Assembly (NCBI GenBank): GCA_900314575.1
Contig: OMVS01000015.1
Coordinates: forward strand, 1-37,590
DNA from: an uncultured Olsenella sp.
GTDB lineage: Bacteria > Actinomycetota > Coriobacteriia > Coriobacteriales > Atopobiaceae
Direction of reading: 5' to 3'
DNA length: 37,590 nucleotides
This document shows positions 1-37,590 of the stretch, piece by piece. The first letter of the stretch is position 1. Every line of letters starts with the position of its first letter. The translations under genes and the position numbers were made by a program. The notes under the pieces are model-generated. The model was not told where the DNA came from, ran no database searches, and saw only the letters and a list, made by a program, of their open reading frames with translations.

Positions 1-172
1 GATGATCGTCAAGGCGAACCGCGAGCCGAAGTTCTCGACGCGCAAGCAGAACCGCTGCCAGCGTTGTGGGCGTCCCCACTCCGTCTATCGCAAGTTCGGC
101 CTGTGCCGCGTCTGCTTCCGCGAGCTGGCGAGCAAGGGCGAGCTTCCTGGCGTCCGCAAGGCGAGCTGGTAG
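1..172 (+). CDS. rpsN: 30S ribosomal protein S14, zinc-binding type (5' end cut off)
   Basis: This is the C-terminal 56 residues of a type-Z (short, zinc-binding) S14, a protein of the small-subunit head; the full protein is about 61 residues. The methionine at position 2 is internal, because the family has about five residues before it (usually MAKKS or similar), so the gene starts outside the window. Two CxxC pairs ([20 protein letters not shown]) form the expected zinc knuckle and the end VRKASW is typical. It is the first visible gene of the spc operon, followed by rpsH after 89 bases. Confidence 0.97.
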
Positions 173-261
173 GACCCAGGGGCCCTCGCGAGGAGGCGTA
201 CGTCCCATGGGGGCGCACGAACCGTTCGCGCAGTTTCATCACTAACTAAGGAGAAGGATCT

Positions 262-660
262 ATGAAGGTTACCGATCCCATTGCAGACATGCTGACGCGT
301 ATCCGCAACGGCAACACCGCGAAGAAGGACCAGGTCTCCATGCCGTCCAGCAAGGTCCTCGTGGAGGTCGCGCGGATCATCACGGAGGAGGGGTACCTCG
401 AGGGCTACAGCGTCGAGGACACCGAGCCCCAGAAGACCCTCCACATCACGCTGAAGTATGGTCCCAAGCACACCAAGGTCATCCGCGGCATCAAGCGCGT
501 CTCCAAGCCCGGCCTTCGCATCTATTCCAAGGCTGAGGACCTGCCGCGTGTTCTCGGCGGCCTTGGCACCGCCGTCATCTCTACCTCCAAGGGCATGATG
601 TGCGACCGCGACGCCCGCAAGCTCGGCATCGGCGGCGAGGTCATCTGCTACGTCTGGTAA
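262..660 (+). CDS. rpsH: 30S ribosomal protein S8
   Basis: 132 residues, the normal length for S8, a primary 16S rRNA-binding protein of the small subunit. The N-terminus (MKVTDPIADMLTRIRNG) and the C-terminal GGEVICYVW are diagnostic. The ATG follows the Shine-Dalgarno sequence AAGGAG (about 8-base spacing). It lies between rpsN and rplF in the standard spc operon order and is presumably cotranscribed with them. Confidence 0.98.
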   Translation: MKVTDPIADMLTRIRNGNTAKKDQVSMPSSKVLVEVARIITEEGYLEGYSVEDTEPQKTLHITLKYGPKHTKVIRGIKRVSKPGLRIYSKAEDLPRVLGGLGTAVISTSKGMMCDRDARKLGIGGEVICYVW

Positions 661-689
661 GTCCGGTAGGGAAAGATAGGAGGAGACAC

Positions 690-1274
690 ATGTCTCGTAT
701 TGGCAAGCAGCCTGTCACCGTCCCCGCCGGGGTCGACGTGACTATCGACGGCACCACCGTCACCGTCAAGGGTGGGAAGGGCGAGCTCAAGCGCACCTTC
801 TCCGACCTCATCGAGCTCCAGCGCGAGGGCGACGAGATCCTGGTCGTCATCCCGCGCGCCGAGGGTTGCGAGGATATGACGGACGAGCAGTACAAGCGCA
901 CTAAGGCCTACAAGGCCTCCAACGCCCAGCAGGGCACCACGCGCACCGTGCTCCACAACATGGTGACCGGCGTGGACAAGGGCTTCGAGAAGAAGCTCGA
1001 GCTCACCGGCGTCGGCTACCGCGCCGCCCTCAAGGGCAAGGATCTCGACCTCTCGCTCGGCTACTCGCACGAGGTCATCTACAAGGCTCCCGAGAACATC
1101 AGCTTCGTGGTGCCCGACAACACCCACATCACCGTGCAGGGCATCTCCAAGGAGCAGGTCGGCCAGGTTGCCGCCGAGATCCGGGCTAAGCGTCCGCCCG
1201 AGCCGTACAAGGGCAAGGGCATCCACTACGAGGGCGAGCACATCCGCAGGAAGCTCGGCAAGGCCGCCAAGTAG
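690..1274 (+). CDS. rplF: 50S ribosomal protein L6, with an N-domain insertion
   Basis: L6 binds 23S rRNA near the base of the L7/L12 stalk. The frame is open further upstream, but the start is the ATG at 690 (MSRIGKQPVTVP), directly after AGGAGG. The protein is 194 residues against about 178 in most bacteria. The excess is a charged segment at roughly residues 57-78 (around AEGCEDMTDEQYKRTKAYK), just before the conserved GTTRTVLHNMV. The C-terminal half (ELTGVGYRA, KRPPEPYKGKGI) is canonical. Confidence 0.97.
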   Translation: MSRIGKQPVTVPAGVDVTIDGTTVTVKGGKGELKRTFSDLIELQREGDEILVVIPRAEGCEDMTDEQYKRTKAYKASNAQQGTTRTVLHNMVTGVDKGFEKKLELTGVGYRAALKGKDLDLSLGYSHEVIYKAPENISFVVPDNTHITVQGISKEQVGQVAAEIRAKRPPEPYKGKGIHYEGEHIRRKLGKAAK

Positions 1275-1332
1275 CCTAAGGGCCAAGCAAGACCATCACC
1301 CCGTCAGGTGGTGGCACACGTAAGGAGAAGGA

Positions 1333-1701
1333 ATGAACAAGAACCAGGCTAAGCTGGCGGGCCAGAAGCGCCGTGCGCGTCGCGTCCGTGCCAAGATGCA
1401 CGGCACCGAGCAGCGCCCGCGCCTCACCGTTCACCGCACCAACGCAAACATCTACGCCCAGGTGATCAACGACGACACGCACGAGACCATCTGCTCCGCC
1501 TCCACCCTGAGCCCCGAGTTCCGCGAGACCGGCAAGCTCGGCTCCAACAAGGAGGCCGCGGAGTTCGTCGGCAAGCTCGTCGCCGAGCGTGCTCAGGAGA
1601 AGGGCGTCACCGAGGTCGTCTTCGACCGCTCTGGCTTCCTGTACCACGGCCGCATCCAGGCTCTCGCAGACGGTGCCCGTAACGCGGGCCTGAAGTTCTA
1701 G
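1333..1701 (+). CDS. rplR: 50S ribosomal protein L18
   Basis: 122 residues, typical for L18, which binds 5S rRNA together with L5 and L25 in the central protuberance. The basic N-terminus ([20 protein letters not shown]) and the ending [10 protein letters not shown] are characteristic. The ATG follows AAGGAGAAGGA. The gene sits in the usual position between rplF and rpsE, with ten bases before rpsE. Confidence 0.97.
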
Positions 1702-1711
1702 GAGGAATCAC

Positions 1712-2236
1712 ATGCCACGTGATCGTAAGCGCCAGGAGGACTCCGATCTTCAGGAGCGCGTCGTCTACATCCACCGCGTCTCCAAGACGGTCAAGGGCGG
1801 CCGCCGCATGTCGCTGCTCGCCCTCGTGGCCGTCGGCGACGGCAAGGGCAACGTGGGCATCGGCATGGGCAAGTCCGCCGAGGTGCCCCTGGCCATCCAG
1901 AAGGCCGTCGACGACGCCAAGAAGAACATGTTCAAGGTGCCCGTCACCGAGTCCGGCACCATCCCCCACAAGGTCGAGGGGCACTACGGTGCTGGGCGCG
2001 TCATGATCAGGCCCGCCATCGAGGGTACCGGCGTCATCGCCGGCGGCCCCGTCCGCCCGCTCTTCGAGCTGGCCGGCATCAAGAACGTCATCTCGAAGTC
2101 CCTCGGCACCGACAATGCCCTGAACATCATCAAGGCTGCCGCCGAGGGCCTGAAGGAGCTCTCCAGCCCCGAGGAGACCGCCGAGCGCCGCGGCATGACC
2201 GTGGGCCAGATGTTCGGCAGCAAGAAGGAGGACTAA
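1712..2236 (+). CDS. rpsE: 30S ribosomal protein S5
   Basis: 174 residues, normal length. S5 takes part in decoding fidelity and lies near the mRNA entry channel. The N-terminal double-stranded-RNA-binding-like domain is visible ([18 protein letters not shown], then [15 protein letters not shown]), as is the C-terminal domain ([17 protein letters not shown]). It starts at an ATG preceded by AGGAGG, and rpmD begins three bases after its stop, so the two are very probably cotranslated. Confidence 0.98.
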
Positions 2237-2239
2237 TCC

Positions 2240-2431
2240 ATGGCAGACGAGAAGACGCTCACCGTCAAGCTGGTGCGCAGCGCTGTCACCCAGGTCAAGA
2301 AGGACCAGACCAGGACCTGCTTCGCCATGGGTCTCCGCAAGATCGGCGACACTTCGGTGCTGCCCGACAATCCGAGCGTTCGTGGAATGATCTTCAAGGT
2401 CAAGCACCTTGTCGAGGTCACGGAAAACTAA
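2240..2431 (+). CDS. rpmD: 50S ribosomal protein L30
   Basis: 63 residues, the normal size for bacterial L30, a peripheral large-subunit protein absent from some lineages. Motifs include TVKLVRSAV near the N-terminus and a GLRKIGDTSVLPDNPSVRGM segment typical of the family. It has AAGGAGG overlapping the end of rpsE as its ribosome-binding site and sits between rpsE and rplO as expected. Confidence 0.96.
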   Translation: MADEKTLTVKLVRSAVTQVKKDQTRTCFAMGLRKIGDTSVLPDNPSVRGMIFKVKHLVEVTEN

Positions 2432-2443
2432 GGAGTCACCCAA

Positions 2444-2893
2444 ATGCAGCTCAATGATCTTCGTCCCGCGGAGGGCTCCAGGAAATCTCGCAAGCGCGTC
2501 GGTCGCGGCAACGGCTCCGGCTATGGCACGACCGCGGGCCGCGGCTCCAAGGGCCAGCTCTCCCGCTCCGGCGGCGGCAAGGGTGCGGGCTTCGAGGGCG
2601 GCCAGACGCCGCTCGCGATGCGCCTCCCCAAGCTCCCCGGCTTCAAGAACCACAACCGCGTCGAGTACGCCCCCGTCAACGTCTCGCGCCTCGAGCTCCT
2701 CTACAATGATGGCGAGACCGTGGACGCCGAGTCCCTTCTCGCCAAGGGCGTCATCAAGCACGACTACGTCCCCGTCAAGGTCCTCGGTGACGGCGAGATC
2801 ACCAAGAAGCTGACCGTCAAGGTCGACAAGGTGTCCGCCTCTGCCAAGGCCAAGATCGAGGCCGCCGGAGGGAAGGTAGAGCCCGCGTGCTAA
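2444..2893 (+). CDS. rplO: 50S ribosomal protein L15
   Basis: 149 residues, a normal L15, an early large-subunit assembly protein. The basic Gly-rich N-terminal arm ([18 protein letters not shown]) threads into 23S rRNA in known structures; the globular C-terminal half begins near residue 60. The last codons overlap the GTG start of secY by 7 bases, so translation of the two is likely coupled. Confidence 0.97.
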
Positions 2894-4173
2894 AGGCAAT
2901 CACCAACGCATTCCGCGCCAAGGAGCTTCGGGAGAAGATCGTTCTCACCATCGCCATCCTGCTGATCTACCGCTTCGGTGCCTACCTGCCTGTGCCCGGG
3001 ATTCCGGTCACTGGCATGCTGAGCGCATACAATCAGGCGGCGAGCGGTAGCGGTGCGATCGCGGTGCTCAACCTCTTCTCGGGTGGCGCCCTGTCGCGCA
3101 TGTCGGTGTTTGCCCTGGGCATCATGCCCTACATCACCGCCCAGATCATCCTGCAGATGCTCCAGGCGGTGATACCCTCGCTCTCCGAGCTCGCGCAGGA
3201 GGGAGAGGCCGGCCAGCGTAAGATCACGCAGTACACGCGCTACCTTACGGTCGCGCTCGCGCTGCTCAACGCGGTCGGCTACCTCTTCCTCTTCAAGAGC
3301 AGCCAGTACGGGCTGGACTTCTCCCAGATCGGGTTCCCCGAACCCGTGGAGGATGTCATCATCGTGGGGACGCTCCTGACGGGCGCGATTATCATCATGT
3401 GGCTCGGCGAGGTCATCACCCAGCGCGGCATCGGCAACGGCATGTCATTGATCATCTTCGCGAACATCATGGCCGGCCTTCCGACGGCGCTTATCGGCTC
3501 CGTGCAGAACTCAGCCAACGGACCGATCCTCACGATCGTGACGCTGCTGGTGATTCTGGTTGCCATCCCGCTCATCGTCTACGTGGAGCGCGGCCAGCGT
3601 AGGATTCCGGTGCAGTACGCCAAGCGCGTGGTCGGGCGCAGGATTATGGGGGGACAGTCCACGTACCTCCCGATCAAGGTGAACACGGCCGGAGTCGTGC
3701 CGATCATCTTCGCGTCGGCCATTCTGTACCTCCCCGCGCAGATCGCGGTCTTCTTCCCCAACGTCCACTGGATGCAGGCCTTTGCGAACGCGGTCTCGAC
3801 GGGCTGGATCAACTGGGTCCTCTCCGTCCTGCTGATTGTCTTCTTCGCGTACTTCTACACTTCCATGGTGTTCAACCCGGAGCAGACCGCGGACCAGCTT
3901 CGCAAGTCCGGCGGCTTCATCCCTGGCGTGAGACCCGGTCAGGCGACTGCGGACTACATCAAGAACGTGATAAGCCACATCACGCTCCCAGGCGCCGTCT
4001 TCATGGCCGTCGTCGCGGTGGTTCCGTCGATCGTCTTCGCGTTCACGTCGAACTCGCTCATCCAGGCGTTCGGCGGCACGTCGATCCTGATCATGGTCGG
4101 AGTCGCGCTCGACACGCTCGCTTCGTTCGAGAGCCAGCTCAAGATGCACAACTACGAGGGCTTCTTCAAGTAG
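2887..4173 (+). CDS. secY: Protein translocase subunit SecY
   Basis: 428 residues with ten evident membrane-spanning segments, the channel-forming subunit of the SecYEG translocon in the inner membrane. Family signatures are the N-terminal [30 protein letters not shown] region, the plug/helix-2 region ([19 protein letters not shown]) and the cytoplasmic loop VEVG-equivalent [17 protein letters not shown]. The start is GTG, inside rplO. The gene ends the spc transcription unit; a strong terminator follows 31 bases later. Confidence 0.98.
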
Positions 4174-4204
4174 TCGATCGTAGTCGTACCTGAGAGACGG
4201 ATTC

Positions 4205-4244
4205 AGGAGGACGGGAGCTGAGGCTCCCGTCCTCCTTCTCTTTT
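4205..4244 (+). terminator. Intrinsic terminator after secY
   Basis: A perfect 14-bp stem (4205-4218 with 4223-4236, arm AGGAGGACGGGAGC) with a TGAG loop is followed by TCTCTTTT. It separates the spc genes from adk-map-infA, so the latter probably have their own promoter in 4245-4373. A TACACT at 4324-4329 could be a -10 element, but I see no convincing -35. Confidence 0.9.
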
Positions 4245-4373
4245 GGGGCGCCGCGCGGGCGCAAGCGGGCGGCCCCAGGGCCCCATCCACCTCACGGGCG
4301 GCCGTCTCGCAACATAAGACGAGTACACTTGATGAACGGCACTTCGCATGATGCGGGACGGAAAGGAAAGCAC

Positions 4374-5003
4374 ATGAATATCGTTCTTCTCGGCGCCCCT
4401 GGCGCTGGCAAGGGGACGCAGGCCCAGATGCTCGTCCGTGACTACGGCGTGGCGCACATCTCGACTGGCGACCTGCTACGCGCGGCGGTCAAGGCGGGGA
4501 CAAAGCTCGGAAAACAGGCCAAGGAGTACATGGACGCCGGCGCCCTCGTGCCCGACAAGCTCGTTATCGACCTGGTCAAGGAGAGGCTCGAGGAGGACGA
4601 CGCCAAGCGCGGCTTCATCCTCGACGGCTTCCCTCGAAACACCGCCCAGGCTGTGAGCCTCGACTCCGAGCTCTCGAACGCCGGCATCGAGCTCGACGGG
4701 GCGCTTCTGATCGACGTCGCCTCCGACGTGATCGTGAAGAGGCTCTCCTCGCGCAGGACCTGCAGGAGCTGCGGCTACACCGCGCCCGCTGGCACCGAGA
4801 AGTGCCCGCGCTGCGGCGGCGAGATGTACCAGCGCGACGATGACAAGCCGGAGACGATCCAGCATCGCCTCGACACCTACCAGAGCCAGACGGCGCCGCT
4901 CATCGAGTACTACGGTGGGCAAGACAAGCTCCTGAAGGTCGACGGAGACCGCCCGGTCGACGAGGTCTACGCCGACGTCAAGAGGGAGCTCCACCTTTCA
5001 TGA
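4374..5003 (+). CDS. adk: Adenylate kinase, zinc-type LID
   Basis: 209 residues; catalyses ATP + AMP <-> 2 ADP. The P-loop GAPGAGKGTQ is at residues 7-16, the NMP-binding region starts at STGDLLRAA, and DGFPRN is at about residues 84-89. The LID carries four cysteines (C130, C133, C144, C147), the structural zinc site of the long Gram-positive-type adenylate kinases. A TTG-initiated extension to 4329 is possible in frame, but the ATG at 4374 follows GGAAAGGAAAG and begins right at the family N-terminus. The stop overlaps the map start (ATGA). Confidence 0.97.
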   Translation: MNIVLLGAPGAGKGTQAQMLVRDYGVAHISTGDLLRAAVKAGTKLGKQAKEYMDAGALVPDKLVIDLVKERLEEDDAKRGFILDGFPRNTAQAVSLDSELSNAGIELDGALLIDVASDVIVKRLSSRRTCRSCGYTAPAGTEKCPRCGGEMYQRDDDKPETIQHRLDTYQSQTAPLIEYYGGQDKLLKVDGDRPVDEVYADVKRELHLS

Positions 5004-5719
5004 TCCACATCAAGACGGCAGAGGAGATGGAGGGGTACCGCGCCTCGGCCGGAACCCTCTCGAAGTCAGCGCTGAGGCGCGCCGGCTCGATGTGTCGGCC
5101 GGGCGTAAGCACGCAGGAGATCGACCGCGTGGTGGAGAGCTTCATCAGGCTCCACGGGGCCACCCCTGGGTTCAAGGGCTTCGGCGGGTTCCCGGCGAGC
5201 GTCTGCGCCTCGGTGAACGAGCAGGTCGTACACGGCATCCCCTCGCCGGACACCATCCTCAAGAGCGGTGACATCGTCTCCATAGACACCGGCGCCAACA
5301 AGGGCGGCTGGGCGGGCGACAACGCCTGGACCTTCCTCGTGGGAGAGGTCTCCGACGAGATCCGTGCGCTCTGCGAGGTCACGCGGGACTGCCTCAAGGC
5401 TGGCATAGAGCAGGCCGTGCCCGGCAACCACGTCGGTGACATAGGCTTTGCCGTGCAGACGCTGGCCGAACGCAACGGATATGGGGTCGTCCGCGATTAC
5501 GTGGGCCACGGCGTCGGCCACAGGATGCAGGAGGACCCCGCCATCCCCAACTATGGAAAGCGGGGGAGGGGAGTGAGGCTGCAGGCCGGGATGGTCATCG
5601 CGATCGAGCCGATGGTCACGCTCGGGACGTACCAAACGCGCGTCCTGAGCAACGGCTGGACCGTGCAGACGGCCGACGGCCTGCCCGCGGCCCACTACGA
5701 GAACACCATTAGGCGTTAG
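5000..5719 (+). CDS. map: Type I methionine aminopeptidase
   Basis: 239 residues; removes the initiator methionine from nascent proteins in the cytoplasm. All five metal ligands of the pita-bread fold can be placed: D96 (VSIDTGA), D107 (AGDNAW), H170 (GHGVGH), E203 (AIEPM) and E234 (HYENTI), with the substrate-binding His at 79 (VVHGIPS). The sequence after the second Asp is DNAWTF where most homologues have D-[ST]-x-RTF, a minor variant. It overlaps adk by 4 bases and is followed by a stem-loop and infA. Confidence 0.96.
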   Translation: MIHIKTAEEMEGYRASAGTLSKSALRRAGSMCRPGVSTQEIDRVVESFIRLHGATPGFKGFGGFPASVCASVNEQVVHGIPSPDTILKSGDIVSIDTGANKGGWAGDNAWTFLVGEVSDEIRALCEVTRDCLKAGIEQAVPGNHVGDIGFAVQTLAERNGYGVVRDYVGHGVGHRMQEDPAIPNYGKRGRGVRLQAGMVIAIEPMVTLGTYQTRVLSNGWTVQTADGLPAAHYENTIRR

Positions 5720-5733
5720 GCCAGCTCCAAGAG

Positions 5734-5772
5734 GAAGTCCACGTTGTGTTGAAACGATGCAACGTGGACTTC
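5734..5772 (+). repeat. 13-bp perfect inverted repeat between map and infA
   Basis: GAAGTCCACGTTG (5734-5746) is the exact reverse complement of 5760-5772, around a 13-base loop. It begins 14 bases after the map stop. There is no run of T immediately after it (ATCCTGTCGTTT follows), so it may be a weak terminator, an mRNA 3'-end stabiliser or a protein-binding dyad. Confidence 0.8.
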
Positions 5773-5830
5773 ATCCTGTCGTTTATGTAGGATATACAGT
5801 TGCTGTCAATAGGTAGGAAAGGTGTCCAGC

Positions 5831-6049
5831 GTGAGCAAACAGGACGCAATTGAGCTTGAGGGCAAGGTCGTAGAGCCCCTCCCCAATGCCATGTTCAACG
5901 TCGAGCTCGAGAACGGCAAGGTCATCATGTGCACCATCTCGGGCAAGATCCGGATGAACTACATCAGGATCCTGCCGGGCGACAAGGTCGTCGTCGAGAT
6001 GTCGCCCTACGACCTCACCAAGGGCCGGATCACCTATCGCTACAAGTAG
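5831..6049 (+). CDS. infA: Translation initiation factor IF-1
   Basis: 72 residues when started at the GTG at 5831, exactly the standard IF-1 length. An in-frame GTG at 5822 would add three residues but lies on top of the Shine-Dalgarno (AGGAAAGG), whereas 5831 is about nine bases from it. The OB-fold motifs are clear ([38 protein letters not shown]). IF-1 binds the ribosomal A site during initiation. It sits between map and rpmJ, as in many Gram-positives. Confidence 0.97.
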
Positions 6050-6128
6050 TGCCGGAATCATGCCCGGAAACAACGCGAGCGGCTGCGCGAGTATATAGAT
6101 CGTATAAGCACTGTAGGAAGGAAGAACG

Positions 6129-6242
6129 ATGAAGGTACGTCCTTCTGTCAAGAAGATGTGCGACAAGTGCAAGATCATCCGTCGCCACGGCAAGGTTTAC
6201 GTCATCTGCGAAAACCCGCGCCACAAGCAGCGTCAGGGTTAA
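6129..6242 (+). CDS. rpmJ: 50S ribosomal protein L36
   Basis: A 37-codon gene beginning [19 protein letters not shown] and ending QRQG. The zinc ligands C11, C14, C27 and H32 are all present, so this is the zinc-binding (C+) form. The Shine-Dalgarno is AGGAAGGA. The following rpsM starts 15 bases downstream, the standard infA-rpmJ-rpsM order. Confidence 0.97.
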
Positions 6243-6257
6243 GAGAGGAGCTCGAAG

Positions 6258-6629
6258 TTGGCACGTATCAATGGCGTCGACCTCCCGAACGACAAGCGTA
6301 CTGAGGTTGGCCTTACTTACCTTTATGGCATCGGTCCCGCCAGGGCCAAGAAGATCTGCGCCGGCACTGGCGTTGACCCCGCTACCCGCGTCAAGGACCT
6401 CACCGAGGAGGAGGTCACGAAGATTCGTGACTTCATCGACGCGAACTACACCACCGAGGGCGACCTTCGCCGCGAGGTGCGTCAGAACACCGCCCGCCTG
6501 ATGGAGATCGGCTGCTACCGTGGCCTCCGTCACCGCAAGGGCCTCCCTGTCCACGGCCAGCGCACCCACACCAACGCTCGCACCCGCAAGGGCAAGAAGC
6601 GTCAGATCGGTGCAAAGAAGAAGGCGTAA
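6258..6629 (+). CDS. rpsM: 30S ribosomal protein S13
   Basis: 123 residues with a TTG start after GAGAGGAG; the residue after the initiator begins [13 protein letters not shown], the family N-terminus, so the rare start codon is well supported. S13 lies in the subunit head and contacts the large subunit. The helix-hairpin region ([14 protein letters not shown]) and the basic tail ([15 protein letters not shown]) are typical. Confidence 0.97.
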
Positions 6630-6640
6630 GGGAGTAGAGC

Positions 6641-7042
6641 ATGCCTCAGAAGAAGAACCAGCGCACCCAGCACGTGCGCCGCGCAGAGCGCAAGAACATC
6701 GCCGTGGGCCAGGCTCACATCAAGAGCACGTTCAACAACACGATTATCTCCATCACCGACCCGCAGGGTAACGTCATCGCCTGGCAGTCCGGCGGCACCG
6801 TGGGCTTCAAGGGCTCCCGCAAGTCCACGCCGTTCGCGGCCCAGGTGGCCGCCGAGGCGTGCGCCAAGGCTGCCATGGAGCACGGCCTCCACAAGGTCCA
6901 GGTCTTCGTCAAGGGCCCCGGCTCCGGCCGCGAGACCGCAATCCGCTCCCTCCAGGCCGCCGGCCTCGAGGTTTCCGGCATCCAGGACAAGACCCCGATC
7001 GCGCACAACGGCTGCCGCCCGATGAAGCGCCGTCGCGTGTAG
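6641..7042 (+). CDS. rpsK: 30S ribosomal protein S11
   Basis: 133 residues, normal length; S11 forms part of the platform near the mRNA exit. Characteristic segments are [38 protein letters not shown] and the C-terminus [12 protein letters not shown]. The start ATG lies 11 bases after rpsM, preceded by AGGGAGTAG. Confidence 0.98.
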
Positions 7043-7060
7043 TAAGGAAGGACAGAAGCA

Positions 7061-7654
7061 ATGGCAGTAGATAGGACCCCTGTCCTCAAGAGGTGCCGCC
7101 AGCTCGGCATCGACCCCGTGGTTATGGGCATCAACAAGGAATCCAAGCGCCAGCCCAAGCGCCGTCGCCGCCAGGAGAGCGAGTACGGCCTGCAGCTGCG
7201 CGAGAAGCAGAAGGCCAAGTTCATCTACGGAGTGCTGGAGAAGCAGTTCCGCGCGTACTACGACAAGGCGCTCCGCGTCGAGGGCATCACGGGCGACAAC
7301 CTGATGACCATCCTCGAGTCCCGCCTCGACAACGTGGTCTTCCGCCTCGGCTTTGCCCGCACCCGCAAGGAGGCTCGCCAGACCGTCCGCCACGGCCACA
7401 TCACCGTCAACGGCCGTCGCGTGGACATCCCCTCCTATCAGGTGAAGGCCGGCGACGTCGTCGCCGTGGCCCCCAAGTTCAAGGACCTCCTCCCCATCAA
7501 GGAGGCGCTGATCGCCACCGAGCACATGGCTGTCCCCTCCTGGCTCGAGGTTGACCTCGAGAAGCTCCAGGGTACTGTCCTGCAGCTCCCGACGCGCGAC
7601 CAGATCGACCTGGACATCGACGCGCAGCTCATCGTCAACCTGTACTCCAAGTAG
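7061..7654 (+). CDS. rpsD: 30S ribosomal protein S4, zinc-free form
   Basis: 197 residues; S4 nucleates small-subunit assembly and can repress its own operon in some bacteria. The S4 RNA-binding domain is visible (LESRLDNVVFRLGFARTRKE, then VRHGHITVNGRRVDIPSY). The N-terminal extension holds one cysteine (LKRCRQLG) instead of the four that bind zinc in other S4 proteins, so this is a C-minus paralogue. The Shine-Dalgarno is AAGGAAGGA. Confidence 0.97.
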   Translation: MAVDRTPVLKRCRQLGIDPVVMGINKESKRQPKRRRRQESEYGLQLREKQKAKFIYGVLEKQFRAYYDKALRVEGITGDNLMTILESRLDNVVFRLGFARTRKEARQTVRHGHITVNGRRVDIPSYQVKAGDVVAVAPKFKDLLPIKEALIATEHMAVPSWLEVDLEKLQGTVLQLPTRDQIDLDIDAQLIVNLYSK

Positions 7655-7677
7655 CAGATACCTGGTTGGAGGTATAC

Positions 7678-8619
7678 ATGTCCGAATTCATCCGACCTGA
7701 GGTGTCGGTGGAAGAGATCAGCGACAACCTGGCGCGCGTCACTGCCGAGCCCCTCGAGCGCGGCTATGGCGACACGCTGGGCAACTCGCTGCGACGCGTG
7801 TTGCTCTCCTCCCTCGAGGGTGCGGCCGTCCAGGCCATCCAGATTGACGGCGTTCAGCATGAGTTCACCACCGTCCCTGGCGTCTACGAGGACGTCACCG
7901 ACATTGTTCTCAACGTGAAGGGGCTCGTCTTCCGTGACATGGGCACGGGCGACGAGGCCGTCGCGACCATCAACATCGACGGGCCTGCGAAGGTCACCGG
8001 CGGGGACTTCGTCGTCCCGGCGGAGTTCGAGCTCGTGAACCCCGAGCACCTCATCTGCACGCTCGGCGAGGGGGCCCACCTCACCATGCAGATGCGCATT
8101 GGGACCGGCCGCGGCTACGTCTCCGGAGACAGGAACGAGCGCGAGGGGGACCCCATCGGCCTCATCGACGTCGACTCGCTCTACTCGCCGGTCGTCAGGT
8201 GCGCCAAGGTCGTCGAGCCCTGCCGCGTTGGGCAGCACACCGACTACGACCGTCTCGTCCTCGAGGTGGAGACCAACGGCTCCATCTCCCCGCGTGACGC
8301 CGTGGTCGAGGCAGCCAACATCATCAACCAGCACATGACCGCGTTCATGGGCCTGGCTGACGAGGACGAGCCGGTCGAGGACGCCTCGATCTTCGCCACG
8401 GGCACCGAGGAGGACAACACCGAGCTTGACAAGCAGATCGAGGACCTGGACCTCTCCGTCCGCTCCTACAACTGCCTCAAGCGCGCCGGCATCCACTCCG
8501 TGCGCCAGCTCGTCGAGTTCTCTGAGAACGACCTTCTGAACATTCGTAACTTTGGCGTCAAGTCCATCGAGGAAGTCAAGGACAAGCTCGAGGCCATGGG
8601 CCTTGGCCTCAAGGCCTAG
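7678..8619 (+). CDS. rpoA: RNA polymerase alpha subunit
   Basis: 313 residues. The N-terminal dimerisation domain shows GYGDTLGNSLRRVLLSSLEG (residues about 32-51) and a second beta region ending near residue 220. An acidic linker follows (EDEPVEDASI), then the C-terminal DNA/activator-binding domain (SVRSYNCLKRAGI, FGVKSIEEVKDKL). The ATG at 7678 is preceded by GGAGG; a TTG four codons upstream overlaps that site and is rejected. It lies between rpsD and rplQ as in the standard alpha operon. Confidence 0.98.
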   Translation: MSEFIRPEVSVEEISDNLARVTAEPLERGYGDTLGNSLRRVLLSSLEGAAVQAIQIDGVQHEFTTVPGVYEDVTDIVLNVKGLVFRDMGTGDEAVATINIDGPAKVTGGDFVVPAEFELVNPEHLICTLGEGAHLTMQMRIGTGRGYVSGDRNEREGDPIGLIDVDSLYSPVVRCAKVVEPCRVGQHTDYDRLVLEVETNGSISPRDAVVEAANIINQHMTAFMGLADEDEPVEDASIFATGTEEDNTELDKQIEDLDLSVRSYNCLKRAGIHSVRQLVEFSENDLLNIRNFGVKSIEEVKDKLEAMGLGLKA

Positions 8620-8655
8620 GACACGCCGTTAGATTTTGTTAGGAGCAACTAGACC

Positions 8656-9132
8656 ATGAGGCACAACAAGAAGAGGGGCATGAAGCTCGGCACCGATGCC
8701 AGCCATACCAAGGCAATGAAGAAGAGCCTCGTCGCTGCCCTGCTCGCCAACGACCGCATCAAGACCCTCGAGCCGCGCGCCAAGGCCATCCGCGGCGACG
8801 TCGACCGTGTCATCACCTGGGCGAAGAAGGGCGACATCGCCTCCCGCCGTCTCGCGATTGCGAAGGTCGGCGACAAGGAGATCGTCCGCGAGGTCTTCGA
8901 GAAGGCCGCCCAGGGCATGTGGGCCGACCGCAACGGCGGCTACACCCGCATCATGAAGCTCGGTCCTCGCAAGGGCGACAACGCCGAGGTCGTCATCATC
9001 GAGCTCGTGACCGAGGCCGTGGCGCCCAAGAAGACCGCCAACGTCTCCAAGGTCGAGCCGGTCGAGGCTCCCGCTGAGGCCGAGGCCGAGGCCGAGCCCG
9101 AGGCAGAGGCCACCGAACCCGCGGCCGAGTAG
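8656..9132 (+). CDS. rplQ: 50S ribosomal protein L17 with an acidic Ala/Glu tail
   Basis: 158 residues. The first about 118 are ordinary L17 (MRHNKKRGMKLGTDASHTKA, LLANDRIKTLEPRAKAIR, NGGYTRIMKLGPRKGDNAE). The last about 40 residues are an alanine- and glutamate-rich tail without a predicted fold, longer than in model organisms. L17 lies near the peptide exit tunnel. The start follows TTAGGAGCAACTAGACC, and a terminator comes directly after the gene, closing the alpha operon. Confidence 0.96.
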   Translation: MRHNKKRGMKLGTDASHTKAMKKSLVAALLANDRIKTLEPRAKAIRGDVDRVITWAKKGDIASRRLAIAKVGDKEIVREVFEKAAQGMWADRNGGYTRIMKLGPRKGDNAEVVIIELVTEAVAPKKTANVSKVEPVEAPAEAEAEAEPEAEATEPAAE

Positions 9133-9152
9133 CGCGCTCCACAAGCACCTTG

Positions 9153-9182
9153 AGGGGCCCCGAGAGCATCGGGGCCCCTTTT
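9153..9182 (+). terminator. Intrinsic terminator after rplQ
   Basis: A GC-rich 10-bp stem (GGGGCCCCGA at 9154-9163 paired with 9169-9178), loop GAGCA, then TTTT. It closes the ribosomal alpha operon and separates it from truA. Confidence 0.9.
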
Positions 9183-9244
9183 CATATCTTTGGGATAAGC
9201 TCTGAGGGGCAGAGAGGCCGCCTGAGGCCAGAAAGGGGAGAGTC

Positions 9245-10153
9245 GTGGGCCAGACAGCAGCGAGCAGTACGGAGGACCTCACGAGGCCCCTTGTACGCCT
9301 GGGGCCGCAGCCAGTGCGACAAGTCCCAACCGTGGGCGGGACGGCCGCCGCATCGACCCTCGTGGTGGAGGTCGGCTATCGTGGCGCGGGCTTCTCCGGC
9401 TTCGCCGAGCAGCCTGCGGAGAGGACCGTCGCGGGAGAGCTCAGACGCGCGCTCGAGACGCTCCTGCACCGCCAGGTTGAGATGGAGTGCGCGGGCCGGA
9501 CGGACGCGGGCGTCTCCGCGCTCGGGCAGTTCGTGTCCGTGCCCCTCGCCGCAGGCGAGCTCGAGGGGCGCGAGGGGCGCAGGATCGCCCGGACCCTCAT
9601 GGCGCTCACGCCCGACGACGTCTCCGTGCGTGGGGTCCTCACGGCTCGCGCGGGCTTCTCGGCCCGCTTCGACGCGCTCGAGCGCCGCTACCGCTACAGG
9701 ATCGCGACGGGCAACGCACGGCCCGTACTCGCCTGGGACCACAGCTGGTGGTTCCGCGGGGAGCTCGACGCGGACGCTATGGGCGAGGCAGCGCGGGCGC
9801 TGGTGGGCGAGCACGACTTCAGGAGCTTCTGCAAGGCCTCTTCGGCTGCGCTCATGGTGGAGGCCGGCCGCTCGACCTCGCGCTTCCTGAGCTCGGTGGA
9901 GGTCTGCCGGGTCGTCGAGGCGGGCGAACCGCTCGTGTGCGTGGACGTGGCCGGCAACGCCTTCCTGCACAACATGGTCAGGATCATCGTGGGCTCGCTG
10001 GTGGAGGTGGGGCGCGGGCACCGTGACGCCCCGTGGCTGGAGGCGGCCCTCGAGGCCCGCGAGAGGAGCGCGGCCGGGCCGACGGCGCCCGCCGCGGGGC
10101 TCGTGCTCGAGGGGGTGTCGTACCCGGCGGGAGCGCTCGAGCGGCTGTGGTAG
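9245..10153 (+). CDS. truA: tRNA pseudouridine synthase A
   Basis: 302 residues; converts U38-U40 in tRNA anticodon stem-loops to pseudouridine. The catalytic Asp is D87 in CAGRTDAGVSA, and the family segments RRYRYRI, FRSFC and NAFLHNMVRIIVG are present. The GTG at 9245 follows AAAGGGGAG. About 37 residues precede the conserved core (VVEVGYRGAGFSGFAEQ), an extension with no recognisable domain; a later start cannot be excluded. truA after rplQ is common, but here a terminator lies between them, so it probably has its own promoter. Confidence 0.93.
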   Translation: MGQTAASSTEDLTRPLVRLGPQPVRQVPTVGGTAAASTLVVEVGYRGAGFSGFAEQPAERTVAGELRRALETLLHRQVEMECAGRTDAGVSALGQFVSVPLAAGELEGREGRRIARTLMALTPDDVSVRGVLTARAGFSARFDALERRYRYRIATGNARPVLAWDHSWWFRGELDADAMGEAARALVGEHDFRSFCKASSAALMVEAGRSTSRFLSSVEVCRVVEAGEPLVCVDVAGNAFLHNMVRIIVGSLVEVGRGHRDAPWLEAALEARERSAAGPTAPAAGLVLEGVSYPAGALERLW

Positions 10154-10343
10154 GTCGGGTTTGCGACGAGAGAGACCAGGGACCGGGTGCGGCCCGTACC
10201 GCCGGACGGGGGCGTCCTGTGGCCGGCGATTTGTGCTTCGTTTGAATTCGCGCGGGGTGCAGGGGCTTTCGGCATGCGCCTCGGAGGGTGCTGGTAGATT
10301 GGTTCTTGTCATTGAGCCGAGCCCATATCGAAGCAGGTAGTGA

Positions 10344-11423
10344 ATGCCGCTAGGTGACAAGTGCTATCCCATGGTTTCCGTCGTCATCCCTGCGTACAAC
10401 GTCGAGGGGTACGTGCGCAGGGCCATCGAGTCGCTCCAACGCCAGACGCTCACGGACTTCGAGCTTCTCGTGGTCGACGACGGCTCCACGGACCGCACGG
10501 GCGATGTCATCCGTCAGTGCACCAGGCACGACCTGCGCATCGTTGACTTCCACACGGACAACGGCGGGGCCCCTGCGGCGCGCAACCTCGCGCTTGCGCA
10601 CGCACGCGGCAAGTACGTCTACTTCATGGACGCAGACGACTGGGCGGAGGAGACCATGCTCGAGGACATGGTCGCCCTCGCCGAGCGCGAGAGCCTGGAG
10701 CTCGTCGTCGCCGGGTTCTACATCGACACCTACTACGGAGCTGAGGGACAGCACACCTCGGAGGTGAAAAGCCGCCCGTCGACCGTCTTCGAGACGCAGC
10801 AGGAGTTTCGTGCCGCCGCCTGGCAGCTCTTCGACCAGAACCTGCTCTATCCGCCATGGAACAAGCTCTTCCTCCGCGAGCGCATAGAGCGGCTCAGCCT
10901 CCGCTTCAGGGACACCTTCTGGGACGACTTCCCCTTCGTGCTCGACTACATCCGCGACGTCGAACGCGTCGGCGTGATCGAGCGCCCCTACTACCACTTC
11001 ATCCGCCAGCGCAGCGAGTCCGAGACGAGCCGCTGGCGCCCCGACATGTACGAGAAGCGCGAGGAGGAGCACGGCTGGATGCTCGACCTCTACCACCATT
11101 GGGGCCTCGACGGCGACCCGGCGAGCATGGAGGTCGTGCAGAGGCGCTACGTCGAGCGCCTGGTCGGCTGCATCGAGAACGTCTGCAACCCCGAGTGCAC
11201 CTACCCGACGGACGAGAAGCTCCGCCTGATCGAGCAGATGATCACCAGCGAGCGCGCCCAGCTCGCCGTCAGGCTCGCGCGACCGCGCACCCTCATGATG
11301 CGGACCATGCTGAACCCGATCAAGACCAAGAACGCGCGGCTCGCCTATCACGAGGGCAGGTTCATCTCCTTCGTGAAGGACCACGACGCGCGGATGTTCG
11401 CGACCCTCAAGGCCAACCGGTAG
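10344..11423 (+). CDS. Family 2 glycosyltransferase
   Basis: 359 residues. The GT-A domain occupies about residues 11-215: VSVVIPAYN at 11-19, the nucleotide-binding VVDDGSTD at 43-50, and the metal-binding DADD at 96-99. A WDDFPFVLDYI segment near residue 195 resembles the catalytic-acidic region of EpsJ/WcaA-like enzymes. There is no membrane segment, so it acts in the cytoplasm; donor and acceptor sugars cannot be read from the sequence. It stands alone between truA and the Trp leader; an ATG at 10371 is an alternative start. A candidate -10 (TAGATT, 10295-10300) lies upstream. Confidence 0.85.
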   Translation: MPLGDKCYPMVSVVIPAYNVEGYVRRAIESLQRQTLTDFELLVVDDGSTDRTGDVIRQCTRHDLRIVDFHTDNGGAPAARNLALAHARGKYVYFMDADDWAEETMLEDMVALAERESLELVVAGFYIDTYYGAEGQHTSEVKSRPSTVFETQQEFRAAAWQLFDQNLLYPPWNKLFLRERIERLSLRFRDTFWDDFPFVLDYIRDVERVGVIERPYYHFIRQRSESETSRWRPDMYEKREEEHGWMLDLYHHWGLDGDPASMEVVQRRYVERLVGCIENVCNPECTYPTDEKLRLIEQMITSERAQLAVRLARPRTLMMRTMLNPIKTKNARLAYHEGRFISFVKDHDARMFATLKANR

Positions 11424-11554
11424 GGGCTGGCCGCGCAGGTGGGGCCGGCCGGCGGTGCGGGCCGGGACGGCCGGCGCGGCGACAGGCCTCGTCGTCCGCG
11501 CTTTTCGGGCATGTTACGAGCCGGGGTCGGGCGGATTTATCTCACGGATCTCGC

Positions 11555-11583
11555 TTGCGCGCCCACGGGGTGCGGCGTATAGT
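11555..11583 (+). promoter_or_regulatory. Predicted promoter of the trp leader-ECF operon
   Basis: TTGCGC (11555-11560) and TATAGT (11578-11583) are separated by 17 bases, a good sigma-70-type arrangement with a weak -35. Transcription would start near 11590, about 35 bases before the leader ORF. The rest of 11424-11554, between the glycosyltransferase and this promoter, shows only GC-rich sequence and no gene that I can support. Confidence 0.65.
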
Positions 11584-11624
11584 GCCCGTCAACGCACGAG
11601 GCGACCCAGACGAGGAGGTGCACC

Positions 11625-11699
11625 ATGGCCGGCATGAGCGACGTTCGTTCCAACCTGAGCTGGTGGTGGCGCCCCGTCCTTGCTGTCGGTCGACTGTGA
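11625..11699 (+). CDS. trp leader peptide with three consecutive Trp codons
   Basis: A 24-codon ORF with an ideal ribosome-binding site (AGGAGG at 11613-11618, six bases before ATG). Residues 13-15 are Trp-Trp-Trp (TGG TGG TGG, 11661-11669), in the context NLSWWWRPV; it ends at TGA 11697-11699. Three adjacent Trp codons by chance in so short an ORF are very unlikely. Its only expected role is to let the ribosome sense charged tRNA-Trp and steer the downstream terminator, as in known trpL genes of actinobacteria and enterobacteria. Confidence 0.85.
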   Translation: MAGMSDVRSNLSWWWRPVLAVGRL

Positions 11700-11729
11700 G
11701 GCTCGTGCGCCACGTAGAAGGGGCGCAGG

Positions 11730-11761
11730 GAGGCCCCCGGGAGACCGGGGGCCTCTTTTTT
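11730..11761 (+). terminator. Attenuator terminator upstream of trpP
   Basis: A perfect 11-bp GC stem (GAGGCCCCCGG, 11730-11740, paired with 11745-11755), loop GAGA, followed directly by six T (11756-11761). It lies 31 bases after the leader stop codon and 72 bases before trpP, so it must be bypassed for transporter expression. Confidence 0.93.
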
Positions 11762-11833
11762 GTGCGTCCCGGATCCCACTCCCCCGCCAACGTCCTCGGG
11801 CCAGCGCCCGAATCCAAGAGAAAGGCAAAGACC

Positions 11834-12409
11834 ATGACCGAGAAGACCACCGCATCCGTCACCTCCGCCCGTACCGTCTCCGAGGGGGTGAGGCAGCACG
11901 GCATCCTCGACGTCTCCTCCCTGGTGCTGCTGGCGGTCCTTCTCGCCGCCGGAACCATCCTGAACATGACGGTCGGCAACGCGCTGGCGACCATCGGCAT
12001 CAAGCCGCAGTTCATCATCTCCGCCTACGCGATCGCGATCCTGCTGACCGACGCCAGGGCGAGCCAGGCCGCTCTCTTCGGCCTCATCTCCGCGGCGGTG
12101 ATCCAGCTCTCCACCTCGATCCCCGGCCTCAACTTCGCGACCGAGCTCGCGGGCTCCCTCGCCATGTACGGCGTCGTGAGGCTGATGACGAGGGGCGGAA
12201 GGCGCGCGCCCGCAGCGCCGTTGGTCGCGGCCTTCGTCGCCACGCTGGTCTCGGGCACCCTGTTCGCCGTGCTCGGCACGGTCGTGATGGGGGCCGCCGT
12301 CGCCACCGCTCTGGTGAAGGTCCCCATCGTCCTCGGCACCGCGGTCTTCAATGCCATCGTCGTCCAGGCGCTCGTGGTACCGCTGTCCAAGGTCCTGCAC
12401 CGCGCCTAG
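11834..12409 (+). CDS. trpP: ECF transporter S component, TrpP-like (tryptophan uptake)
   Basis: 191 residues, strongly hydrophobic after residue 25, with five or six membrane segments, the usual S-component architecture. The core shows a GIKPQFIISAYAIAILL segment, a later STSIPG turn and FNAIVVQALVVPL, which match the pattern I recall for Bacillus TrpP (YhaG). The tryptophan assignment rests on this similarity plus the Trp attenuator directly upstream. The ATG at 11834 follows GAGAAAGGC. The ATPases and EcfT follow, so the transporter looks complete and dedicated. Confidence 0.82.
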   Translation: MTEKTTASVTSARTVSEGVRQHGILDVSSLVLLAVLLAAGTILNMTVGNALATIGIKPQFIISAYAIAILLTDARASQAALFGLISAAVIQLSTSIPGLNFATELAGSLAMYGVVRLMTRGGRRAPAAPLVAAFVATLVSGTLFAVLGTVVMGAAVATALVKVPIVLGTAVFNAIVVQALVVPLSKVLHRA

Positions 12410-12429
12410 CGCCGGAGGGGAGACCCTCG

Positions 12430-12459
12430 CCGCCTGCCCGGCGCATGCCGGGCAGGCGG
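12430..12459 (+). other. Strong stem-loop between trpP and the ATPase gene (first of two)
   Basis: A perfect 13-bp stem (CCGCCTGCCCGGC, 12430-12442, with 12447-12459) and a GCAT loop. No T run follows, so it is not a classical terminator; it could protect the trpP mRNA 3' end or cause partial termination. Confidence 0.75.
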
Positions 12460-12470
12460 AGTCCGACCGG

Positions 12471-12496
12471 GCCCGGCGAGGGGCGACTCGCCGGGC
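12471..12496 (+). other. Strong stem-loop between trpP and the ATPase gene (second of two)
   Basis: A perfect 10-bp stem (GCCCGGCGAG, 12471-12480, with 12487-12496) and a six-base loop, followed by CTTACTG. It lies only 28 bases before the ATPase start codon and 11 bases after the previous hairpin. Confidence 0.75.
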
Positions 12497-12524
12497 CTTA
12501 CTGCACGACAACGATCCGAGGAGC

Positions 12525-14312
12525 ATGACCTTGCAGCAAGACCCGATCATCCAGATGCGCGACGTGAGCTTCACCTATGCCGGCGCGCCCGCCCCGTCGC
12601 TCGAGCACGTGACGCTCGGCGTGGGCGCGGGCGAGTTCGTGGGCGTCGTCGGCCCCTCGGGCGCCGGCAAGTCCACCCTTGCCGCCGCCATGTCCGGGGC
12701 TATCCCGCACCACTTCTCCGGCGAACTCTACGGCGCCACGCTGGTCTGCGGACGCGACACCTGCGAGTCGAGCCTCACGGACATCTCGCGCGTCGTCGGC
12801 AGCGTCCTGCAGGACATCGACGCGCAGATGGTGTCCTCCGTCGTCGAGGACGAGATGCTCTTCGGGCTCGAGAACTTCGGCGTGCCGCACGACGAGATCC
12901 CCGGCCGGGTGGAGGAGGCCCTCTCCACCGTGGGCGCAGCCGCCCTCAGGCACCGAGAGATCTCGACGCTCTCCGGCGGCCAGAAGCAGAAGGTCGCGAT
13001 CGCGGCCATCCTGGCGCTGCGCCCGCGCGCGCTCGTGCTGGACGAGCCCACGGCCGCCCTCGACCCCGCGAGCTCCGAGCTCGTCTTCGAGACGCTGCGA
13101 CGCGTCCGCGAGCGCGAGGGGATCGCCGTCGTCGTGATCGAGCAGAAGGTCGCCCTGCTCGCCGAGCACTGCGATCGCGTGGTCGTGATGTCTGGCGGCA
13201 GGGTCGAGCTTGACGGCGCCCCGCGCGAGGTCTTCGCCCATGCCGGCGAGCTGCGCGCCATGGGCGTCGACAGCCCGCGCGTCGCGCGCGTGACGAACTC
13301 CCTGGTCGAGAAGGGCCTGCTCGCGCCCGGGACTCCGCCGAGCCTCACCGTCGACGAGGCGCACGACGCCGTGGCCGCGCTCCTCGCGCCCAAAGAGCCG
13401 GGCGGTGCGTCCGCAGCCTCGGGGCTGCGGCCGGCGCCCGCTCGCTCGCCCCACGCGCCGGCGAGCCGCCCCCACGCCGAGGGGGCGGAGCCCGTGGTCC
13501 GCCTGGAGGGGGTGGGCTTCTCCTATGCGGGCACCGGCGACGGGGTGAGCGGCGTGGACATGAGCGTCTACCCCGGCGAGCTCGTCGGGGTGATCGGGCA
13601 GAACGGCGCCGGCAAGACGACCCTGACCAAGCTTCTGAACGGCCTTCTGCGCCCGGCCGCAGGACGCGTCCTGATGGCGGGCATGGACACCCGGACGACG
13701 CCGATCTCGACCCTCGCCCGGGAGGTCTCCACGCTCTTCCAGAACCCCGACCGCCAGCTCTGCAAGAACACGGTGATCGACGAGGTCGCCTTCGGCCCCG
13801 AGCTGCACGGGGTGGCGCGCGAGGAGGCCCTGGCCAGGGCGGGGAGGGTCGTGGAGCGCTTCGGGCTTCCGGCGGACGAGTCGCCCTTCGTGCTCTCCCG
13901 CGGGCAGCGGCAGATGGTCGCCCTCGCCTCCGTCGTGGTGATGGACCCGCGCGTCGTCCTGCTCGACGAGCCGACCGCGGGCCTCGACTACCGCGAGTGC
14001 ATGACGGTGATGGACACCGTCCGCGAGCTGGCCGAGAGGGGCTGTGCCGTCGTGATGGTCTGCCACGACATGGAGGTCGTCTCGGACTTCGCCGAGCGCG
14101 TCCTCGTGATGGCCGACGGCCGGGTCGTGGGGCGCGGGCCCACGGACGAGGTCTTCGCCCAAGGGGACCTGCTCGCCCGGGCGAGCCTGAGGGCGCCGGA
14201 GGTGGCGCGGCTCTCCGCCGCGCTCGCCGCCGACGTCGATGCCCGGCTCGGAGGGCGGACGCAGGTGGGGGACCTCGTCGACGCGATAGGGGAGATGGTG
14301 CGCAATGGTTAG
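12525..14312 (+). CDS. ecfA: ECF transporter ATPase, two ABC domains fused (EcfA-EcfA')
   Basis: 595 residues. Domain 1 (about 8-250): Walker A GPSGAGKST at 43-51, Q96, LSGGQ at 149-153, Walker B VLDEP at 171-175. Domain 2 (about 324-560): Walker A GQNGAGKTT at 358-366, Q406, signature LSRGQ at 457-461, Walker B LLDEP at 479-483, switch His H514. Domain 1 has Glu-Gln (206-207) where the switch His is expected. A Pro/Ala-rich linker (about 290-322) joins them. It energises the membrane complex by hydrolysing ATP. The ATG at 12525 follows CGAGGAG; the open frame upstream is not used. ecfT overlaps the 3' end by 8 bases. Confidence 0.95.
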   Translation: MTLQQDPIIQMRDVSFTYAGAPAPSLEHVTLGVGAGEFVGVVGPSGAGKSTLAAAMSGAIPHHFSGELYGATLVCGRDTCESSLTDISRVVGSVLQDIDAQMVSSVVEDEMLFGLENFGVPHDEIPGRVEEALSTVGAAALRHREISTLSGGQKQKVAIAAILALRPRALVLDEPTAALDPASSELVFETLRRVREREGIAVVVIEQKVALLAEHCDRVVVMSGGRVELDGAPREVFAHAGELRAMGVDSPRVARVTNSLVEKGLLAPGTPPSLTVDEAHDAVAALLAPKEPGGASAASGLRPAPARSPHAPASRPHAEGAEPVVRLEGVGFSYAGTGDGVSGVDMSVYPGELVGVIGQNGAGKTTLTKLLNGLLRPAAGRVLMAGMDTRTTPISTLAREVSTLFQNPDRQLCKNTVIDEVAFGPELHGVAREEALARAGRVVERFGLPADESPFVLSRGQRQMVALASVVVMDPRVVLLDEPTAGLDYRECMTVMDTVRELAERGCAVVMVCHDMEVVSDFAERVLVMADGRVVGRGPTDEVFAQGDLLARASLRAPEVARLSAALAADVDARLGGRTQVGDLVDAIGEMVRNG

Positions 14313-15051
14313 GGTCATCGACTACGTGGAGGGCGACACCCTCCTCCACCGGCTGAACCCGGTGGCCAAGCTCGCGCTCGCGGCCGGCATCATCGTGGCG
14401 ACCTTCCTCGCCAGGACCTGGGCCGTCCTCGTGGCACTTCTCGTCCTGACGCTCGTGCTCGGGGCCTACGCGCACGTCTCGGACAGGCTGCGCTCGATCC
14501 TCAAGGTGCTCCTGCCGGTCGCCGCGGTGATGCTCGCCCTGCAGTGCGCCTTCGTCACCGGGGGCGATCACGTGCTCCTGTGGATGACGACGGACGGGCT
14601 GACCTCGGGAGGCAAGGCGTGCCTGCGCCTGCTCGGCGTAGCCCTGCCGCTGATCCTCGTGCTCACCGTGACGCGCCTGAACGACCTGGCCAACGCTTGC
14701 GTGGAGGTCCTGCACGTCCCGTACCGCTACGCCTTCACCTTCACCACGGCCCTGCGCTTCGTGCCCGTCTTCGGGCAGGAGATGAACGCGATCATGGAGG
14801 CGCAGACGGCCCGTGGCGTCGAGTACGACACCAAGAACCCCTTCCGCAAGCTGCGGCTGATGCTGCCGCTGTGCATCCCGCTGCTGGTGAGCTCCGTGGG
14901 CAAGACGGATGCGACGGCGCTCGCGGCCGAGCAGCGCGGCTTCTACTTGAGGACGCGCGAGAGCAGTTACCGGCGCTACCCCCTCGAGGCCGCCGACTGG
15001 GCGTGCGTGGCGCTGGCCTGCTCGCTCGTCGTGCTCGGGGCAGCCCTCTAG
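14305..15051 (+). CDS. ecfT: ECF transporter transmembrane (T) component
   Basis: 248 residues with several hydrophobic segments in the N-terminal half and near the C-terminus. EcfT couples the ATPases to the S component. The two Ala-Arg-Gly-type coupling motifs are at A169-R170-G171 (AQTARGVEYD) and Q210-R211-G212 (AAEQRGFYLR), the second with Gln for Ala. The ATG lies within the end of the ATPase gene, indicating translational coupling and matched amounts. It is the last gene of the operon and is followed by a very stable terminator. Confidence 0.93.
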   Translation: MVRVIDYVEGDTLLHRLNPVAKLALAAGIIVATFLARTWAVLVALLVLTLVLGAYAHVSDRLRSILKVLLPVAAVMLALQCAFVTGGDHVLLWMTTDGLTSGGKACLRLLGVALPLILVLTVTRLNDLANACVEVLHVPYRYAFTFTTALRFVPVFGQEMNAIMEAQTARGVEYDTKNPFRKLRLMLPLCIPLLVSSVGKTDATALAAEQRGFYLRTRESSYRRYPLEAADWACVALACSLVVLGAAL

Positions 15052-15121
15052 GCGCCCTCGGGACCCCTGCCGACAAGGGCGCGCCGCCGCGAGGGAGGGC
15101 TGCGCCCACCGCGACGAAGAA

Positions 15122-15158
15122 GGAGCCGCCCCGGGCCATCTCGGCCCGGGGCGGCTCC
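15122..15158. terminator. Bidirectional terminator between ecfT and nfnB
   Basis: A perfect 16-bp stem (15122-15137 with 15143-15158; arm GGAGCCGCCCCGGGCC) with an ATCTC loop. On the plus strand CGTCTTG follows; on the minus strand TTCTTCGTCG follows. It lies between two converging operons and can serve both. Confidence 0.8.
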
Positions 15159-15219
15159 CGTCTTGCACGTCCTTCTCGGCTGCGCCCGCGGGGGCGAGGC
15201 CGAGGTCCCTGCCTGGGCT

Positions 15220-16623
15220 CTAGGAGAGCTTCGCGGTCATGTCGGCCGCGGCGGCCTTGCCGGCGCCCATGGCCAGGATGACCGTGGCGGCACCGGTCAC
15301 GATGTCGCCACCGGCCCAGATCCTCGGGTCGGAGGTCTGGCCGGTCGCCTCGTCGGCCTCGATGTAGCCCCACTTGTTGACCTTCTCGGGCCCGATCAGC
15401 TTGGCGATCGGGTTGGCGTTGGTGCCGATGGCGGAGATGCCGAGGTCGCAGGGGAGCAGGTCGACGGAGCCCTCGATGGGCACCGGGCGACGGCGGCCGG
15501 AGGCGTCCGGCTCGCCGAGCTCCATGTTCTGGACCTTCACGAAGGCGACGGAGCCGTCGTCGCCCGCGACGAACTCGAGCGGGCTGGCGAGCTCGTGGAT
15601 CTTGACGCCCTCGGCCTTGGCGTGCTCGACCTCGGCGCGACGCGCGGGCATCTCGGCCTCGGTGCGGCGGTAGCACAGGGTGACGGTCTCGGCGCCCAGG
15701 CGCAGCGCGGTGCGGACGGAGTCCATGGCCACGTTGCCGCCGCCGAAGACGACGACGTTCTTGGCGCGCTTGGTCGGCGTGTCGTACTCGGGGAAGCGGT
15801 TGGCCTTCATGAGGTTGACGCGCGTCAGGTACTCGTTGGCGAAGAAGACGTTGGGGAGGTTCTCGCCCGGGATGTTGAGCATCTTGGGGAGGCCGGCGCC
15901 CGTGGCGATGTACATGGCGTCGAAGCCGTACTCGCCGAAGAGCTCCTCGGCGTCGGTGATGCGGCCGACGACGGAGTTGTACTCGAACTTGACGCCGAGC
16001 TTCTCGAGGCCGTCGATCTCGCGCTTCACGACCGCCTTGGGCAGGCGGAACTCGGGGATGCCGTAGGCGAGGACGCCGCCGCCGGTGAAGAAGGCCTCGA
16101 AGATAGTGACGTCGAAGCCGTTGCGGGCGAGCTCGCCGGCGCAGGCGATGCCGGAGGGGCCGGCGCCGATGACGGCGACCTTCTTGCCGTTCTTGGGGGC
16201 CATCTTGGGCTCGGAGGCGAGCTCGGGCTGGTCGCCGAGGAAGCGCTCGAGCTGGCCGATGGCGACCGGCTCGCTGCGCTTGCCCATGATGCAGCGGCCC
16301 TCGCACTGGTTCTCCTGCGGGCAGACGCGGCCGCAGATGGCGGGGAGCATCGAGGCCTCGTGGATGATGTCGAGGCCGCGGCCGAACTCCTCGGCGCGGA
16401 TGGCCTCGATGAAGGCCGGGATGTTGATGTTGACCGGGCAGCCCTGGACGCACAGCGGCTTCTTGCAGTCGAGGCAGCGGTTGGCCTCGGCGAGCGCCAT
16501 CTCCTTGGTGAAGCCCTTGTCGACGGGGCGGAAGTCCTTGGCGCGCGCGATGGGGTCCTCTTCGTTGGCCGGGGTCCTGGGGGCCTTTACGTTAGGGACG
16601 TAGCGACCATTTACTTGCGGCAT
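15220..16623 (-). CDS. nfnB: NADH/ferredoxin:NADP+ oxidoreductase large subunit (glutamate synthase small-subunit-like)
   Basis: 467 residues from the ATG at 16623 (a GTG at 16629 is also possible). The N-terminal domain has two four-Cys clusters (C50, C53, C58, C62 and C97, C101, C107, C111) for [4Fe-4S] centres, then a flavin-binding GAGPSGIA at about residues 153-160 and a second dinucleotide fold (VVFGGGNVAMD). Alone it would be called NADPH-dependent glutamate synthase, but the adjacent FNR-like subunit points to NfnAB/SudAB. Family knowledge: this complex interconverts NADH, reduced ferredoxin and NADPH by flavin-based bifurcation. It overlaps nfnA by 13 bases. Confidence 0.88.
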   Translation of the reverse strand: MPQVNGRYVPNVKAPRTPANEEDPIARAKDFRPVDKGFTKEMALAEANRCLDCKKPLCVQGCPVNINIPAFIEAIRAEEFGRGLDIIHEASMLPAICGRVCPQENQCEGRCIMGKRSEPVAIGQLERFLGDQPELASEPKMAPKNGKKVAVIGAGPSGIACAGELARNGFDVTIFEAFFTGGGVLAYGIPEFRLPKAVVKREIDGLEKLGVKFEYNSVVGRITDAEELFGEYGFDAMYIATGAGLPKMLNIPGENLPNVFFANEYLTRVNLMKANRFPEYDTPTKRAKNVVVFGGGNVAMDSVRTALRLGAETVTLCYRRTEAEMPARRAEVEHAKAEGVKIHELASPLEFVAGDDGSVAFVKVQNMELGEPDASGRRRPVPIEGSVDLLPCDLGISAIGTNANPIAKLIGPEKVNKWGYIEADEATGQTSDPRIWAGGDIVTGAATVILAMGAGKAAAADMTAKLS

Positions 16624-17453
16624 GCGCACCTCGCCTCCTCATAGGCCTTGATGGCCTGTCCTTCCTCGGTACGATAGGCGGCCTGGCGTGCGCGCAGGTC
16701 GTCCCAGTTGACCTTGCTCGCGTCGAAGTCGGGGCCGTCGACGCAGGCGAACTTGGTCTCCCCGCCGACCTCGACGCGGCAGCAGCCGCACATGCCGGTG
16801 CCGTCGACCATGATGGGGTTGAGCGAGGCGAGGATGGGGGTGCCGTGCTTGACGGCGGTCAGGGTGGCGAACTTCATCATCGGGACGGGGCCGACGCAGA
16901 AGACGTGGTCGGCGTCGCCGGACTCGAGCAGGCGGTCCTCGGGCGCGGTGACGACGCCCTTCTCGCCGTAGGAGCCGTCATCCGTGGTGATGTGGATGTG
17001 GTCATCCGGGAGGATGGAGCGGAACTGGTCCTCGAGCAGAAGCAGGTCCTTGGTGCGGGCGCCCATGATGGCGTGGACCTCCATGCCGCTCTCGACCAGC
17101 TGGCGCGTGATCGGGAAGGCGATGGCCAGGCCGACGCCGCCGCCGATGACGCACCACTTGCCCTTGCCGAACTCGCTCGGCTGGCCGAGCGGGCCGGTGA
17201 CGTCCTGGATGCAGTCGCCCACCTCGTAGGTCGAGAGCATCATCGTGGTCTTGCCGACCACCATGAAGATGAACTCGACCCAGCCCTCCTCGGGGTTCCA
17301 GTCCGCGAAGGTGAAGGGGACGCGCTCGCCCGTCTCGTTGGCGCGCACCATCAGGAACTGGCCTGCGTGCGCGTGGCGCGCCATCTGGGGCGCCTCGATG
17401 CGGAACTTGAACACCTTCTCCGAGAACTGCGTCTTATCGAGGATTTTGTACAT
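16611..17453 (-). CDS. nfnA: NADH/ferredoxin:NADP+ oxidoreductase small subunit (FNR-like)
   Basis: 280 residues. A ferredoxin-reductase fold with FAD-binding RVPFTF at 44-49, the nucleotide-binding GGGVGLA near 104-110, and a C-terminal [2Fe-2S] site (C222, C224/C225, C237 in MCGCCRVEVGGETKFACVDG), as in PyrK and SudB. The ATG at 17453 is preceded by GAGAGGAG, seven bases away. The open frame upstream crosses the promoter region and is not coding. Paired with nfnB it would form the cytoplasmic bifurcating transhydrogenase of anaerobes; a dihydroorotate-dehydrogenase electron-transfer role is less likely without a pyrD neighbour. Confidence 0.88.
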   Translation of the reverse strand: MYKILDKTQFSEKVFKFRIEAPQMARHAHAGQFLMVRANETGERVPFTFADWNPEEGWVEFIFMVVGKTTMMLSTYEVGDCIQDVTGPLGQPSEFGKGKWCVIGGGVGLAIAFPITRQLVESGMEVHAIMGARTKDLLLLEDQFRSILPDDHIHITTDDGSYGEKGVVTAPEDRLLESGDADHVFCVGPVPMMKFATLTAVKHGTPILASLNPIMVDGTGMCGCCRVEVGGETKFACVDGPDFDASKVNWDDLRARQAAYRTEEGQAIKAYEEARCACRK

Positions 17454-17523
17454 CAACGAACTCCTCTCCCAATACTTCCGGGCGCCGCCTGCGCGCTCCC
17501 CGCGTGCGGGCCGGCCCCACCAC

Positions 17524-17552
17524 GTGCCGCGAGGACGGTGCGTCCGCGGCAC
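17524..17552 (-). other. Stem-loop in the nfnA leader
   Basis: GTGCCGCG (17524-17531) pairs with CGCGGCAC (17545-17552), with an inner GGACG/CGTCC arm around GTG, giving a 12-13 bp bulged hairpin in the untranslated leader. A possible minus-strand -10 (TACTAT, 17566-17571) lies just upstream of it; no clear -35. Confidence 0.5.
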
Positions 17553-17665
17553 AAAGACATCCCCCATAGTACTCTTTCGAGGCGAACGCAAGGCCGGCCT
17601 TGCGAGCAGGCGCCGAGGTCCCGCGGGCGTGGCCCGAGGTCGGTGGGCGGCGCGCACCTGCGCCC

Positions 17666-18256
17666 CTAGCGCCTGCCCAGGCACGCCTCCACGCCGCGCT
17701 CGAGGCAGAGCGCGGCCAGGTCGGCCGCGTCCTCCGCCTCCGCGAGGAACTCCTCGAGGAAGGCGCCCTTGAGAGTGCGCAGCGCCCAGTCGGCGACCGA
17801 CATCCTCCCGGGCGGCCGCCCCGTGCCGACGCGCAGCCGCGCGAAGTCGCGGGTCCCGAGCTTGCTCGCGATCGAGCGGAGGCCGTTGTGGGCGTTGAGG
17901 CCCCCGCCGAACTTGACCTCGAGCGCGCCGGGCGCCAGGTCGACCTCGTCGTGGACGACGAGGACCTCCTGGGGCGAGACGTGGTGGGCGCGCATGAGCT
18001 TGGAGAGCGGGCCGCCGCTCGTGTTCATGTAGCTCTCGGGCTTGGCGAGAAGGACCGTGCGCTCGGAGCCGTCCTGGGAGCGCACGGGGTAGGGGGCCAC
18101 CAGCGCGCCCGCCTCGCTCTTCCAGTAGCGGACGTCCGCGCGGCGCGCGAGGGCGTCGACGGTAGCGAAGCCGGCGTTGTGGCGGGTGTGCTCGTACTCT
18201 GCGCCGGGGTTGCCGAGGCCGCAGACGATCCGTATCTCCTTGGGACGCGTCGCCAT
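17666..18256 (-). CDS. pth: Peptidyl-tRNA hydrolase
   Basis: 196 residues, standard length. It releases tRNA from peptidyl-tRNAs that drop off the ribosome. Active-site residues are N16 (GLGNPG), H26 (TRHNAGF), N78 (YMNTSG) and D103 (VVHDEVDL). I use the ATG at 18256; a GTG at 18265 overlapping the upstream stop (GTGA) would add MTA and couple it to the preceding gene, so the two are almost certainly one operon. Confidence 0.95.
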   Translation of the reverse strand: MATRPKEIRIVCGLGNPGAEYEHTRHNAGFATVDALARRADVRYWKSEAGALVAPYPVRSQDGSERTVLLAKPESYMNTSGGPLSKLMRAHHVSPQEVLVVHDEVDLAPGALEVKFGGGLNAHNGLRSIASKLGTRDFARLRVGTGRPPGRMSVADWALRTLKGAFLEEFLAEAEDAADLAALCLERGVEACLGRR

Positions 18257-18261
18257 GGCCG

Positions 18262-19089
18262 TCACACCAGCCTGAGCCCGGCGTCGCCCCGGGCGTCGTC
18301 CGTGCGCGCAGCCCCTCCCCGGGGCGCCCGCGCCGCGCGGGCGGCGCGCATCTGGGCGACGCGCTCGGCGGCCTCCCGGTCGCTCTCGCGATGCCACTCG
18401 ACGGAGGCCTCGGAGACGGCGAGGCGGCACGCCTTGTTCCTCAGCGCGAGCCGGCGCACCTCGTCGAGGGTGCCCGACTCGCGCGCCTGGCCGACGAGGC
18501 GGCGCGCCGCCTCGGGGTCTGCGCCGAGGAGGTCCGGCAGCTCGTCGTCCTCGACCTCGAGAGCGCGCTTGGTCGCGAGGGCGTCGAGGGCGGCCGCCTG
18601 CTCGGTGGCGGAGAGGGCCTCCTCGTCGATGAGGCCGGCGAGGGGCGAGAGCTCCCCCTCGTGCTCCTCGAGCGAGCGGCCCTGATCCCTGAGCCTGGCG
18701 TCTGCCTGCGAGCGGATCTGCTCGCGCGTCCTCTCGACGTCCGCTTCCGGGACGCGCTGGACGAGTCGGGCGGCGAGCGCCGCGAGCGTCTGGGAGATGA
18801 CCTGGTCCCTCACGGCCAGGTTGTTGGAGGCGCTCACCTGGGAGCGCACCGCCGAGCGCAGCTGGCCGAGGTCGCGGGCGCCATGGAAGTGGGCCTGCAG
18901 CCACTGGGGGTCGTCGAGGTCGGACGCCGTCCCCCCGAGGCTCGCGACCATGCTGTCGAGCGCGTAGCTCACGTCCTCGTCGGTGACCTGGGGGACGTAG
19001 ACCTCGATCCGAACGGGGTCGTACGAGGAGAGCGTGTAGTAGGGCCGCCCGTCGACCATGAACGGCAGCGGCCTCGTGTCCTGGGGCAA
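18262..19089 (-). CDS. Trigger-factor C-terminal-domain-like protein (putative chaperone)
   Basis: 275 residues from a TTG at 19089, which has a good ribosome-binding site (GAAGGGAG, four bases away). ATGs at 19110 and 19140 are in frame but lack one; 19140 lies only about 11 bases from a predicted start of transcription. The segment DLGQLRSAVRSQVSASNN followed by VISQTLAALAARLVQRVPEA closely resembles the arms/C-terminal chaperone domain of trigger factor, after a VTDEDVSYALDSMV linker helix. The ribosome-binding GFRxGK region and the FKBP prolyl isomerase domain are absent. It is long-helical and charged, with no signal peptide. Its 3' end abuts pth, which also acts on nascent chains. Confidence 0.6.
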   Translation of the reverse strand: MPQDTRPLPFMVDGRPYYTLSSYDPVRIEVYVPQVTDEDVSYALDSMVASLGGTASDLDDPQWLQAHFHGARDLGQLRSAVRSQVSASNNLAVRDQVISQTLAALAARLVQRVPEADVERTREQIRSQADARLRDQGRSLEEHEGELSPLAGLIDEEALSATEQAAALDALATKRALEVEDDELPDLLGADPEAARRLVGQARESGTLDEVRRLALRNKACRLAVSEASVEWHRESDREAAERVAQMRAARAARAPRGGAARTDDARGDAGLRLV

Positions 19090-19157
19090 GGGTCTCCCTT
19101 CCGGCGCCATCGGCGGGGCCGTCCGCCCCGCCGGCGCCATAGTGCTTTGGCCGCACC

Positions 19158-19165
19158 ATTATACT
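19158..19165. promoter_or_regulatory. Overlapping divergent -10 elements
   Basis: ATTATACT contains TATAAT on the minus strand (19158-19163, towards the trigger-factor-like gene and pth) and TATACT on the plus strand (19160-19165, towards the flavoprotein gene). Good -35 boxes are not visible on either side. Confidence 0.45.
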
Positions 19166-19215
19166 TTGGTGCCTTGCGGGCCCAGCCCGCGCCACCACGT
19201 GGATGGGGGGTCGCC

Positions 19216-20658
19216 ATGGCACAGGGGGTCTCCGGCGCGTCCGCCGCGCGCCCGCACGCGTCGGTCAGGGACGTCGACGTTCTCGTCGTGGGGGCCGGGC
19301 CGGCGGGCATCTTCTGCGCGCTGGGGCTTCTCGCCCACGGCGGCGCCCGACATGTCACCCTCGTCGAGAGGGGGCTGCCCGTCGAGCGGCGGCGCTGCCC
19401 CAAGGCCTCGGGAGGGTGCTGCGCCCACTGCGACCCCTGCCGCATCACCACGGGCTTCTCGGGCGCCGGGGCCTTCTCCGACGGCAAGCTCTCGCTCTCC
19501 TGCGAGGTGGGCGGCGATCTTCCGGAGCTCCTCGGCCGCGACTTCGTGCAGGAGCAGATCGGGCGCGTCGACGACATGTACCTCGGCTTCGGCGCGGACG
19601 CGCGCACCTGGGGCACGGCCTCGCCCGAGCGCGTCGCCGACATCCGGCGCCGCGCCATCCGCGCCGGGCTCAAGCTCGTGGACTGTCCGATCCGTCACCT
19701 CGGCACGGAGTGCGCCCAGAGGATCTACCTCGCCATCGAGCGACACCTGCTCGACGCCGGCGTCGAGGTCCTCTTCGAGCACGAGTGCCGCGAGGTCATG
19801 GTCGAGGGAGGGCGCTGCCTGGGGGCGCGGGTGCGCGGCCCCGCGGGCGAGGTCGAGCTCCGTGCGCGGGAGACGGTCGTCGCGACGGGCAGGCGCGGCG
19901 CCGCCTGGCTCGTGCGCATGTGCGACGAGCACGGGATCGCCCACGAGCCCGGGCCGGTCGACATGGGCGTGCGCGTGGAGGTCCGGAACGAGATCATGGA
20001 GGACGTCAACAACGTCCTGTACGAGAGCAAGCTCGTGGGCTACCCCAACCCGTTCCGCGACAAGGTCCGCACCTTCTGCCAGAACCCGGGCGGCTTCGTG
20101 AGCCAGGAGAACTACGACGGGGGCCTCGCCGTGGTCAACGGCCACAGCTACAAGGGCCGCAAGAGTCCCAACACCAACCTGGCGGTCCTGTGCTCCCAGA
20201 GCTTCAAGGAGCCGTTCGACAGGCCCATCGACTACGCCCGGCACGTGGGCGAGCTCATGAACATGCTGGGCGCGGGCCACATCCTGGTCCAGCGCTTCGG
20301 CGACGTGCTCGACGGAAAGCGCACGTGGCCCGAGGAGCTCACGCGCTCCAACGTGGTCCCCACCCTCCCCGACGCCTGCGCCGGGGACGTGACGAGCGCC
20401 ATGCCGTACCGGGCGATGACCAACATCGTCGCCTTCATGCAGGCCGTCGACCGCGTGGTGCCGGGCTTCGCCAGCAACGAGACGCTCCTCTACGCGCCCG
20501 AGCTCAAGTTCTACAGCAACCGCGTCACGATGGACGCCCACCTCGACACCAACGTAGCGGGCCTCCACTGCCTGGGCGATTCCTCCGGCTGGACGCGCGG
20601 GCTCATGATGGCGTCGGTGATGGGGCTCGTGATGGGGGAGGAGCTCGCGTCGAGGTAG
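19216..20658 (+). CDS. NAD(P)/FAD-dependent oxidoreductase, COG2509-type
   Basis: 480 residues. The Rossmann FAD-binding GAGPAG is at residues 26-31. A Cys-rich stretch (C61, C68, C69, C72, C75) followed by GFSGAGAFSDGKLSLS is the hallmark of the uncharacterised COG2509 flavoproteins. A second FAD contact (VATGRRGAAW) and the C-terminal LGDSSGWTRGLMMASVMG complete the pattern. It is presumably a cytoplasmic dehydrogenase of unknown substrate. The start ATG follows GATGGGGGG; the open frame running upstream overlaps the divergent gene and is not used. Confidence 0.85.
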   Translation: MAQGVSGASAARPHASVRDVDVLVVGAGPAGIFCALGLLAHGGARHVTLVERGLPVERRRCPKASGGCCAHCDPCRITTGFSGAGAFSDGKLSLSCEVGGDLPELLGRDFVQEQIGRVDDMYLGFGADARTWGTASPERVADIRRRAIRAGLKLVDCPIRHLGTECAQRIYLAIERHLLDAGVEVLFEHECREVMVEGGRCLGARVRGPAGEVELRARETVVATGRRGAAWLVRMCDEHGIAHEPGPVDMGVRVEVRNEIMEDVNNVLYESKLVGYPNPFRDKVRTFCQNPGGFVSQENYDGGLAVVNGHSYKGRKSPNTNLAVLCSQSFKEPFDRPIDYARHVGELMNMLGAGHILVQRFGDVLDGKRTWPEELTRSNVVPTLPDACAGDVTSAMPYRAMTNIVAFMQAVDRVVPGFASNETLLYAPELKFYSNRVTMDAHLDTNVAGLHCLGDSSGWTRGLMMASVMGLVMGEELASR

Positions 20659-20894
20659 CCCTGCGGCCCGCCGTCCGCGGCGGTGCAACGCCCTTCCCGC
20701 TCGGCGCCGACGTCCTTCTCGGCCTGCCGGCGCCCCGGCGCGCGCCCCGCTCTCGCCCGAGCCGATTGTGGAGAGCCCCGCGTGCCGCGGTGGGCGATGT
20801 ATGGGCAGACAGCGCAGGTGGTAGACTTCATACGCTGAACATTCGACCGCCGGGCGGGCCTGCCGGCGGGAACTACCCCGAGGAGCTGTGCATC

Positions 20895-21962
20895 ATGGGC
20901 GATAAGCTTGAGAAGATCATCGCCGCGTACGAGGAGCTCGAGAAGAAGATGATGGACCCCGCCATCGCCTCGGACCCCAAGGAGTACGCGCGCATCGCGA
21001 AGGAGCACGCCAGCCAGGCGGAGCTCGTGGCCAAGGCGCGGGAGTACCTGCAGGCGCTCGACGACATCGAGGCGGCGAAGGAGATGCTGCATGAGGCCGC
21101 GGACGCCGAGGAGAAGGAGATGCTCCAGGAGGACATCTCAGAGAACGAGCAGAAGCTGCCCGGCCTCGAGGACGAGATCAAGATCATGCTCATCCCCGGC
21201 GACCCCAACGACGAGAAGGACACGATCGTCGAGATCAGGGCCGGCGTCGGCGGCGACGAGGCCGCGATCTTCGCCGGCGACCTGTTCGCCATGTACGAGC
21301 GCTTCGCGCAGTCGCGCAAGTGGAAGATCGAGGTCCTGTCCTCCTCCCCGAGCGACGCGGGCGGCTTCAAGACCATCGAGTTCAAGGTCATGGGCGACAA
21401 GGTCTACTCGGTCATGAAGTACGAGAGCGGCGTGCACCGCGTCCAGCGCATCCCCAAGACCGAGAGCCAGGGCCGCATCCAGACCTCCACGGCCACCGTC
21501 GCGGTCCTGCCCGAGGCCGAGGACATCGACATCGAGATCAAGGACGAGGACCTGCGCATCGACACCTACTGCGCCTCCGGCCCCGGCGGCCAGGGCGTCA
21601 ATACGACCTACTCGGCCGTGCGCATCACGCACCTGCCAACCAACACGGTCGTGCAGTCGCAGGACCAGCGCTCCCAGATCCAGAACCGCGCGGTCTGCAT
21701 GGAGATGCTCCGCGCGCGCCTGTACCAGATGGAGCTCGAGAAGCAGCAGGAGGAGCAGGGGGCCGAGCGCCTCTCCCAGATCGGGCACGGCAACCGCTCC
21801 GAGAAGATTCGCACCTACAACCAGCCCCAGGACCGCGTGACCGACCACAGGATCGGCTTCAACAGCACCTACACGGGGGTGCTCCTGGGCGACAAGCTCG
21901 GCGAGGTCATCGAGGCGCTCGCCGCCCAGGACCGCGCGGACAAGCTCGCGCAGGCGGTCTGA
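20895..21962 (+). CDS. prfA: Peptide chain release factor 1
   Basis: 355 residues. The stop-codon-reading tripeptide P187-K-T189 is of the RF1 (PxT) type, so it recognises UAA and UAG. The catalytic GGQ is at 231-233, within GPGGQGVNTTYSAVRITHLPT-like sequence; most RF1s have GGQHVNTTDSA. The ATG at 20895 follows GAGGAG. The 236 bases upstream hold a possible -10 (TAGACT, 20822-20827) and GC-rich dyads but no gene. It is followed by a terminator and prmC, whose product methylates the GGQ glutamine. Confidence 0.97.
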   Translation: MGDKLEKIIAAYEELEKKMMDPAIASDPKEYARIAKEHASQAELVAKAREYLQALDDIEAAKEMLHEAADAEEKEMLQEDISENEQKLPGLEDEIKIMLIPGDPNDEKDTIVEIRAGVGGDEAAIFAGDLFAMYERFAQSRKWKIEVLSSSPSDAGGFKTIEFKVMGDKVYSVMKYESGVHRVQRIPKTESQGRIQTSTATVAVLPEAEDIDIEIKDEDLRIDTYCASGPGGQGVNTTYSAVRITHLPTNTVVQSQDQRSQIQNRAVCMEMLRARLYQMELEKQQEEQGAERLSQIGHGNRSEKIRTYNQPQDRVTDHRIGFNSTYTGVLLGDKLGEVIEALAAQDRADKLAQAV

Positions 21963-21975
21963 GAGTGAGGTGGAC

Positions 21976-22012
21976 GGGGCCGGGGGAGCCAAGCGCCCCC
22001 GGCCCCTTCTTG
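21976..22012 (+). terminator. Probable terminator between prfA and prmC
   Basis: An 11-bp stem (GGGGCCGGGGG, 21976-21986, with 21996-22006), a nine-base loop, then TTCTTG. The T tract is poor, so read-through into prmC is plausible. Confidence 0.65.
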
Positions 22013-22063
22013 CGGGGCCTGTCGCCAGTGTCGGTGGCGGGCCCCTTCCGATGGGAGGCAGGG

Positions 22064-23281
22064 ATGGCTGGGACGGACGGGGCGCAAGACGTCTGGACGG
22101 TCGGGAGGATGCTCGGGTGGACCCGGGGCTACCTCGAGGGCAAGGGCGACGAGCACCCGAGGCTGTCGGCGGAGTGGCTGATCTGCAACGTGCTCGGCCT
22201 CACCCGCGTCGAGCTGTACATGAGCTTCGACCGGGTGTTCGAGCGGCACGAGCTCGCCGCCATGCGCGCGGCGGTCCTGAGGCGCGCCGCGGGCGAGCCG
22301 CTGCAGTACGTCACGGGTGAGATGCCGTTCCGCCACATTGTCCTCAGGTGCGAGCGCGGGGTCCTCATCCCGCGCCCGGAGACCGAGGTCCTGGTCGACG
22401 CCGCGCTCGAGGGCGTCGACGCCGCCCTGGCGCGCGGCTGCGTCTTCGAGGCGCTGCCGAGCGAGGTGGCCAGCGCCGGGGACGCAACCGGCGCGGAGGA
22501 GGGGGCCGACGGCGAGGCGCCTGCCGGAGACGAGCCGCAGGAGGTCGCCGAGCGACCGCCCGTCTCGAGCTTCGCCGCCGCGGGGGCGGACGAGGACGGG
22601 GACGACGAGCACGTAGACCCGATAGTCTACGTTCCCGGACCCGAGGACGGGCTCCGTGGGGGCTACGTACCCGGCCCCGGCGAGCGGCCGGTCACCGACG
22701 CCCCCTCGCCTGACGAGGGCGAAGCCGTCGAGGAGGCAGGGGAGGCACCCGAACCGGGCCCGCGCGTGCTCGAGGTGGGGTGCGGCACGGGGTGCGTCGC
22801 CCTCTCCATCGCGAGCGAGCGTCCCGGCACGCAGGTCGTCACGACGGACCTCTCGCCTGCGGCCGTCTCGCTGGCGAGGCGCAACCGCGATGCGCTCGGA
22901 CTCGCTGACGTCGTGCGGGTCGTCGAGTGCGACCTCGCCTCGGGCGTACCCGCTGACCTCATGGGGACCTTCTGCGTGCTCGTCTCGAACCCGCCCTACA
23001 TCCCCAGCGGGGTCATGCCCACGCTCCCGCAGGAGGTCGTGGGCTTCGAGCCCGAGCTCGCCCTCGACGGTGGCCCCGACGGCCTCGACGTCTTCAGGAG
23101 GCTGCTCGACCTCGCGCCCCGCGCGCTCGCGCCCGGGGGTACCCTCTGCTGCGAGCTCTTCGAGACGACCCTCGACGACGCGGACGACCTCGTGCGCGCC
23201 CAGGGCGGGTGGGCGTCCGTCGAGGTGCGCGAGGACCTCACGCACCGGCCGCGCGTCCTCGTGGCGCGCAGGGAGGAGTAG
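22064..23281 (+). CDS. prmC: Release factor glutamine methyltransferase with a large acidic insert
   Basis: 405 residues against about 280 in the family. The N-terminal helical domain (residues 10-90) ends in GEPLQYVTGEMPFR and the linker hairpin LIPRPETEVLVDAAL (101-115). The SAM site VLEVGCGTGCVAL is at 235-247 and the catalytic NPPY at 309-312. Between about residues 122 and 231, roughly 110 residues of acidic, Gly/Pro/Ala-rich sequence replace the usual about 10-residue connector; a YVPGP motif occurs twice in it. The reading frame is intact and GC-rich like its neighbours. The ATG follows GGGAGGCAGGG. Confidence 0.92.
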   Translation: MAGTDGAQDVWTVGRMLGWTRGYLEGKGDEHPRLSAEWLICNVLGLTRVELYMSFDRVFERHELAAMRAAVLRRAAGEPLQYVTGEMPFRHIVLRCERGVLIPRPETEVLVDAALEGVDAALARGCVFEALPSEVASAGDATGAEEGADGEAPAGDEPQEVAERPPVSSFAAAGADEDGDDEHVDPIVYVPGPEDGLRGGYVPGPGERPVTDAPSPDEGEAVEEAGEAPEPGPRVLEVGCGTGCVALSIASERPGTQVVTTDLSPAAVSLARRNRDALGLADVVRVVECDLASGVPADLMGTFCVLVSNPPYIPSGVMPTLPQEVVGFEPELALDGGPDGLDVFRRLLDLAPRALAPGGTLCCELFETTLDDADDLVRAQGGWASVEVREDLTHRPRVLVARREE

Positions 23282-23284
23282 GCC

Positions 23285-23956
23285 ATGGGGGCCATAGTGG
23301 CGGTCGACCAGAACCGGCCCGCCCAGGAGGCGGTCGAGCGGGGCGCCGCCCTCCTCGCCGACGGCGGCGTGCTCGTGATGCCGACGGACTCCGTCTACGG
23401 CATCGGATGCGCGGCGCTCGCGGGCAACCCCGCCCTGCGCAGGATCTTCTCGATCAAGCGGCGCGACCGGGCCCAGACTCTGCCGTGGCTCGTCGCCGAC
23501 GCGGACGACCTCGAGGTGTACGGTTTCTGCGTGCCGGCGTGGGCGCAGCGCGCGGCGAAGGCCCTGTGGCCGGGGGCGCTCACGCTCGTCGTCCAGGCGT
23601 CCCCCGAGGTGCCGCCCGAGTACCGCCGGCCCGCCGCGCCCGGCGGCCACCCCACTATCGCCCTTCGCTGCCCGGGGTCCAACCTCGTGAGGGAGCTCGC
23701 GCGGCAGGTGGGCGTCCCCTTGCCGACGACGAGCGCCAACACGCACGGCCTCGCGGCGGCGACGTCCGGCGCGGGCCTCGAGCCCCGCATCGTCGAGGCC
23801 GCCGACCTCACCTTCGACGCCGGCCCCGCCCCCATCGCCGTCGCTTCCACCATCGTCGACTGCACGGCGGGGGAGCCGTGCGTGCTCCGCCGGGGCTCCG
23901 TCAGCCCTGAGGAGTTCCTCCGCGCGGCAGGCCTCTCGCCCGAGCGCGGGGCGTAG
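23285..23956 (+). CDS. tsaC: L-threonylcarbamoyladenylate synthase (TsaC/Sua5/YwlC family)
   Basis: 223 residues; makes threonylcarbamoyl-AMP from Thr, bicarbonate and ATP, the first step of t6A37 formation in ANN-decoding tRNAs. The YrdC domain motifs are PTDSVYGIG at 33-41, KRRDR at 58-62 and SANTHG from 150. The C-terminal Sua5 domain is absent, so it is of the short TsaC type. It starts three bases after prmC, the frequent prfA-prmC-tsaC order. Confidence 0.92.
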   Translation: MGAIVAVDQNRPAQEAVERGAALLADGGVLVMPTDSVYGIGCAALAGNPALRRIFSIKRRDRAQTLPWLVADADDLEVYGFCVPAWAQRAAKALWPGALTLVVQASPEVPPEYRRPAAPGGHPTIALRCPGSNLVRELARQVGVPLPTTSANTHGLAAATSGAGLEPRIVEAADLTFDAGPAPIAVASTIVDCTAGEPCVLRRGSVSPEEFLRAAGLSPERGA

Positions 23957-24055
23957 GAGGGCGTAACGCGGGCGCGTCGGGCCCGGAATGTCTAGACTAG
24001 GACTGATGCAACGAAGGACCCCACGTGGCAGGGACCCTGCCGGAAGGGAAGGCAC

Positions 24056-24706
24056 ATGGACTCGAGAGACTTTGACCCCAAGCGCTTCGAGGTGATCGAG
24101 CACCCGCTGGTGCAGCACAAGCTGTCGATCTTGAGGGACAAGGACACGGGCACCAAGCAGTTCCGCGAGCTCGTGACCGAGCTCGCCGTGTTCGAGGGCT
24201 ACGAGGCCATGCGCGACTTCCCGCTCGAGGACGTCGAGGTGGACACGCCGCTCGAGCGGACCACCTGCAAAAGAATCGCGGGCAAGAAGGTCGCCATCAT
24301 CCCGATTCTGCGCGCCGGCCTCGGCATGGTCGATGGCATCCTGACGCTCACGCCCTCGGCGCGCGTCGGGCACGTCGGCATGTACCGCGACCCCGTCACC
24401 CACGAGCCGCACCAGTACTACTGCAAGTTCCCGCCCGACATCGACAAGCGCACCTGCCTCGTCGTGGACCCGATGCTCGCGACCGGTGGCTCGCTCACCG
24501 CGGCGATCAAGTTCCTCCGCGACGCCGGCGTGAAGGACATCCGCTGCCTCACGCTCGTCTCCGCGCCGGAGGGCGTCAAGGCGGTCTTGGACTTCGACCC
24601 GGAGGTGCGCCTGTTCACCTGTGCCCTGGACCGCCAGCTGAACGAGAGCGCCTACATCCTGCCGGGCCTCGGCGACGCCGGCGACAGGATCTACGGCACG
24701 AAGTAG
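24056..24706 (+). CDS. upp: Uracil phosphoribosyltransferase
   Basis: 216 residues; salvages uracil to UMP using PRPP. The PRPP-binding loop [11 protein letters not shown] is at 136-146, and [12 protein letters not shown] (83-94) and the C-terminal [17 protein letters not shown] are diagnostic. The ATG follows GGAAGGGAAGG. A CTAGACTAG sequence at 23992-24000 upstream contains a possible -10 (TAGACT). It is followed by a terminator, so it ends this gene group before the ATP synthase operon. Confidence 0.97.
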
Positions 24707-24754
24707 ACCGGCTGCGCGGGCGGGAGCCCGCGAGGGCGGAGCCTATCGGACACA

Positions 24755-24793
24755 GACGAGCGGGGCGCTCCACGCGCCTCGCTCGTCCGCTTT
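24755..24793 (+). terminator. Terminator after upp
   Basis: GACGAGCG (24755-24762) pairs with 24780-24787 and is extended inward by G·T and GGCGC/GCGCC pairs to about 14 bp around a TCCAC loop; CGCTTTCCC follows. Confidence 0.75.
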
Positions 24794-25020
24794 CCCGCCC
24801 CTCACGTGCACGTCCGTCCACCCTCGCCAACCGGCCTCCGGCCCTTCTCCATGTCCATAAACGCGCAGGTGAGGCGTAATGTGTCAGTGCTTAGGTAAAT
24901 ATCGGGTAGCGTTCTGCGAACGGCTGTCAGAAGATGGGGATTCTGGGAATGCTACGCATGTTACGAATGCGAACGGTTAGTATTCCTTAGCGCATCGTCC
25001 ATGTCCGGAGGCGTGCGACA
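24794..25020 (+). promoter_or_regulatory. Leader/regulatory region of the ATP synthase operon
   Basis: No gene is visible here and it is less GC-rich than its surroundings. An 11-base near-repeat, TGCGAACGGCT (24915-24925) and TGCGAACGGTT (24968-24978), is spaced 53 bases apart. The first is part of a CGTTC-TGC-GAACG dyad and the second overlaps CGCAT/ATGCG arms. Possible -10 boxes are TAAATA (24896-24901) and TAGTAT (24978-24983), without good -35 partners. Promoter and operator roles are inferred. Confidence 0.45.
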
Positions 25021-25329
25021 GTGGTCTCGTGGGGTTTCGTCATAGCGGGGGCGCTCTTCGGCCTGGCGGGCTGCGCGCCGGCGGTCCTCCTGCTCGAGGG
25101 GGTCCTGCGCGAGCGCGTCCGGGCCGAGGTCGGCTGGGGCCTCGCAGCCGTGGCCGTCTCCTTCGTCGCCCTCTCGGCGGCCGTCGTCGCCGTACGCCTC
25201 CTCTCGCCGGACGATACGCTAGCTTTTGGCACCCCGATGGCGGGGACGTTCCTTGCTGCGTGGGCGCTTGAGTCACTAAGAGCCTCACGTGACGTCTGCG
25301 GCGCCACGCGCGGCCGGAAGGAAGGTTAG
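25021..25329 (+). CDS. Small membrane protein, AtpI-like by position
   Basis: 102 residues with a GTG start after GGAGG. Three hydrophobic segments (about residues 3-28, 37-61 and 70-86) and a basic C-terminus. I cannot recognise the sequence itself; placement directly before atpB, 2 bases away, is where the poorly conserved AtpI (ATP synthase assembly/Mg transport factor) is encoded in many bacteria. An unrelated small membrane protein remains possible. Confidence 0.65.
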   Translation: MVSWGFVIAGALFGLAGCAPAVLLLEGVLRERVRAEVGWGLAAVAVSFVALSAAVVAVRLLSPDDTLAFGTPMAGTFLAAWALESLRASRDVCGATRGRKEG

Positions 25330-25331
25330 AG

Positions 25332-26165
25332 ATGAACCCTCTGGATGGTCTAAACGACGCGGTCGACGAGCTGATCGACAGCTTCCTGACCCACAACGTC
25401 ATCGGGCCCGCCGAAGTCACGCAGGTCTCCCCGGGGCTTACCCAGTACGTCTTCTGGATGTTCGTCGCCATCGTGCTGCTGCTCGTCGTAGTCTTCACCT
25501 TCAGGAAGAAGCAGGCTGCCAGCCTGGTGCCGCACGGCTTCTTCGTGAACGCGGTCGAGAGCCTCATCGAGTTCGCCCGTGACGACCTCTGCAAGTCGAT
25601 CCTTCCGGACACCTGGAAGAAGCACTTCCCGTTCATCTTCGCGATCTTCTTCTTCATCCTCGCCAACAACATCGTGGGCATCATTCCCGGCTGCCACCCC
25701 GGCACGGGCACCATCGGCGTCACCGCCGCGCTCGCCTGTTACTCGTTCGTCTACTTCATCGTCGTGGGCTGCAGGTCTAAGGGCGTCTGGGGCTACGTCA
25801 AGAGCCTTGCCCCCAAGGGCGTCGTCTTCCCGCTCAACGTGCTCGTCTGGGTCATCGAGGTCTTCTCGACCTTCCTGAGGCTGATTACGCTCGCCGTCCG
25901 ACTCTTCTGCAACATGTTCGCCGGTCACGTGGTCATGGGGACCTTCGCGATCCTCGCCTCCCTGTTCTTCGACCCGCTGATGCAGGCCCTCTCCAACGGC
26001 GCCGCGCTCACGGCGGGCGCCGTCGGCGACGCGGGCGCCTCAGTGCTCTGGGTCCTCGTGCTGATCATCATCTACCTGGTCGAGATTCTCGTCGCCGTCA
26101 TCCAGGCGTACGTCTTCGCCCTTCTCACGGCCGTCTACATCCAGACCGCCGAGAGCGAGGAGTAG
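25332..26165 (+). CDS. atpB: ATP synthase F0 subunit a
   Basis: 277 residues with five or six membrane segments. The stator subunit that forms the two proton half-channels against the c ring. The essential arginine is R190 in LAVRLFCNMFAGH, and the final helix region (VAVIQAYVFALLTAVYI) is typical. It is translated immediately after the AtpI-like gene. Confidence 0.96.
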   Translation: MNPLDGLNDAVDELIDSFLTHNVIGPAEVTQVSPGLTQYVFWMFVAIVLLLVVVFTFRKKQAASLVPHGFFVNAVESLIEFARDDLCKSILPDTWKKHFPFIFAIFFFILANNIVGIIPGCHPGTGTIGVTAALACYSFVYFIVVGCRSKGVWGYVKSLAPKGVVFPLNVLVWVIEVFSTFLRLITLAVRLFCNMFAGHVVMGTFAILASLFFDPLMQALSNGAALTAGAVGDAGASVLWVLVLIIIYLVEILVAVIQAYVFALLTAVYIQTAESEE

Positions 26166-26254
26166 CTTGCCGCTCAGGCATCCCGCGCGGCTTGGTCGCG
26201 CTCGTGCATAGTAAGAAAACTCGCCCTGCGGGACGAGGTTCTAAGGAGGAAATT

Positions 26255-26458
26255 GTGGGTGCACTTGGTGTAATCGGTTATGGTCTCGGCGTCATCGGCG
26301 CCAGCATCGGCATCGGCCTCGCCGCCTATGGCGCGACGACCTCCATGGCCCGTCAGCCCGAGGTCCAGGCACGCCTCTTCACGGTCTTCATCCTCGGCTC
26401 GGCCTTCGTGGAGGCACTCGCGCTGATTGGCTTCGTCGTCGCCCTCATCGTCAAGTAG
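26255..26458 (+). CDS. atpE: ATP synthase F0 subunit c
   Basis: 67 residues when started at the GTG at 26255, preceded by AAGGAGG; a longer in-frame start at 26192 would add a charged, non-hydrophobic stretch. Two membrane helices flank the polar loop ARQPE (32-36). The ion-binding carboxylate is E53 in FVEALALIGFV. The residues around it lack the Gln/Ser-Thr set of sodium-binding rings, so proton coupling is more likely. Confidence 0.96.
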   Translation: MGALGVIGYGLGVIGASIGIGLAAYGATTSMARQPEVQARLFTVFILGSAFVEALALIGFVVALIVK

Positions 26459-26493
26459 CGACGACGCAAGGACAGGTCTGTTTGGAGGTATGC

Positions 26494-27105
26494 ATGAAAG
26501 ACCAGAAGGGAGCTCTTCCGGGACGCCGCGTCGCCTTTGGGACGGCGCTCGTCCTTGCCAGCGCCGCGCTGCCCGAGGCGGCCATGGCAGAGGAGATCTC
26601 GGGACCGGCGATTCTGCTGCCGAAGTTGTCGGAGTTCGTCCCCGCGGCCATCGCGTTCGTGGTCATCTGGGTCTTGCTCGCCAAGCTCGCTTGGCCGTCG
26701 GTCCTCAAGATGATGGACGCGCGCGAGAACAAGATAAAGAGCGACCTCGACGAGGCCGAGCGTCAGCGCAAAGAGGCTACTGCCGCCGCCGCCGAGAGCA
26801 AGGCCAAGATCTCCGAGGCCGAGCGTGAGGCCGAGGAGATCATCGCGGACGCCAAGCGCGAGGCCGAGGCCCAGCGCGCCCAGATTCTCGACGAGGCGCA
26901 GAAGAGCGCGAGCGAGATCATCGCGAAGGCGCACAACGTCGTCAACCTCGAGCGCCACAAGGCCATGGTCGAGCTCTCCGACTCCGTCGTCGACCTCTCG
27001 GTCGAGATCGCCGGCAAGATCATCGGCGACTCCCTCGACGAGGCCGGGCAGCGCAAGCTCGCTGAGAAGTATCTCGAGGAAGTTGGTAGCCTGAATGACA
27101 GGTAA
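26494..27105 (+). CDS. atpF: ATP synthase F0 subunit b, with a signal-peptide-like N-terminus
   Basis: 203 residues. After GGAGG the ATG at 26494 gives a positively charged start, a hydrophobic stretch (residues 13-27) and an AMA-EE sequence (about 30-34) that resembles a signal peptidase site. The usual b-subunit membrane helix follows (about 46-66, AAIAFVVIWVLLAKLAWPSVL), then a long charged coiled coil (about 75-170) forming the peripheral stalk. Most b subunits start directly with the membrane helix. The gene overlaps atpH by 11 bases. Confidence 0.95.
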   Translation: MKDQKGALPGRRVAFGTALVLASAALPEAAMAEEISGPAILLPKLSEFVPAAIAFVVIWVLLAKLAWPSVLKMMDARENKIKSDLDEAERQRKEATAAAAESKAKISEAEREAEEIIADAKREAEAQRAQILDEAQKSASEIIAKAHNVVNLERHKAMVELSDSVVDLSVEIAGKIIGDSLDEAGQRKLAEKYLEEVGSLNDR

Positions 27106-27565
27106 GCGCATCGAGCAGAAGAAGGTCGAGGCCTACACCAGGGCCCTGCTCGAGGCCGCGAAGTCCGAGGGCAGGGCGGCGCGGGACCTGGAGCAGGTCA
27201 AGCACGTGCTCAAGTTCTCCCCCGAGGTCCTCGAGACCATCACCGCGATGCAGGGCGAGGACGACTTCGACCTGCTCGACAAGGTGTACAGCGAGTACAA
27301 GGGCCTGCTCGACAAGAGCGACGACACGGTCTCCGTGGACGTGACGACGGCCGTCCCCATGGACGACGAGATGCGCGAGCGCGTGAGGGAGAAGTGCCGC
27401 AAGGACTTCGACGCTCCCGTCTACCTCGTCGAGCACGTGGACCCGTCCATACTCGGGGGAATCATCCTCGAGGCGAAGGGCCACAGGCGCGACGCGTCCG
27501 TCAAGGCGCAGCTGATCAACGTCAGGAAGAAGCTTTCCTCCGCAAACATGGGAGGTGATGAGTAA
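27095..27565 (+). CDS. atpH: ATP synthase F1 subunit delta
   Basis: 156 residues, slightly short for delta (about 175-180), linking the peripheral stalk to the top of F1. The N-terminal helical domain is divergent; the C-terminal [26 protein letters not shown] matches the conserved end of the family. Its stop codon overlaps the atpA start by one base (TAATG), so the two are translationally coupled. Confidence 0.93.
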
Positions 27566-29199
27566 TGAGCGAGGCAATCGACGCATCCTCGATCATGAGG
27601 ACCCTGCGCGGCGAGCTCGACGGCATCTCCACCTCGGTCCAGACGCAGGAGGCGTCCACCGTCATCGAGGTGGGCGACGGCATCGCGCATGTCGCCGGGC
27701 TGAGGAGCGCCATGTCCGGCGAGCTGCTCGAGTTCACGAGCTCCGCCACGGGGCGCAGCGTCTACGGGCTCGCCCAGAACCTGGACGAGGACGAGGTCGG
27801 CGCGGTGCTGTTCGGCGACGTCGACTCGATCAAGGAGGGCGACCAGGTCACCACGACCGGCCGCGTCATGGACATCCCGGTCGGGCGCAACATGCTCGGC
27901 CGCGTGGTCAACCCGCTCGGAGACCCGATCGACGGCAAGGGGCCCATCATCACGTCCCAGCGTCGGCCGATCGAGTTCAAGGCCCCCGGCATCATCGACC
28001 GCCAGCCCGTCAACGAGCCCGTCCAGACGGGCCTCGTCGCAATCGACGCCATGGTCCCCATCGGGAGGGGCCAGCGAGAGCTGATCATCGGCGACCGCAA
28101 GACCGGCAAGACGGCCATCGCGATCGACACGATCATCAACCAGCGCAACACCGATATCGTCTGCATCTACGTGGCCATCGGCCAGAAGGCCTCGACGGTC
28201 GCCTCCATCAGGGAGACGCTCGAGCACCACGGCGTCATGGACAAGACGATCATCGTCTCCGCGACCGCCGCGGACTCGGCGCCGCTGCAGTACATCGCCC
28301 CGATGGCGGGCGCCGCCATCGGCGAGTACTTCATGTACAACGACGAGAAGGGCCACCCCGCCGACGCGACCCACCCCGGAGGGCACGTCCTCATCGTCTT
28401 CGACGACCTCTCCAAGCAGGCTGTCGCCTACCGTCAGATGTCGCTGACGCTGCATCGTCCGCCCGGACGCGAGGCCTACCCCGGAGACATCTTCTACCTG
28501 CACTCCCGCCTGCTCGAGCGTGCCGTCAAGATGTCCGACGCAAACGGCGGCGGCTCCATGACGGCGCTGCCGATCATCGAGACGCAGGAGGGCGACGTCT
28601 CAGCCTACATCCCGACGAACGTGATCTCCATCACGGACGGCCAGATCTACCTGCAGTCGAACCTGTTCTTCCAGGGCCAGCGCCCTGCTGTCGACGTGGG
28701 CATCTCGGTGTCGCGCGTCGGCGGCGCCGCGCAGCTGAAGTCGATGAAGCAGGTCGCGGGCACGCTCAGGCTGGACCTTGCGAGCTACCGCGAGAAGCAG
28801 GCCTTCTCGCAGTTCGGCTCGGACCTCGACGAGACGACGCAGTACCAGCTCAACCATGGCGCCCACACCATGGAGCTGCTCAAGCAGAAGCGCTACGCCT
28901 CCCTCGACGTGGCCGACCAGGTCATCGCCATCTTCGCGTCCAAGGAGAACTACCTCGACGACCTCGACCTCGCCGACGTCGTCGAGTTCCGCGACGGTCT
29001 CGCCGAGTTCATGAAGACCCGCCATCCCAACACCCGCTCTCGCGTGGTCGAGGGCAAGATATCCGATGACCTCGCCGAGAAGCTCAGGTCTTGCATCGCC
29101 GAGTACAAGGAGCAGTTCCTGCGGAAGCACCACAAGGACGACTCCGAAGACGCCGGCGAGCAGGGGGGCGACGAGGTACAGTCGTTCAGGGACGCCTAA
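27565..29199 (+). CDS. atpA: ATP synthase F1 subunit alpha
   Basis: 544 residues, a non-catalytic nucleotide-binding subunit. The P-loop GDRKTGKT is at 176-183; the beta-barrel, central domain and C-terminal helical bundle are all recognisable. The last about 25 residues are an acidic tail ([13 protein letters not shown]) beyond the usual end. The ribosome-binding site GGAGGTGA lies inside the end of atpH. Confidence 0.98.
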
Positions 29200-29207
29200 G
29201 GTAAAGA

Positions 29208-31657
<2,450 letters not shown>

Positions 31658-31667
31658 GGGGTGCAAC

Positions 31668-32084
31668 GTGGCCGAGCTGGTCTGCCAATTCGTACGACCC
31701 GACCGCCAGCTGTACGAGGGGATGGTCGAGTACCTGATTCTCCAGGCGGAGTCGGGCGAGCTGGGCGTCTGGCCCGGCCACTCCCCCGAGATCTGCGCGC
31801 TCGGCGACGGCGTCGTAAGGCTCCATCGCACGAAGCGCGACGGGGGAGGGGAGCTCGACATCGTGATCTCGGGCGGCTACGCCGAGATCACGGGTGACGC
31901 GGTCATCATCCTCGCCGACCACGCACGCCGCTGCGATGACATCGAGCCAGACGTCGTCATGGAGACGCGTGGAGCCGCGATCGACGCACGCGACGCGCTG
32001 CCCGAGCGCGACCCGCGCCGTGCCTATTTCGAAAACAAGATAAACTGGTGCAACCTGCTCCTCAAGCAGGCCGCGCGGAACTGA
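31668..32084 (+). CDS. atpC: ATP synthase F1 subunit epsilon
   Basis: 138 residues from a GTG start preceded by AGGGGGTG. The N-terminal beta-sandwich shows VRPDRQLYEGMVEYLILQ and ELGVWPGHSPEICAL, followed by a shorter C-terminal helical part. Epsilon sits on gamma and can inhibit ATP hydrolysis. It is the last atp gene; murA follows 33 bases later without an evident terminator, so read-through is expected. Confidence 0.94.
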   Translation: MAELVCQFVRPDRQLYEGMVEYLILQAESGELGVWPGHSPEICALGDGVVRLHRTKRDGGGELDIVISGGYAEITGDAVIILADHARRCDDIEPDVVMETRGAAIDARDALPERDPRRAYFENKINWCNLLLKQAARN

Positions 32085-32117
32085 TCCGCGCGTCACGAAC
32101 GCGCAGTCGGAGAGCAC

Positions 32118-33398
32118 ATGGAAGTCATCAAGGTCGAAGGCGGTCATCCGCTTTCTGGCGAGGTAACGGTGGAGGGCGCGAAGAACTCCGCCCTCAAGCT
32201 CATGGCGGCCACGATCCTGGCGCCGGGCGTCAACGTGCTCAAGAACGTCCCCAACATCGCGGACGTCCACGTCATGGGCAAGGTGCTCAAGTGCCTCGGC
32301 GCGAAGGTCGACGTCCTCGGCGTCCACGAGCTCAGGATCGACACCTCCTCGGTCGACAGCTGGGAGACCCCCTATCACCTCGTGGAGCAGATGCGCGCGT
32401 CGACGGCCGTGCTCGGCCCCCTGATCGCCCGCTTCGGCAAGGCGGTCGTGGCCATGCCGGGCGGCTGCAACATCGGCGCACGCAAGATCGACATGCACAT
32501 CCTCGGTCTCGAGGCGCTCGGCGTCGACTTCAAGATCGACCACGGAGACATCCACGCCTCGGCCCCCGACGGGGTGGTCGGCGCGACGGTGACCCTCGAC
32601 TTCGCGAGCGTGGGTGCCACCGAGAACCTCATCATGGCCTCGGTGCACGCCAAGGGAACGACCGTCATCGACAACGCGGCGCGCGAGCCGGAGATCGTCG
32701 ATCTCGCGATGATGCTCAACGAGATGGGCGCGGACATCAAGGGTGCCGGCTCTCCCGTTATCGAGGTCACGGGAGTCAAGGAGCTCCATCCCGTCACGCA
32801 TACGGTGGTGGGCGACCGCATCGAGGCGGGGACCTTCATAGCCATGGGGGCCATCACCCGCTCCTCGATTACGGTCCGAGGCTTCGAGCCCAACCACCTC
32901 GGCCTCGTGCTGCGCAAGTACGAGCAGATGGGCATCTCCATAGAGCGGGGGGACCGCTCGGTCACGGTGGGACGCGAGGGCGACATCGTCCCCGTCGACA
33001 TCCAGACCCTACCGTTCCCGGGTTTCCCGACGGACATGCAGTCGCAGACCATGTGCCTTCTCGCCCTGGCGAAGGGCACCTGCATCGTGACGGAGAACGT
33101 CTTCGAGAACCGCTTCATGTTCGCGAGCGAGCTTGCCCGCATGGGCTCCGAGATCGTCATCAAGGGGCACCATGCGGTCATCCACGGCGTCGACCACTTC
33201 TCGGGCGCCGAGGTCAAGTCCCCCGACCTCAGGGGCGGCGCGGCCCTCGTGATGGCCGGCCTGGTCGCGGACGGCACGACGACGGTCTCGGCCATCCATC
33301 ACATCGACCGCGGCTACGAGTCGTTCGTGGAGAAGCTCCAGGCGCTTGGTGCCCAGGTAACGCGCGAGCAGGTCAGCGCGCCGGAGGACGACGAGTAG
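32118..33398 (+). CDS. murA: UDP-N-acetylglucosamine 1-carboxyvinyltransferase
   Basis: 426 residues; transfers enolpyruvate from PEP to UDP-GlcNAc, the first committed step of peptidoglycan synthesis. The substrate-binding K22-N23 (GAKNSALKLMAA) and the catalytic loop Cys C117 (AMPGGCNIGARKID) are present; having Cys there is the form normally inhibited by fosfomycin. A murA after atpC is a recurring arrangement in Gram-positives. The ATG follows GGAG. Confidence 0.97.
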   Translation: MEVIKVEGGHPLSGEVTVEGAKNSALKLMAATILAPGVNVLKNVPNIADVHVMGKVLKCLGAKVDVLGVHELRIDTSSVDSWETPYHLVEQMRASTAVLGPLIARFGKAVVAMPGGCNIGARKIDMHILGLEALGVDFKIDHGDIHASAPDGVVGATVTLDFASVGATENLIMASVHAKGTTVIDNAAREPEIVDLAMMLNEMGADIKGAGSPVIEVTGVKELHPVTHTVVGDRIEAGTFIAMGAITRSSITVRGFEPNHLGLVLRKYEQMGISIERGDRSVTVGREGDIVPVDIQTLPFPGFPTDMQSQTMCLLALAKGTCIVTENVFENRFMFASELARMGSEIVIKGHHAVIHGVDHFSGAEVKSPDLRGGAALVMAGLVADGTTTVSAIHHIDRGYESFVEKLQALGAQVTREQVSAPEDDE

Positions 33399-33433
33399 GC
33401 CGCTCGCGCGACGTCTCTGCCGAAGCCCAGGAG

Positions 33434-33477
33434 CCCCGCCCACCCCGCCCTGGGGCCAGGCGGTTCGTGGGCTGGGG
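33434..33477 (+). terminator. Probable terminator region after murA
   Basis: CCCCGCCCAC (33434-33443) pairs with GTGGGCTGGGG (33467-33477) with one bulge, enclosing a second CCGCC/GGCGG hairpin. No T run follows, so termination efficiency is uncertain. Confidence 0.45.
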
Positions 33478-33492
33478 TGCCGTACAACAAGT

Positions 33493-33555
33493 TATATTGG
33501 GTACATACCAGTCACCGAGCAGCTCAGGCTAGGCCCCTCCGGGGGTCCGGCCTGA
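33493..33555 (+). promoter_or_regulatory. Leader of the DtxR-family gene: -10 box and stem-loop
   Basis: TATATT (33493-33498) is a plausible -10 without a clear -35. Downstream, TCAGGC (33524-33529) pairs with 33550-33555 around an inner GGCCCC/GGGGTCC arm, followed by ATCCTTATC, 50 bases before the gene. TCAGGCTAGGCC weakly resembles one half of a DtxR-type operator. Confidence 0.35.
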
Positions 33556-33605
33556 ATCCTTATCGGGCTCACCCGGCTCGAGCATCACTGAGGGGAAGGT
33601 TGCCA

Positions 33606-34031
33606 ATGCCCAAGACCGACACTCACGAGGGCCACGAGCTCTCGATGGCGAGCGAGGACTACCTGGAGTCCATATACCGAATCATGTCCGACAGGGGCGA
33701 GGAGCTCGAGGGGGTGAGGTCAGTGGACGTGGCCGAGCAGCTCAATGTCTCGAAGGCGAGCGTGAACAAGGCGCTCTCCACGCTGAAGGACGCGGGCATG
33801 GTCGAGCAGGTCCGCTACGGAAGGGTGCGCCTCACCACCGCCGGGAAGGAGTACGCCTCGCGCGTCTGGAAGACCCACCGCACCCTCAGGGCCTTTCTCG
33901 TCCACGACCTCGGGGTGGACAAGAGGACGGCGAACGACGAGGCGTGCCTCATGGAGCACTACCTCTCGGATGACACCGTGCGCCGCTGGTGCGACTTCCT
34001 CGAGAAGCAGGGTCTTGATCTGGATGAGTAG
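33606..34031 (+). CDS. Metal-dependent transcriptional regulator, DtxR/MntR family
   Basis: 141 residues, no SH3 domain. The winged helix-turn-helix occupies about residues 15-80 (SVDVAEQLNVSKASVNKALSTL), followed by the dimerisation/metal domain. By alignment from memory with known members, ligands would be D18 (like Mn-responsive MntR), H91, C114 (like Fe-responsive DtxR), E117 and H118. It probably represses metal-uptake genes when Mn or Fe is plentiful; none lies nearby. The ATG follows GGGGAAGG. The next gene overlaps its 3' end by 8 bases. Confidence 0.9.
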   Translation: MPKTDTHEGHELSMASEDYLESIYRIMSDRGEELEGVRSVDVAEQLNVSKASVNKALSTLKDAGMVEQVRYGRVRLTTAGKEYASRVWKTHRTLRAFLVHDLGVDKRTANDEACLMEHYLSDDTVRRWCDFLEKQGLDLDE

Positions 34032-35016
34032 GGAGGGCGACGCCGCGACGGGTGCGGGAGGCGCCGGCGCGCCCACTGCCTGCGGAAGCGTGGGAGCCGA
34101 CCTGCCGGAACCCGAGAGCTTCGGCTGGACGTCCTACGAATTCGACGACGCGGACGACGACCTCACCGCCTCGCTGGCGAGGCTGCTGTGCGCGGGCGAG
34201 GGGACGCCCTTGGCCTGTTCCGGCGACGTCTTCGAGGCGGTCGGGTACGCAGGGGCACGCGCGGAGGCTCCCGACGCAGTCTGGGATGCGTGCGAGCAAG
34301 ACACGATCGAGGTCGCCTACCGCCTGTACGTAGCCGCCGGGTTGCAGGTCGCCGTCACGAACACCGCCGGGTGCGACCCCTGGAGCATCGATGCCTCGGG
34401 TGCCGCCGTTCCGTTCGGGCGCGTCGTCGAGAGGGCGGTGCGCGCGGCGCGATCGGCGGCGCCGCCGTTCGTGGCCGGCCTGCTCGACGTGGGCGGCGTC
34501 CCCGTTGAGAAGTCCGCCGCGTCCGGGGCGCGGCTGCTAGGCGAACTCGCCCACTTGGGCGTCCATGCCTTCGTCGTCTCGGGCTCCGTGAACGAGGCCT
34601 CTGCGCGGGAGGCCCTGCGCGCCGCGCGCTCGACGAACGAGCACCTCTACCCGTCGAGGCCCGTCGTGGCCTCGCTGGACGCGCGCGTCCTTGTGGGCGC
34701 CGACGCGCGGGAGGTCCGCCGCCTGCTGGAGGAGATGATCGACGGCGGTGCCTGCGTAGCCGGTTTCGACCACGTATGCGCGGCGGACGCACGTCGTCTC
34801 GGGCCCGTCCTGGCCGAGGTGTGGCGAGAGCGCGGACGAAGGGGCTACCTGCAGCTCTGCATCCCCGGCTCGTGCGACGGGCGCGTGGGGGGCGCCGAGC
34901 AGGAGGAGCTGCTCCTCGCCGCCCGCGACCTCGCCGACGTCCCTCTCGCGCTCGTGGGCTTCGGCGAGGGCGTGACGCCCGCCCTCGCGGCGAACATCCA
35001 GGGGACCTGGCTGTAG
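34024..35016 (+). CDS. Degenerate homocysteine S-methyltransferase-like protein
   Basis: 330 residues. A disordered start is followed by a TIM-barrel-like pattern: TPLACSGDVFEAVGY, then YRLYVAAGLQVAVTNTAGCDP (only the core AGLQVAVTNTAGC, 105-117, is diagnostic), then VERAVRAAR and FVAGLLDVGG, in the order seen in MetH/MmuM N-terminal domains. The zinc-binding Cys and Cys-Cys motifs that activate homocysteine are missing, including the C-terminal GGCCG, so it is unlikely to be an ordinary methyltransferase. Its ATG lies within the DtxR-family gene, implying coupled expression. Substrate unknown. Confidence 0.55.
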   Translation: MSREGDAATGAGGAGAPTACGSVGADLPEPESFGWTSYEFDDADDDLTASLARLLCAGEGTPLACSGDVFEAVGYAGARAEAPDAVWDACEQDTIEVAYRLYVAAGLQVAVTNTAGCDPWSIDASGAAVPFGRVVERAVRAARSAAPPFVAGLLDVGGVPVEKSAASGARLLGELAHLGVHAFVVSGSVNEASAREALRAARSTNEHLYPSRPVVASLDARVLVGADAREVRRLLEEMIDGGACVAGFDHVCAADARRLGPVLAEVWRERGRRGYLQLCIPGSCDGRVGGAEQEELLLAARDLADVPLALVGFGEGVTPALAANIQGTWL

Positions 35017-35017
35017 C

Positions 35018-35058
35018 ATGCGCTCCGCGCCCGGCCGCGTGCCGGGCGCGGAGCGCAT
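35018..35058 (+). terminator. Very stable stem-loop after the MetH-like gene
   Basis: A perfect 18-bp stem (ATGCGCTCCGCGCCCGGC, 35018-35035, with 35041-35058) and a CGCGT loop, starting 2 bases after the stop codon. No T run follows. A second 10-bp perfect stem (GGCCCGCGCC, 35061-35070, with 35089-35098) comes immediately after; together they probably end transcription. Confidence 0.65.
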
Positions 35059-35194
35059 TCGGCCCGCGCCGCCTGCCTGCCGGCGCCCGGCGCGGGCCTG
35101 CCCCTCGCGAGGACCGCAGGTCGGCTCAAGGGGTATGCTACCGTCAAATGGAATACTTGAACTATCGAACGCGGAACGACGAAGGGACATCTCC

Positions 35195-36088
35195 ATGAAG
35201 GCAATCATTCCAGCCGCAGGCCTCGGCACGCGCTTCCTCCCCGCGACCAAGTGCACGCCCAAAGAGCTCCTCCCGGTGCTGGACAAGCCGGTCATCCAGT
35301 ACGTCGTGGAGGAGGCCCTCGAGCCGGACGACGTCGACGGCGTCGTCATCGTCAACTCGCGGCTCAAGCCGCAGATGGAGAAGTACTTCTCCGAGGACAA
35401 GGACTTCGAGGAGTACCTGCGTGCGCACGGCAAGGACGCCCTCGCCGAGAAGGTTCACGAGGCGGGCGCCCTTCCGGTCTCGTTCGTCTACCAGGACGAT
35501 CCTCGCGGGCTCGGGCACGCCGTCTGGTGCGCGCGCGAGGAGGTCGGGGACGAGCCCTTCTTCGTGCTGCTCGGCGACTACTTCGTGCCTGACCGGCAGA
35601 TGTGCGTCAACATGCAGAAGGTGTCCCGCGAGCACGGCGGGGCCTCCGTCATCGCCGTCGCACCGGTCCCCGAGGACCAGGTGAGCCGCTACGGCATCAT
35701 CGCGGGGGAGTGCGTGGGTTCGCTCGAGGGCTCGGACGCGACGGGCGAGAACGAGGGTGCCGTCTGGAAGGTGTCGGGCATGGTAGAGAAGCCCGCGCGC
35801 GAGGACGCTCCCTCCCACCTGTTCATCGTGGGTCGCTATCTGCTCTCGCCCAGGACCATGGACCTGCTGGCGACTCAGGGGGTCGGCGCTGGCGGCGAGA
35901 TCCAGCTGACCGATGCCATGGTGCGGCTTCTCGAGTCCGAGGACATGTACGCCCTCGTCGTGGACCCCTCCGAGGGCTGCGACACGGGCACCCCGGCCGC
36001 CTGGGCGGCGACTAACGCCCGCCTCGCCCTCTCCGACCCCGAGCAGGAGAGCGCCTTCAGGGAGGCGCTCGGCGACGTCGCGCTCTAG
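35195..36088 (+). CDS. galU: UTP-glucose-1-phosphate uridylyltransferase
   Basis: 297 residues; makes UDP-glucose for cell-surface glycans. The N-terminal IPAAGLGTRFLPATKCTPKE is the nucleotide-binding signature, followed by LPVLDKPVIQYVVEEA and a FFVLLGDYFVPD metal-binding region. The ATG at 35195 has only a moderate upstream AAGGGA. The open frame upstream crosses the terminator hairpins and is not coding. A possible -10 (TATGCT, 35134-35139) lies upstream. The mutase gene follows after 9 bases. Confidence 0.96.
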   Translation: MKAIIPAAGLGTRFLPATKCTPKELLPVLDKPVIQYVVEEALEPDDVDGVVIVNSRLKPQMEKYFSEDKDFEEYLRAHGKDALAEKVHEAGALPVSFVYQDDPRGLGHAVWCAREEVGDEPFFVLLGDYFVPDRQMCVNMQKVSREHGGASVIAVAPVPEDQVSRYGIIAGECVGSLEGSDATGENEGAVWKVSGMVEKPAREDAPSHLFIVGRYLLSPRTMDLLATQGVGAGGEIQLTDAMVRLLESEDMYALVVDPSEGCDTGTPAAWAATNARLALSDPEQESAFREALGDVAL

Positions 36089-36097
36089 CGCGTCAAG

Positions 36098-37477
36098 ATG
36101 ATTCGCTTCGACTCTCACGGCTGGCGGGCCCCCCTCGACGAGGACTTCAACGAGGAGAGCGTCTCTCGCATTGGCGAGGCGATTGGCACCACCTGGGGGG
36201 CTGCCCGACCGGGCGGTACGGTGTACGTCGGCTACGACGCGAGGCGCGACGCCGAGCGTCTGGCCGGCGTCGTGGCTGGTGTCATAGCGAGCCACGGCCT
36301 CAGGGTGCACGTCTCGCTGGAGCCCCTCCCGACACCCGTCCTCGGTTGGAACGTCTCCCAGGACGGGTCGTCGATCGGCGGCGTGATGCTCACGGCCTCG
36401 GAGGCCCCGTCTGCGTACGGCGGCATCTGCCTCAGGGGGCCTGACGGCGGGCCTGCCCCGGAGGACCTGACTCTCGAGGTCGAACGCTCGATCAACGCTC
36501 TGCCCTCACGGCCCGCGGCCCCCTTCGAGAGGGTCGACCTCTTGGGGCCCTATGTCAGGGATGCCGTGGAGCACCTGGCGGCACGTCCTCTCGCCAGGGC
36601 GCCGAGGGTCGTGCTCGATCCGCTCCATGGCGCCGCGGGAAGGGCGGCCCGCCTGGTGCTCGAGGGCATCGGGTGCGAGGTGACGTCGCTCCACGAGGAG
36701 CCGCGTCCGGACTTCGGGGGCCTACGTCCCTCCCCGCGGCTGCCTTGGGTCGAGGGTTGCGAGGCCGAGGTCCTCCGTAGGCACGCGGATCTCGGCGTGG
36801 TACTCGACGGAGACGGGGACAGGCTCGGCGTCATAGGCGACGCGGGGGACTGGGTCCTACCACACCTCGTCGAGTGCCTGGTGATGGAATACCTGGTGCG
36901 GCAGTGCGGCAGGAGCGGCGTGGTCGTGGTCAACCAAGCCTGCTCTGCGCTCGTCGGCAGGCAGGCCAGGAGGCTCGGCTGTGCCGTCCGCACCGTCCCC
37001 GTGGGCTTTCGACGCATATACGAGGAGTTCTCGGGGGACGACGTACTCCTGGGCGTCGAACACCTCGGGGGGATGGCGTTCCCCTGGCATCTGAAAGAGA
37101 GGGATGCCGTGTACGGGGCAGGTCTCCTCTGCGCCCTCTTGGGCGCGTCTGAGGACTCGCTCTCCTTGCGCCTTTCTCGCCTCACGGAGAAGGTCGGCAG
37201 GATGTACTTCTCCCGGCGGGACTTGAGGACGGACGTCGACAGGTGCGAGACCCTCAGGAACCTGCTCCCGGGCGTAAACCCGAGGGAGCTGTACGGAGAG
37301 GGGCCGACGTGGGTCAGCCACACCGAGGGCCTCAAGGTGGAGTTCGAGGACGGCTCGTGGGTGATGGTGAGGATATCGCGGACGGAGCCCGTCGTGCGGG
37401 TCTGGGCGGAGGCGACCTCCGAGTCCAAGGCGGCGTCGCTCGTCTCGTCCACGACGGCGGGAATCGCACGTCTCTAG
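36098..37477 (+). CDS. Phosphohexomutase family protein (PGM/PMM-like) with altered active-site loop
   Basis: 459 residues with the four-domain order of alpha-D-phosphohexomutases. The N-terminal IRFDSHGWRAPL corresponds to IRFGTDGWRA. The catalytic loop is LTASEAP, with S101 kept but the usual His-Asn-Pro changed to Glu-Ala-Pro. The metal loop DGDGDR is intact (237-242), the sugar loop is GVEHLGG (319-325), and the phosphate-binding RISRTEP is intact (425-431). Next to galU, a glucose-6-P/glucose-1-P mutase role supplying UDP-glucose is the natural guess, but activity with this loop is uncertain. Confidence 0.82.
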   Translation: MIRFDSHGWRAPLDEDFNEESVSRIGEAIGTTWGAARPGGTVYVGYDARRDAERLAGVVAGVIASHGLRVHVSLEPLPTPVLGWNVSQDGSSIGGVMLTASEAPSAYGGICLRGPDGGPAPEDLTLEVERSINALPSRPAAPFERVDLLGPYVRDAVEHLAARPLARAPRVVLDPLHGAAGRAARLVLEGIGCEVTSLHEEPRPDFGGLRPSPRLPWVEGCEAEVLRRHADLGVVLDGDGDRLGVIGDAGDWVLPHLVECLVMEYLVRQCGRSGVVVVNQACSALVGRQARRLGCAVRTVPVGFRRIYEEFSGDDVLLGVEHLGGMAFPWHLKERDAVYGAGLLCALLGASEDSLSLRLSRLTEKVGRMYFSRRDLRTDVDRCETLRNLLPGVNPRELYGEGPTWVSHTEGLKVEFEDGSWVMVRISRTEPVVRVWAEATSESKAASLVSSTTAGIARL

Positions 37478-37530
37478 AGTCGAAGTGCGTTGCAGGGCGT
37501 CGCCGGCCGGCGGCGGGCGTTTGGTCCTGG

Positions 37531-37573
37531 AGGGGGTCCCGGAGCCTGGGTGCAGGCGCCGGGGCCCCCTTCC
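37531..37573 (+). terminator. Terminator after the phosphohexomutase gene
   Basis: A long stem (37531-37548 with 37553-37570, one G·T pair and one mismatch) with a GGTG loop, then TTCCC. It ends the galU-mutase unit; the remaining few bases of the window show no gene. Confidence 0.75.
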
Positions 37574-37590
37574 CTATGCCGCGCCTCCCG

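Follow-up and report, generated by a model that had tools for sequence, protein, structure and literature searches.

Is the ECF importer operon of an uncultured Olsenella sp. controlled by a leader peptide that reports tryptophan supply, and if so, through which RNA structures? The window, the whole 37,590-nucleotide stretch of DNA analysed, was read on its plus strand around this operon. A first-pass annotation had described a promoter, a ribosome-binding site and a 24-codon ORF encoding Trp-Trp-Trp, and an intrinsic terminator with six T, all ahead of genes for an S component, a fused EcfA1–EcfA2 ATPase and EcfT, and our reading confirmed each part in place. The promoter TTGCGC-17-TATAGT (11555–11583) comprises a −35 element, TTGCGC, at 11555–11560, a 17-nt spacer and a −10 element, TATAGT, at 11578–11583; by direct reading the −35 is weak, with agreement at 3/6 positions. 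A good Shine–Dalgarno sequence, GAGGAGG (11612–11618), also read directly, lies 6 nt 5' of the ATG at 11625, which opens the leader ORF MAGMSDVRSNLSWWWRPVLAVGRL (11625–11699; 24 codons, 24 aa), ending at the TGA stop at 11697–11699. Its three tandem Trp codons, TGGTGGTGG (11661–11669), form a putative stall site and double as strand 1 of a pairing, UGGUGGCGC:GCGCCAC, whose complementary strand 2 is the GCGCCAC region at 11706–11713. The final sense codons contain the predicted 5' element of an antiterminator, GUCGGUC (11685–11691). The intrinsic terminator, assigned by direct reading and conservation, consists of the hairpin GAGGCCCCCGG-GAGA-CCGGGGGCCTC (11730–11755) and is followed by a directly read T6 tract (11756–11761); its loop and descending arm hold the predicted 3' partner of the antiterminator, GACCGGG (11743–11749).

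Folding of the leader region is far stronger than that of shuffled sequence (z −5.1). A generic promoter and terminator scan of the window called neither the leader promoter nor its terminator, which we attribute to the weak −35 and to a stem that can be extended through G–U and A–U pairs into the T run. By itself, TGGTGGTGG is no rarity in the window (present in 17% of shuffles; the genome is GC-rich) and is unremarkable, so the significance of the leader was drawn from comparison. No family reached its gathering score in an Rfam search of the window; weak sRNA and Phe_leader matches mostly cover the terminator hairpin and were treated as chance.

The operon begins with a gene for a 191-aa S component (11834–12409), followed by the fused EcfA1–EcfA2 ATPase (12525–14312; TIGR04520 and TIGR04521, both above cut-off) and the EcfT transmembrane component (14305–15051; PF02361 CbiQ, 94 bits). 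The S component matches PF17099 (TrpP) at 23.3 bits (E 6e-5), below the 27.2 cut-off, and 30 of 38 homologues match the same family at E up to 0.01. A PDB sequence search with the S component gave no useful match. Among PDB entries, the structural model (pLDDT 92) comes closest to ECF S components, RibU for instance (Foldseek probability 1.00, TMq 0.57–0.61, E 0.02 or worse). As modelled, the product of 11834–12409 has an ECF S-component fold, and its gene stands in an operon with EcfA and EcfT. By sequence, the label 'TrpP-like' given at first pass is a weak assignment, the PF17099 match lying below cut-off. Between the S-component and ATPase genes, at 12424–12503, are two strong GC-rich inverted repeats without a T tract, CGCCTGCCCGGC-GCAT-GCCGGGCAGGCG and GGCCCGGCGAG...CTCGCCGGGCC, possibly a processing or partial termination site.

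The same genome carries, on another contig, an S-component paralogue of 46% identity that has a separate leader, MSQNARTSQAWWWRPAHTTGRS, and a separate terminator 5' of it. The two leaders share one and the same promoter motif, TTGCGC-17-TATAGT. TGGTGGTGGCG occurs seven times in the genome; only two of these sites fall in a short ORF with a terminator behind it, and both lie 5' of S-component paralogues. The leader arrangement at the window locus is not due to chance. The second S component (L003 5725–6300, C129), with its own WWW leader and promoter, has no visible EcfA or EcfT match on its contig.

To compare relatives, upstream regions were retrieved from a family set of 140 genomes, 69 of which encode S components. 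Conservation of the Trp codons and terminator, whose absence the first-pass annotation had named among the findings that would refute it, proved strong: 65 tandem-Trp leaders were found, in 64 of the 69 S-bearing genomes. A terminator lies 23–41 nt past the leader stop in 65/65 of them, and the exact layout of WWW, nine codons and a stop recurs in 61/65. In 77/83 S leaders, exactly 39 nt separate the first TGG from the stop. Promoters similar to TTGCGC-17-TATAGT, matching at least 8/12 positions, were present in 27/65 relatives, and the terminator stem shows compensatory change in 9/12 pairs. Where S genes are in tandem, a leader is found only 5' of the first. Two of the five exceptions (G039 and G040) retain the terminator, with the leader ORF absent. 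At L034 and L035, in genomes with trpC, the leader ORF is gone and a terminator with a GACCG apex still lies 5' of the S component. In a further exception, G008 (L090), the leader is replaced by an RNase P RNA-like sequence, recognised by eye only, that lies immediately 5' of the S component. Several loci (L042, L043, L052, L057, L086 and others) hold two tandem TrpP-like S paralogues that share a leader-controlled operon and its only A1A2-T module; these paralogues may differ in substrate or affinity.

We built a covariance model of the leader, searched other families of the order with it and read 40 loci. The WWW leader with its terminator also occurs in these families. Target genes among the 40 loci encode S components, TrpB2 (TIGR01415, above cut-off) and, in family f2, a sodium-dependent transporter (NF037979); all of these targets fit tryptophan. 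A scan of named genomes placed the WWW leader in Olsenella, Collinsella, Lancefieldella, Parafannyhessea and Tractidigestivibacter and, outside the class, in Gardnerella. The operon order S-(S)-A1A2-T is widely retained, with EcfT in 78/85 loci and a long EcfA1A2 match in 64. In Gardnerella, which belongs to another class of Actinomycetota, the WWW leader and terminator (L256–L276) precede a 36–41% identical S component and the antiterminator sequence differs; an old horizontal transfer is possible. At trp biosynthesis genes, no WW ORF with a terminator was found at 14 trpC loci (~10 kb each, one of 5.5 kb, a span outside which some operon starts may fall), apart from a weak match at one of them (L178; LARRAWW with an imperfect hairpin) that was judged coincidental. 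One of these loci (L186) carries a T-box.

Some relatives without the leader carry a second type of sensor on the same genes. The S genes of G073 and G067, the other two exceptions in the family, are preceded by a T-box with UGG at the aligned specifier position (identified by eye in G067), and UGG T-boxes replace the WWW leader at the TrpB2 genes of genera g30 and g35. The named-genome scan revealed T-box-like cores at the equivalent place in Gordonibacter, Raoultibacter and Clostridia. Against RF00230, the relatives' T-boxes fall below the Rfam gathering score, with E values of 1e-9 to 3e-16; the window gave no match to this model and has no T-box. That related genera place a T-box with a UGG specifier ahead of these genes is an independent sign of tRNA-Trp sensing. 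In the G073 and G067 loci (L099 and L300), a conserved short ORF (MASKRVFHRLRRHEWRLWS / MASKRAFSRLCHREWRLRS) separates the T-box terminator from the S gene.

The physiology of the host bears on what the operon imports. Profile or protein searches of the host genome (96.5% complete) found no trpA, trpC, trpD or TrpB2, which makes Trp auxotrophy, and with it a need to import Trp, very probable for the host. TRAP (PF02081) was found in 0/140 genomes of the family; Bacillus-type control of TrpP therefore does not apply. Regulation and metabolism together point to tryptophan as the transported substrate. The operon might nevertheless import another compound, such as indole or a different aromatic, and merely be regulated by Trp: the PF17099 score of the S component is below cut-off, and the two tandem S paralogues of many relatives may have different substrates. 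We regard this as unlikely, given that two unrelated sensors put the same S family under Trp control, that the host is a probable auxotroph and that most relatives match TrpP at the E value given above.

The antiterminator was analysed collectively. The leader's final sense codons hold (C)GGUC, and its complement, GACCG, lies in the loop and descending arm of the terminator. Across S leaders, GGTC is retained though the encoded residue varies (CGA, CAA or CTA, giving R, Q or L), and a constant GGTC with a variable residue indicates that the RNA, not the peptide, is conserved. Among 73 non-redundant leaders, pairing with the leader's own terminator reached −16.1 kcal/mol, compared with −13.7 for swapped and −12.5 for shuffled partners; the own terminator was preferred in 59/73 (Wilcoxon p 5e-10 against swaps, a value inflated by phylogeny). 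Because related leaders are not independent, five sequence classes were also compared, giving −15.8 kcal/mol for own and −11.1 for crossed pairs, with the own assignment the best of 120 class permutations. Unrelated solutions occupy the same position: CGGUCGA:UCGACCG, CGGGUUAUCG:CGGUAAUCCG in TrpB2 leaders and GUUUACUCU:AGGGUAAAC in Gardnerella. Helices of 14 bp at L037 and L049 are among the strongest cases. The window helix is short (6–7 bp), and by energy alone the terminator is favoured; switching must therefore be under kinetic control. Taken leader by leader, the helix frequently does no better than shuffles, and for this reason only collective tests were used. Classic antiterminators take the 5' arm of the terminator; the pairing predicted here uses the loop and 3' arm, which are transcribed last.

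Stalling on UGG could also be sensed while another fold antiterminates, such as one that joins strand 2 GCGCC to GGCGC; GGUC:GACCG would then be secondary. The Trp codons do pair with the post-stop GCGCCA segment, with moderate support (own −14.7, swapped −13.6), and in the window GUGCGCC, as read from the sequence, can pair with GGCGCA just 5' of the terminator. However, strands 1 and 2 covary far less than the partners of the apex pairing do, and the GGCGC alternative has no overlap with the terminator stem, making this arrangement distinctly improbable. The pairing of Trp codons with GCGCCA may serve to keep untranslated RNA terminating. Our preferred antiterminator is the apex pairing, and with it the predicted leader has the make-up of an attenuator: an ORF with a Shine–Dalgarno sequence and tandem codons, an intrinsic terminator and a computed, covarying antiterminator that excludes it and lies where the position of the ribosome would decide between the two.

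A TnaC-like mechanism would give the peptide itself the decisive role: the nascent chain would arrest the ribosome on free Trp, and excess rather than shortage would induce the operon. The leader contains Trp, and a C-terminal GR is recurrent among S-group leaders. Yet the leader C-terminus is unrelated in the TrpB2 and Gardnerella leaders, and some Gardnerella species have the leader frame shifted past the element with the RNA element still present, which argues against a peptide function. Three tandem Trp codons, an intrinsic rather than Rho-dependent terminator and target genes for acquisition rather than breakdown also speak against this scheme, which we consider very improbable. A further reading takes the terminator as nothing more than that of the glycosyltransferase gene 5' of it, which lies on the same strand and ends at 11423, and the WWW ORF as incidental, the codon run by itself being no rarity. 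The promoter sits between that gene and the terminator, and the reading is refuted because leader and terminator are conserved together at several loci independent of one another: at unrelated S loci and also 5' of TrpB2 and the transporter.

We thus favour a ribosome-sensed Trp attenuator that controls Trp acquisition, with a probability of roughly 0.88. The original proposal of WWW leader-peptide attenuation of an ECF importer gains support from the conserved leaders, the covarying antiterminator, the interchange with T-boxes and host auxotrophy. Comparison of sequences shows that the parts exist, that their spacing is constant and that the element covaries with the apex of the terminator; ribosome stalling, the direction of the response to Trp and Trp as the transported substrate are what we infer. 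Transcription from the promoter at 11555–11583 would yield the leader RNA, on which a ribosome would translate the WWW peptide. When Trp-tRNA is sufficient, the ribosome would reach the stop at 11697–11699 and mask the adjacent (C)GGUC, and the terminator (11730–11761) would form. When Trp-tRNA is scarce, it would stall on the three UGG codons, ~20–25 nt 5' of (C)GGUC, and leave the element exposed. The exposed element would then pair with GACCG at the terminator apex, allowing RNA polymerase to enter the genes for the S component, fused ATPase and EcfT. By standard footprint sizes, a ribosome at the stop would cover the element and one on the UGG codons would not. On a broader scale, we lean towards a Trp-acquisition regulon in Coriobacteriales and Gardnerella, based on a distinct class of apex-pairing attenuators on importers and TrpB2 that is exchangeable with T-boxes and not found at trp biosynthesis operons.

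Such a system would allow the substrate of an importer to be predicted from its own regulator, and would widen the reach of leader-peptide attenuation beyond biosynthesis, to import and to indole salvage, in Actinomycetota that are common in the gut and vagina and that in many cases are probably Trp auxotrophs. The WWW leader and the UGG T-box on the same gene provide a natural series for asking why one tRNA-charging sensor is used over another, and the apex-targeting antiterminator offers a simple architecture. In the open-access literature, we found no Trp leader peptide described on an ECF S component or importer, or in Coriobacteriales.

In E. coli trpL, the ribosome stalls on tandem UGG codons and translation is coupled to an intrinsic terminator. 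The window leader would resemble it in coupling a tandem-UGG leader to an intrinsic terminator, but differs in strand order and in its target, transport; the Rfam Trp_leader model did not match the window leader, even at E 5. Ribosome-mediated attenuation of transporter genes has been reported for bmrCD (PMC4191407) and mgtCBR (PMC3641672), where a leader ORF and attenuator likewise precede a transporter; their signals differ, and neither is an amino-acid importer sensed via the codons of its own substrate. His leader peptides of Firmicutes stand in for T-boxes in some lineages (PMC9413887, PMC2965389), but at histidine genes and in another phylum. T-boxes are known to regulate Trp uptake, as at S. 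suis trpX (PMC9382623). Like the proposed attenuator, Trp T-boxes respond to the charging of tRNA-Trp and regulate Trp transport, and in sister genera they accompany the same S component and TrpB2; unlike the window leader, they bind tRNA directly. Closest in phylum are the actinobacterial trp leader peptides of Corynebacterium and Streptomyces, with 2–3 UGG codons, a GC-rich terminator and an alternative antiterminator (Seliverstov et al. 2005, PMC1262725); they are known for trp operons and also predicted on trpS and, in C. diphtheriae, on a single trpB2A operon. Those attenuators govern biosynthesis or trpS, whereas the leaders described here precede importers and TrpB2 in Coriobacteriales and Gardnerella, and their predicted antiterminator lies within the leader ORF and targets the terminator apex.
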